A stretch of 64,000 bases of DNA, taken from positions 2,001,236 through 2,065,235 of the forward strand of contig JAQFWX010000005.1 in the NCBI GenBank assembly GCA_027605045.1. The letters run 5' to 3'. The notes beneath the pieces are model-generated. The model did not search any database. It had not been told where the DNA came from and was given only the letters and a program-made list of their open reading frames with translations. The stretch is from Phallus indusiatus (Eukaryota > Basidiomycota > Agaricomycetes > Phallales > Phallaceae). A program made the translations under genes and the position numbers. Below are positions 1 through 64,000 of the stretch, piece by piece. The stretch's first letter is position 1, and each line of letters begins with the position of its first letter.

Positions 1-1
1 C

Positions 2-763
2 GCCCTCTACTCCAACCGCTATGTCCAAGGCAACAGGACTGTGGAAGAGTATGTAGACGCCTTCCGCGTACTCATTGAGCACGCTGGCTTTACGGAAGGA
101 CTCGCCATTAACACGTACTTTCGTAACGGTTTAGACCCGGCAATTGCATCTCTGGTAGCGACGGTGAAAGACCGACCCGCACTCCACGACTACGAAGGCT
201 GGATCAGGCAAGCACGCATGTTTGACATGGACAGGCGTGCCAACGAGGCCTTCACCGCTGCTCGCCGTCGACTCGTGGGCTCTGGAACGGCTCAGACAAA
301 TCCCGCAGCTGTCCCCATTAATCGACCTCGTCACACCCCTTTTCCGTCGTATCAGACCCTCCAGATCCAGAGGAGGCCCCCTGCCCCTTCCTATCAGGCT
401 CCTCCCTATCCACCTCCCAGGCCAGCATCTCAAATCGTGCCCACGTTGCCTCCAAGACCTGCGGCTCCTGCTCCTGCACCCCAGGTTAGGCATGATCCGA
501 TGGACGTTGACGCTGCCCGTCGACGTGCTGGCCTAGAATCAACCAGGTGTCGTCGCTGTGGAGCAGCAGGCCATTGGGCTCGCGAATGCCCTCGTGCATA
601 TGACATCCGGTATCTCCAGCCCGAGGAGTTAGACGACAGTATCGCGCATCTGCTGGCCCAGAAAGACGCGATAGAAGCCCAGACACGTGGTGACTCTGCT
701 CTGACAGAGGGGGAGACTGTAGCTGCAGCAGAGGTAGAGGATTTTCAAAACGGCGATGAGTGA
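2..763 (+). CDS. gag: Retrotransposon gag polyprotein (3' part)
   Basis: Open from base 2 with no start in view, so this is the C-terminal part of Gag, the structural protein of the virus-like particle. The first ~80 residues have the charged helical character of a retrotransposon gag domain (YxxxF...LxxGLDPAI). A proline-rich linker follows. A CCHC zinc knuckle (C-x2-C-x4-H-x4-C, about bases 548-590) should bind element RNA. The frame closes with TGA at 761-763. The protease frame opens at 760 in the -1 frame, immediately after a stop in its own frame, so Gag and protease are not fused in this copy. Confidence 0.9.
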   Translation, partial: ALYSNRYVQGNRTVEEYVDAFRVLIEHAGFTEGLAINTYFRNGLDPAIASLVATVKDRPALHDYEGWIRQARMFDMDRRANEAFTAARRRLVGSGTAQTNPAAVPINRPRHTPFPSYQTLQIQRRPPAPSYQAPPYPPPRPASQIVPTLPPRPAAPAPAPQVRHDPMDVDAARRRAGLESTRCRRCGAAGHWARECPRAYDIRYLQPEELDDSIAHLLAQKDAIEAQTRGDSALTEGETVAAAEVEDFQNGDE

Positions 764-1560
764 TAGATGCACCCTCGTTGCCGACATCTAATAGATTCGA
801 CATTTTGTACATAGATCGCGAACAAAATGACATTCCTGATTCGAATCTGACTACCCCTGCTGCATCCTCTGATAAACCCAAAGAATCGCCTCCACCTGCT
901 ACACGCTCTGTTTCCATTCCATGTATGCTGTCGCCTTCTCAACGTCGCGCATTGCCAAAGGAATACCGACTCGCAGCTACTGCTGGCACGCAGAAGCTAG
1001 AGATCCCGGTGGAACTACAGAGTGTTGACACTGGAGCCCTGCTGCACAGCAAGGCCATGCTGGACACTGGAGCTAGCGGTATGTTCCTCGACCGCGACTT
1101 TGTCGAGAAGCATCGGCTTCCCTCCGTACGTCTTGCTAAACCAATTCCCGTGTTTAATGTCGATGGTACGCCCAACCATGCTGGCTCTATCACCCACGTC
1201 GTCGACCTGGTTGTTCGATTTCGGGATCACTCCGAACGCACCTTGTTCGCCGTTACCTCGCTCAAGTATCCCGTCCTATTTGGGCTGCCGTGGTTCAAGG
1301 CTCACAATCCCGTCATAGACTACACAACTGGTCAAGTAGAGTTCATGCGCTGCAGCCCCAGTTGTCGGTCTTGTGCCCCACGCTGGCCAGCGGGTAAGCT
1401 CTCTAAGCGTGCGTTCCAACAGATCCGACGCGCGCCCCTACCAAAGCTCGACAACACTGAGGCCGATGATCCTGACATACCAGACCTGGTCGACGTCGAG
1501 TCTGAGATTGAAGAAGGTGATCGACTGTTCGCGATATCAATGCTACCCGACGAGCCCGAC
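760..1560 (+). CDS. Retropepsin (protease) segment of the polyprotein
   Basis: This frame carries the aspartic-protease signature LDTGASGMF near base 1060, with a second hydrophobic flap region ending in PVLFGLPWF around 1270-1300. This is the usual layout of a Ty3-type retropepsin that processes Gag-Pol. There is no ATG at the frame opening, so it would be expressed only as a fusion. After the segment reading DRLFAISMLP the meaningful coding moves to another frame at about 1545-1565. The reading continues open to 1761 but is out of frame there. A one-base indel relative to an intact family member explains this best. Confidence 0.8.
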
Positions 1561-4500
1561 ACGCACCGCCACCGAGACCATCTCCCAGCGACTGGCTCAG
1601 GCCCACGCCAACAACGCAGACACACCAGCTCCCAAGGGCTTTCGGGATATCGTGCCAAAGATGTTCCACGACTTTGCCGACATTTTCTCGAAGGAGTCAT
1701 TCGATTCGTTGCCGCAGTCGAAGAAGTGGGATCACCCGATAGAACTTGTGCCAGGTTCTGAGCCCAAGTCTTGCAAGATCTACCCGCTGTCACCTAACGA
1801 ACAGGCCGAGTTAGATGCGTTTCTGGAAGAGAACCTTGCTTCTGGACGAATCCGGCCCTCCAAGTCGCCCATGGCGTCCCCGGTGTTCTTCATTAAGAAG
1901 AAAGATGGCTCTCTTCGCCTTATTCAGGACTATCGTGCGCTGAATGCCATGACGATCAAGAATCGTTACCCGCTGCCTCTGATCTCGGAACTCATCAACA
2001 AACTGCAAGGTGCCCGGTACTTTACCAAGCTGGACGTGCGCTGGGGTTACAACAACGTACGGATAAAGGAAGGAGATGAGTGGAAGGCTGCTTTCCGCAC
2101 CAATCGTGGCCTCTTCGAGCCCTTGGTGATGTTCTTTGGTCTCACTAACAGTCCTGCCACCTTCCAGACGATGATGAACGAGATCTTTGAAGACATGATC
2201 TCAGAAGGTGTCGTTGCCGTCTATATCGACGACATTCTCATTTACACTCGGGATCGGGAACAGCACGACAGGGTGACACGACGCGTTCTCGAACGTCTCC
2301 GTGAGCACAAGCTGTATCTCAAGGCAGAGAAGTGCGAGTTCTGTCGGACTAAGATCGAGTACTTGGGTGTTGTCATTTCCGAGAACACCGTAGAGATGGA
2401 TCCCGCGAAAGTCTCGGGTGTCAGAGACTGGCCTGTCCCGAAGAATGTCACTGAGGTTCAGTCCTTCTTGGGCTTCGCCAACTTCTACCGTCGGTTTATC
2501 AAGGATTTCGCGCGTATTGCCAATCCCATGTTCGGGCTAACCAAGAAAGATACGCCCTTCGTCTGGTCCGACACTTGTCAGCATGCTTTCGATACTCTGA
2601 AGTCGTCGATCACCTCTGCCCCCATTCTTCTCATTCCCAACCCCACTAATCCTTACCGGGTTGAAGCAGACAGCTCCGACTTTGCAACAGGCGCGGTTCT
2701 CTCACAGTTGTCGAACGAGGACGGTAAATGGCACCCAGTTGCGTTCTTCTCGAAGGCCCTTAGCCCTGTCGAACGCAACTACGAGATTCACGACAAGGAG
2801 ATGCTCGCTATCATACGATCTTTGGAGGAATGGCGACACTTTCTCGAAGGCGCATCTCACCCTATCGACATACGGACTGATCACAAGAATCTCGAGTATT
2901 TCATGTCCGCGCGTAACCTCAATCGTCGTCAAGCTAGATGGTCAGTATATCTCTCACGATTCGACTTCACCCTACAGCATATACCGGGTAAGTCGATGGG
3001 TAAACCTGATGGCCTATCCCGTCGCCCAGATCATGGCTCGGGAAAGGACGATAATCGTGGCGTCACCCTAATCCGACCCGAAATGTTTGCAATCAATGCT
3101 CTGCAAACATTCCGTCTTAAAGGGGAGGAGGAGGACCTGCTACGCCAGATTCGCAAGGCCAATCGAGAAGGCAAGGTCGAAGATAGCGTTTCCAAAGCCG
3201 TTGCAACACTTCGTGCACTGGGTGGTCGTTCAGCTCACTCGTCGGAATGGTTTGAAGACCAGGACCTCCTCTATTATCGCGGCAAGGTTTACGTGCCAAA
3301 CGTCGACGAGCTGCGTCGGAAAATCCTTTCCAGGCACCACGACACCAAGCTCGGTGGTCACCCGGGTCGTTTCAAGACTCTCGAGCTCGTTTTGCGCACC
3401 TTCTGGTGGCCAGGTGTCTCTAGGTATGTCCAACGCTATGTAGAGGCCTGCGACATGTGTCTACGTACGAAACCGTCTCGTCATGCTCCCTATGGCCTTC
3501 TCCGACCCACAGAAGTGCCAAGTCGACCCTGGGAACACATCTCAGTCGACTTCATCGTGGAGCTGCCAGAATCCAATGGTTTCGACGCGATCCTCTCTGT
3601 CGTCGACTCTCTCACCAAGCGGGTTCATTTCGTGCCGACATTTACGACACTTGACGCGACAGGTCTAGCCCGTCTGTACCTTCAACACGTCTGGAAGCTC
3701 CATGGTCTCCCCATGAAGGTGATCTCTGACAGAGGCCCCCAGTTCGCGTCCCGCTTCACACAGGAGCTTTCTAGGCTCCTGGGCATACGGCTTGCACCCT
3801 CTACGGCGTATCATCCTCAAACCGATGGTCAGACAGAACGTGTCAACGCAGAAGTCGAGCAGTATCTTCGACTTTTCACCTCGGAGCGACAGGACGACTG
3901 GGACCAGCTGCTGCCCATGGCTGAGTTCGCATACAACAACCATGTACATTCAGCCACGCGTTCAACACCCTTTGAACTCGACACTGGACGACATCCTCGT
4001 ATGGGTTTCGAACCGCTGGTTGCCGACTCCAAGATCGAGTCTGTCAACGAGTTCAAGACGCGTATGGAGTCGACAATAGAGGAAGCCAAGGCCGCCATAG
4101 CCAGGTCGAAAGACGAGATGGCCAAGTACTACGATCGGAAACACATCCCGGCACCTGAATACAAGGTTGGCGACAAGGTATACCTTGATTCGAGCGATAT
4201 CCGTACCACCAGGCCCTCCGCCAAGTTATCGCATCGGTACTTGGGGCCTTTTCCGATAGTCAGCAAGGTCGGATCACACGCATATAAGCTGCGTTTACCA
4301 CTGTCGATGTCAAGGCTTCATCCAGTGTTCCACGTCGGGAAGTTACGCCCAAAGGTTGAAGATACAATCCCGGGTCGTCGCGTCAAGGCTCCCCCACCTC
4401 CGGAGGTCAGAGATGACGGTGAGCACTACGTCGTGGAACGGATTTTGGACAGTCGGGTGTTCCGGAGACGACTCGAATATAAGGTGCGTTGGGAAGGCTA

Positions 4501-4696
4501 TGGTCCCGAGCATGATCAATGGGAACCCGAGTCGAATATTGCAGCCCCAGATCTCATTAGGCAGTTCCACCGTGAGCACCCGAGTGCGCCGCGCTCGATA
4601 AATGGTCTCCTCTTCCATCGTCGCCCTCGGTTCGATTTCTCCAAGTTGCAAGCATCACTAGTCGAAGCTACAGGCGTCGGGACGCCGCCTCGTTGA
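1373..4696 (+). CDS. pol: Pol: reverse transcriptase, RNase H, integrase, chromodomain
   Basis: The open frame begins at 1373 but genuine Pol sequence starts at about 1560. RT carries KLDVRWGYNNVRI and the catalytic YIDD (Asp near residues 285-286). RNase H follows (EADSSDFATGAVL, then IHDKEMLAI). The integrase has an HHCC zinc-binding region (about residues 650-695) and the catalytic triad D726, D786 and E822, which gives the canonical D-35-E spacing. A chromodomain occupies about residues 1019-1058 (YVVERILDSRV ... WEGYGPEHDQWEP), the feature that places the element among chromoviruses and probably directs integration to modified chromatin. All catalytic residues are present. The stop (4694-4696) lies 12 bp before the LTR. 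Confidence 0.95.
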   Translation: MPHAGQRVSSLSVRSNRSDARPYQSSTTLRPMILTYQTWSTSSLRLKKVIDCSRYQCYPTSPTRTATETISQRLAQAHANNADTPAPKGFRDIVPKMFHDFADIFSKESFDSLPQSKKWDHPIELVPGSEPKSCKIYPLSPNEQAELDAFLEENLASGRIRPSKSPMASPVFFIKKKDGSLRLIQDYRALNAMTIKNRYPLPLISELINKLQGARYFTKLDVRWGYNNVRIKEGDEWKAAFRTNRGLFEPLVMFFGLTNSPATFQTMMNEIFEDMISEGVVAVYIDDILIYTRDREQHDRVTRRVLERLREHKLYLKAEKCEFCRTKIEYLGVVISENTVEMDPAKVSGVRDWPVPKNVTEVQSFLGFANFYRRFIKDFARIANPMFGLTKKDTPFVWSDTCQHAFDTLKSSITSAPILLIPNPTNPYRVEADSSDFATGAVLSQLSNEDGKWHPVAFFSKALSPVERNYEIHDKEMLAIIRSLEEWRHFLEGASHPIDIRTDHKNLEYFMSARNLNRRQARWSVYLSRFDFTLQHIPGKSMGKPDGLSRRPDHGSGKDDNRGVTLIRPEMFAINALQTFRLKGEEEDLLRQIRKANREGKVEDSVSKAVATLRALGGRSAHSSEWFEDQDLLYYRGKVYVPNVDELRRKILSRHHDTKLGGHPGRFKTLELVLRTFWWPGVSRYVQRYVEACDMCLRTKPSRHAPYGLLRPTEVPSRPWEHISVDFIVELPESNGFDAILSVVDSLTKRVHFVPTFTTLDATGLARLYLQHVWKLHGLPMKVISDRGPQFASRFTQELSRLLGIRLAPSTAYHPQTDGQTERVNAEVEQYLRLFTSERQDDWDQLLPMAEFAYNNHVHSATRSTPFELDTGRHPRMGFEPLVADSKIESVNEFKTRMESTIEEAKAAIARSKDEMAKYYDRKHIPAPEYKVGDKVYLDSSDIRTTRPSAKLSHRYLGPFPIVSKVGSHAYKLRLPLSMSRLHPVFHVGKLRPKVEDTIPGRRVKAPPPPEVRDDGEHYVVERILDSRVFRRRLEYKVRWEGYGPEHDQWEPESNIAAPDLIRQFHREHPSAPRSINGLLFHRRPRFDFSKLQASLVEATGVGTPPR

Positions 4697-4708
4697 AGGG
4701 GGGGGTGG
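4695..4708 (+). promoter_or_regulatory. Polypurine tract
   Basis: A G-rich purine run (GAAGGGGGGGGTGG, with one T) abuts the 3' LTR, where plus-strand DNA synthesis is primed in LTR retroelements. It overlaps the last two bases of the pol stop codon. Confidence 0.75.
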
Positions 4709-5106
4709 TGTCAGGGTACGCTACCGCGTCCCCTCATTTTTCCTTATTTATTATCATCGGTATATATTCCCCTATACTTTATTTATATTTCCCATATATT
4801 ATTTCCATCCTCCGTTTGCTCCCCCTGTCTCTATTCTACTTTCTCTACTTGCGCGCGTCGCGCGCTCGTACCGGCGTGACGCCGTAGGCGTCACGTCGCT
4901 TATGTTCGGTTCGGGCGTCTGGCACTTAGCTGTGTCAGGGCCGCACGCCGCGCTATCGTTTTTCATGTATATAGTCGCCGTCCCTAGAGTGAGGGTCCCT
5001 AAGCTTGTTCTCTTAGGATCCCCTCCCTCTAGGTGAGTAGTTAGTTCTCCCCAATATATTTCTCTTAGGATCCCCTCCCTCTAGTGTGAGCTGAGTAGCC
5101 CTAACA
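4709..5106 (+). repeat. 3' LTR of the Ty3/gypsy element (subfamily A)
   Basis: 398 bp, beginning TGTCAGGG and ending CCCTAACA, the TG...CA boundaries of an LTR. Three further copies of the same family lie in the window (5604-6000 minus, 8618-9009 plus, 9121-9520 plus). This copy groups with 9121-9520 by shared variants in the middle (for example the TATTTATATTTCCCATATATTA stretch, split here across shorter shared words, and TTCGGTTCGGGCGTCTGG). The internal repeats GGATCCCCTCCCTCTAG occur twice near the 3' end. Confidence 0.95.
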
Positions 5107-5194
5107 TTGGCGGATATACTAAATATGGATGGGGTTTGGGTGCCGGACCTCTCCGAGGTCCGGATTAGGATTGGGTGGCACGAGGGTCATGACA
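5107..5194 (+). repeat. 3' end fragment of another LTR family
   Basis: 88 bp starting TTGGCGGATATACTAAATA and ending in TGACA. It matches 9958-10045 closely along its whole length. Similarity starts exactly at the gypsy LTR boundary and stops at CA, as expected if the gypsy element inserted into a second-family LTR. It contains a hairpin (GGACCTC ... GAGGTCC). Confidence 0.6.
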
Positions 5195-5384
5195 CCAAGT
5201 CCCTCACACCCGTACTCTCTGTACTCTCTCTATCTGCACGCACGTTGTCGCGCATCAAAATCTTCCCTTTTTGGTAATTTAGGTTGCTCAGCTAAAAGCG
5301 GACATTCAAAATCCTATCTTCCTGAACTACTCACTTCCAGCTCATTTGACACCCCCAGTTTACCCAAATCGACAAAACAATAAA

Positions 5385-6443
5385 ATGTTCAATCTTCGAC
5401 TCTCTTCCTCCATTTCTTTCAAACACCCTTCTCCTACTCCTATTTCTCGAGAACCTTCCCCAGAAGAAGATGTTTCACCCCCAATTTTTCGTTATTCTCA
5501 CGATAGTCCTCGCACTCACGATCTGGATATCGAGACGACTTTATTCACATATTATTCACCCACTCCTATTCTCGAGATCGACCCAAAGACATTACTCCCA
5601 GTCTGTTAGGGCTACTCAGCTCACACTAGAGGGAGGGGATCCTAAGTAATATATTGGAAGGTAACTATACTACTCACCTAGAGGGAGGGGATCCTAAGAG
5701 AACAAGCTTAGGGACCCTCACTCTAGGTACAGCTACTATATACATAAAACGACGACGCGGCGTGCGGCCCTGACACAGCTAAGTGCCAGGCGCCCAAGCC
5801 GAGCCTAAGCGACGTGATGTCACGGGCATCACGCCGGGTATGAGCACGCAACGCGCGCGAGTAGAGAATGTGAAATAGAGACGGAGGGAGCAAACGGAAG
5901 GTGGAAGTAATGTACGGGAAATGTAAATGAAATGGAAATGAACATATACCGATGATAATAAATAAGGAAAAATGAGGGGACACGGTAGCATACCCTGACA
6001 CAGTCTACTCACACAAGGTTCCTCGAACTATCGCTAAGTGTAGAAGTTCAGATATCGTACACCCCTTTTTGGCTTTTGGAAAGGAAGTTTACATCGAGAA
6101 AGAATTAAGATGGTTCACAGTCACTCATGTTTATTCAACTCTAGAATCAGCTCTACAAGATTCATATCGTGTTTGGCTAACAGCACAAGTTGGATTGGAT
6201 TACATGATTATGGTCCTGGATGTTCCCAGCCGATGGATCTTAATAGCATGTAATCATCAACCTGCCTTAGGATTTTATCGATCACCCAATCCTATCCCGA
6301 AAGAACCTCTAAACCCTCTATTTCATGATCCTTCACCCCCTCAATCTCCTACTTCCTCCGAAATGACCATACGACCTCCCCGATATCAGCAAACCCTTCG
6401 CACACTTCAACGTGTTTGTTCTGGCCTCCTGGAACGAACCTGA
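5385..6443 (+). pseudogene. Open reading frame split by a solo LTR
   Basis: The left part (ATG 5385 to 5603) encodes a Pro/Ser-rich N-terminus. The right part (6006 to the TGA at 6443) encodes a more ordered segment containing LDYMIMVLDVPSRWIL. If the minus-strand LTR at 5604-6000 and one copy of its 5-bp duplication are taken out, the two parts are in the same frame with no stop, which is strong evidence that one gene was interrupted. In the present state the left half would end at a TAG inside the LTR. I do not recognise the family. The right half shares a loose pattern (Y-x4-AL ... DYxxMVLDVP-like) with the product of 6584-7141, so the two could be old paralogues. Confidence 0.6.
5604..6000 (-). 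repeat. Solo LTR, Ty3/gypsy family (subfamily B)
   Basis: 397 bp in reverse orientation: it begins TGTTAGGG on the plus strand and ends CCCTGACA. It is flanked on both sides by a perfect 5-bp target duplication, CAGTC (5599-5603 and 6001-6005). Its internal variants match the copy at 8618-9009 rather than the full element's LTR. It is the product of insertion followed by LTR-LTR recombination. Confidence 0.95.
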
Positions 6444-6583
6444 TCAAGAAAAATTTGGAGAACAATAAATAATAAAAGAATAACGATTCTGGAGAAGTTT
6501 CACGCCTTTCATTTTATCAAAAACATTCTTTCTGTTTCGGAGCTTTAATTCTCTTTTCAACTCTTAACCTCCCATTATCCATT

Positions 6584-7141
6584 ATGTTCATCCAACCTAT
6601 TGGTTATCGCACACTCCCCATCATCCCTATTCCTTATTATCCCGACCTTAATTCACCTCCTCCATATAGACTACATGGAGAATTTCAAACTGTGGTTCGC
6701 GAATATCAATTGGAAAGCGATGAAGTAGAAGTAGAAGAAGGTGATCCATGGCCTCGACACTACAATCCCGTGCTCGACTTCCAGTATTTTTATGATGATC
6801 TGAAGCTGCCCGATGACATCAAAGTAGACGAATGCATTCATATCCCTATCATGCAAGCTTCGTATACTCTGATTGGGGCTCTTGCATCCTATCGTCCTGG
6901 AATTTTAATCTGGCGTCTTATCTTCTATCGCGCTGCCCTGTTTCACAATTATGTCCTTTTCCTAGATGCCCCTTTCGATGTCTTCACTGAACCCCCTCCA
7001 CACCAACTCACTGCTCCCTTACCCGAATATGAAGAACCTGAAGAGCTTATACCTAATGCTCCGCAACTTCGTCGAAATCGAAATCGTATGCGTCCTATGA
7101 TAGTCAATCCAATACCTAGACAGCGCAGGAGATTAGAATAA
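6584..7141 (+). CDS. Hypothetical protein, 185 aa
   Basis: An ATG-initiated frame with acidic (DEVEVEEGD) and proline-rich parts, a central hydrophobic segment (about residues 107-130) and a basic C-terminus (RRNRNRMRP ... RQRRRLE). No signal peptide is obvious. The family is not recognised. It lies just downstream of the LTR-split frame and shares a weak residue pattern with that frame's C-terminal part, so a tandem pair is possible. Its position inside retroelement debris makes a transposon-derived accessory frame an alternative. Confidence 0.45.
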   Translation: MFIQPIGYRTLPIIPIPYYPDLNSPPPYRLHGEFQTVVREYQLESDEVEVEEGDPWPRHYNPVLDFQYFYDDLKLPDDIKVDECIHIPIMQASYTLIGALASYRPGILIWRLIFYRAALFHNYVLFLDAPFDVFTEPPPHQLTAPLPEYEEPEELIPNAPQLRRNRNRMRPMIVNPIPRQRRRLE

Positions 7142-8249
7142 GAAGGGAAGAATAGTACTCATCGATCAAGATCGCGATCTCTTCTTTTTGACAGAAGCCA
7201 AGGGTACTTTAAGAACTCGATGGATCCATCGACAGATACCTGATCAGTAGGAAGAATAAGAGGATGGTGGTATGGTTCAAGAAAGAGGCAGCGTGGGAAG
7301 TGCCAGGTGTTGATTATGGCAAGGCTGTGTTATGAGTCAGTTCCTTCTTTTCCTGTCGATCCCTCTTTTGTGTTTCTTTTGTTCTTTGTTCTTGATTTTC
7401 CCATCATCGTTTCACCTGTCGATATGAATCTCTTCTTTTGTTGTAATTGTATCTCCCTTCTTTCTCTCGCGATTCTCCTATCCTCTCATTTCTCTTTTTG
7501 GTCTTATTATTTCTTTTGTTTGTTATTCTGGTGAAGGATGAGTGATCGTCTCACCAAAAGCTATGTACTCTGAAAGGCATAAATACTGCATGTAAATACT
7601 TGTAACAGCAGCAATTCTACCGGACGAGTTGTCTCACAGTTTAAGTCAAGTTCAGATCAAGTCAAGTTTAGCTCAAGTCAAGTTTCGCCTCTAGTCTATT
7701 TCTACGCTCATATCTATATCTTTGGATTAACTCTGAGTGAGGTCTCGGAGTATAAACTAGCGATTTTATTTCAGTTTATCACTTTCACTAACTCGCACAG
7801 GAATTCAATCATCATTGATTGCAGGTCCTCTCTTTAGTCGCATTTCAAGCTCATTGCCAACTCCCTGTTCATTCCCTCACTTGCACATCTGTATACGACA
7901 TCTCTTAGTCGTTGTATTTGTTGTTTGTGTTTTGTCTGTGTTGGTTTCGCATCAGCGCATACATCCCCTCCTTCTCATCATCCACTCACACCCACTTTCC
8001 CTTATTCACCGAAATCAGCACCAGGACCTGCTCCACGGTAGACTACCGACCTCATAAACAAATATCTCATTGTAGTCCGATCATTTATAGCCGGTACACA
8101 ATAGCTTTTCACATCGGATCGTTACAACGTGTTTCGTACTAGACCGGACTTTGCCGGGATAGGCTCGGAACACTGTGCTTGACAATGATGAAGACTCCTC
8201 ACTCGCTACAAGCAAGGAACCACTCTATGACCATACGGCTAGAGTGATC
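7142..8249. other. Intergenic, AT-rich, no gene supported
   Basis: No convincing coding sequence. Around 7640-7690 there is a short imprecise tandem repeat based on CAAGTCAAGTT. Pyrimidine-rich stretches (7330-7530 and 7860-8000) create short spurious frames. Confidence 0.5.
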
Positions 8250-8617
8250 TCTCATGCTCCGACATGAGACAGAAATGCATCGAAACCTATTGAGGGTTTC
8301 TGGCCAGTTAATGGCCAATTGGCCCACTTGTAACGTTTCGTTACTTTTTATAGTGTACCGCGTACGGTACACAAGTTTTATCACGCTGTAGTTTCACACC
8401 ACGAATAACAGACCAAGGGTGCTGTATTTTTTATGGTGTAAAACAAAGTGCGCGTGCTGAATCAGCACGCGCGTAGCTACTACTAATGTACAGTTATTAC
8501 ATAATGGCTCGCCGCGTCACGGCGAGCCAGAGGCGTTAAGCGCCTCTATTATTAGAAGTAATAATAGTAATTACTGCAGAGGGCGAAGCCCTCTGCATAT
8601 GCCTAAGTGGCATATAC
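8250..8617. repeat. Chain of abutting inverted repeats, left part
   Basis: Successive palindromes lie end to end: 8250-8269 (7-bp stem), 8282-8300, 8301-8317, 8331-8343, 8353-8372 (GTGTACCG stem), 8450-8472 (11-bp stem, GCGCGTGCTGA), 8473-8480 (GTAGCTAC), 8506-8528 (9-bp stem), 8529-8547, 8547-8566, 8566-8575 (AGTAATTACT), 8576-8596 (GCAGAGGGC stem) and 8597-8615. Nearly every base from 8450 to 8615 belongs to a hairpin whose edge touches the next. The stems differ in sequence, so this is not a tandem repeat of one hairpin. An LTR insertion at 8618 splits the chain. Confidence 0.85.
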
Positions 8618-9009
8618 TGTCAGGGTACGCTACCGCGTCCCCTCATTTTTCCTTATTTATTATCATCGGTATATGTTCATTTCCATTTCATTTACATTTC
8701 CCGTACATTAAATCCACCTTCCGTTTGCTCCCTCCGTCTCTATTTCACATTCTCTACTCGCGCGTTGCTCATACCCGGCGTGATGCCCGTGACATCACGT
8801 CGCTTAGGCTCGGCTTGGGCGCCTGGCACTTAGCTGTGTCAGGGCCGCACGCCGCGTCGTCGTTTTATGTATATAGTAGCTGTACCTAGAGTGAGGGTCC
8901 CTAAGCTTGTTCTCTTAGGATCCCCTCCCTCTAGGTGAGTAGTTAGTTTCTCCCTCAATATATTTACTTAGGATCCCCTCCCTCTAGTGTGAGCTGAGTA
9001 GCCCTAACA
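8618..9009 (+). repeat. Solo LTR, Ty3/gypsy family (subfamily B)
   Basis: 392 bp, TGTCAGGG ... CCCTAACA, flanked by a perfect 5-bp duplication TATAC (8613-8617 and 9010-9014). It is very similar to the reverse copy at 5604-6000. It sits inside the hairpin chain. Confidence 0.95.
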
Positions 9010-9120
9010 TATACTCAATCCACCGCATGCGGTGGATCCGTTACACCACTGCCTAGTCGACAGCGAATGCCAGGGGATGATCATGTCCCCACATTTCTCT
9101 CTTGCCACTGGAGCAAGAAC
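9010..9120. repeat. Chain of inverted repeats, right part
   Basis: It continues the hairpin chain beyond the LTR: a perfect 20-bp palindrome ATCCACCGCATGCGGTGGAT at 9018-9037, then a GGGGA/TCCCC hairpin at 9073-9090, then TCTTGC ... GCAAGA at 9100-9118. It ends at the next LTR. Confidence 0.75.
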
Positions 9121-9520
9121 TGTCAGGGCACGCTACCGTGTCCCCTCATTTTTCCTTATTTATTATCATCGGTATATATTCCCTTCTATTTTATTTATAT
9201 TTCCCATATATTATTTCCACCCTCCGTTTACTTCTCCTGTCTCTATTCCTCTTTCTCTACTTGCGCGCGTCGCGCGCTCATACCCGGCATGACGCCGTAG
9301 GCATCACGTTGCTTATGTTCGGTTCGGGCGTCTGGCACTTAGCTGTGCCAGGGCCGCACGCCGCGCTATTGTTTTTCATGTATATAGTCACTGTCCCTAG
9401 AGTGAGGGTCCCTAAGCTTGTTCTTTTAGGATCCCCTCCCTCTAGGTGAGTAGTTAGTATTTTCCCAATATATATACCTTAGGATCCCCTCCCTCTAGTG
9501 TGAGCTGAGTAGCCCTAACA
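9121..9520 (+). repeat. Solo LTR, Ty3/gypsy family (subfamily A), no target duplication
   Basis: 400 bp, TGTCAGGG ... CCCTAACA, close to the 3' LTR at 4709-5106. The flanks are AGAAC on the left and AACTC on the right, so the 5-bp duplication seen at the other solo LTRs is missing. This suggests recombination between LTRs of two separate insertions, with loss of the DNA between them. Confidence 0.92.
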
Positions 9521-10045
9521 AACTCTAGCTTGACTTCATCGTCTATACCGTAACTCCAGACCACCAATTAATTCAACAATTTTGGACTAGAAGTCCGAGA
9601 CAGCCCGGACAAATACTGGGAGTGGACTTTAAACGAGATAGATAAGAGAAGATTTGATTATAAAGAGATTAACTGGGGCTAGACTTAAATAGACTTGAAT
9701 ATGACTTGATATTCAGACTGGAGAGCCCCAGACGAAGTCTGGGGGCTTTACATACAAAAAGCTAGACTACTAGAACTAAAGGGGATATAACTAAAAGGAG
9801 ACTAGTTGCACAGCACCAGAAACATATCTGGCACTTCATTTTTAATGCTCCGGACAGAATGTCCCCATAAGGAAATGTCCAAGACCGGACCTCGGACCTA
9901 CCGGACATGGACAGGATAACGGACTACGCACTGTTTGACAAGTACTGACTCTCGGACTTGGCGGATATACTAAATATGGACGGGGTTTGGGTGTCGGACC
10001 TTGGAGAGGTCCGGATTAGGATCAGGTGGCACGAGGGTTGTGACA
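9521..10045 (+). repeat. Truncated LTR of a second retroelement family
   Basis: The last 88 bp (9958-10045) match 5107-5194 and end in TGACA, as an LTR would. Upstream the sequence is rich in CCGGAC/GTCCGG words and holds a hairpin around 9723-9746 (AGCCCC ... GGGGCT). The expected TG-type left end is absent, so it was probably cut off at the junction with the LTR at 9121-9520. Confidence 0.45.
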
Positions 10046-10813
10046 CATAAGCGTGATAAGATAAAGGAGATAAACGGTAAATGATCGGATAAGGGTTACG
10101 TAACATTACCAGAAGTGATGTCATGAATCGGATCATGACACAAAGTCATTGAATCGGATCCCTGGTATAAGCCGGACTCGGAGCAAATACTCGAGAGAGA
10201 AGAAAAAATATCTTCACAAGCTGCCAAATTATAAGAAAGAAAGCTTGGCATGATAGTATAGGTAAACAGAGAGGTATTAAAAAAATGCACTTGTTCCTTT
10301 GAATTATCCACAGGATTATTTTCCCATCTAACTACATAGAGCTATAAGGTGTTGTAACTTCTCCGTCCACAACGGGACATTGTCGGAAAAACTAAATACT
10401 GTGGAATGATTCATGTTGTCGTCCAATCGTGGTGAAATCCAAAAATCCCTAAGGCACATCTTTGCCGTTACCCAATAATTCTCTCACGGTTTAAAAACAG
10501 GGCCCAAAAACTATTCTTGTATTGGATGACGACAATCTACGGATAGATATGTATGTCAGTTTAAGCGCCTTTCCAGTACAACAAAAGGAGAGAATTGTAT
10601 TGTGCCGTAATGCAACAGGTTAATTTTCATTTAGGTTTGATAACGTGCCAACTTCACTACAATATCTACTCTGTTCCATGAAAACATCATGACTAAAAAT
10701 ACAAAAACAATGACAACATAAATCAAGACAAGTGTTTCCAACCATATGGTACAATCCATATCAAGATATTGAGGATGATTTTATTATGTTCCGATCCTTG
10801 AAATGTCGTTATT
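10046..10813. other. Intergenic, nothing recognised
   Basis: AT-rich sequence without a supported gene or repeat. It is the downstream side of the minus-strand gene that ends at 10814. Confidence 0.5.
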
Positions 10814-11571
10814 TCACCTTCTCCTAGTATCCCTGTCACTAGCGTATCCAAGCTTTACATTCCACTCGGAAGGATCTACAGGGTCGCCCAGGCTTTGGAT
10901 ACCCGAAAAGATCGTCTTCTCAGTAAGGGAATCGATCCTTCTGACAGCGAGCACCTCATTGGGCATCGCATAACGAGCGGGCATCCTTGCAAGCCGCACG
11001 CACCTCAATCGGTGAGCATTCGTCTTTGCATTCCGACTCAGCGCATCCCATTCGTCATGGGACAAAGGTTCCTGCAATGAGCCATGTATAGCACCGAAGA
11101 TCATTCTTACGCTGATAAATTGGTTGGATGGAGCTGAGATATTGATAGTCCATGGGAAATCGTCTGACACGAGTGTCATTTGCTGAAGTTCGGGTGTTGT
11201 AGCTGGTTCGTCGAGAATGGAAGGGTGAATAAATTCCGGGCGATGAGAGTGCGGGTTGTTTCTCGCCAACTCGGGGTCATCTGTGACTGACCAATGCGCC
11301 ACCTTATTTCGAGCACTAGTGAGGAGAGGATGGAGAGATACTGGCACAGGACGTGGTGACACTGAGCCTTGAGTTTTTTGTTTTTGTTTCGTCAGCTATG
11401 GCAGACTATAAGGAGAAACGCGACATGAGACTTACGACGTGGAACCCTTGGAGAGAGTGGAACTGGTCCTGGTCCTGGCGGATATGGAACAATGTTGATT
11501 GGGTAGTAGTAGTTTGGAGGGTAGTGTCCGCCGGAATACACATAACCACCCGTATATCTAGGATGAGCCAT
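10814..11571 (-). CDS. DUF6699-type protein, two exons
   Basis: Exon 1 runs 11571-11436 (ATG, Tyr/Pro-rich), the intron is 11435-11368 (GTAAGT ... CTCAAG), and exon 2 runs 11367-10814, giving about 228 aa. The pattern is that of the basidiomycete family DUF6699: SLHPLL, then a W-x-I strand (DDFPWTINI), VRMIFGAIHGSL, a DEW motif, a basic R-rich stretch, VRRIDSL and a closing W-x-V-x-L strand. The function of the family is unknown; the fold is probably a compact alpha/beta domain preceded by a disordered Pro/Tyr tail. Two related genes lie at 29853-30833 and 40832-41709. The family call is from memory of the pattern, not a search. Confidence 0.8.
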
Positions 11572-12714
11572 TTATGTTTTCTTCTTCGTGAAAGGATTTT
11601 AGAACAGGAAAGCGAATAGATAAGGCAGATGGTAAGATCGCAAGTAGATTTCGTGACTTTGTCGTACCACTTCAACAAAGAAAGAGGTGGGGCGTTGAGC
11701 AAGAAACCCCTACAACAAAACTGGTTACCTATGAGACAAATAGCCATCAAAGATGGATTGTTTGACAGCGACTTATGAAGAAAAAAATATTCGGAATGTC
11801 GTTAACCCGTCCTGCTGACGTCGACACCGAATAGAGCACACCGGGGACAGGACCACAAGGCGACGGGGTATAAAAACAAAGACAAACAGCTATAAGGTCT
11901 GAAGATCCTCCGTTATATGTGAGTCCGTGCTTCCAGGTGCTTCCAGGAGAAGGAAGGGTGAGAAAAAAATCCCCGAGTCTCTATCAGCGTCGGAAGCGAA
12001 GGACTGCATCGCCTGTCGATGTTTTCGGCGTCTAAATGTGCCGAACCTTTTTCTGGGACCAATCAACAGCACTCTTAAGGACCACACCCAACACGTGTAG
12101 TCTTGTAGAAGAAAATACTTGTTGATCTCTCTGGATTCTACTCGCAGATATGTAATATGGCCGGCGAAGAAATCACCGGTTTACTTTGGTGAGGATACCG
12201 CGAGTGAGTTGACCACGAGTGATTTTAGGTAATGTTGATGAATGGTTGAAATCACATTCAATTGGGACTTGAAAGAACCTCTTGCGGTCATGAAACACGC
12301 GCCGCAACTCTCCAGACTTGCATCTCGTATAAAAATAATCTGGTTTCTCTACAGCATCAGGTCAATTCACAAGATCCACCCGTGTTCACGTGGTTTCGTT
12401 TAAGTACTACAAACATTTTCAGCGCGGTCCATTATACCCACTAAATAAGAGCGGGCTGAGCTGAGTTCCTTCGTCGTGTCAGTAATTGACAAGATGATAC
12501 CAGATCAGCCGATTCATCCGCCACATCTTTTCATAAGCATCACCTGACTTTTGATACAAACTCTGCGCCCTAAATTAGTATACATATGTCAGAGTTGGGA
12601 GGGAGTTCTGCGAGGAATGCCGGGAAAACGAACAGAATAGTCAAATTCGGCGCTACGCTGGGGCTTTGTTTCAATATTTAATATCGCACGCCTACATTCT
12701 TTGTTTATGCATCA
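11572..12714. other. Intergenic, nothing recognised
   Basis: Upstream region of the minus-strand DUF6699 gene and downstream region of the RAD51-like gene. Short frames only, none with a convincing start, length or composition. Confidence 0.5.
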
Positions 12715-13741
12715 TCAATGACGAACGCTAAAAAGAACATACCCTGATGTTCGGTTTGTTCTAGAAAGAACCAACAATCCGATGGCCTTGCACGATAAGT
12801 CTATAAAATGTATTAGATCAGACGTAAAAACGACACGAGAATATATACCGATTTGAGGGATCAAAACACCGGTGTTGTCATGATTATAAGTTCCTTTTGA
12901 ACCATCAGGCCTGGCAAATTGCGTTGACATGTTGGACGTAATAATAACCTGGGTTGTATGTGAACGATGGATCATCAAAAACTCAAAAAAAAATGACGAA
13001 CCACGAGATTAAATTCTTTGCAGAGTTTTACAATTAGCTTTCGAATGGTATTAATATATGATTTCCGTTTTGAATATTGTTGTTCAAGTTGCAGAGGGGA
13101 TGAAAGTGAAGACAAAATTAGAAGAGTCATCTGGACGATTGATGAGATCTTTTGTTTATACTGTTATGATAACCTACCTCTGGATGAATACGAATAAAGT
13201 CCGACAGCCCTTTTAACTTCATTATAATATCATCAGGCGTAAAACATTTTTGATAGTACACAATCTTTGATCTGTTGTCTTTATGCCGGGTAAAGATTAA
13301 CGATCCTTCGCTATGGATGGACACATACCATGATTTAAAGCGGATGAAATTGCAGCGGGTATTAATTTATTTTGCATGTCTGGAAAGAACCCCATTAAGT
13401 CCAAGACAACCAAGCAACAGACAACGCGAAATCTCACCGATTACCATAGTTTCTTTACCGGTCTGAGCAACACTTTTTATAATCCCAAGCAACAACTGTT
13501 CAACATACAGTCCAGGAGGCGATGAAATCTGCAGACCATATCCAGGTCTCAAATCGGCCCCAATAAGCGCGTCGATAGGATCCGAGAGAGTTTTGAACGG
13601 GTTTGACGACGACTGGGCTGCTCTGAGAGTGTGTAAAAGAGATGAAGCACTAATTGAGGATGGTTTGTGTGCTTTGTTGGGTTGGGGTAGAGCAGGAATT
13701 TGGGGATGTTGGTCGTCAGAATTAGCTTGGCATGATGGCAT
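12715..13741 (-). CDS. RAD51-paralogue-like protein with degenerate ATP sites
   Basis: Exons read from the sequence: 13741-13438, 13379-13178, 13130-13002, 12948-12849 and 12800-12715, all with GT-AG introns of 47-58 bp. The layout follows RAD51/RAD51C-type RecA-fold recombination proteins: IDALIGADLRPGYGL, then SSPPGLYVEQL where Walker A is expected, then VIDMQNKLIP, IVYYQKCFTPDDI, LLILSSLSSPLQ where Walker B is expected, and VIITSNMSTQF where the TNQ-type loop 2 lies. The Walker A Lys-Thr and the Walker B Asp are both replaced, so ATP hydrolysis is doubtful. Within exon 2, near 13325, one base must be added to keep the frame, so this is either a pseudogene or an assembly indel. The 5' end of the gene is also duplicated at about 18090-18132. 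Confidence 0.55.
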
Positions 13742-15149
13742 CGACAAAACGTTGTGGTTGAAGGGACGTGACAGCGTGACATAACGCGACACGTTGCCCA
13801 ACTTCGACATCCACAACCACGCTACGCACATTCAAAAAACATCTTTTGACGTGTCCTGTCGACACAAAGATAGGAGAAAGAGCTGTTCAAGACAAAACAT
13901 AGTACATTTTGTCCGAAGTTTATGGACGTTAAATGGCACACTGGGACTTTACTGATACGTCACTCCGCAGCACCGCAGAAAACTTCTCAATACGCGATAT
14001 TTTTTTAAACTATTCTGGAATCCGGTGGGCAACCGATTACCGTAGGAGACATGCCAATACCTTGTCTTCTATTGTCATTAGACTGATAGTTGTCTAATCC
14101 TGGGAAGAAAGCCAGATCCGCTCACGTCAAAACACTTCAATCTAAATCTATCATTGGCATACAAATGTCTTCTACTGTTACAGAGATATATGTCTACGAA
14201 TTTCCAATGCACGCGGAAGCGTTGTCTCTTGATGGAACAAGGTGCCTCTTCTACTGACTATTTTTTTCGGAGTATAAAAGAGTATAAACAGCACAACACA
14301 GCACGACCGGGGTCATCGGACAAGTGAATATACCGAGCAAGTGAAATATATATCTGAGATGACTTAAAGAAGGGCCAATTACAGTGGTCAGACAGTGGGA
14401 AGTCGGTCTGTTTGAAATTGACAGTCGCTGTAAGGTTTCTTCGTGAATAATCGCCCTTTATTTATCTCCGTGACAGACTGACAGTTCCGAACAAGACTCG
14501 GAGTTTCGTCAAACCCCAAATAAAAGAATCGAATTAACGTCGAAGTTAATTATGATATATGCTAATAGCCTTGCAACAGCGTGATTGGGTGCAGCATTTT
14601 TATGGTATCCTGTTGAGTTCCATTTCAGCTCTTGTGTCATCTCGATCTCTCAAAATAGTCAGTCTATAACCTTAAACTTTAAAATCTTTACCCGTGAAAT
14701 TTGATGCGGGTCATACACATTTAGCTTGAATATTTCTTATTATCCTTGGGTGGACTAGGCTTGTCCGTAGGTGTTGCTTATGTTCACGGGAGCACAACAC
14801 AGTTCAAACTTCGATTTGAAAACAGGAACAAAACCGTTAACGCGAAGATTTGTATAATTTAATCCAAACAGCTCAGTTCAAGTGTTGGGATACTTTGACC
14901 GGTGTAAAACGTTATTGTTTCTAAAGATGTATCGTGGTTCCATGGATCAACATTTGGCGAATGCACGAATCCATCTGTCAAACAAACAGCTATTAATGCT
15001 CGCGTTTCAAGAATTCATATGGAACGTTTGTGCAGGTATGTGAAAGTTATAACCCTCGGTGCTCATGGCATGTGAACGAAATATCTAAACAAAGTTATTG
15101 CAAAGTTTGTAAGATTCTGTTATACCCCGGGGATTTCAGACTGATCATT

Positions 15150-15480
15150 GTGTCAGGTTATAATTTGCCAACAGGCCTCTCCAATTCCTGTCGTTCTGAA
15201 TTTCCCTTGGTACCGTCGACAGCAAAAAAATGCTTCTCACAATTGTGTAGGAAGTTCGGCAACTGCTAAACAGACATGACCGAGTCCGCTGAGAAGCTCT
15301 CGTGCCCATAATGATTCTCTTTCATGCATAATATTTCTTCCTGGCAGATCCGCACAGTGGGGATATAATTACAGTCACAAAGTGAAAAGCAAACATGCAT
15401 GGATAGGGAATTTTGTCCTGTTTGTAGCATTTAATGCGGATGAATGTAAGTTCCTTTTCAATTGCCCATTCAATTGCTTG
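15150..15480 (+). pseudogene. Degenerate relative of genes A-C (copy 1)
   Basis: It aligns with the degenerate copy at 19855 and, more loosely, with exons 1-3 of genes A and B: a SGYNLP-type start, an ExPxT-type strand, a splice-like TGTAG followed by GAAGTTCGGCAA (Trp of the conserved EVW changed to Arg), and later GGGAATTTTGTCCTG. The start ATG has become GTG and in-frame stops follow. No product is expected. Confidence 0.45.
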
Positions 15481-16566
15481 ATATATTCTCATGGATCGAC
15501 AGCACCCCAGTATGCCCCAAATGCGTATTCGGCTGTTGACATGCAGCTTCAATATTTGCATTTTCTCGTGCCTGGCCCGCTATTTATTTCGTCGTGACGA
15601 ATACACGTACTGAATCTCACGTTTAGATTTCGAAGACCTAAAGTGAAATAGTTATTCCGTCGACGCCTATACTTGTTTCGGAAGTGAGTTTCCTTGATGT
15701 AACATGACAATTCAAATTATTTCATGTGGTTTCTGTTCCTACCGTTCCTGCCAGTATTCTGCGAACGTGCATGCAATCCCAGGTGAAGTTGCACCTGGAC
15801 CAGTTCCTGTACCGTAGGCGATGATCCCTACGTCGTCGCTCACACATTAATATACAGAAGAAGGTTCATAGGACCCACCTTTGTTCAATGAATCATTGAT
15901 CTTTCAAACGAACGGTTCACCCTAACGCACCAGGTTACCGGTACCTAGCGTACCCAATACCCGAGTCATACGTTATGACAAACTGAACATCTTTGACGTG
16001 TATATTACTTACAGTCTGGTGTTCTACTTTCTCAAGTGCCATTTCAATCGCTCGAAATTAACAGACCCCGACACGCCACAAATGACAGAGTTCATTGAGT
16101 AATAATAGGTTTAATTCAGTCAACTTGAAAGTGTATTCAGTCTTTGGCAGACCTGAGTGCCAGTACGATGCCCGATGCAAGCTTCTTTTTTCCCGTGCCT
16201 GGACCTTTTCCGCGACATTGAGTGTTCAAACTTAGGTGCTTGATTACATGTTCAAATTTCAAGGTTTTATTGTATTGAATTTCTCTTCCATCAACGCCTT
16301 TATTCCAGGTCCTCAAAATTTGGCAATTTGAATAATAATTCGCGTGTTTCTATGTTCTTTCCATTCGCTGTAGCACTCGTTTTGCAATGCACCTGGACCA
16401 GTAGGACTCCGTTTGGAAGCTTGGTAGTTTACTTCGCCGCTTGACATCCAGTGTAAGTAGGCTCCACCTTCATTCAACGGCTAAATGTTCTGTCTAAGAA
16501 CCATTCATGAAAAAACCACGGTCAGACTATTGTAATAACGCTCGGCTTTTCAGAATTATCCTGAGG

Positions 16567-16598
16567 CACGTGAAAGCCTCAGGACCTCAGCATATAAA
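16567..16598 (+). promoter_or_regulatory. Promoter of gene A: CACGTG box and TATA box
   Basis: CACGTG at 16567-16572 and TATAAA at 16593-16598, 20 bases apart, with the ATG 81 bp downstream of the TATA box. Gene B has the same two elements at the same spacing. Here CACGTG lies in a hairpin (CCTGAGGC ... GCCTCAGG, 16560-16583). Confidence 0.65.
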
Positions 16599-16678
16599 CG
16601 CGCTCAATTTACGAACCAACAAGGCTCCTTAACAAATTCATCTACCAAGTACACTTTGTTAACCAAGCACACTCTGTT

Positions 16679-17374
16679 ATGTCTATATTCGAAGCTGGTT
16701 ATTATACCTTTCGCCCCGACAATGTCACTCCGGAAGAAAACATTTCTACCGGTCCCCCCGATTGCACATGCCCTCAGCGGCGCGCTTTTCAACGCCCTTC
16801 CGAAATTCTCGTTACGGTTGACAAAAACCCTGTAAGGCTTGTTTATCAAGTTGATGATTTTTCGTACAATGAGCTCATTCATCGCAGGAAGTTTGGGAGG
16901 TTACGGGCGAGAAGGACAGGTTCAAAATATTCAGCAAACCCACTTCCACTGGCAGTAGATACGCATGGGTTGCTAGGGTCTGTTCAACCTTATTATTATT
17001 TCTTAATATTATCTGATATTTTTACAGGGTGAAATCTTGTTTGCTACATTAAACGAAGAGCCTGGTATCTTCAAGATTGATAGTGCCGGTTCGGGTCTTT
17101 GGCAGTAAGTTTCCTATGACTGAAGAATGAAGGGGTGCTGAACCAACATTCATGTAGTATCGGAGTGGTTAACGATGATGAAATCCTAACTTATGACAAG
17201 GATAAAGCTAAGGTAAGGCTTATTTTACGTGGAGCATTGCATTTCATCGTATTAATTGCTCTTTCAATTTAGCTGACGCTCAAACATGCTGTCGGCTCTC
17301 CTGGTCAATCATTCATCGCCACACTCAAGCCCAAATCTTCAAATGATGGGTTAAAGAAAAAGAAAGTTTTCTGA
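16679..17374 (+). CDS. Small tandem-family protein A, possible beta-trefoil fold
   Basis: Five exons: 16679-16831, 16888-16977, 17028-17104, 17158-17212 and 17273-17374, with short GT-AG introns, giving 158 aa. Landmarks are GYYTFRP near the N-terminus, VTVDKN at the end of exon 1, EVWEVTG at the start of exon 2, FKIDSAGSGLWHI in exon 3-4 and a Lys-rich tail. There is no signal peptide, so the product should be cytosolic. The spaced strands each ending in a W-x-V/I turn recall beta-trefoil proteins such as mushroom protease inhibitors (mycocypins, I66), but this is inference only. Genes B and C share all four intron positions and phases. Confidence 0.75.
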
Positions 17375-18089
17375 AGCCCTGACTATCAGCAAGTGCAAAC
17401 CACATATTGAAGTTTCTTATTTCTTGTTAAACCCCGTCATCTCAAACCCTGTATTGAAGTTTCTTGTTCCGTGTTTTCTTGATATTCCGTTATTTCGAAG
17501 GCGGATTGGTATGCATGTATCGTACTAATCTAAACTCAGAAATATGAAAGTTAGTTTTGATTGTACATGTTCCTTATGAAAAATCTGACACTGCGTCCAC
17601 TTTATGAGTCAATATTCTGCCAACATAAAGTAGCAACAAGTAAATGATCCGAATACTAGTAGGAACTTCAATAATATGAAACTTATCACTAGATATCCGA
17701 TTCAAGGAAAAGATGCCACGCTATACGGTTTTAATCATGTTTTTCTTTGCTCGTAAGTGATTTGTCCACTTCCCTTTTACCTGAAACTTGAGGCAGTCAC
17801 AAATTCGCTGTTATTCACATTTCTTGGAAGTAATTAAAGTGAAGATAATCAACGAGAGACTGACCGTCACTGACGCTACTCGCACTTCGTGTTCAAGTTG
17901 TAGCTAGTAGAACATTTATTTCACACAGTGGGTCAAGTAAACCCTTTTCAGATTCCACTTTTGGTCAATCAACAATTTTCTAAACCGGTTTTCATATTGT
18001 CCTAGACTTCGCGTATGCGACGGCACACATACGCAACCTTTCTCTGATTCCCCATGCATATCGTGTCCTATTACAGCAAGGAGCACGAA

Positions 18090-18132
18090 TTTTGGAATGT
18101 TGGTCGTTAGAATTAACTTGGCATGATGGCAT
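18090..18132 (-). pseudogene. 5' fragment of the RAD51-like gene
   Basis: The start codon on the minus strand is at 18132. The first ~14 codons match the gene that starts at 13741 (MPSCQ-N-DDQH pattern), after which homology switches to zinc-finger upstream sequence at the duplication junction. It is too short to function. Confidence 0.65.
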
Positions 18133-18167
18133 CGACGAAACGTTGTGGTTGAAAGGAGGTGACAGCG

Positions 18168-18451
18168 TGTAAAAGTCCGAAAGACTTTTACACAAGAACT
18201 TCAAGAACAAAGGATATCACACAAAGATGAGTGCAGATGGTCTTCGTTAAAGAAGCTAAAGAAAAATATATCTACATCTCGACTTTATATACTAAAATAA
18301 AAGCTTATCTAATTATTAGATAACTAAGAGAAATAAGCAAACGTTCGGAAACGATTTGTAAGTAAGGGAAAATAAAAGATAAGATTAGAAAATAGTCCGA
18401 AGTCCCCGACTCGGACGTCTCGGACAGATCGAGAGAGTCCAGACTCTTACA
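18168..18451 (+). repeat. Solo LTR of a second family, with hairpin ends
   Basis: 284 bp, starting TGTAAAAGTC and ending GACTCTTACA, flanked by a perfect 5-bp duplication CAGCG (18163-18167 and 18452-18456). The paralogous sequence near 13770 (GACAGCGTGACATAACG) preserves the uninterrupted site, which proves the insertion and fixes its ends. The first 25 bp form a hairpin (TGTAAAAGTC, loop, GACTTTTACA). It inserted after the block duplication, or at least into only one copy. Confidence 0.92.
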
Positions 18452-19854
18452 CAGCGTGACATAACGCGACACCGTTGCTCACTAGCGCTCAACTTCGACA
18501 TCTGCAATCACGCTACGTATATGAAAAACATCTTTTGACGTGTCTTCACAGAAACGATAGGCGAAATAGGTGTCCATGACAGATCATAGTACAATTCGTG
18601 CAAAGTTTATGGACGTTGGATCGCACACTGGGGCTTTGATGAGACGCCACTGTGCAACACCGCAAAAAACTTCTCAAGTGCGCGACGTTTTTGGAATCCG
18701 ATGGGCATCTTGATTACTGCAGGTGTCATACCAGTACCGTGGTCTCTATTGTCATTAGACTGTTATTTGTCTAATCCTGGGAAGACAGCCAGAACTGCTC
18801 ACGTCAAAACATTTCAATCCAGATCTATCATTGACATAGGCATGTCTTCTATCATTATAGAAATTTGGTCTATGGATTCTCATTGCACACGAAGGCATTG
18901 TCTCTTGATGGAATTTGATGCCTCTTCTACTGACTATCTTTTCCGGAGTATAAAAGAGTATAAACAATACAGCACAGCACGACCAGGGTCATCGGAAACA
19001 TGAATTTCCCAAGCAAGAGAAGTATATATGTATCTGGGACGACTCAAATAAGGGGACAGTCACAGCGGTCGGACAGTGGGAAGTCGGCCGGATTGAAATT
19101 GACAGCCACTGTAAGGTTTCTTCGCGTACCATAATAATCCCTATTATATTACATCCATGACAGCTCCGAACAGGTTTCGTCCAACCCCAAATAGAAGAAT
19201 CGAATTGGCGTCGAATTTTGTTTATGATTATGTTAACATCTTTGCGACAGTGGCATTGGAAGTAGCATTCTTTAGGTATCCTGCTGGGTTTCATTTCCGC
19301 TATTGTGTTATTTCGATCTCTCAAAGTGGTTCATCGTCAGTCAGCCTTAGCCTTTTACCCGTGAAGCTCGTGAAGTTTGAGGCGGGCCAAACACATTTGG
19401 CCCCAACTTGTTTATTTTCTTTTCCAGAAATGTCAGGCGTTTCTTACGTTCAACGAAAGCACAACACAGTTCAAACTTCGGTTTGAAAAAAGGAGCAAAA
19501 GGTTGGTGATAGTTTGATCCACAATCAGTTCGAGAGTTGGAATGCTTTGCCTGATGCAAAACATTATTATTTTTATAGATGCACTGTATAGGACTCGTTC
19601 CAAGACCAACATTTGGCGAAAAGGCGAATCTCTCTATCAACCAAGCAAACAGAAGAGTCGAGCTTCATTCTATTAACCCGTGTTCTCAGAATTCATATCG
19701 GCGGCGGATACTTGTTCAGGCACGGGGAAGTTATAATTGTCGCATCCTCATCATATAAGCGCAGTGCTCATGGTTTGTGAAAGAAATATCCCAAAAAATT
19801 CATTACAAAATTTATTAAAATTCTGTTATTTCGGGAGATTATAAGCTGCTTATC

Positions 19855-20290
19855 ATGTCAGGTTATAACTTGCCTGTAGACCTCTCCGGTTCTAGCCCTT
19901 CTGAATTTCCCATTACGGTCGACACAAAAGAAGTAAAGTTTCATTGTCAATTTGACCTTTCTTCTCGTGACTGTGTAGGAAGTCTGGCAACTTCTGAACG
20001 GTAATGACCGGGTCGGCGCTGAGAAGTGTTCTCGTGGACCCTCTTTCATGCATAATATTTCTTCCTGACAGATCCGCACAGTTGAAATAGATTTCAATAC
20101 AATATTACAGTCACAAAGTAAAGAAAATGACGTTGAAGCATGGACGGGGAATTTTGTTCTGGTTGTAGTACTTAATGTGGATGGAGTTTTTGCAGGATGG
20201 TCTTTACCTTCTCAATTGCCCGTTCAATTGCTTGATATATTCTCATGGATTGACAGCACCCCAATATGCCCTAAATGATAAAGTTGAGTT
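19855..20290 (+). pseudogene. Degenerate relative of genes A-C (copy 2)
   Basis: It begins ATG TCA GGT TAT AAC, has a strand ending ITVDTKE before a GTAAAG donor-like site, then TGTAG followed by GAAGTCTGGCAACTT (EVWQL, the conserved exon-2 start). Later, GGGAATTTTGTTCTGG resembles exon 3. It is better preserved than the copy at 15150, since the ATG and the EVW are intact. I could not splice it into a full-length product, so decay is likely, though a diverged live gene is not excluded. Confidence 0.45.
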
Positions 20291-20812
20291 TAATAAGCAA
20301 AACTGTATTCAGCTATTGACATGCAACTTCAATGTGATGCAGATGCAACCCCCATTTTCTTGTGCCCGGTCCGTGCTGTATATTTCGTTATGACGTCAAG
20401 TGTTCGAATTCACGTACTGAATTTTAGATTTCGAAGACCTCTATCCCGTCCACGCCTATGCCTGTCTCAGAAGTAAGGTTCCCTTGATTTAATATGACGA
20501 TTTAAATTATTTCACGTGATTTCTGTTCCTACCATTCCTGTTCTGCAAAGGCGCATGTAAACTCGAGCGAAGCCGCACCCAAACCAGTTCCTATATTGTA
20601 AGCGACGATGCCTACTTCCGATCGCCGCTCAGGCTCTCATATTTACATGACAAGGCACATAACCTGAGGTCCCACCTTTATTCAACGAATCAATGATATG
20701 TCAAACAAACGATCATATGGCATACAAATTGAAAAAGAAAATCAAGGTCAGACATTATTGTATGTAATAATCCTCGCCTTTCAAGAATTATGCAGCCTTG
20801 GGCACGTGAAAG

Positions 20813-20844
20813 TTATAACTTGAGTCCTTTCTCTAACATATAAA
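20813..20844 (+). promoter_or_regulatory. Promoter of gene B: CACGTG box and TATA box
   Basis: CACGTG at 20813-20818 and TATAAA at 20839-20844, with the same 20-base spacing as gene A. The ATG lies 69 bp past the TATA box. Confidence 0.65.
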
Positions 20845-20912
20845 TGCGCCCGGTTCGTGAACAAACACCCTAACAAACCTCATTACCAAGTCACCTCACG
20901 AGTAATTCTGTG

Positions 20913-21582
20913 ATGTCTGGAGGATTTCAAGCTGGTTATTATACCTTCCGCCCTGCAAATGCCCCTACGGGTTCTAACATCTCTACGGGCTCCTCCGGTT
21001 GTACATGCCCTCCCCTTCCTCCAGATATTTTCCTTACGGTTGACAAAAACGCTGTAAGAATTAGTTGTCAGATATTTGTTTTTCTTTATACAATGCTCAT
21101 CCACTGCAGGAAGTTTGGCAGGTCACAGGCGACAATGACAAGTTCAATTTACTCAGTAAACCTATCCCTGAGGATCAGTACAAATGGATTGCTAGGGTCC
21201 TTTTGGACGTTATCTATGATATGTGAATATCTAATTATGTTTGATAGGATGATGTTTTGTTCGGCACATTGAATAATGAGGCTGGGACCTTCAAGATTGA
21301 TAGTGCTGGTCAGGGTCTTTGGCAGTATGTTTTCTATGGCTGTCAATGGGTAATGTGAGGATGCTGACGGCCATATAGTATTGGAATCCCTGATCAAAAT
21401 ATACTCCTCACCTACGTCGAGGGCAGCCCTCAAGTAAGACTAATATCACTAGAGTATTGCATTGGATCATTATATCATATTTTCAGCTGACATTCAAAGC
21501 TGCTAACGGCTCCCTGGGTCAAACATTCGTCGCCACACCTTCTGACGGTAGTGCGATGAAGAAAAAGAAGAAATTTTTCTAA
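20913..21582 (+). CDS. Small tandem-family protein B, possible beta-trefoil fold
   Basis: Five exons: 20913-21053, 21110-21196, 21248-21324, 21379-21433 and 21487-21582, giving 151 aa. It is closely similar to A: GYYTFRP, LTVDKN, EVWQVTGDND, FKIDSAGQGLWHIG and a KKKKKFF tail. Introns interrupt at the same codons with the same phases, and exons 3 and 4 have identical lengths (77 and 55 bp) in A and B. I prefer the ATG at 20913 over the upstream in-frame GTG. Intron 2 starts with the unusual donor GTCCTT, as do its counterparts in A (GTCTGT) and C (GTCCGT). The function is unknown; a cytosolic inhibitor or lectin-like role is a guess from the fold pattern. Confidence 0.75.
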
Positions 21583-23630
21583 AGTGACAATTATCAGCGA
21601 GTTTAAACCACGTATCGAGTTTCACATTTCTTGAACACCTGTCGTCTCAAATGCAGGCTGTATATGTAGTATCACAAGTCCGAATTCCCGAAATACGAAA
21701 TTTTCTGTCGATCGTATAATATGACAGAGGCATGAAGATCTTATTTCGGTAACCAGAATGAGAGCATAAGAGTGTATAAAACTTTACGTACGAGCGCTGA
21801 GATTTTGCAGCCGACATACTAAAATACTACAGCTGAAGCTGCAACTTGAATGCGTTAGCCATCTATGATCTGGGGGAACAGTGGAACGACACAAGTTGAT
21901 CCAGCTAAATATCTGAGTGCTTTATAAGCTCACAATGAAAAAAACGAAGACGGGGGTAAGAAAATTTATTGGGCACAAGAAAGATCCTGGGGTACAGGTG
22001 TGCTTACATAACGCATTTCTTCTCGGTGAGACAGAATCGCTCGTTACCTAAAATATGCCTTCATGTATGAACCCCTATGCCCAAATAAGATTATGACGCA
22101 AGGCCCTCGGCCTTGCACTTAGTTAGATTGACAAGATATGGCTGATTTCCGCCGAGCTTGTCAGCCAAAAGCATGATTCGGCCGGCATGGGCCGCGCTCG
22201 TTTAATGTGGTAAAAAATTTGACTTACAGGCTCCGACTTTGTGTCGGCGCTTCACAAAAGAAACCACCAATCTAACGAAACTCATCACATAGATGAAAGT
22301 AAAAATACGGAATAATCGCCTTTCAAACCTGCTGTACGAAACCCACCAGTTTGGATGGCATTACCCTAGATCCAAACCCAAGATCAAACCTCTCAGAAAG
22401 CGACTAAATATTCTTGGCTAACCAACAGCTCTGGATTGCACTGAGAGGCCGTTGACTTCTTTTCTTGTCGAGATTGGTCACTCTTTCGCTTTTCCTGAAT
22501 TCCTACTGTCGTGGGGCCTTGAAAATCGAGACGATACCTGTCCGATTCAGGCACGTGAGGTGAGGCAAGTGTGGTACGTTTTTCTAGCTCATGTGCGGCA
22601 TTGGGAGTCCAATTTGGAACTTTTCTTTTTACTATTCTATTCAAGAGAATAAACTAGGTGAACCGTACCGCGTACCGTGGGGTCGTGATGTCGCACACAC
22701 CTGCCAGTGGCGCGCTTATCGATAATGCTTCTTTCTTCGGGGACCGTGAGCGTTACGTGTTGGACTCAGCTCGCTGTCGGTCCGCTTGTCAGGACTGGTG
22801 CTTCGCGTTTTCGTGACGTGATATAATTGCTATATATTGAAGTCTCCAACATTTATCGCTTCTGCATTCCTTAATACTACTTCATGTCGGTTCCGAACAA
22901 GATATTTAATAGAATTCGATGCAACGACGAAATACATTCCAGTTCTCCGTTCAATCATGCGAATTTTTTTCCTGATTGAATTAAAACGTTGATAGTAATG
23001 CGATTGCAAGTAAGTCTCTTCTCATCATATGATCAAAGATCTAGTGACATCTCAATTGCTCAGATTATTCTCATGAACGAACAGCAGCACATTATGTACA
23101 TTGTAGGAGACGTTTAAATTTAAGTAATAACAGTGAGAACTCGTGACGTCGGCTCAAGCAGCACCATCTTGCTTCTGCTATTTACTACATACATATACAC
23201 TTCTCATCAATGAAGTCGAGTCCCCGTTCACCTGGGTCACATTCACAAACTGCACTCGGTTAGTCCGTCAACGCCTTTACTGCGGATTCTTAATGAAACA
23301 AATATATTCAGTTCATTAACCTCAGGATTTCTACCATGTGCTTACTATTCATAACGCTCGATTCCGAGTCTGTAAACGTGCGTGCATATGAAGTAATAAC
23401 TGCACCTCTGAATATGTAACATGTAATGTTGCAGAAACCTTCACATTACATTCAACTGCGAACTCATTAATTTAACCGTGTTAAACGGGCCGCTCGTTTG
23501 TCAAGAATTTAGACTTGGAAATTGATACAGGTACGTGAAATGATTAGATTTACTCCTCCATTGGCAGCATATAAAGATGCTCATCCGCGAACGTATTATT
23601 ACAATAGAAATCCCCCCAATCTACCAAGCA
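21583..23630. other. Spacer between genes B and C
   Basis: It contains diverged copies of the spacer upstream of A and B (for example a GTTCCGAACAAGA word near 22885, matching 14485 and 19160). A hairpin GCAAGGCC ... GGCCTTGC lies at 22101-22119. The promoter of C has TACGTG at 23532 and TATAAA at 23570-23575, 55 bp before the ATG. No other gene is supported. Confidence 0.5.
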
Positions 23631-24312
23631 ATGTCGAGCTCACCCCTAGGCAGTTATTATATTCGCCCCACAGACGCACCTGCTGGACACCTTTTGGCTT
23701 TGTCCCGCCTCGTTTCTTGTCCTCCTACTATTGAGTTGCCTGTTACAATTAATACCGCTGGTGTAAGGACTGAATATCAAACTGATGTTCGACGCCGTCG
23801 GAATTAATCTATAACTTTTTCATGCAGGAACTTTGGGAAATTGCGAAGAGCGACGAGAACGGTAACGTCACTGTGCAAACCGCAAATCTCGTATACGGAA
23901 AATACTATTACAAATGGTTCAGCGCATCGGTCCGTTGAACACATTACTCTCAGTGCACAGCTTTGTCATATTCTCAATACTTTTTCAGGATAATAATGTT
24001 CTATCCACTATAGTGCTCGACGACCAGGCTGGCAACTTCAGACTTGAGCCGGCTGGTGACGGTCTTTGGACGTAAGTCCTATGGTTGAACGAGTAGAATA
24101 TGTTCTGTTCGACACTGTGCTAACATTTCGTATAGTTTTCACTTCGGACAAGATTTGGTCCTTCATTATGATGCAGATGCTCAGTTTTCTGTAAGGCTAA
24201 TCGATGATCCGAGCGTTTAATCGTATTAATGATTCATTTTAAGCTGACATTCAGGCCTCGGACTGCTGGGAGCTCAAGCAGTCAACAGTTTGAGCTCCTA
24301 CCTAAGAATTGA
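23631..24312 (+). CDS. Small tandem-family protein C, diverged member
   Basis: Five exons: 23631-23762, 23828-23929, 23989-24071, 24136-24190 and 24244-24312, giving 146 aa. It keeps the family landmarks in altered form: GSYYIRP, VTINTAG, ELWEIAKS, FRLEPAGDGLWTF and LTFRPR, but lacks the Lys-rich tail and the CTC motif of A and B. Intron positions and phases agree with A and B, and exon 4 is again 55 bp. The last acceptor is AAG. It is the most diverged of the three, so this duplication is older than the A/B split. Confidence 0.72.
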
Positions 24313-26439
24313 AAAAATTCTTCCTGAAACCACGACTATTGACACCTTTCTTATTTCTCAGTTTTCTTCTTCTTGAATCCCCACTTTTTCTGAAAGGCGG
24401 GTCATACATGTGTCGCGCAGTCCGAAATCCTGAAATATGAAAATCTTCAAGTTTGTTGATAATCATATAAATAGTCTGATATGAACGCTATAACATCGCA
24501 TTATATTCCCGATGAAATGAGATAGTATGATCTGTCGTGAAATTTTAGTGCTTAACTTGGCTAATGGTCCTGGAGTGTCGTGAGTACTGCGTTTATGAAT
24601 ATAAAACGGTTACTATTGTTGCAATGCCTTGAATTGTAGTCACTATAGGTGGGTGGCGTGATACATCTTCGTTTCCTATTTGACCCATTGGCGATGCGTG
24701 GAAACTTGGCCGTCAGGTCAAGAAACTGCATCTCAAGACCTCAGGCCTCAACTTGAAGCTTCCGTCATTTATCGCTGTTAGCACTTTCATCTCCTTCGTC
24801 AAGAGTATTCGCGGCCGAAAGAAAGCAACCAAGATGCTTTATGGATAAATCGGTCACAAATGCGTGTACGAGCTTCTCACAGTGATGTCCGTCCCACATA
24901 CCTCAGGTTGCCGTTGTCTCGTAAAACAAAAAAAAAACCAAGAATCTCAAAAGCATCTCGATGATTGACAGCAGACTGGTCAAACGCCTCTCCATCATTT
25001 TTCCCCAATGACGGCTCAGAAACCACATCCCGCGTCATTCGTCAAACTGAACTAAATAAGGTAAATCGCGTCTAGTATTTTCCGTTATTGTATGCTTAGA
25101 AACCTTTTCAAAAGCGCTGTGATCGATTTATGCCAGTTTGATATTGGAACTTCGCCAGCTTGCAGTCCGAATAAGGAGGACATAAATTTATAAATCACAC
25201 TTCCTCAACAATAAGAATGAAACAAAATATCAACAGTAGCTCGGAATAATGTTATTGTGTGTATAGCCTCGGGCTATTGAGGCCGAAGAGGGTTCATTCC
25301 CAGTTGGGTCGACAATAGGCTACCCGTGAACCGCCTACCTTTCAAGGCGTACAATTGACATTGGAGGGAGAGACATATAAAGCCCGGTAAGATTCACACT
25401 TTTCAGACAGCTCCGCTCTTCGTCGCTCTTCCCTCACTTCAACTTTACCGCCCCAGTACTTTTTCGGTGGAGCTACCCGCTTGTAATGCGCTCCCACATG
25501 GGGTGGCGGGTTGAGTAATGTAAGTCATCCAGTACTTTCCGACTTTCTACTTACCTTCTGAGTCTTTCAGAGTATATGTATAGGTATGAATTATTACGTG
25601 GAACATGCATAACGAGAGCAGAGTGATGGACCAAAAATAAAATTCTTGTTAATCACACGCGCGTGCGTTTAAGATGATATCGGATTCAAGGACAAGATGT
25701 CACGGTATACGGTCCACATCGTATTTTTTTTGGCCGTAAGCGATTTTTCCACTTCACTTTTACCTGAAACTTGAGACAATGACAAATTCGCTGATATTCA
25801 CATTTCCTGAGAACAGGAAGTAATTAAAGCTCAAGTGAAGATAATCAACAACTTGAAAAGAGACTGACGCTACTCGTACTTCGTGTTGTAGCTGTAGCAC
25901 ATTTATTTCGCGCGGGTTCAATTGCCACAATGAAGGGTCGAGTAAACCTCTTTATTAAAAGTCCAGGAACGAACTTTTGGTCATGACGCAATCGAAGTCA
26001 GCCACGTCTCCCTCAATTCAGACAGAACAACAGCATCCAATTAAAACGCGTCATCTCAATCTTCTTAAATCATGGACACTTCTTTGACCTTGGTCTCGAT
26101 ATTTTAGGTATGTCCTTGACATTTTACCCTGCCAAAACACGAGGGGATTTCTTGTTGATGGTGTATGAGGTCTATGATAGGTTTCCAACATGGACGATAT
26201 GCATCCTCGGAGATTGTCCCTTTAAGGATCTCACTTTTGGTCAATCAACAATTTTCTAAATCGGTTTTCATTTTGTCCTAGACTTCGCGTATGGGACGGC
26301 ACACATACGCAATCCTTCTTCTGATCCTTATGCATGACCGTCACGTCCTATTATAAAACGCGTAATTTTTTTTCATGTCCCGTTTACAGCAAGAGCTACT
26401 CTTTGCCTCGAACAATTACCACTTATCCCAACCTCTCCA
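24313..26439. other. Spacer between gene C and the zinc-finger gene
   Basis: 25675-26400 is a diverged copy of 17690-18080 and includes the upstream flank of the zinc-finger gene. A TATA-like ACATATAAAG at about 25373 is followed by a transcript-like stretch with GTAAGT ... TTTCAG, but no open frame of useful length follows. A TATAAAA at 26352 probably serves the gene at 26440. Confidence 0.5.
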
Positions 26440-29106
26440 ATGTCCTCTTCTCAATACCAAAATACTACATGGTCCAGCCCTCTCGATATTCCTCTAGGAG
26501 CATATAACAATCTCCCTTACGAGGACTTTGACAATTACTTTGAGAGCCAGCCATGTCAAACGGCTCCATACTCCTCCCTAAAACGCTCTCGATCTCAATC
26601 AACTTCACCGACCTCCTCAGACCAGACGCACCGGTACCTGAACACCAACGCGTCGCCTTCAAATGCCTGCCTTATCTCACATATCCCTTCTTTCCTTCCC
26701 TCACTCGCTCGGACACGGGAGTCATCTTCCCCGGACTTTTTTCCCATTCCAAGCGGCGATTCCTCACACAAACGACCTGCTTCACCGTTCAGCACCCCTT
26801 TGCATATTGAGAATGACGACAGCCTTTTCGCCAATATAACCCTCTTACCCCTTGATCCTGAATGTTTTAATGGTAAGGACATCGAATATATACATTTCCC
26901 TGTCTTATCTTTGAGCTAGTAGCGACCAATCCCCAAGTGCCCTCACTTGAGCCGGTCGTGGGACACCGTACTGTTTCACCTTCCTCAAAAAAGAGATCAC
27001 TCACAAACCTAGAGCCTGACTGTCCCGATAACGCGTCGGAATACGCGTCTTCCAACCACAAGCGTCCAAAGCTATCTATCGATAGTCTTCAGAATCAGTC
27101 TGACGCGCGCACAAACGTTATTGACTGCGGTTTCGATTCATCAACGCGTCATTTGACTTCAGACGTTTCTCCAACATATTTACACAACACTATAAACGAT
27201 CTCCACAGCAGTAAGGTTACCTCTGACATGCCCGACAACTTCAGTAAGTAAATATTGATACCTAAACATTGTCGTAGTAGATATTGAACATGAGGCGTGT
27301 TTAGATGTATCGATTGAGAATGACAAAGCTTTTATTGCCAACATTGACCCAACTCTTCTCCAGTATAAATCCTTGAATCGTAGGTCTTATCATTATCAAA
27401 TCTCTTGATTTCTATAACCTCTATCCCAGAAGCAGCTACCCGCTTGACACCTCAAGTACCCGAGCTGATGGCACACCTTTCCTCCCCCTCTAAAAAAAGA
27501 CTTCATACAGATGACGAGGTCAACGTTGATCGCGCGCCATCCAATCTTTACAATAAACGACGCAAAATCTCTGCTAATGACTATCAGGACCCATCCCGTT
27601 AGTCTGAATGCCTTCTCGAATGTATTTCTTCATTTATTGACACATCATTTCGTCTCAGCCGTTACCCCACTTCGTCATAACAACAGCGTTATAACTGATA
27701 TAAAGAAAAATAATTGTGAGCACAAAGAAAAATCTTCCTATCAAATTCAAAACTGAGAGCGATATGGACAGATGTTCCAGTCTCGCCATGCGCATCGCGG
27801 ACAAAATTTTACCAGACCCCTAATACATTCAATCGTACGTTGGTTCTTTGAAGATAATACATATTCACTGACATGTGTGGTGCAGATGTATCCTCATCTA
27901 GTATCAGAATATCTCCTGTTCCCGCCACTCTCCCACCGGTCCCCGCATATGTAACCGCGGTCCAACCCGATGCCAGTAAATATAATCCAGCCATCACCTA
28001 TCAAACGGATTTAGATGTCCCTTCAGATGCTAATTTATATACCGGTGAGTCCTACGTTTATCTCACGCGATTATCCTTTACCCACGCCTCGTTTAGCTGC
28101 TGAAAGTATTATTAGTCAAAACGTTTCACCCCGGGACTCACATTCGTTTTCATATTTAGCACCTGCCGAATGTGGAAATGATACCTCAGGGTGGACCGAT
28201 GATTCAAAATATCTTTACAATGCTGGTGGTAAGCGTTCATTATTGTTCCTCCGGGCTGATGCGCTGACGAGTCATGCACAGTATTTGATGCTGCACCAAA
28301 TCCCTCGGTATTAGACTTTGCTCCTCCGTTCTCAGGGTTATTGCAGAGCGGAGCGTTGTATACCAGCGATGCAATAATACACACTCAGGCGTACGCAAAC
28401 AGTAAGTCTTGCCATCACGCAGCGTTCACACAGTAGTTAACATAACCGTCTCTATTAAGATGCAACGCGTTCGGGTGTCGACATTTGTCAACACTCGAGC
28501 ACCACCCATGTGATGTCAAAGACAGGTCATACCGCAAACGCGAGTATGCCCAAAACTTGTATGCCCGCGACAAGGGGGGCATCGAGTGCTGAACATGCCT
28601 TGACTTTCCATATCTATGATCCGACGTCTCTATCTTCTCCCATACCAGCCTCTCAAGCTAACACTAAACGACGCGGTCGGCAAGCCACACCCGCCAGCTA
28701 TCTATGGCGGAAAGAGATCAATAAAGATTGCGTCATTTATCGGTGTCTTTACAAAGGCCCGGCGATGCCTGACGGGTGCATGCAAGGATTCCGCAAAAGT
28801 TCGCGAAATTTAGGCCGGCACATGCGCTTGCACGCTGGTATAGAAGAAAAGATGAATATTCCCGACCTCGAAAAAATCGCACTCAACGGCTTGCCAGATG
28901 CACTGCGAAAACAGAAGGCCACGTGCTCCTTAAATGATAAGGATCTTCACCAATGTTCATACTTTCGTCAGCACGGAGTACGCTGGTCGACAATGACATG
29001 GGGAAGACCGGATATCATTTCAAGAAAGCACGGGGCTTCAGATCACCCAGCTTATCTTCAAAAAAATAAAAAGGGAAAGCTCAAAGATGTTGGCATAGCC
29101 GCATAA
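26440..29106 (+). CDS. C2H2 zinc-finger-like protein, ten exons
   Basis: Exons: 26440-26872, 26920-27243, 27278-27379, 27430-27597, 27659-27715, 27772-27834, 27886-28044, 28097-28228, 28282-28401 and 28460-29106. The joined frame is open throughout and encodes 734 aa. All nine introns are phase 1. Most of the protein is Ser/Pro/Asp-rich and probably disordered, with short basic KR patches. Near the C-terminus a single finger has C615, C626, H640 and H644 with F and L in place (GCMQGFRKSSRNLGRHMRLH), an atypically long Cys-Cys loop of ten residues. It is likely a nuclear DNA-binding or regulatory protein. Intron 2 is only 34 bp and ends TAGTAG, so two acceptors three bases apart are possible. 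Confidence 0.8.
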
Positions 29107-29852
29107 GTGCTAATCCGAAATGACCGTCATGGTTACACGGATCATGTTTATTTATTTTTCCTCGCATTTTCTTCTTATTTCTTCTCATTTTTCCTTCTCA
29201 AAACGTTAGCATCCAGTATAACGCCAGCAATCATGTATAACATACACCATCATGTATCATCTCGAATCTTCCTGTAGCATCGTCGCCGACCATGTATTTT
29301 ACCTTTATCGTGTATTTCTAGTTTGACTCAAGAAACAATATTCATCACCTCTTGGTGGCAGCTTGTTGAGAGGGAAGAAGAACAGACTTTGAAAAAAATA
29401 TTGGAACGATAGAACGCCCTTTATATATATTTGCGTCGAAACAAAAAAAGGGTGGAAAAAGCGGAAAGACAAGGGCTGAAAGGGTGTGTATCGATCGGTT
29501 ACGAGTCCTTTGAGGCCCTTTGTCACGCCGAACTTTCTGTTCACGGCACATCACGTGCTAAACCCAGCAGAAGACCCCGACTGGAATGGTATGATGATTA
29601 TTTCTTCAAACTCGCAATGTCAAACACCCAAATGATTGCCAGGCTATTATATATATTAGAAGACAAATAGAAATACACGATGGATATCCACGGATTATCA
29701 TAACACAGAACAATGATTGATTATCGTCCGATACATGCAATAATTCAATAAAGAGCTACATTCGGTAAAAAAATACGAATAAATTTAAAAACAAAAAACG
29801 GACAGATATGTAGGACAAGAAAGCGAATATGAATACGCATACTAGCCGACTT
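29107..29852. other. Convergent intergenic region
   Basis: It separates the 3' ends of the zinc-finger gene (plus) and the DUF6699 gene (minus). A small frame at 29431-29670 has no supporting features. Confidence 0.5.
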
Positions 29853-30833
29853 TCAAAAACTTCCTCGGCGCATTCGGGTCCTTTTGTCGTTAGCTTGAGT
29901 CGAGCCAAGCCGAAGCAGGAATTCAATCCCATTTCCCGAGCTGGATAACGATGAAAGCCCTTTGTACACAATCCTGTCCCTCAGTAGATCCACTCTGCGA
30001 ATCGAGCTCATCTCCTCGTTGAAGGTGAGGTGGCTATCCCCTTTAGCCAGTCGAGAACACCTCACCCAATGAGCGTTCTTTCTCACGTGTGGTTCCTCAA
30101 TAGCATTCCATTCAGCGGGTGTTACGGGTTGATGCAGTGCTGCATATAAGGCAAATAAGACAGTTTCTATGGTGATGCAACTTGGTGGTCGGACTTCAAT
30201 TGGGATTTCCCATGCGAAATCATTCGAGACTATGCGCATGCTGTGGACAGGAGGATCGGTCGCAGGCTGTGACAGGAGAGATTGTCCTAGTGACTTTACA
30301 GGAGAGGAATGCACATCGGAGCAGCGGATTTGCGCTTGTTTAGGTAACTGCGAAAGAAGCCATACGAGTGATTGCGATTGCGCTTTAAGGACATCGTGTA
30401 GTCGAATACTAGGGGATTCTATAGTGTTGTGGTGATCACGATGAGTTGGTTGTGTAGGCCGAGACGATGACGAGGAAAACGTACGAGTGTCCCTTTCTCT
30501 ATATCTTTGTATGGGATCTCTAGAACGTGATGCGCCAGATCGAGGAGGAAAGGGGTGGTGCAGAGGAGGAAGGGGGTATAAAGGTGGTGGTGGCGGCGGG
30601 GGCAGCATATAGTATAACGGGTAGGGATAATGGTAAGAAGGATAAAAAGGAGGCGGCTGATGCAAATGATGAATATGATAGGGTGAATGTTGTCTCCTGT
30701 GAGAGCTTGATGTGGACCCGGATGATGTTTCGTTAGCTGGAGAAAGTGGTTGTGAATACTGGGGTTGAGAGTGAGGTTGGGGCTGAGGTGGCAGCCTCGC
30801 AGGGCGCTGTCCGGGGCGTCGTGGCGTTTCCAT
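29853..30833 (-). CDS. DUF6699-type protein with long Pro/Tyr-rich N-terminus
   Basis: A single exon of 326 aa from an ATG at 30833. The first ~130 residues are low complexity (Gln/Ser, then His/Tyr/Pro with a run of seven prolines). The C-terminal ~180 residues follow the DUF6699 pattern: NDFAWEIPIEV, ITIETVLFALYAALHQPV, TPAEWNAIEE, RCSRLAKG, IRRVDLL and a final F-x-L-x-L strand. It resembles the product of 10814-11571 most closely around the DEW/AEW and RRIDSL/RRVDLL motifs. Function unknown. It is intronless, unlike the other two family members in the window. Confidence 0.8.
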   Translation of the reverse strand: METPRRPGQRPARLPPQPQPHSQPQYSQPLSPANETSSGSTSSSHRRQHSPYHIHHLHQPPPFYPSYHYPYPLYYMLPPPPPPPLYPLPPLHHPFPPRSGASRSRDPIQRYRERDTRTFSSSSSRPTQPTHRDHHNTIESPSIRLHDVLKAQSQSLVWLLSQLPKQAQIRCSDVHSSPVKSLGQSLLSQPATDPPVHSMRIVSNDFAWEIPIEVRPPSCITIETVLFALYAALHQPVTPAEWNAIEEPHVRKNAHWVRCSRLAKGDSHLTFNEEMSSIRRVDLLRDRIVYKGLSSLSSSGNGIEFLLRLGSTQANDKRTRMRRGSF

Positions 30834-33800
30834 ATGACTTGTTAATTACAACACTACTTCTCCTTCTTCAGATGTATAGCTACAGATTTTCTCCAATCCA
30901 CCGCTCAAGAATACCTTTCCCGGCCCGGCAAGGAGTCGTGGGTTGTGGCGAGAGTGTGGATCACGCTCTGCGTGTGAGGGCGAATGTGGGCGGAGGATAT
31001 GAAAGTCGATAGAGGGTATAGGGAAGGTGGCGTACCACAAGTTGAGAGCGCAGGGTCTTGTATTTATATGAGCCCTGAAGCACAATGCGTGTCAGTTCAT
31101 CCGGTAAATCAGACCAAAATCTGCAGTTTTGAGAGAGGAGCGGACGTATCAGTTTCTTCTTCTTTTTATAATTGTTTATTGTCTTGTCATTTCATATGAT
31201 ATTATAGGGGTAATTGATTGCCTCACCAGTTTAAGCGATAGGTCAGTGCCATCTGCCGAGTTGCGCTATACTGTGATCAGTGATCCTAAATAATCGCCTT
31301 GTGTGCTTGTGTGGGGGACGAAATACGCAGCGGTGCCCATCGCATAGCATTTGTCATAATCGAGATAGATAATCTGTGGAAAACCAAGCTTACAGTTAGT
31401 CTCCAAAATTCTCAGGGACGCGGTGAAAAGGTAATGAAACAAAGTGCCCAACTATACCTACCTAAAGAGAATTATATTAACGTACAGCCAGTTGCTCTCC
31501 GTATCCAGATTGGTGGTGGTACGATTTGTGTGCTACGTCGGTGTATGCCCGATAACGTCGGGGAGGCGTGGGTCCATGTCAGCTAAGCTGAACAGTGCTA
31601 TAACGCTACTTCTTTTGAGAAGCTATGACTCAATTGCAGAGGAAAGCTCAAAACTGTTGATAGATGAACTGGCAAACTGGCAAGTATTGGCTTGATTTGA
31701 TTCTGGAAGAACGAGCTGGACGCATTGGATGGGATCCATATTTTCCTTGTAATAGCCAGTTGATTGGTAAAAATATGAACCCCGCGCTGATTTGTCTTTC
31801 CACAGCCGTTCAGGGACGAATCAATATCTATACCAAAATAGGTTTTGTCAATTGCACAGCCTTTTCGAATCCACAAGCTGTTGAAGATCAATTGTACACA
31901 CAGTCAGCTAGTTTCATATCATATAACCTGCAGCGACAAATGATAAATCGTCCACAATATCGGGAAAGGACACAATAAAGCTCACAATATGAAATCACCC
32001 CGAGTTGAAACGGACCTCCGAAGTCACAAAAAGTCTATCGCGTACCAGACATTAGAATGATACGAACCAACATGACGTCGTAACGCACGTGAAGCATGAC
32101 TATGTGGGGTACAGCCTCGTTTCCCGAAATATGTATTCGAGCACCATGCACAGTCAGATGAATTTGTGCAATAATCATGGACCAGTGTGTCCAGGGAAGC
32201 GACCTCCTGTCATTGAAGTGTGGAACGGATGAGAAATATGTTCCGAGGGTAAGTGTTTCATCAATTTCCTGTTAACATTGCCTCATTTCTCCTATTGCAA
32301 AAGAAAAAGGCTTTTGGAGGACGGGCGATAGATGCGTTAGCAACAAGTTAGCAACGAACAAATTCATGGGCGCGTTTGTGATTACGTAATTGAAATTATG
32401 CAATGATGCATGTTTTGGCGCCTATTTTATCATCTTTTCACTGGCACGAACTTTCATCTTTTATATCGGTTTACAAACAAACTTTTATCCCATCTGGTGA
32501 TTTCTTTGATCCATCAGCTTACCTTCCAGAGATCCAGTGAAGCTGCTAATAATTTCGAGGAATTAGCCCGCGTTAGATAACATCATATATGACTACACGA
32601 CGCGAGTTCCACAGAGCTCAGTACCGGTTCGGATCGGGCTCGGATGAATTCAAAAAGTGTATATACACAAGGAATAATCAATTTTGCGTGGCTGTGAGTT
32701 TTACAGGGGAAAAAACAGTTCATGTTGGGACGAATGCACCTTTTAGAACATGAATGCAAAATGGCTATACACAACGGTTCACCTGCATCTGGTCGCAATG
32801 TTGATATTTAACCCGAAATGGTAGTCTTGCATAGCCTCCTTAAATGTATTGCAAGTCAGTTATTTTTCTTTTCTCGGACTTGGGGCTTGAAAACTGGATT
32901 TTTGGATACCACGGGCTGTGCGTCGGATAGCTTGCCATCCGGGTTTCTCAAAACCGATCCCGCACTTGTAATGACCATTTTGTTTTTCCGTAATTTTTTC
33001 ACGCTCAAACTTTGAAAAGCAGTGCCATTCGTGTTGATTTTAGAGGATTGCTACGCATCATTGCTCCTTATATCGCAGCTTCACTTATTCAATAACCATC
33101 CGTCTCAAAACGCCAAACACGTTTCTCGAGATCCAAGAGAATAAAACAATCCATTTTACCCGATTTTCAAATTCATTCAAAACGCGCCATGATATCGAAT
33201 CTTCCACGTGCAACAAAATCTGTATTTATTTCTCACCTTCAGGCTGTGTCAAAGCATACTCCGAATCCCACTGTGGTCTCGATACGAACTCTTTTCATTA
33301 CTTCTCAATCATTTTGTTCGCGAGTGCTCCTAATGCAATTCCGACTAGACACAGGATTTCCGATCCACTCCGAATAACGAATATTAGATCGGGTTCTCCA
33401 CTTATCACGCTCTCTTTCATCCCCTTTCTACCCAACCCAATCATCAATGCTAATTACGACTACATAACGTATTTAGATAAACCTAGTTGACCCTCTCAGC
33501 AGATACTCGTCTTCATTATAAAGCAAAGAGTCAAAACTTTTCCACAATTGAGGAACTTTCGCGCCTCGCTAAACTTTGGAAGGCTTATTTTGCTGACATT
33601 CATCCTCAATATCATTGGTTCAGCTATTCTCATCAATTAAGGAACGCTCTCAGTGCAACCATAGTCCTCAATACCTCAAATGAACCACCAATAATAACCC
33701 ATAATTTGAAGCGGTGCAAAGCCGCTTATGAGTTCAGTCACAAGCGCAGACAAGCGAACTAAATAACGGAGTCGCTTCATATCAATCTGGAGAAGCGACG

Positions 33801-33978
33801 ACATGCATTAATTACAAAATGCTGTGTGTAACATATTAGAACTCTGGGAAAAATTTTTCCCTTATCGCCCGGCTAAATCCAGAGATGTTTGTGACTTTTC
33901 GGGTTACCCCCACGAGTTCCTCTAATTCAGACTCCATCGAAATTGTCCGCCGGTTGGACTTGACTTGAACATTCAGTA
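30834..33978. other. Long stretch without a supported gene
   Basis: Only short frames. One open segment at about 33498-33762 (plus) reads like a terminal exon following an AG at 33497 and has balanced composition (IHPQYHWFSYSHQLRNAL), but I could not find a matching upstream exon. Nothing else is supported. Confidence 0.4.
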
Positions 33979-34071
33979 ATGTCGTCCGCACCTGACAATG
34001 TCCTCTCTTTGGTGTCATTTCTTGTTACCAATTTCTTTGACGTCTCTGTTATCATACTTGCACTTAATGCA

Positions 34072-36509
34072 ATGTCCAAAGAAAGAGAAAACCAAGGAAA
34101 TGCCACCGCCGCAACAGAAATGAAGCTGGAAGCCACCCAAATGGAGACAGTTGTTGAAGAGTGTTTAGCGTCGACGTCGAAAGCAGTTGAAAAGAAAGGT
34201 AAAATGAAAAGCGTTCGAATTGAGACGGACGACGAGTATGTCAAATGTTCTTTTTTCGGAGTGCGGATCCACCTGTATTAATACGATAACAGAGACGAAC
34301 TCGAGTCACAGTCTGGCACTGTTGACGAGAAAAGCTCTGAAGAACTCCGTGGCTTCGTTAACAATCTAATAACAAAGACATCAAATCCTAAATCTCCACA
34401 AAATCAGGTTACAGACGCTCAAAGAATGAAAGACGTCTCCAATGTCGATCCGGCTTTGTTGTACTTTTGCCACAAGTATTTCCCGAACGACGTGGATCAA
34501 GGCGTCGTCGATGATATGGTTTCGAAGCTAATTCCCAAGGTTGAAAAGACTCGTCAGATCCGTCCAATTCGTCCTTTGCCAACGTCGAGGTTCTCGAGTG
34601 GTAGCGCTCCAAAGTCCGAACGCGACAAGAAGACCATTGTGGTGTCTGGATTACGGTGTCTTCTCTTCGACGCGCGCGCGTTAAACGTCCTTCAAGAGAA
34701 ATCCGCAAGACATAATAACATTTCGTTTCGACAGCTTCTCTCTCCAGAGCCAGAACGGTCCAACGATGCGTCTGCTACACCAGCTCAGAACGATGGCAGC
34801 AACACGTCCAAGCAAGAGCTTCCTTCCGAGGCGAAAGCTCAAGCACCGCCTGCTTCAAACGCAGCAGAAACTCCCACCGTAGATGATAAATCCGAACCGA
34901 AACCCAGTTCCGGTCCTGAAACAGACAACTCCAAGCCATCGCCAGGTACAACCGCATCTGGATCTCAGGCTCATCAACCCAAAGAAGCATCCATTCCAAG
35001 TCCAGTGGTCCAGAACGGCCCAGCACTCAAATCCGAGATTAATGGAACTCCTAAACCGCAACCGGAACCAGCTTCCAAACCAATTCAACAGCCGGCAACG
35101 GATGTGAAGGCCGGATCCGACGTAAAACCTCCCCCAGCTGCCACCACAACCGCCAAGGCGGATCGGCCCAAAGAAGTACCCACGACAGCGGTCCCGGACG
35201 ATGTGGTAAAAGGAGAAGTTAATGGAAGCAAGACGCGATCCCAATCGGGCGAATCCTCAGCAGCAGCAGCTAGTGCCAGATCTGCAGCAGCTAACCTCCC
35301 GAACAAAGATCAGCCCAAAGAACGATCAGCCCAAAGCGAATTGAAAGCAGGTGAAGAAGCTAAAGCACAATCCCAGCCAGCCGAGTCCTCAAATGCGGGT
35401 GTCAAACCTAAAGTCGAGCCTGGTTCTGAAGCATCAGGGAGTACGTCGAAACCTGCACCTGCTGCTAGTACCTCGAAAACGACGGAAGCTGCTGCAGGTG
35501 GAAGTAGAAGAACAGCAACGTTGGATGAGAAGATCCGAACCTCCAAGGAGGACAACGCCGAGAAACCGACAGAAGAGATTACTGCTTCTTCCAAATATGC
35601 AAAGGAGCGTTCGCGTTTCGCTCAAGATGGGCGTGGCAGAACCGTACCGAAACCTGCTGTAATACCCGATCCTGCGCCTGAGATCAAACAAGAACCAAAG
35701 AGGGAAGAGAAGACTGAAAGCAAGCCGACTGCTGGGTCGTCATCGTCATCTGCCAAAGTTAATCCGACTCCGCCGCTGAAAGAGGAGAAAAAACCAGCAC
35801 ATGGAGAAACAAATGGGTCATCGCCATCCACTAGTTCGTCAGGAAAAGAGAGAAAGTCGTCTTCCGCTGCTGTCAATGCAGCTTTTGAAGAGCTCAGGAA
35901 ATCCACATCGGCTTCAGCCTCTCGCCAGTCCGACACAAAAGCCAAGTCCCCACCTTCACCGCCACCTCAGTCGAAACCACAACAACAAAAGCCAGAGGTG
36001 AAACCAGAGCCGAAACCACAACCACCACCTCGCACTGAACCTGAGCCTCCCAAACCGTCACCCTCTTTTCCACCCCCTCGCACTGATTATGCACGTCCCA
36101 AACCATCGCCTCCATCTCCGCCCCCGTCTCGCGCTCAGCGTACCGCTCCTAAACCGACATATGATTATGAAGATCGATATGAAGATCGATATTACAAGTC
36201 CTACCACATCGGTGGCTCAGTCCAGTGCTCCGGCATAACGCTCAAGGGTGTCCGCTGTCGAAACTGGGTTAAAATAACTTACAGGCCCAACTTCAACTCT
36301 AGAATTGAACCCAAACTCTTTTGCCATTGGCACGGGAGAAGGAAGGCTCGGATATTCCGATATCTATGGACCCTTCAGCTATGACGACCGAGCGATGCTC
36401 CGCGATCACCCAGTTGGGAACGCTATGTAGGAGGGATGCAGAACATTTCCGATCTTCTAAGTATGGCTACTGTACGCAACATGCTCAAATCAAAGGGTGG
36501 ATCTATTGA
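34072..36509 (+). CDS. Proline/lysine-rich protein with C-terminal Cys/His modules
   Basis: Exon 1 is 34072-34235 (open upstream to an ATG at 33979, so the start is uncertain), the intron is 34236-34292 (GTATGT ... ACAG), and exon 2 runs from 34293. It has a short ordered N-terminal part (DPALLYFCHKYFPNDVD), then about 550 residues of disordered Pro/Lys/Glu/Ser sequence with repeated KPEPKPQ-type words. A module follows at 36226-36333 of the form C-x3-[IT]-x2-G-x2-C ... C-x2-H. The frame closes at 36384. A second module (36396-36482, CSAITQLGTLC ... YCTQH) lies in the +1 frame and ends at 36509, so one missing base near 36340 would join both. The module looks metal-binding. It recurs in the next gene. 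Confidence 0.6.
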
Positions 36510-36981
36510 TCTGTTGGATCTGTTGGGTGCGGTAATAAGATTAGGGTATCAATATAAGATTGTAAGAGGGCGGTGAAGAGAATGTAATTGTAAGCACGTA
36601 CTGTTCCACAATAAACTATTGTATCTTTTCATCAGCAACGACAAGTCGAGTGTTCAGTCTTTTCGTGCGGAAGAAAGTGAAGATATATTTCCCCTAAACC
36701 GTGCACGCAGTCTCAGTAAGACTGCGTAAGCCCGAAATCAACACTGAAGCTGAAATTTCTCCAAGAAACTCGAAGAAGACATGTATGAACGAATATAATT
36801 TGAGAAAAGTCAAGAAACGCGTGCGTCAAGAAAGAGTTGCGTCGCTGCAGTCGACAGGGACGCACACCTCTAATTATGTAAACGAAAGACGGAAGCAAAA
36901 TACTCTGAACAAATGTTGGGAAGCCCGTCCCATTCAGGAAATACACCCAATCGCGTTTCCTCAAAATAATCCCTCCCAAGC

Positions 36982-38356
36982 ATGACCCGGTTTGATATTC
37001 TTAAATCAAAAATCTTCCAAAAAAAGCGTAGGGCAAGGCGTTCGATTGATCCTTCAAATGACGGTAACGACCACGATCCTGACCCGAATTTGGGAGCAAA
37101 GTATGTGTCGACGAAATGAGACACTTTTCGTTTTGATAATATCATTGATCATATATACTCAGTGAGAATATTCTTGACAAGAAACAGGGGACTGATGGTA
37201 ACCCCGTTCCTCCCGCTGATCATCCCATACAACCCGCAGTTACACTTCCTCCGGAAGCTAGTCAGTCCGAAGGTCCACTAGCAGATGATAGGCCTCAAGA
37301 AACCTCAAAGAACACTGACAATGCTCATCTTGGAGCAGCACATGGAATTTCATCAGTTCTGGATTCCGCAAGTCCGCCTGACTTGCATAATCAGCCTCCT
37401 TCAGAATGCAAATTACCGTCATCTTCAAATCCGAGCTCCAGTCCGAATTCGAAGCCAAATCCAACAGTCGAATTCTTAGATCGTGTGACTCAAACCCCTC
37501 ATCCCTATAACGACTGCCCTTTCCCGCGTCATGATCAAGATCGGCAAGAAAAAGAAACGAATGAGAACAAAGGGAAGGGGAACGGAAACCACCTATTGAG
37601 TACGTTTCAACAGGTTGTCAAACCAATCTCCCAGATCACAATCATTCCCCTTCATTTAATTCGTCATCTTTCTCAAATTTTCCCGGACAAAATATTGTCC
37701 AATGCTGCGCGGTCACAAAAGCCGGAACGCGTTGTAGCATATTCGTCAAGATACAAAACGATCACGATTATTTTCATACCTCCCACATTCCTTCCGATTT
37801 CTTCTGCCATATTCATAAAAGAACGCAAGGGGCAGAAAATGCCCAGTTCAGTTCTTCAGGTCATACCCACACAGTTCCCAATGGACCAAGCGTGAAAATC
37901 CGAATAGACGTTACACACAGTACGTCAGTTCAATGCTCCGGCATGACAAAAAAAGGCACAAGATGCGGAAAGATGGTCAAACCTAGAGACAATGCCGCAC
38001 CATCTTTCGCGTACTGTCATCTCCATTTGTCTCAACAGTGTTACCAACAGCATCAACAGCAACATCAGTGTCCCGCTGTCGGAAAGGACACTTGTCAATC
38101 CTCATGTCGAACGACACCGGAGCCGGATATTAAATTCCCTGCCTTCACTTCGCATAGTCCTTGTAGCTCAAGATCGTCTTGCTCAGGAGTTGGCGTGGTC
38201 GTCTCTGTTCAATGCCGCGGAAAGGTCAGGGGAGGCGAACAATGTCGTCGTCATGTTTCAAGCGTAGACGGCGTCTCGCCGGCCTATTGCTTTCAACATG
38301 CTTCTCAACGTTTTAGGTATATAATTTTATTCTTTTCTTTTCGACCAGGAAGCTGA
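36982..38356 (+). CDS. Protein with three Cys/His modules
   Basis: Exons 36982-37100, 37163-37599 and 37635-38356, with introns of 62 and 35 bp, giving about 425 aa. The N-terminus is basic (KKRRARRS) and a Ser/Pro/Asn-rich middle follows. Three modules of the form QC-x3-x3-G-x2-C ... [FY]C-x2-H lie at 37703-37816, 37934-38026 and 38213-38299. They are preceded by QC and end in FCHIH, YCHLH and YCFQH. A Gln/His and Cys-rich linker separates the second and third. The short modules recall small Cys/His units in uncharacterised proteins (DUF5763-like), an uncertain comparison. A possible 32-bp intron after 38315 would give a different C-terminus. Confidence 0.65.
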
Positions 38357-39404
38357 TAAACTACCAAGCGATACCGATGTTTTTGTTGAAACGATTATTG
38401 AATTGTAAAATGAGGAAAAATTTGAAGAATCTCATATTCACAGAAAGTTCTGGTGATTTTTCCGATATCGTAAATACGCTGTCAAGAGAATCACCATTCG
38501 GACTGTGAATATGAGGGTTGAAGGGATGTGTACGATGCTGACATGGGAGACCTGATATTATGTATGCCGTGACCGTAAATTAGTTTTGGAATTCGCAATA
38601 CCTTCGCTTGTTTTTCTATTGTTGTGAGAAACCTATACCGCTTCATGATACTTAAATCTGGGATCTCAGTACGTCCGAAAGCCATGTCTGTGAATATGAA
38701 TATAGAGCCATCCGAATGATCCAATCATGGTACGAATAACTCGTCTCTACTCCTGCTCTCGGAAATCTCAAAAACTTCCATGCTCGTGTCTTTCTCACAA
38801 ACCACTCCAGAACTGGGACTGATACCAAAACATTGTGGCCGAATGTCTGGTTGATACTGATTCGTTGATTGTCTCAACTACGAATTATTAATAACAAATT
38901 TGTACGATGCCACGGCCGCCGGTATCAAAATTGCTATGAGATCCACATACATCACTCAGCACTGGCAGGCTCGTTCTGACCGGCGGTAAATTAATTTTAT
39001 TTACTGAGAGATGATCGTACTACTAATTAACGCATTCAAACAGGAAGAACTTAGCCCAATAATCATTTACTAGGTTGCTGATACAACTATATACGAAAGG
39101 TAAAACTGTATACCCAACTTTGAAGGAAGTGAGCTAGTCAATGGGCTCGGCGTTAGAAAGCCACGGATGATGATCGATGACACACAGCACTAGTAATCCA
39201 TGGTGAAAGCCAGGAACAGCTACATGCGCTCGAAACGGTATGATTCGCACAAGCTTAGCCCTGGCGTTCAAATTAAAGATATAAACTTAACCCGTAAATT
39301 ATAACGAGACTCAAATAACAATGTCCCCTCGCCTCAGTTTCATCTGTAATTCTTACTCAGCATCCACATCTTTAGTATATTCGACATGCACCACTACTTC
39401 CATA
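38357..39404. other. Intergenic, nothing recognised
   Basis: No coding sequence or repeat supported on either strand. Confidence 0.5.
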
Positions 39405-39557
39405 ATGCCTTACGATACTCCTCCATCGCCTCCACGGCTAAGACCAATCTCATTGCCTTCCCTTCCCTCTCCCGAATCACCTCACATAGCCCCCTGTTTC
39501 AGCCTCAAAAATCTCACAAGAGTTTTATTCAACACCGGAAATTCAATGTTACCTTGA
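39405..39557 (+). pseudogene. First-exon remnant of a DUF6699 gene
   Basis: The encoded start (MPYDTPPSPPRLRPISLPSL) parallels that of the intact gene at 40832 (MNPNTPHTPRIRPIPLPPL). The following DUF6699 domain is absent, so this is probably a truncated tandem duplicate. A TTACGATA-type upstream region is present but no downstream exon is recognisable. Confidence 0.5.
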
Positions 39558-40831
39558 CACCCTGGTATTTCACAATAGTTATCGACGTCATGCACTCGTC
39601 TGTAGGCGGCTGACCGGCAAAAGTCTCACTGGACAGAACATTTTATGTATGTTTTTATGCTTCATCTACGATTCAGAGCGGCATATTCACTGTTATCAGA
39701 ACTCTTTGATGTATACTAGTACCTATATCATATCAGCTTCCACTAATATTCTGTATAACGTATTAGCATCGCTAAAATCATGCAAAATATTTTCAAACAC
39801 TGTGCGCCTGTGAATAATTAGTTTATGGGTTTGTGACTAAACCGAGCCATTTGTCTCGGTGTTATGAAAACGACGGAAAGGGATCCGCACTAGCCTCAGC
39901 CGCAGGCTTTTCTTCGAAGAATCATGTCCGGCCGATTTGCGAATGAATAGCAGAGTAACTCTATCTGCCAATCGCAGGCGACCATTCCAGTTCTGATTGT
40001 GTGGATCGCCGCAGATTGGCACGAAAAGATCCTGAAGCTAGGAACATTTATTATGATCTATATTAGTGTCATAAATTAATTGTCCAGCCTGTCATTCGCT
40101 TCGTATTGTGTCTGGATCTAGCCCCAACAGATGACATCCAAAACAAAGAGGAAGCACAGAACCATGGATATATGTAATACAAATACGACATATCAAAAAA
40201 AAAGGATGAAGCGCTGGCGAATGAGGAACTGAGCCTGATTTTCCGGTAATTGCATGCTTTGATGCTTCTCCGGAACAAGCTTGCACCGGCCTGTCCAAGT
40301 GCAAAACAAATGATGCCTTTTTTTGAATTCATGACCTCCGCTGCTAAGCTTTGACCGGAAATCGCTTGTTTTTAAACACTATGTCATATTATTCTGGTGA
40401 TAGGAGATCACGAGCCCACTAGGCGCCGTTTTTTTTTTTCGGGTGAATCGCTGCATCACCCATCTTAGCGATATCATGTCAGGAGGGAGGCTCATCCCAG
40501 AGTCCTCGTTTCACGGATCCACATATTTTGTTTCGAAGGTGCCGTCGGATTACATCTCTCCTTTTAGCTGTCACTCACGCAGCACTATTACCAAATCACA
40601 TAAAAAGCAGTCGGACCGGCACAATAATAATAATCGACCCATCAACAACAGCCAATTACTATTGTCCCCACACTCAACATTTTTTTATAAGCAGTTTATC
40701 TGACCTTGCTGTTCCCCAAGTCCGTCCGTCTTTTCCGCCTGCGCCTCCCGATCGGTGTCTCGAACCTCCCGCTTCGCATATATTATTCAACATGCAGGCT
40801 TCCTTCCTTCACATGTAGATCCCATAAAGAC

Positions 40832-41709
40832 ATGAATCCTAATACACCCCACACGCCTCGTATCAGGCCTATACCCCTACCTCCCTTGCCGTCTGCCCCA
40901 GAGAGACAGTGTAAGCCCAAATGCTTGCTCAATGATGGTCCATGGCTCAATCAAACGCTCACTAACGCTGGAAATCATCAGATATAGATGGCCAACTGAC
41001 TCCCCTTACACCGCACCCCAATATCCTCTTTCAAGCCCAACAACAAATACATGAGATTCTCAGACCAAAATCATCGACCGACATTACTACCGAAACAGAT
41101 CCGGAAAGCCCTAGTCTCAGCCTGAGCCCCAGCCACGGTGACGAGGGGCTCTCTCCGCTCTATTATGACTTCAAGGATCCGCCCTCGAAAATAATCCTCG
41201 GAAACACAGCATGCACAGCAGGAATATCTCTCAGACGTCTCAAATCCATACCAGCCACGGAAACATCCCTCAAACAATTACGCATCATTCTCCCAACAAC
41301 AACGCCAATCTCAGTTATCGTCTCTAACTCCCCTTTCGTCTCGATTTTGGATATCTTAGACGCCATACATTCAACACTACATGCTCCTATTAGCTCTTCA
41401 ATTGGAGATGACCTCGATCTTCCTAACACCGTTTATAACACCCTACCCTCGGGCGTCGACTTCCCAGAGACCAATCCTCCCGTGCTCCCCTCCTCTCTAA
41501 TTCAAGCTCCCGACATTCTGCATGTACCCCTCCGTGGAAACTCATATGATTATCACCCAACTGACCAGTCGACGTCCGAAACAGAGTCAAACTGTGGACG
41601 GAAAATCGATTACCTCAAGGGTCGTACCACATTTGCTGGTTTGACACGTTGCAACGTCGCGGAAGAGAAATTCGCACCAATAACGTGGAAGTTACATACT
41701 ACCACTTGA
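40832..41709 (+). CDS. DUF6699-type protein, two exons
   Basis: Exon 1 is 40832-40910, the intron 40911-40987 (GTAAGC ... ATATAG), and exon 2 40988-41709, giving 266 aa. The joined start reads through a TPLTPHPNILF motif into LYYDFKDPP, the typical opening of DUF6699 (His-Pro then Tyr-Asp before a Pro pair). FVSILDILDAIHSTL follows, then IDYLKGRTTFAGLT and a final W-x-L strand (ITWKLHTTT). An earlier AG in the intron (CATCAG) would cause a stop, so the ATATAG acceptor is preferred. This is the best match to the family consensus of the three in the window. Function unknown. Confidence 0.82.
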
Positions 41710-42779
41710 GCGTTCCATTGTTTCACGTTTGGGGCCAACTTTGTTCATTCGCGCTTCTATTCTGTTTACAGTTTCCTCTTGTGGACCTTCGCTTCATCCT
41801 TAACTAGTTCTGGACTTTTAATAATTGAAACAATAATCAAACCGGGCATCATACATAAGTTCCTTCGAACCCCTTTTGACCCGCTAATAATCGCAACATG
41901 TGTACAATAGTCAAAAATGTACTTGCTCTAATACCACGCAAAAAAAAAGAAAAAACCGTATTTTCTGATCGGGACGGAATTTATTTAAAAATAAACAAAC
42001 CGCGCGCTCCATCCAAAACAAAAAATACACTAGGACGACGAACTCTGATCCCAACTATGAAGAACTCATCACTTGATTAATTTTCTTCCATTTCCGTAGT
42101 ACATCGAATCCGGAGAAAAAATTCCTTAACCCGAGGAAGTAAAGAGAATTCGAAGCTTACGATCCTATCCTTACTTGGCCGGAAAGGGGTAATATTTCCA
42201 AAAGCAGCATAGGTGGCTTATAACTAGTGAAAATCTGTGGGACATTTCTCCCCCGCTGGCTGGCTTGATATTTAAATATAACGTGCACGTTGTCATGCTG
42301 GGAGATATACATTGTTCCGCCCACCTGATACATTGATGAGAGAAGACGTGCAGATCCCATTCAAATTTGGAAGTACATATAGACTCAGTTTACCCGAGGT
42401 GCGTGGGCGGCGAAGACCGAAACCGGACAACTGTCCACCGTAATGTTAATATGTCATTTTTATACATGGACCAAGTTGCATTTGGCTTGATAATGCTGGC
42501 AGGGATATAAGGACTGTGAAAAATTGACCACCAGAGACATAGAATGAGAGATCAGTTTTTATTATTCCCAAGAAAAATCGATGTGGACAATAGGAAAGAA
42601 GCAAGGATGAGTAACAAAAAAGAAATCAACCATCCAATCATTTTCACGCGCCGTTGGTTTCAGCTCTGGTTAGCATAGCGGGACATTTCCCAAGATCAAG
42701 TTCAGGGTTTGTATTAAGAATGGGCGACGCTGAATCAAAAGTTTCATGTAAACGTGTAAAGTATACAACGAAGACCCAC
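41710..42779. other. Intergenic, nothing recognised
   Basis: AT-rich, no supported gene. It lies between the convergent 3' ends of the DUF6699 gene (plus) and the secreted-protein gene (minus). Confidence 0.5.
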
Positions 42780-43539
42780 TTACCCAACCCTCCAAGAGGA
42801 ATCAGCAGATTTGCAAACGCCCTCAGGATAGAAGGGTTGCACCGGAGGGAAACAACTGCTTTCAGCTTCCAATACATGTCCAACCTGGCGAAAATTTGAT
42901 GGCTCAAGTATATCAAATGCACTTGGTTGTTCAAAAGAAAAAAAACCTACCAACGTCGAGTAACAAAACTGTAATGGTACGGTTCCATGGTTCTCAAGGA
43001 AAACTTCGCATGTTTCATACGAGAGTACTCGCATATCGTTACCATTAAGGACAAAGGTCTCATGTATATCATCAGAATCCGTATAGGGCAGGAGAAGGAC
43101 GGAATTAAGGATGATCATGCAGTCGTCATAGATAGGTGGGAGAATGCCCTCCTTGTGATTACACTGAATGTTACCTACACATAACAATTAGAAAATCGAT
43201 AGTAGGGAGATTCAATACGTACAAGGCGACTCGCAAGTATTCTGGGCGACAGTATCGTTATCACTCTGGTATGGATACTCTTGCCGCACACGATTACCTG
43301 GAGAACAGTGATAGGTGGAGTGGGCGATGTCGGCGCCATTGAAAGGATGCGTAGACCTGGTGATCAAAGTTGCATCCTCGCAACCTCGAATGGTGCCTAA
43401 CAAGGTCATCAGCATGGGTGAGACCTGAGAGAAGCAGTGGAGTTTACGGACCGGGATGAGAGATAGACGCCATTGCGATATGATAGAAACCAGCGACAAG
43501 TACTTGGAGCTGTAGCTTGAACAAAGTAGTGAATAACAT
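42780..43539 (-). CDS. Secreted cysteine-rich protein
   Basis: Exons 43539-43452, 43396-43223, 43174-42951 and 42884-42780, with introns of 48-66 bp, giving 196 aa. The N-terminus (MLFTTLFKLQLQVLVAGF, then AMA) looks like a signal peptide, so the product should enter the secretory pathway. The mature part has about ten cysteines (for example CESPCNIQC, DDCM, ETCEV, FCYST, SSCF, GVCK), which suggests disulphide stabilisation. Such proteins are common in agaric secretomes and some act at the hyphal surface or in host interaction; no specific role is indicated here. A TATATATA element lies about 70 bp upstream of the ATG. A donor-like GTAAGT at the stop would allow a further exon. Confidence 0.7.
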
Positions 43540-44134
43540 ATTGCGACCAAATCTGATAGAAGAACTACAAGCTGCTGGAGTTGCTGGAGACCGCTGAGGC
43601 TTTAAACGAGCTATATATACGCAGATTATATTGGACGGTAAAACACAACAGTCAAAGCCTCTCACCACTTTCTCTCCGAATTATGCATGATGTAAAATAG
43701 GGTGTGTACACGATGTATGATTAAGGGGCTTGACTCTGGAGGATACTGAGCAAGCGAATGGTTTACTGTACTAGGTTCAATGAAATGTGGACCAGTGAAA
43801 ATCTTCATGTATCATCAATCTCCGGAACTACCCCTCTTAAGTTAGTACCCTGAGTTGGAAACAGATGACAAGAGAAGACTGACGTTAGTCGAATTTACAA
43901 GTAGACACGCGGTAGACGGTGGGGGAGATGAAACGGCAAATATGTCTAGAGTAGTCATTCGTCGACTAAAATGAGTTGATTTATGTAAACCAATGATAAG
44001 CCGCATGGTCTGAACAAACTATGAACAAGGGACCTACTAACAAGAGAAATAAGTTAGACATCTTGATATCCTCGAGTCCGGGAGATGGAATGAGGAATGG
44101 GTAATGGCAGCGAGGGTGGGCATAAGACACTTTT
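43540..44134. other. Intergenic
   Basis: Promoter side of the minus-strand secreted-protein gene (TATA near 43610) and downstream flank of MIP1. No further gene seen. Confidence 0.5.
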
Positions 44135-47100
44135 TCACTCGTCCCCATCCCAAGTATCAACGGATAATAAACCAGAAGATTTATAAAACCGCTGCTGGGA
44201 ATTTTTGGATTTTAACTGCGATGCCGGCGCAGTTGTTGATTCTTCAAGGGAACTCGCCGCCTTCGCTTTTCGAGTTTTCGGCGCTCTGGCTGTCGATTTC
44301 TTGTTTTTCAATATTTTCATATCACGTCCCAGATCAGCCAGAAGCTTAATTTCATCAATGGAACTCGTGGACTGTGCTTTCAGCCACTTTGCATCCGAAG
44401 CTCGGTGAATGAGGAAGTCTGGCGCCGTGTAGCCTGGAACGTCAATAGGACCCTCACGGTTCACCCACTCTGCCATAGGCGAACCGCATTTCCATAACGA
44501 TCCCCCATTAGTTTTTTCCAACACTGCCACGATGTCGAGACTTTCGCCAGGAGGAATAGGGTTCGGCTGACTAGGCGTAACACATGGCATGTCCACTTCT
44601 TTACGGAGAACCCTGTCCACATCAACAGCACTGAAGAAGGCAACGCTTTGGGGCAGATCGTCCATCCCAAGACGATATGCGAAGATCGACCGTGTCCAAA
44701 GATTGGCAATTTGCAGGGCTAATACAGCTCGATACTTGTCCTCGTCCTTAACCAGATAACGCAATTCATCGTGCACTGAAATGAGATATCGAGCTTGAAT
44801 GTCATACTCTTTGATAAGATGTTCCATAGACACAATGAGAAGATGAAGGTAGTCAACACCAGAGGATTGAACGGCCCAGTTGATACGTGATGGAAGATAG
44901 TCGGCGCCGAACTTCTCCGGAAGATACTGCTTTGAGAGCGCAAAGGTAACACCACAGTCTAGAACAGGTGTTTTAGGCTCATCGGAGATGGCTATTTGCT
45001 CGAGTTTGTTAAACACAAAACTCTCCGTTCCACCGTACCAGAATTTGTGACCGAAAAGATCGGGACGATGGGTGTTTCTACCTTTAGTCGAAGCGTAGAG
45101 CCGTTCCGCAAGGTCTTGAGCTTGTTCCGGTAACATCGATGCATTGCTCTGCAATAAGAGTAACATCATGCTTCATCCCGGCGCCATAAATTCGCGAATA
45201 ATTGAACACCTTGGCCTGATCACGTGTAATCCCAAGTATACTAGCGGTCTTCGAATGCAAATCAGTACCGGCCTTCTTCGTACCCTCCAGCGTCATCCAA
45301 CCAATAGCAGTCGCACCATGCAAACCAAACTGAGCGTCGCCCATGCAACTCGATATCCAAAGTTCTTCCGAATCGACATCAGCTCCGATGATGGCATATC
45401 CTTCTGGAGCGCGCACCATGGCTTTGAGCTCTGAACCAACCCTATTTTCCTTGGCATTCGAAGCTGTAAGCCAAGTTTTTTCAATTGCTCGTCGAGTTAC
45501 GGTACCCATTGTGATAACTTGAGGCAAAATCATACCCCACTTGCCACCACCACCTGGAGCGGCCAGAGATTGCAGCCCCTGTCGACCGTATTTGTCCCAC
45601 ACAACCATCTGCTTCATAATGCGGTCGCGTGCGCTGATCCAATAACTGCATTGGGCATTGACTTCTAGAGCTTCTCCAGCAATTGGTTCCGGGCTACTGA
45701 GAGTCCCGTCGGCAGCAAACTTGATAAAAGTCTTGCCAAGCGGACTGCCTACATTGGCATCTTCGCCGTCTTTATGGGGTAATTTAAAGAACGCAAATTG
45801 GCCTTCGTCTTCACTAGCTTCTCGGAGAGTCTGGTCATCAGCGTGTTTAAATGACAGTTCTTTCTGACGCGTCTTAAAAGTGCCGTCATTCAAAGCTTCT
45901 CGAGCCACTCTGAATGTCCATCCATGATCACGTGAGAAGACGAGCGGCCACCCTTGCCATTTCAGACGAAATAGGAGAGGAGCAACACGACTGCGCACTG
46001 AAATTTCGAGATTATCGGCGGATGTTCGTCTCGAAGCCTTGCCTAATTGCCAATACCAGCTGGGAACAAATTCCGCTCGTCCTCCCGCTTCGCCGAGAAT
46101 CTCGGTACTTCCGGGTACCACAGGTGTCCATTCCAAAAACTTCATCCAGGGCTCCCAATCTTTCCGTTTCGCGGATATGGGATCGTACATACGGAACATC
46201 TTCACAGCCAGTACTCTCATAGGTTCAACAGCTTCTTTGTCATTTTCTTCAGAAACAAGCTTGAGCCATAAGCCCATGCTTTCGCCTCTAGGCCGCGAGA
46301 GAACACCAGTCTTGTAATGTTTGAAAGCGTGCGTACGATCAAAAAGACTCTTGAGACGTGCTCTCTGCGGTGAGATAATGCGTTCAGAAAACGGAAGATT
46401 CGGGTCGTCCACGTAGGAGTGCCAGCCGTATTGGCGAGTATGCCAGACGGGTTGGTCATGAATTTGCAATCGCAAGAGGTAGGGTAGAATGTTATGTCTG
46501 ACGTAAGGATGCGAGACACCAAGGATCTTCAAATCGTTCATGAATTTGGGTATAAGCCGTGGCTTTTTACTGAAGCAATCGAAGACACGAGGTGATGGCA
46601 ACGCAGACTCGAGAGCTGCGAGCTCTTCTTCGTAATCACCTTGACCTTTGCCACTTCGAATCGTTTTTGGAGTCCAGTCAAGTTGCTGAAGCCAGACGTC
46701 TTCTTTCCACTTGTCCCCTGTAGCAAGGTGTCGAGCGCTCTCCGCCATACTCTTCAGAGCATTGGTGACTTTGACCTCCAGTGCTTGGTATTTTCCTTCA
46801 GCAGCTTCCAGGTACTTCTCCCAGTTTTCATCCACAGGAAGAAAACTGCTACCCATACTGCAAACACCCGCAAAACTGACCGGATTGGGACACTTCTCCA
46901 AAAACGCAGGAAGAATCTTGCGGAACACCTGATGCGTCACAGCGACATCTTTTGCGCAGTAGGTGAGATATGACGAGATGTCGGATAGAATAGATTCAGG
47001 AGATGCAGTCATGAAATCGTCGCGTATAGTCTTGTCAACTTCGATGCCACAATGTAATCGGGCAACCTCAGCAAGAGAGTTGACGGCCGTTAGCTCTTCC

Positions 47101-48276
47101 CACCGTTGACCATTGTGATCTCCTTCCCACGGGGCTTCTAATCCGACGTCCGCGATAGCTTGTAGTGAAGGTAGCGATTCAGATAAATCGGCCAGTTGTG
47201 CCTCCAGATCTAGCCTTCTTTTTGCGTTTTTTTCCCTTCAAGACTCTCTTTGAGTTCATTGATTAGTCCCAGCACCGAATCAACAGCCTCGTCCTTCATC
47301 GCCTTGCTGGTTTGCTTTTGTTTTCGGTATTTGCTCCATGCAGAACGCTGATGAGACGAAACTCCGTTAACCGCGACATGCAGCGCCATGGTATCCAGCC
47401 ACCTAGTACCAGTTCGTTGGATATGGTATTCTTCCAATGTCCTCGCACGATCATAAGCAACATTATGCCCGACTACAATACGCGATGTCGAAGGGTTCCC
47501 AAGCGGTATCAATTGTTCGATCTCTGTTGTTTCCTTCATAAGCCAGGGTGATATCCAGACATACCACGCGGTAGGCGAGGCAGCACAGGCCATAACAGCA
47601 TATGGACTTTCATTTGGTAATGTTTCTACATCGAAAACCAGCATTTCTTCATTAGGATAGTCGATTGATTCGTGCAAGCCATCATCTCCTAACCAGTACT
47701 TGGTCCACCCCGATTGAATCACCCAATCTTCTGGTGGCGGAGGCAGAGTCAGAGATGCCAGTTTTTTTGATTGTGAGAGATAGGGTTCGGCTACTTTCGA
47801 GCCTATAGCGTAGAAGTGGGAATCAAGATCATTTCCTTCCAAAGGTGGTAAGGTGAATGAGACGGGTGGGTGGGTAGATGACTGAGCTGGATCCAAGCTA
47901 TGTTTAGTGAGATGCTTTTTCGCGATTTGGACATAAACGTCTGGCGGCGCGGGAAATGTCGCATCTTTAAATACTTGCGAATGCAATTTGGGCGACAGGA
48001 GTTGGACACCCAGTTGGTTTCGTCGTACTGAAAAAAAGCTCCTGTCAGTATAAAAGTACGTATATTTATCGGATACAGACCTGTGTTTATCGTTTCCCGA
48101 TCATTTTGTTGCGGATTTGACTGTCCAGCTGCAGTGTCTGACCCTGAAGAAAGAGGAGCTGCTGGCAAAGGCTGAGCGGCCTTTTGCTTCAGAGATAATG
48201 AAGGATTACGCGTATTAGAATGGAAAAAGCGCAAAGAGCCCACTCTCCTAGAGTAATAGTTAATCCTAGTGTTCAT
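44135..48276 (-). CDS. MIP1: Mitochondrial DNA polymerase gamma catalytic subunit
   Basis: A family A DNA polymerase that replicates mitochondrial DNA. Exon 1 is 48276-48081, the intron 48080-48028, and exon 2 runs from 48027. The Arg/Ser-rich N-terminus (YYSRRVGSLRFFHS) suits a mitochondrial presequence. The 3'-5' exonuclease motifs are FDVETLP and GHNVAYDR, with YLTYCAKDVAVTHQVF as the third. The polymerase motifs are GADVDSEELWISS (A), KVFNYSRIYGAG (B) and VHDELRYLV (C). The total is about 1360 aa, normal for fungi. Two frame breaks interrupt it: one base short in a run of seven T/A at 47227-47233, and one base in excess near 45149-45164. All catalytic motifs survive, so assembly error is the simpler reading. 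Confidence 0.9.
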
Positions 48277-50314
48277 TCGCCAGTTGAACAACACTCGGAT
48301 GCATGAGGGAGGCCGCTGGGCTGGTAGGGTGTCGTGACGTAAGCAAGCTTCGTCAGCTAGCCGTCTGCCGCGAGAAACACGTCACCACCTGTCACTACGC
48401 TTTCCAAAAACCCGCAATCTCAGATCAGTCTCTCTACATATTTTGTGCAAATATCGAAGGTATTGTTATATGACGAAGCAATGGTTCAATTAGCAAGCCA
48501 CAAAGAAGGATGACATGACGTGATGTCGAACTGTATAACCGCAGTCACTGCACATTGCGAATTTGAATATATAATATTTTCGTGATATTCCACGTACTCA
48601 TGCATCATTTTTCTGCTCACATGTCCAGAGCTCACCATCAGCATTAAGGATCGGCATCTTGTCTAAGATTGTACAAAGTAAACGTCAGGAAAATTTCGCC
48701 GGGAGCATTTTTTGTACTCCCAATCAATGTTGACTGCGAAGGAAGAGGAAATATGATGATCCTATCCAAAGGAAGCTTATCCTTTGATTTTATTTACGTT
48801 TGGTATTAGTCAATACAGTTAGCCTCTGGTTTTCCCGAAGAGCTATGGTCCCTTGTCCTTTGTACTAGTAGTACTTCTACTTCTAATCCAACTTCTAATA
48901 CTTCGCACTCCTTTTTTTCCTTTCCCTTGTCCTTGCATTGGAATCGGTCATCCCAATAATAGCCGACATCAACGTTGTTTATATAATAATCTGTCCATCA
49001 CCTCGCTGAACGTTTTATTTGACTGTTCTCATCACGCCGAAGTCTCCTTTCCAAATAACATACTGGCTAGTCGCCTCATCATCACACAAAAGAGCAAGCC
49101 AACGATAATGATTAAACACGAGGGCAAACATCCTTATCCGGTGTCATAATCCTGAATAAAGTTTCTCGTTTCCAAAAACACCCATTTAAGAAGCCACCGT
49201 CACCACAACCCAAATGTGCATATTCTTCTCATATGGATATGACGAGATTTTGAGGCCCCTTCTATTAAAAAGAAGCTTCGAAAATTTTGATTGACTCTGC
49301 TGCATTTACCACGTACTCGCTTTACCCGAACACACACCCTCTCAGAGCCCTCTATTGGCTCTCCATGCCTCGGATACAATAGAACAGTCGCGATTCTCCA
49401 ATCAGTCAAGGAAGCTGCGGCGATCTCCGATATGTCATCTGAATGGGTGGTGTGCGTGTCTATCTGGGACCAAACGCAAAATTCGAGTATATCGCTTGAG
49501 ATTAGAGGGCGGCGGCGGGGCAACGAGGCATAAACATAAACCCACCAAACCTCATATTTTTATATTGGTTCGCGTTTTCGACACGGATCACAACCGATGG
49601 TTGTTGGGATCATCCACTACTCGGTTCTGTTCGCATCTTTTTGGGCATTATAAGATCGATGGTTCTTCTTTACCATGTGATCAACACGGTCTTGGAGCTT
49701 TTTTTTTGTCGAACACCATTTTGACCAAGAAGCACGGTCAAAATCTGACTTGGGGGTTTCTTATACTTTTAACCAGCCGCGCTTATCGGAGATGGAAGGA
49801 AAGATTTTATTTTTAAGTAATTTGGAGTGTCGGTCCTTGGCTTGGAGTATCTTCGGTAACAAACTAGCCTGAGTCGAGACCATGTGCATAATGGCAAAAC
49901 AAGGAATGGGTTTGGCACATTGGCTTTTTCTTCTGACCATCGTCGCAGGATATGAATTTGCAAATTATTAAATTAGGCTCCAAGAAGTCCGTTGATGTCG
50001 TAGTCCTCCTAATATAGTCCGTTCATATCCCTCTCCACGCAAAGAAGTTTAATAATGTCCTCTGCATAAGCCTATTGTATATATGGAGTAGTACGTAAAA
50101 AGAGGAAATCGACATATGGTGTGTAGAGTAAAAAAACATTAGTAGCATGCCATTTCATTATGGTTATAGCTAGTCGTACAACAAAAGCAATAATACTGGT
50201 AAGAGTGAGGTTTCTCCACATGAACAAGAGAGACAAACAACAACAAAGATAGAGAGAGACAGGGGGAGAGACAAAGAAAACAAAAACACAAATGCAATAA
50301 TTAAGTGTTACATA
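48277..50314. other. Intergenic, no gene supported
   Basis: Upstream of MIP1. Overlapping frames at 49200-49816 on both strands lack good starts and family features. Around 50215-50290 the sequence is strongly purine-rich (AGAGAGAC, AACAACAA). Confidence 0.4.
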
Positions 50315-51191
50315 CTATGATCGATGGCGAATATTAAAACCATTGTCGTCTATACTGGTATATGGAGGGGGGTCAGCTGTGGGAGGCGTCCGTCGTGCAC
50401 GAACCGTGCCGGCACTTTGTGGGCGTCGAATGCGTGATGATGCAGTGGTGGATCGATGGCGCGAGCTCGGAGGCGGTTGAGGGTAACTTGGTGATAACCC
50501 TCGCATTTCAGTTTTAAGACTCGCTTCCAACGCAACATGCGATAAAGCGCTCTGCGCGACACGCCATTCCTGCCGTTGAGCAGAGATGAGGATGGCCGTT
50601 AATAATAAATGATCGACAATTGTGGAACCGTCCGGATAGACGGTGAGCTCGGGTTTGAAGAGGCTTTCTTGTGAGGGGTAGAAAATTGCGAGTGGTGAAC
50701 CCGATGTGGCTGTACTTGTCGTACTGTGCGATGACTGCAGCTCCTCGCATTGCCATGCACCAACGCACAGCCGCCCAGACGAGCCACTGAGTACTTGTGT
50801 CGTCTTTTTCCATTTACAACGCTTTGTTCCGGCGACGAAATGTTTTGTCCTTTCAGCTTGATAAGACAATCATGTTACTAAAAGAGCAGTCTATCGAGAT
50901 TCACTTACTCGCTTCTGAAAAAGCTCTTGGATGTTTGTAGGACATTATCCACTAGCATCGTCTGACCGTTCACAAGCACAGTGCTACGATTTCCACTCTC
51001 AGCATCACCGACCCAATTGATTCGCGCAATTTCGAGGAGTTTGCCCGGGGATTAATAGACCACAGCATGGTAACATGGCCTTCTGTCGTGGTCGCATAAG
51101 CGGGTCGCCGGGGATTGTCGTATAGAAAGAGTGTGTCCAAGATCGATCCACGAGCGAGAATGAGCCTGCAGTATGGCTTTGGCACGCTCAT
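50315..51191 (-). CDS. DUF6593-like protein, probable frame break
   Basis: Exon 1 starts at 51191 and ends at 50909, the intron is 50908-50851 (GTAAGT ... GAAAG), and exon 2 is 50850-50315. The pattern is that of the basidiomycete DUF6593 family: DTLFLYDNPRRPAYATTT, TMLWSINP, EIARINWVGD, a KRCKWKK strand, LAIFYPSQ, a PELTVYPDG strand and VDHLLLTAILI. A disordered Pro/Ser/Arg C-terminus follows. Between INPRA and EIARINW the frame shifts by one base (near 51035-51045) with no usable intron, so either an indel error or a disabling mutation is present. Function of the family unknown. Confidence 0.65.
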
Positions 51192-51569
51192 ACTGAACCC
51201 AAATAAGTCCTCGGAAGGTTAGTTATGATTTTCGAGTCTTCTCCAGGACACAAAAACCTTCGGGTTCTGGAGAATAGCAGCCTTTTGTAACACTGATATA
51301 ACGCCCGAAGCGTTTACGAAACGTTTCAAACTCCGACTCCGCAGCCGGGAAGCCGGAGCTGTGGGTTATGAAATTTGGGTCCAATGGTGTGTTGTCGTGG
51401 CTGTACTTGCCTTGCTTCCTTTTTTGATATTATATATAATAAAATGGTAAGTGAGAATGGCATTGTTTCGACTCAAATGAATTATATACATTATATTAAT
51501 TTATTTTATTCAAATTAGACATACACTCTCTGGTTACGCTGCATCGTGTTCACACTACTATTTTTCTGT
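51192..51569. other. Intergenic, nothing recognised
   Basis: Upstream flank of the DUF6593-like gene. No supported feature. Confidence 0.5.
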
Positions 51570-52270
51570 TCACAAAAGCATGTTTAGAAAATTCGCCTTT
51601 CTTAACTCGTCCAAAACACACCCAACAAAGATCCACTTCGATTCTTTTTCGACGACTTCTTTTCTTCGTCCGCACACATCGGATACTGCATTGCTGCGAG
51701 TCCAACAAGAGATGTCACCAAACACCTTGTCATATCTTTCTAACAGAAGGTCTCGATCTGACCACTGCGACACTATATCAAGCTCTCTCACAGTACAGAT
51801 CTATCATTGTTGTCCACAGTCGACGTAGAAGGGAAAGAAGCAGCTCGGTTGATTCCGTCGGATGGTAGAAGCGAATGAGACGCAAGAGCTCCGAACCCAC
51901 GTGGAGTACCATATACCTTCCGTCAATATTCTTTTGTAAACCATAAAAAACTAAACCACTTCTTCTCCGTGGTAATGCCTTCATGTTAGCCGAAACTCTC
52001 CGGTTTTCCGCTACTGATGAAAACCTCCCACCAGACTGAACAGATCCTATATAAGTCAGATACATAACTTAATCTGGCATCATCATTAAACCGGCCCCTC
52101 CAATGTAAAGCCTTTCGTATTGTTACCACTGATTGCGCTGATTGTGTTGTCATCGGCAATATAACACCCCGTTCGCCATCCGACGTCGAACAGGGAGACA
52201 GAAAAACCGCCATCGAATAGAATGACTGATATTTGGCTTCGGGGAGCCATTTCCAATCGCTGCTAATCAT
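51570..52270 (-). CDS. Possible hypothetical gene, structure unresolved
   Basis: Three consecutive open segments with coding-like composition: from an ATG at 52270 (SSDWKWLPEAKYQSFYSMAV), through a middle segment (LQKNIDGRYMVLHVGSELLRL), to ELDIVSQWSDRDLLLERYDKV and a stop at 51570. A 22- or 33-bp intron near 52050-52080 would join the first two; the second junction (about 51790) is unclear. No family recognised. Low confidence that it is expressed. Confidence 0.3.
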
Positions 52271-52354
52271 AGAAGTAATGATGTGTAGTTTGCTTTTACA
52301 TAAGGGTGAGCGGACAATTGGACTAATGAATCGTACATAAAATACCAGATGCAT

Positions 52355-53506
52355 GGGGAAGAGCTCTCTTGTGTATTTTTAAGCAGCATTCCCTCTGGCG
52401 GTTCTTGGCATTGTATTGAATTACCAAGAATGGCTACTCGTTTGCATTATCGGATCCTTGAAGGGATTTGACGTGTCTAGATGTCGTTTGGATGACGCCA
52501 GCACATGCATTATTTACATCCAGTCCGTTTGAACCCGAAGGCCGAACGAAGCAGAGGAGATCTTAGATCGGTTTCTTCGGCTAGTACATATTAATATGTA
52601 AGGAACTTTGAGCCGAGCTGCGCTGTCTAATCTCCAGTGTCGACTCATCTCTAGACTACAACGGCTAGATCATGATATAATTTAAAGTCAAACGAGAGGA
52701 TCCAGATTGATGATGGTTTGGTCGTTAGTCGCAGGTTGTCTTGATGATTCGTCACATGAGAGGGTAGCCTGGACGGCACGTGTTATTAGGTCCTTAGGGT
52801 CTTTCAAATGGAATTGCTCTGTCTTACATATTACTTGTGGGCCCGTGCTTTTTTTTTACATTAAACCTAAAGTAGAGTGACGAAAACATGAAATTGAAAT
52901 CCAAATATTCAAAGGAGCGCCCCATTTGATAAATATTTATTAGATATTTACTTAAGAATCGCTGATTCATCGAGAAGCACCTGGAGGGAATTTCAGTACA
53001 TTAGTATTTGATTCATTTACGGTTAGGAGGTTCTATAGGCAACACATAAATATTTACTGGGCAGCGCATCAGCTCCCTTTCTCGGAAAACTTTTTTTAAG
53101 CCTCCAGGGTGGTTGATTAGATAAAGCGCGCTTCTAATCACGAATCTGAGATCAGCCAATTTGCGTGAACAAAAGGGAACGTCGATCGTAACAGGCAGGT
53201 CATTTGAACCATTCAACACAAAAACCTATTCCCGATTTCCCTTGTTATTTTGGGAGCTACCTAAAGTATTCGTTTCCGAACGAACGAAAGAACTCGCAAA
53301 CGACCAGACAACGCTGGCTTTCGAACCTTGGCTATATCTGGCTGCTTCGTCCCATCACAATGTCATATCACCAACAAGCCAAGATCGGTCCGTGAAAGCC
53401 ACCAAAAAAAACACTCTCCTCCCCCGCTACTCCAACGCACAATTATCTGAATCATCCTTATCTTCCCGAAGTTTCCATTCGCTCCTCCTTTATTAGTTTT
53501 TCAATT
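52355..53506. other. Intergenic, nothing recognised
   Basis: Only short frames (for example 53161-53496) without supporting features. Confidence 0.45.
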
Positions 53507-54256
53507 TCAAGGCTTCTTTCCCCAAGGTTCCGATGCTGCTAGCAAGCTCGCCACACCATTGGCGTTTTCCTGCATCCGCTGCCGCTTCTCGAAGAGTTCC
53601 TCAACAGACTTAGTCATTTCTTCTACCATCTGAGCTTCTGAAGGCATTGCGCCGGGATCATACGGTCGTGGCGGTAGAGATCCTACGCCCGTGTCCTTAA
53701 GAAACTCGGTGAAAGCGTCCATAGCGTGTCGAAGGGCAATTATATCTCCTATAAAAATCAAATGAGTGGCATCTCTGGTCCAATTTCAGATAAAGAGTTA
53801 GCCCTGGACTACCGGAAGCTTGCATAGCATAATTGGTATTTAGGATGTAAGAGCGTTCACTTTTTGTTTATTTTTGTGCAAAATATGTGAAACAGAAAGG
53901 AGGGGTTATATTAGTATCCCATGCCGTATTCTGGAGAAAAGCAGCATATTCCAAACGCGCCACTTTCTCACAAGATGAATGATTATGGGTACCCACATGG
54001 CTGTGATAGCGTTCTGAGCTAGCTGCTGGATCCTTAAAACATGCTGCTGGGCTATGTGAATGTTGCTTTTGAACAATTCAGGAGAATTCGGATCGAGTTG
54101 CGGCCTTTCAACCAATCCCGGATCGAAGGCGGCGGGATCTTGAAAGTGAAGTTGCATAGGTTGCATAGGCCCGGGCGGCATGAAAAGTGAAGGAGAGGTC
54201 ACTGAAGCACCGAGGGAGTTGGAGTCGCCGAGTATTGGATCCGTTATTAATGACAT
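53507..54256 (-). CDS. Conserved-type hypothetical protein, helical
   Basis: Three exons: 54256-53997, 53859-53813 and 53748-53507, with phases 2 and 1 and GT-AG introns of 137 and 64 bp, giving 182 aa. After a Pro/Met-rich start (SLFMPPGPMQPMQLHF) the rest is predicted helical: FKSNIHIAQQHVLRIQQLAQ, a GDIIALRHAMDAFTEFLKDT segment, GVGSLPPRPYD and EELFEKRQRMQE. The heptad-like spacing suggests a coiled coil and a role as a complex subunit. I have a sense of having seen this arrangement in other agarics but cannot name a family. The phases agree across both junctions, which supports the model. Confidence 0.6.
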
Positions 54257-54820
54257 TTTTTGTTCTTCGGAACGAACCTGTGAATTAGTCGCGAGTGTTG
54301 CACGAAACAAAAATACGGTTTGCGTGACAATATTGTGACTTGACGACGCGGGAATCAACATTTTTGAAACTCAGATATTGCTTACGCGCTTCAAGTGCAG
54401 CTTTTTATAGTTCACTGCGACAAATTCGCAGTGTGCATTGTTTTTATTATCTCTTCTCCTTTCGTGACGGACTTTCATATTTTCCGTACTTTTTAGGCAA
54501 GTAACTATCCAAGAAGCTTACTCACGGTCAATATTTTTAGTGAGCACTGAATACAGTCTTTCTCATAAATGGATTCCTATAGTCGGTACAAGTACAAAGA
54601 AGGCTAATGCATTCAACTATTCCAAGTATTCCGCTTATTAACTTCTATGTAATTTTTGAAATAAAGGAGGAGATCACTTACCAATTCTCATGACAAATTG
54701 ACCCCGCCGCTTTCACCGGTCATAAGCAACCAAGAATTCAAATGGAGAAACTTCCGAAGAATCACTTGACAAGATCTTAAAACTGGGAACTCGAAAAAAA
54801 AGGAAGTCAAAGATCATACC

Positions 54821-55051
54821 TTATATATTGTTTCCACTCGTGGGCGGTCCGCCTTTGTGAGTCCGGGGCTGGTTCCTCTCCGGTGTCTCTTCTTCCTTCT
54901 GTCTCCGGTATCTTCTCATTTCGGCTAAGATCCATGCAAGAACAATGGTTATGAGAAAAAGGAGAACTTTTCTATGGAAGATTGCTTGAGAATCCCTGTC
55001 CATAATGAGTTTCCAACTTCTTTTGTCAGTCCAAACTTTATAGGCTTCCAA
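54821..55051 (-). CDS. Terminal exon of a membrane-anchored hypothetical protein
   Basis: The frame (open upstream to about 55100) encodes a hydrophilic part, then a single hydrophobic helix (VLLFLITIVLAWILAEM), then a basic tail (RRYRRQKEEE) and a stop, like a single-pass membrane protein with a short cytosolic end. Another open segment at 55136-55420 in the same direction may be an earlier exon, but I could not find splice sites that join them cleanly. Confidence 0.4.
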   Translation of the reverse strand: MEAYKVWTDKRSWKLIMDRDSQAIFHRKVLLFLITIVLAWILAEMRRYRRQKEEETPERNQPRTHKGGPPTSGNNI

Positions 55052-55420
55052 CGCCCCCTCTTCAGACTTATTTGTAAGACGTTGTGAAATAATTCCCCCA
55101 TTTATTCTGAAAGCCTCGCATCAAGTTTACAAAAATCAGCAACAAAATCTTTGCCCTCGATTAATAGTAAGGTGAAAGGCAGTTGGCAGAATAGTTTGCT
55201 CACCCTCCACAAGTTTGCGTTTCGCGGTACTACTAATGATGCGAGTGACATTCGTATCGCTACGTTGACCTGAAATGGAAGCTATCCGAGTTCCGCCATT
55301 ATGAAAGACCTCATGTTTAATGAGCTCTTTAGCATCTTTCTGATTTGATTGCGTTACGGGCCTCCCATATCTTCTTCCGAAACAGGCATTGTCCCCTTGT
55401 CCCCTTGTACTTTCTTCCAA

Positions 55421-56601
55421 TCCCTCGGTTCTTATGCTATGATATTGACAGCGTAAACTCTCTATATGGGATACTAATCTTCCTTTAGCCTATAGAATCT
55501 CTTTAAATAATCTATGTTGAAGGACCTATCAGCACACCAAGTGCCCACGCTTACCAAACGGATCTACCCATGTACAAGATTTTCTGACCCGCCATAATCA
55601 CCACCTTTCGTTCGTATTATTTTTTCATCACTAGTCGGCGGAATTAGGGATGAAAGGGTCTGATCTCATGTGTATGTGGAAAACGATGAATATATGCGGC
55701 CTGGAAAGATCCTGCTATTGTTGATTGACTGCACTACTCAGCAAGTAATATTCGCTCGGCCGTTTGCTGTATATCCAGGGTAAATCTTATCTCTTTGCTA
55801 GTTGGGGACAATATCTGATGGTCACGAAACTTCCTATCTGGCTCCGATATTAGTCCGATGAAGACTGTCAGTTTACTCCTTCGGATTTTTAAGCCTACGC
55901 AGCTGGACCAGCCTCAAAAGGTGATTCCGATTGTCTAAGACCATGAAAGGCTTCATTTGGTCTAAGTAATACAAGCCGGATACCCGGAATGAAGTAATGA
56001 GCAATGTGATTCAAGCAAACAGAACTCGGCACTTCACAATTTTCATTTCCTTCCCGGAGGGCACACCTGGCGGGAGCATTTTTTTTGGTCAGGTTCTATT
56101 CTCGTGCATAACAAAATCAATTTTTCTTGGACGCTAGTTTACAACGATCCATACCAGATGATCCTCCCCTATCAACTATGATTAAAGTACAAGTTGGTCG
56201 TAGAAGAAGAATTTGAAGAAAAGAATTAGTGAACGATTGGGCCGGCGGACAGTCGTCGGTGCAATTCGTGAAAGAAAAGGGAGTCATGGACCAAAACTAG
56301 CATGCTGCATGGCTGCATAATCTTTGACATGATGATAAGACAACTCGAGATCGATGAAAAAATTGTTCGTGACACAGAATAAAGTAACGAGAGAGATAGG
56401 AAGAGGAAAGGGATGGACGACGGCGAACGTTCGGATACCAGCCGGGTTTTATCCCTATCCTTTACTAATAATCCGGCCTATACCGGTGAAGTGAATTCCT
56501 CTATGATATCCTTTTAACCACGGAGATAATATGAGCTTATTGTAACAACCACAAAAACAAAAATAATAGTCATGGATCAGTAAAAAAAGAGATTTGTTGA
56601 T
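55421..56601. other. Intergenic, nothing recognised
   Basis: No coding sequence, repeat or RNA gene supported. Confidence 0.5.
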
Positions 56602-57541
56602 TTATCCTCGAACGTATACGATGTTGTCGGCAGAATGAAGCCGGTTGCGCGACGCCGGTTTATAGGTCAAAACGTTGGCGTTGACTCGATCGGATGAACG
56701 AGAGTGCGAGACGGTTTTAGATGACGAACGAGAAGTGCTCCTTTGTTGCTGTGATAATAATTGTTGTTGTTGTTGCTGTTGTTGCTGTTGGTGCTGGCCG
56801 CTGGAAGCTCTCGCAGGCGCCAATCCCCAGTCAAGACTTCCAAAAAGTCTGCGCAGCAATGGTGGTTTTTTTGGAGTACTGGATCGGGGTTGTAAAGCCA
56901 GAGTAGGAGTAGAATGATATGCTGCGTACGTGGTGTACTGCGGTCTGGTACTAGTACCACCATCATGCGAGCGCTAAAGAAGAGTTTTTTTGTCAGAAGC
57001 TTGCAATTTTTGTTTGATGCGAAAAATGAATTACCGATTCTACCCTATGTGGACTTGGGCTTGGAGAAACACGGTATGGTCCTGTGGTCGGTTGTGCCGG
57101 GACGTACGGTGCACGAGTGGGACTGCTGGCCCGATTATAGTGCGCCGACGCTGGGGCATAATACGTCGGATTATTGTTAGATTTTGAATGCGTATACGCA
57201 TACAAAAATGGTTGTGGTTGTGGCTGAGGGGCCACGTAGCGAGTATCAGCAGAGACGGAATGAAGTCTACTTCGAATAGGTGGCTGTTGATCTCTAGTAT
57301 AAAGCGCCTGCGCTGAGGAAGGTCTCCTCTCAAGATAGGTGGCGGGTGGGTATGTAGCTCGAGACGAAGAAAACGGAGAGCGGTGGCGCCTTCCGGTGTA
57401 TCGAGAAGCATTGGGATTGGAAACGGACGACTCGGGATATACAGTCGACGCTGAATCGTCGGGAAGACTAGTAGGGTTCGAAGGTGGGGGCGGAGCGTCC
57501 ACATTTTCTTCCACCCATCTCATAATTTTTTCGTGCTTCAT
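56602..57541 (-). CDS. Disordered Pro/Ser/Gln-rich hypothetical protein
   Basis: Exon 1 is 57541-57044 and exon 2 is 56973-56602, with a 70-bp intron (GTAGAA ... TTTAG, phase 0), giving 289 aa. It starts MKHEKIMRWVEENVDAPPPP and continues as low-complexity Ser/Pro/Tyr/Arg sequence with QPQPQPF. Exon 2 has LLRRLFGSLDWGLAPA followed by a glutamine run encoded by mixed CAA/CAG. No domain recognised. The glutamine run is a likely length-polymorphic microsatellite. Confidence 0.6.
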
Positions 57542-59487
57542 CGTCACAAACAACAAGTGGAAAGAGAAAGAAAAGGTGAGAGGGGTGAGGGTGAGAGGAG
57601 GGGGAAGGGGAGGGGATCGACACTCAATCGATACACAAGGTAGACGGGCTTCAGCCGAGTGGGGAAAGAATAGTAAAAAGGCTCAGAGAGCCATGAAGTG
57701 TGTATTTATATGGAGCGAGATCACTCAGATTATCACTTGCGGAGTCAGGAGTAAATTATTTGCTTTTTCCCTCGGGTTTGTAATGTAAATGGAACTTCAC
57801 CGAATGCCGTTAGTTGAGCCGGTCCCGCTTATGTTGCAAGTGGTTTTCGTTCAAAAAGCCTCCAAGGTGATAAAAGGTGGGCCGCCGAAGCATCTAGGCA
57901 GCTAATTGCCGTTTAAAACGGCTTCTTTTCATACGAGGACCCCAAAAACCGAACATTTTGACTTACCACTGGCAGTGCAATACATTTGCATGAAACAATG
58001 CGAGAACCGCGTGTTTTCCGTGCGCAGTTCTTCGACGAGTACTGTGACTGCCACGCCATAAACGCGAAGATAATCACATTCGTTCGTGAGGATAAATTTC
58101 CTATTCTGACATTTGTTTCCAAAAACGACGAAATTCTACCGGCTCGTGGATAACGCCCACCCCTCGATTCAACAATATGGCACGCCACGAAGGCCGGGAA
58201 GTCCTAGCTTCACGCTAAACATAGAAAAAACGAGAAAAAACCACCGTATTAAAAAAACGTATGTGTTTCTTTCTGAAAGTGAAATGCGCGCCGCACCGCT
58301 GTGGTACTTTGGAAGAGGTTGTAAGTTACACTCGTGGTAGTCTGTCTGCGAAAGTTTTCCTTTCGCCGTCGTCCAACATCGCGCGGTCATAAATACTCCG
58401 ACAAAAAGCTTTTGTTGTCGCAATTATACCTTATTAGAGGTCCCTTTCTTTTACTAATAGATCCGAGCACCTTCCTAAGCCGGCCAAGCTGGACAAAGAG
58501 TTAGTAGGCGCAGACCCACGAGGATACAGCGGCACGAGTTTTAACCTTGGAAGGGGTGGATCGAACAAGATGAACGAAGGACTTCTCCTTACACGTTGTC
58601 CGAGAGCGATTGTCACCCTGCCCGCGTGAGTCTACACTCGTTGTGTGTTTCTTTGTCTGACTAGAGCAAAAAAATGTTGATATCCGCCTGTGTAGCAAAT
58701 TTGATTAATTACCATCCGCATGTGACCTATATTTACTAATATGTGAGCTGGAAAGAAAGGATCCATCATTCGTCCATAATTTAGGGTTTTGCCGTCACTT
58801 CTTTCATGTTTCATATTGCCCAATTATCGTCACTAGTTCAACGCACATGTGATAACAAGGCAATGTATATGACATTTCGTACACCTTGATCTGCCGAGAT
58901 AGCGTGAATGTTTGGTGATTCTATGCAGTTTCAGGGGGTGAACAGCCTTTGCAAGAAGTATGTCCTTGGCGAATCTCTCGTTGACGGTTGGAGCAAGAAG
59001 AAGAATATGATCTCGGAAAATCAAGGATGACACGGACGTTTAGTAATTGATAAAAACGTTCCTAATAAAACAGCACATACCTGGGCACGGCCACATCACA
59101 CATCAAGTGTGGCAATCAAACTGATTCTAGGCGGCAGTCGTCTTCTTGCATCACATTTCTCATAAACCTGATCAATTCAAGGGAGTTCGAAAAACAATTA
59201 AAAACAAAAAAAACATCACATGTTCTCGATAATGGTCCTTCACATACTAAACATACAATAAACGGGAAGGAGATAATACATACACATAATAAACGAGGTT
59301 TGCCAACAGCAAACTATAGGGTATCGTATAGATTTCAACAACATGCCCATACAAAAGCAAAGAAATCAGGATAAAAGCCTTTTGTAGAAAGGACGTGAGA
59401 CGGGTGAAGTCGGAGGTTTTTGGTACCGATACGGTTTGTCCGCGAAAGGAGTCTTGTCCTCCCATTCTATATTGTCTAATAACCTTT
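57542..59487. other. Intergenic, nothing recognised
   Basis: A GA-rich stretch at 57550-57620 flanks the preceding gene's start. No other gene supported. Confidence 0.45.
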
Positions 59488-60156
59488 CTATGAACCCTTT
59501 CTTTTGGGAGGAGAAAACTGCGGCGACGCATGAGTACATGAGTAACCGGAATAAACATCGTCGGGAGCGAAACAATACTGACCACAAAGTCTACAGATTG
59601 GCCCGCTGGTGCTTTGACGTAAAGCGGGGTCTGTGCATCGTGCGTGCGTATGGGAACAGGAATGAGAATATGGCCATCCTTCTTCTGAGCTGGAATTGCA
59701 GGCGTTGAATGGGATCGTTTTGGGCGAGACTTGCTGGAGCTTTCACCTCTTTCTGGTCTCCTCATGCCTTTCGCGAGATGAAGGGATTGGCGGCAGCGCA
59801 CGCACACGGGTTTCTATTATTGGAACCACTTGAGTAGTGTGACGTCGGGAAGTTGTCGGTCGATGACGATGCTCTCCATCCCGACTTGTACTGCCACTAC
59901 GTGGTGAATGATTTTGGGAGTTGCTACGTACATGTACTTGCTGGCGAGAAGAAGTAGAAGGACGTCTAGACGATGATTGTGGTTGTGGCTGGGGCTGAGA
60001 TTGAGGTTGTGGCGTTCTGTCCCTGGAAGTTCTACGTGGTGACGCTGGCGGCGGGGATCTAGAAGTCGGCGTAACTGGCGCAGAAGCAAAGCCGTCATGA
60101 TCGCGATGGCGGTGGCTGCGACTGCGACTGCGACTGGGCGACACAGGAGCCTCCAT
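59488..60156 (-). CDS. Arg/Ser-rich hypothetical protein
   Basis: Exon 1 is 60156-59747, starting MEAPVSPSRSRSRSHRHRD. It is rich in Ser, Arg and Pro, with a PQPQSQPQPQPQ run and a basic end (RALPPIPSSRERHEETRK). A 57-bp intron (59746-59690, GTGAAAG ... TTCCAG) leads to an exon with CRLCGQYC that stops at 59488, giving 203 aa. The alternative is a one-base frame break near 59750 that continues into SKSRPKRSHSTPAIPAQKK and a longer product ending at 59247, which also looks coding-like. RS repeats are typical of nuclear RNA-processing factors, but nothing more specific supports that here. Confidence 0.45.
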
Positions 60157-60411
60157 CTCGATTGATTGTGGGGATGTCTTGGGAAGCGTGAATTCTGACG
60201 TCGACAGAGCGTATAAGTATTGCTGGTAGGAGGAACACTTACGTAACTGCGGCCACGGCCAGCCGCAGTTAGGCGCCGTCACACGCCTCGTTTTTTTCGG
60301 GCCTTTAACAGAGAGAGAAAGTCGCAAATGATCTGCAGAACATGTTTGCGCTGAAAAATTCAAGCAAGCAATTACAAAAATCCCGCTAGAAGACCTCCAG
60401 CTGTCCGTTGA

Positions 60412-60639
60412 TTATTGTAGACGGCCCGTTTCCGGCAATTCATCCTCGTGGGCGTTGCCAAGTGATATCTCTCCGTCCAAACGAGTAATGTGAAACACAC
60501 CGAAACCTCGTTGCTGGTCAGGAAATTTTCTTTGAGAATTTTGAGGACCATCTTTGATAATCCCCATAATCACTTCCATTCCAGGCTTGATTTGTCCAGG
60601 CAGAACGGGAACATCGGCTAGTCCAGTGAAGACTTTCAT
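60412..60639 (-). CDS. Small hypothetical protein, 75 aa
   Basis: ATG-initiated, soluble, with segments IKPGMEVIMGIIKDG and GFGVFHITRLDGEI that look like beta strands. It lies just downstream of RCE1 on the same strand. It may be a real small gene or the last exon of a longer one; no family recognised. Confidence 0.35.
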   Translation of the reverse strand: MKVFTGLADVPVLPGQIKPGMEVIMGIIKDGPQNSQRKFPDQQRGFGVFHITRLDGEISLGNAHEDELPETGRLQ

Positions 60640-60889
60640 TTAACACACCCCGATTTCGCAAGTAATCTCGTTAGATATTATATTCGTCGACGTTGATATG
60701 TATAGGGTATAACCCAACTATGATTGGAATTTTATAATCAATAAAAAGTTCTCGGTTAATAAAAAGGTTCATCGATCTTGGTAGATCCGCTCGGGAGGAC
60801 ATTTTCATGAGGTCCAAGGTCCAAGTGCGGAAATAAACCCTACAATACCGATGACATAACCAATTATGATCACTTGAAAATATTTTACG

Positions 60890-61986
60890 TCAAAGAAAGA
60901 AGGACTGCGGAAACAAAATGTCCATACGTAATTTATGCCCAGGGTGTTCTTTCAACTCTGTGGGGAGGGCTGGAAGGCCCATCACATTAGCGACAATATG
61001 GGCTGAAATGGAAGGTAAAATAGATTCTAAGAATAGTTGAAACTTTAAAGTCTTGTATAAATATACAACATAACGTACCTGTTCTAAGGAACAAAAAAGA
61101 AACATAGGCTCCAAACAGCGTGGTATATGTAAATTGGATCACTACGTCATGGTGAGCCATATGACATCTTAAACTAGTTTAAAAACGAACAGGCGATAGC
61201 AATGGCTCGTTGCAGTGCTAGACGTGTTCGCCCCAATTTGTTGTAGATTTCAAATGCATTGTGAAGGTGGGCTACGACAGCGTTTGAGAATAAACTCAAA
61301 TAATCAAGTCCCAGCAGAAAGTCCTCGTACCTCCACCGAACCACAGAGGAGTCGCAAACAACATTTCGTACCATCCTCTGTGAGACATCCTTGCGATGGA
61401 AAGTAAACAGGCTCTAAAAACAATTTCTTCCGAGACAGGGCCCTACAACCGCCATCATCAGTACCCATCGTCGCCCAAAAGAAAGAACTGGCATCGTACA
61501 GCAATATGGTTTCTGAACCCAATCCATGTTTTGAAAGTAGGCCATATATTGGCTTCAAAAGTCCAATTTTTTTGGAACGGAAGTTCTTGGGATAAATACA
61601 ACGCCACGAATGGGCCAGTATATAATACGAGTATTAATAGGTGCGCTTTCAGAGTGTTTTTGGACGACAGAAAGCCTAACGCTTTCAGTGTAGAATTAAA
61701 GGTAAGCTAAAATTATACTTGAATATGTTGCAATCCTGATAGAAATATGAGGACGTACGCTTTCTTCACGGGAGATACACCAATAAACGACGCCGCAACT
61801 CAGACATGTACTGATAAACACGGCCTTCAGTCGTGCGCGAATAACAGCATCGTCATTTCTGTCACGAGACGTCTTTTGATTCTTGGTGAATGATACCCTT
61901 CCAGACTGCGAAATATACAGTCCCCCTACATAGGACGATGAAATGAACGCAGAAATACAGAAAGCCTGGAGAGAGGACAAGGTCAT
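60890..61986 (-). CDS. RCE1: CAAX prenyl protease 2 (RCE1)
   Basis: Six exons: 61986-61759, 61706-61500, 61442-61331, 61271-61191, 61141-61079 and 61026-60890, with introns of 49-59 bp and consistent phases, giving 275 aa. RCE1 is an ER membrane endopeptidase that removes the last three residues of farnesylated or geranylgeranylated CAAX proteins such as Ras and a-factor. The catalytic EExxxR motif is intact (PVSEEIVFRA, E150, E151, R155). Then come FGGAHLHNAFEIYNKLGRT (H184/H186), QFTYTTLFGAYVSFLFLRT and the conserved SAHIVANVMGLP (H240, N244). Several hydrophobic helices fit a multi-pass protein, and the length is near the family norm. No frame break was found. Confidence 0.9.
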
Positions 61987-63543
61987 AGTTGTGATCACGT
62001 GAATTCGGCTCGCCCTTCAAAAGAAACTTTTCGTGGAAAATTGCACGTGATTTCATTGTTTTTTTTTTGTTCTTTCTCTTTCCTTTTCATGCGAACTAAA
62101 GAAAATTATTTATTTGGCTGGTTTCTAAAGATTTGATTCCCATGTTACATCTTATACCTTCCAAATTCATATTGATTCACCCACGCCGCCCACCATTTCT
62201 GGGAGATGTCTTCCTCGGTTTACTTCGACGTCAAATTTAGTAAATGGCAAATCCGAACGGGCCTAGATTTTCATCCTGGCACGGGTTTACGAATCGTAGC
62301 TTTGCGGACATTTTGGAGTCAGTATGTTGTCGTGGTCGCTGCGCTTTGATGGTCATACTTACGTACTTTGACGCAGCATACTTCACTTGATTTGAGCAGC
62401 CAGAACGCGTTGAAGTGTAATTATATTTATCTCAGATTCTATGCAGAGTATTCAGGTATTTGAAAAGCCGGGAACGGAAACGTAATTATGCGAATACAGA
62501 CCTATATTCAAACGCACAACATTCCAAATCAAATACGGCTAAAGCTTCATCCCATAAATTAAGTTTGTCGCCATGTGGCACGCACCTATTATAAGCTGTG
62601 TGGGTAACAGAATTATGATTGATATCACCAATCTGATTGATGTTAATAATGTCTGATAGATCAGGTAGAAAGGAAGGGCTATCTCACCTCGTCCACCTAA
62701 CACCAACATCTATCACGATCTTTACATTTTGGCAGTAAAAAAGAAGTAAAAAGCTCATGGACTAAGGATTGCAAATAAACGAAGTTTGCATTCGTCGCAG
62801 CCTAAGTTTCTGTTAAACTTACAGGCTATCAATCTACTCATCACGAAAGGGGACGCGCGGACGTAATCAGCGCTCTTGACATCGTCTTTGGCTTATCCTT
62901 CCGAGAACAAATCTCATAAACCCGGCGCTCAGTCTGAAGTGCACCCGAGTAGCAACAACATCACTTAAACATAGATCGAGAGTTGGTCAGCTTTTATAGT
63001 TAAGGAAAGTGCCAGATATGATTAAACCCTAAATGCCTTCTCCGCATATGGAAACATATATTTAGATACGACGATCTTTCAATGGCCCGAACATCTTTTT
63101 GCAAATAGTTAGTGCTAATCTGCATCATCAGCGAGATACTAGTTGTAGGACGATAAGGTTCACCTGTAGAGTATAGAGTTTTTTTTTCTTTTGACAGTTA
63201 TGGCAATGTACTAATTTCACTGTAGTTCTAGCATTACTTGAGCGGCTTGATGCCTCATTCGATCGGGATAAAATAATATTCAAAGCGATCTATGGCATTT
63301 GCGCTATTTTCGCCCCTTTGTTAGGTTTGGCACTTATCGGATCTTTGACAAGAACATCTTGCGCAGGTCTGTGTATACCTGTTCACATCACATGGCAGTG
63401 AATAAGGTAATTGATTTAAAAAAGACTTTTCACAAGCAAACCAAAATCTTCCCCGTCACGTACTTTCTCTCTCTCCCATTCGTCGACAGTCCACCTTTGT
63501 TGTTTAATATATTCCACAAATTTCCCATCGACGCCGTCTTATA
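61987..63543. other. Intergenic, nothing recognised
   Basis: AT-rich upstream flank of RCE1. No gene or repeat supported. Confidence 0.5.
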
Positions 63544-63852
63544 ATGTCCCCGAATCAAACCACAGAAAACGGTCGCGTGCAGGGGATTGTTGGGTCATGT
63601 CTTCCAGAGAACACTACATCTACGCATCCCCCACTCATGCCAAAGCTATCCTATGTCGCCCTTCCAGATGTGGAGACGGATGTAGGCCAAAATTCTTCTA
63701 CTTCAGTGGGTGAGTTGATCAATAAATATATAGAGAAATTTGATGTATTTGGGGCTACAGGCGCGAGTACTACGTCACACTCACCGCGCAGCTTACCCAC
63801 TCCTCCTTCCTCTCCCGCACAGGAGAAGAAGACTGGAACCTCGCAGCAGTGA
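63544..63852 (+). CDS. Hypothetical protein, possibly first exon of a gene leaving the window
   Basis: ATG-initiated, 102 codons if unspliced. Ser/Thr/Pro-rich, with a short helical part (VGELINKYIEKFDVFG) and a PTPPSSPAQEKK tail. No domain. It stops at 63850-63852, but the window ends 150 bp later, so a spliced continuation cannot be judged. Confidence 0.4.
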   Translation: MSPNQTTENGRVQGIVGSCLPENTTSTHPPLMPKLSYVALPDVETDVGQNSSTSVGELINKYIEKFDVFGATGASTTSHSPRSLPTPPSSPAQEKKTGTSQQ

Positions 63853-64000
63853 CTACGCCGTACGTCCATGTCATTGGACCCGGGGACAGCAACCGCAATC
63901 TGTTCTATTATATCGTGATGATAAATTAGTGAGTTTTACTCATTCCCTATACGCTGAGATAGGTTGACTGGATTCTGCTAGTTATTTTTCATTATTTTTT

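Follow-up and report, generated by a model that had tools for sequence, protein, structure and literature searches.

A hairpin-rich solo LTR of Phallus indusiatus belongs to a Ty3/Gypsy element tiled with short hairpins in coding and untranslated sequence

A chain of different hairpins in the analyzed stretch of Phallus indusiatus DNA (the window, 64 kb) is the solo long terminal repeat (LTR) of a multicopy Ty3/Gypsy chromovirus-like element, and the hairpins of this LTR are one instance of a feature that extends over most of the element, coding and untranslated sequence alike. In the reading frames, the hairpin excess greatly surpasses the level set by protein and codon usage. The interpretation that we prefer, to which we assign an even chance, is that the full-length sense RNA has been selected for being folded as a whole.

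Positions 8329–8617 and 9015–9045 form one 320-bp sequence with the ends TGTAACG...CGTTACA and with CCACT on both flanks. The initial annotation had stated that no LTR explains the chain. We identify it as the solo LTR of a family of Ty3/Gypsy chromovirus-like elements because it has TG...CA ends, is flanked by a 5-bp duplication (CCACT), and exists in further copies that include pairs placed around gag-pol. The features of the locus are the following.

8185–8328, plus strand: protease-coding scrap, left part; 90–94% identity to at least 39 other places
8324–8328, no strand: target site duplication CCACT, left copy
8329–8617, minus strand: solo LTR, first 289 bp, with the TGTAACG end; 94–99% identity to at least 39 other copies
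8613–8617, no strand: TATAC, left target site duplication flanking the nested LTR
8618–9009, no strand: nested LTR of another family (TGTCAGGG...CCCTAACA)
9010–9014, no strand: TATAC, right target site duplication flanking the nested LTR
9015–9045, minus strand: solo LTR remainder, ending CGTTACA, with a 20-bp palindrome at 9018–9037
9046–9119, plus strand: protease-coding scrap, right part; 93–97% identity to at least 39 other places

The element sense of the solo LTR is the minus strand of the window, as set by the gag-pol genes of the full-length copy designated C45. The LTR family comprises at least 40 copies in the 67-Mb genome, the solo LTR itself included; the copy counts are lower bounds, with 40 of 209 and 40 of 154 candidates scored (first 289 bases). 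Target duplications accompany other members as well, TTTGG at the C45 copy and TGAGG and GGCCT at two other apparently solo copies. The solo state at 8329–9045 presumably arose by recombination between two LTRs, which is the usual route.

Because its flanks match the protease region inside full-length elements (the left scrap in C45, and both scraps in a second full-length copy, C184), the solo LTR is inserted into protease-coding sequence from a Gypsy element of its own kind. For the left scrap, 40 of 231 candidates were scored, and two of the matches lie inside the full-length C45 and C184 copies; it translates by eye as ...GFWPVNGQLAH and contains hairpins at 8250–8269, 8282–8300, and 8301–8317. 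The right scrap (40 of 57 candidates scored) begins with the duplication CCACT at 9046–9050, translates by eye as ...VDS.CQGMIMSP, and contains hairpins at 9073–9090 and 9100–9118. The extent of 8250–9118 originally given for the chain therefore holds for the part within the LTR; the hairpins at 8250–8317 and 9073–9118 belong to the protease scrap and lie outside the LTR. Two LTRs had also been recognized in or beside the chain, and both are present: the one at 8618–9009 is nested between TATAC duplications, and the one at 9121–9520 adjoins the scrap. This third LTR is 81–100% identical, in four blocks, to the nested LTR. Its flanks, AGAAC and AACTC, do not match as a target duplication would, which may point to a rearrangement or compound insertion. 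Upstream of the protease scrap, at 7637–7684, a 16-bp unit (CAGTTTAAGTCAAGTT and variants) occurs as three tandem copies.

With the nested LTR removed, the 320-bp LTR contains 15 perfect hairpins (stem ≥5, loop ≤8; some overlap), namely the 11 given here, which carry no strand assignment, and four overlapping alternatives.

8330–8344: hairpin
8353–8372: hairpin
8429–8443: hairpin
8450–8472: hairpin with palindromic arms of 11 bp and a 1-nt center (a usable loop of 3 nt leaves 10 bp)
8486–8502: hairpin
8505–8529: hairpin, stem 10, loop 5
8529–8547: hairpin
8546–8567: hairpin, stem 9, loop 4
8575–8597: hairpin, stem 10, loop 3
8597–8615: hairpin
9018–9037: hairpin

Nine of the 15 make up a non-overlapping chain. 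The supposition of the initial annotation that hairpin density lies far above chance was borne out: the LTR has 64 stem bp (stems ≥6, non-overlapping), whereas 500 composition-keeping dinucleotide shuffles averaged 5.1 and peaked at 25. It is the strongest hairpin stretch of the window, the best 320-bp window elsewhere scoring 28. When an intact LTR copy was folded, z values of -12.4 for sense RNA, -10.8 for antisense RNA, and -10.1 for DNA were obtained, and none of 100 shuffles matched the folding in any of the three cases. No Rfam family reached its gathering score anywhere in the window. Searching the same genome for similar chains, as had been suggested, returned the further LTR copies (at least 39, at 94–99%) along with 93 places that have the 9-bp core GGCTCGCCG/CGGCGAGCC of the 8505–8529 hairpin around any 5-nt loop; a reversed control gave 0.

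The stems differ from one another, as had been noted, and are not one amplified repeat. A CRISPR array, a simple repeat, and a mobile element built of hairpins were each rejected, given the differing stems and a repeated unit that is the whole LTR. The owner of the chain is a Ty3/Gypsy element with gag-pol and not a separate element made of hairpins, and nothing was found in favor of a recombination or replication site. Structured RNA, also raised at the outset, is a serious option, in that the element owning the LTR is hairpin-rich in its coding regions as well.

LTR pairs on the same strand lie ∼8.9–9.3 kb apart, as at C45:1060576 and 1069849 and at C184:1764479 and 1773368. The interior of the C45 pair, which was examined in full for gag-pol, encodes on the opposite strand a gag with a CCHC knuckle, protease (PR), reverse transcriptase (RT), RNase H (RH), and integrase (IN), in the order PR-RT-RH-IN. 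The C45 integrase matched rve with 29.7 bits (below the cut-off of 32.6) and H2C2 well above the cut-off; the C terminus of the C184 integrase matched SH3_Tf2-1 with 50.6 bits and a chromodomain (PF00385) with 26.1 bits, barely passing the cut-off of 25.1. By eye, a polypurine tract (AAGGGGAGGA) immediately precedes the 3′ LTR in the element sense. The 63 nt after the 5′ LTR contain no TGG primer site, and self-complementarity to the LTR is at most 7 nt. Immediately behind the 5′ LTR (L023:3426–3443 and L094:1543–1562) is a hairpin, TCTTTTTTAACACC...GGCGTTA (TAACACC...GGCGTTA), with an A·C mismatch, that is kept in a sister family. The two LTRs of a pair are identical at 320 of 320 positions in C45 and at 318 of 320 in C184, and the structured form is thus the recent form.

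A search of the genome with the RT protein revealed copies with long open frames and gave at least 84 matches (82 of 542 candidates scored), 49 with 91–100% and 35 with 73–81% protein identity. More distant RT relatives were 50–63% identical, and the named ones among the best 120 of 664, ∼50–60% identical and for the most part basidiomycete, come from Trametes, Pleurotus, Pisolithus, Ceratobasidium, and others; 35 stretches in viral contigs and 37 in prokaryote genome contigs matched a pattern used to seek RT relatives, and none of either set was confirmed. Downstream (3′) of the integrase, the C184 copy has a 599-aa open frame (L024:462–2261, minus strand) that is split in the C45 copy and whose RNA is hairpin-rich; none of 7998 scored candidates matched it at E ≤ 0.001, and its Pfam matches were all below the cut-off. 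The sister family (C142) shares 72–75% DNA identity with the first family over pol and has an apparent LTR of its own, ∼264 bp long with identical ends and recognized by eye from a single LTR. At L071:76–490, the 5′ LTR of a first-family copy lies, by eye, inside LTR-like sequence of the sister family; therefore, both families were together in the genome.

Perfect hairpins with stems of up to 12 bp and loops mostly of 3–8 nt occur along the element. Those with stems ≥7 number 81 in 9.8 kb of C45 (shuffle mean 5.0, maximum 10) and 77 in 9.4 kb of C184 (mean 4.0, maximum 7), and the gag-protease blocks of six copies contain 9–13 each (shuffle means of 0.6–1.3). When C45 was profiled in 31 steps of 320 bp, 10–56 stem bp were found per step, compared to shuffle means of 2.3–5.5; nine of the 31 steps, of which five lie in the 5′ part, failed to surpass the highest of 60 shuffles. 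The top windows in an LTR-masked scan of the fetched loci lie inside the element, with 80 and 75 (both L024) and 69 stem bp (L021 and the overlapping L006). The mean over 5420 locus windows, from loci that contain much element interior, was 15.5 stem bp versus 4.6 in the 64-kb window overall. The pol region of another chromovirus in the window (1301–4740) has 0–7 stem bp in 11 steps, and ten pieces of other Gypsy elements yielded a single hairpin with stem ≥7 in 10 kb (shuffle mean 5.7). For the remaining 60 kb of the window, 39 such hairpins versus a mean of 27.8 and a maximum of 36 represent a slight excess.

Permutation of synonymous codons, which leaves protein and codon usage unchanged, was carried out 100 times for each family frame. 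The stem bp (stems ≥6) observed versus the permuted mean were 130 versus 22 for integrase, 153 versus 23 for RT-RNase H, 162 versus 20 for gag-protease, 53 versus 5 and 43 versus 11 for 5′ frames of 206 and 348 aa, and 159 versus 22 and 56 versus 11 for 3′ frames of 373 and 154 aa. In all seven frames, the observed value lay above every one of the 100 permutations. With stems ≥7, six of the seven exceeded all permutations and the 206-aa frame equaled the maximum (17). For frames elsewhere in the window (60 permutations each), the corresponding values were 50 versus 42 for the chromovirus pol and 12 versus 14, 12 versus 24, 0 versus 10, and 18 versus 10 for four others.

Folding energies gave a similar result. 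Four family frames were 41.3, 43.9, 41.6, and 33.0% beyond 20 synonymous shuffles, with sense z values of -13.2, -17.7, -16.7, and -11.8 and antisense z values of -8.8, -15.5, -13.8, and -14.1; the antisense z was the larger for the 599-aa frame. Against synonymous shuffles, the excess was 11.0% (z -3.3) for the sister gag frame, 16.5% (z -9.0) for the sister pol frame, 18.0% (z -6.3) for the pol frame of a third family, and -5.7% (z +2.3) for the chromovirus pol part. We also determined the MFED, the excess over dinucleotide shuffles, in 350-nt windows with 10 shuffles per window. The sense MFED of C45 was 36.6% (11 windows), 44.8% (8 windows), and 41.1% (8 windows) in its three segments, and all 27 windows were positive, the lowest at 17.8%. 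The sister family had values of 20.8 and 18.0% (seven windows each), and the third relative had 17.6% (four windows). Controls were at -1.5% for the window chromovirus (nine windows), 1.3% for a pol-gamma region (11 windows), and 2.0% in 10 windows from five of the ten pieces of other Gypsy elements; no excess was seen in the eleven other Gypsy pieces of the same genome that were tested. Of a 39.9% excess in the first family, perfect hairpins supply 18.6 points, roughly half, and other pairing supplies the remainder.

Comparisons of pairs and hairpin centers between families indicate that a minority of the hairpins are old and that most have been replaced with foldedness maintained or even increased. 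Of 269 first-family pairs, 147 were unchanged at sister columns, 101 showed a one-sided change, and 21 showed a two-sided change (9 of the latter again Watson–Crick); the 147 are close to the 144 expected without protection from 73% identity squared. The third relative retained 68 of 131 pairs unchanged, with 56 one-side and 7 both-side changes (3 Watson–Crick). In the reverse direction, the first family kept 101 of 165 sister pairs, and of 16 double changes 10 were Watson–Crick, which is somewhat above expectation. Hairpin centers coincided between the first family and its sister at 7 of 26 versus 2.0 by circular shift (maximum of 8 in 2000), and the sister and third relative had 14 of 15 centers in common.

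Among copies, stems did not evolve more slowly by the frequency of minor-allele cells (0.0428 in stems versus 0.0415) or of variable columns (0.244 versus 0.197), nor did shared and single variants differ in their placement in stems (P = 0.50); third-position diversity was nominally 0.0737 in stems versus 0.0843 elsewhere. In the LTR block, the 176 stem columns contain 19 shared variants and 21 singletons, and the 144 other columns contain 29 and 13; its stems may thus have fewer shared variants than the singletons would lead one to expect. Shared pair variants may restore or keep Watson–Crick pairing more often than singletons do, but the pairs in this count were selected for being formed in at least one copy. 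Double compensatory changes are rare, at 9 of 315 column pairs. These conservation tests lose power because many copies are likely to be dead insertions that drift by transitions.

The strand comparison gave weak evidence. Sense MFED exceeded antisense in 38 of 45 windows of three families (P = 1.3e-6). When the perfect hairpins of the 27 first-family windows were kept and the rest was shuffled, 3.9 points of the gap remained (P = 0.03); hairpins and composition by themselves supply another part of it, as windows with only the hairpins kept also favored sense (18 of 27, P = 0.026). Absolute energies of sense and antisense in 240-nt windows did not differ significantly (P = 0.06, 0.57, and 0.18; sister 0.43). 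The antisense RNA is strongly structured too, with an MFED of 29–37%.

Selection on the sense RNA is argued for because the excess sits largely on synonymous choice, because sense MFED exceeds antisense partly beyond the hairpin and composition control, and because half of the excess lies outside perfect hairpins while stems are no hot spots of change. Against it stand the undiminished diversity of stems, the rarity of compensatory pairs, a G·U count at stem ends that is at or mildly above expectation, with G·U rarer in predicted pairs than in shuffles, the strongly structured antisense RNA, the lack of a significant strand difference in 240-nt windows, and the nine steps of C45 that did not surpass their shuffles. 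The sense RNA would act as messenger and as genome, and its folding as a whole would be favored by selection and built up by mostly synonymous changes while most individual hairpins turn over. The likeliest benefit would be a compact RNA with perfect helices too short for Dicer-type enzymes; such RNA may be poorly accessible to small RNAs, nucleases, and RNA sensors and may be easily compacted into virus-like particles. More tentatively, and at somewhat less than an even chance, a basidiomycete LTR lineage may have recoded nearly its entire RNA, with the protein held constant, into short hairpins, more folded than the RNA viruses compared below, that shield it from silencing or surveillance by the host.

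The main rival, which we regard as rather unlikely, is a mutational origin in which RT or host repair switches template and perfects near-palindromes (quasipalindrome correction), a benefit-free process filtered by the protein. It would account for hairpins in coding and non-coding parts alike, for a structured antisense RNA, and for stems that are Watson–Crick with a mild G·U surplus at most (sense G·U at stem ends, seen/expected: C45 18/17.9, C184 20/16.6, relatives 14/9.5; A·C: 37/26.5, 28/23.8, and 12/15.6; one-mismatch stems, A/C 11 and G/T 2 in one copy and 8 and 6 in the other). Likewise in its favor, codon-phase preference is absent (third positions pair with positions 3, 2, and 1 in 27, 25, and 32 of 84 cases). 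However, changes relative to the sister show no clustering on one arm (arm-difference sum of 48, null 47.2), a template-switching test weakened because third positions are near saturation between families (identity 0.458). At codon positions 1 and 3, stems also change at a pace similar to that of other sites, and at position 2 they change less. Identity to the sister is 0.451 in stems versus 0.462 elsewhere for third positions and 0.949 versus 0.886 for second positions, so stems are no mutational hot spot. By eye, no clear inverted-copy event was found in the top 40 of 117 difference clusters (≥3 differences between copies, repeats removed). The half of the excess that lies outside perfect hairpins and the lack of any excess in other Gypsy pieces of the same genome further oppose this origin.

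Selection might instead act on DNA, as cruciforms in chromatin or single-stranded cDNA, during integration, recombination, or the particle DNA stage. Watson–Crick stems with little G·U, the z of -10.1 for LTR DNA, and the weakness of the strand difference fit this proposal, but the higher sense MFED in 38 of 45 windows, partly beyond control, and the pairing outside perfect hairpins do not, and we consider it quite improbable. We rank still lower, as very improbable, the notion that the hairpins are specific protein-binding sites such as Gag packaging signals, for which sequence or loop motifs would matter. Ty1 and Ty3 are established to package and dimerize their genomic RNA, and the tiling does run through RNA that must be packaged. 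No loop motif is common, however: the 28 tetraloop hairpins have 24 different loop sequences, with at most three of one kind, and only 7 of 26 centers match between families, even if chance alone would give 2.0. An artefact of chance or composition has negligible probability, since the LTR exceeds 500 of 500 dinucleotide shuffles, seven frames exceed 100 of 100 synonymous shuffles at stems ≥6 (the 206-aa frame tying the maximum at ≥7), and controls from the same genome lack the signal.

An RNA folded as a whole has a precedent in GORS (genome-scale ordered RNA structure), which is described for RNA viruses of animals and plants and whose function is entangled with persistence and immunity. The GORS threshold is a folding energy excess of 3% over dinucleotide shuffles (PMC3950689), and MFED is 7–9% for HCV, 15% for SARS-CoV-2, and 23.4% for a deltacoronavirus (PMC7642675). 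The last value is the highest recorded there for vertebrate RNA viruses, earlier analyses included (PMC7642675). Our comparison with these values has equal fragment size, although the shuffling program and step differ, and whole-genome means are the fair basis because one SARS-CoV-2 stretch peaks above 50% (PMC7642675). GORS viruses resemble the fungal element in having hundreds of consecutive short stem-loops through coding RNA together with an energy excess, short helices, and poorly conserved pairings with overall foldedness kept (PMC7642675, PMC3950689); sarbecoviruses likewise show hairpin turnover with persisting foldedness (PMC7642675). The fungal element has the GORS traits of excess in 27 of 27 windows and survival of that excess in protein- and codon-keeping shuffles. 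It differs in being a fungal LTR retrotransposon with a computed MFED of 37–45% and in that its paired sites are not less diverse, whereas those of SARS-CoV-2 are reported to be.

Compared to the Ty3/Gypsy chromoviruses of basidiomycetes, the element shares TG...CA LTRs, 5-bp duplications, gag with CCHC, PR, RT, RNase H, and an integrase with H2C2, SH3_Tf2-1, and chromodomain; it would be set apart by the hairpin tiling, the lack of a TGG-type primer site immediately behind the LTR, and the extra 599-aa frame 3′ of the integrase. Its post-LTR hairpin is reminiscent of fungal GalEa elements, which lack a classical primer site and have, as their Conserved Hairpin Site, a hairpin with one conserved mismatch immediately behind the 5′ LTR, but they are Copia rather than Gypsy and have a single hairpin of other sequence (PMC5445492). 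Ty1 genomic RNA is likewise an LTR retrotransposon RNA with mapped folded regions, although it is not known to show a genome-wide excess of this kind (PMC9503155). Searches of an open-access library listed no report of a hairpin-rich LTR retrotransposon or of a whole one with GORS-like folding, which is weak evidence of absence. The phenomenon is known from RNA viruses; what appears to be new is that a fungal LTR retrotransposon shows it, and to such an extent.

If the preferred reading is true, genome-scale ordered RNA structure has evolved in a genomic parasite confined to the cell. Gypsy families with a strong, a moderate (sister), and zero effect in one genome provide a natural comparison for the purpose of whole-RNA folding. 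Synonymous sites of a transposon can bear a strong signal besides codon usage, and a genomic hairpin cluster may be a small glimpse of a folded mobile element.

Other coding sequences were recognized in the window. The pol of the other chromovirus (RT, RNase H, integrase, SH3_Tf2-1, and chromodomain), which has no hairpin excess, extends over 1340–4696, and two DUF6699 frames, one per strand, are situated at 29853–30845 and 40966–41709. A mitochondrial DNA polymerase gamma-like gene lies in pieces at 44135–48100; among the best 120 of its 203 relatives, the named ones are ∼50–60% identical and mostly from basidiomycetes.
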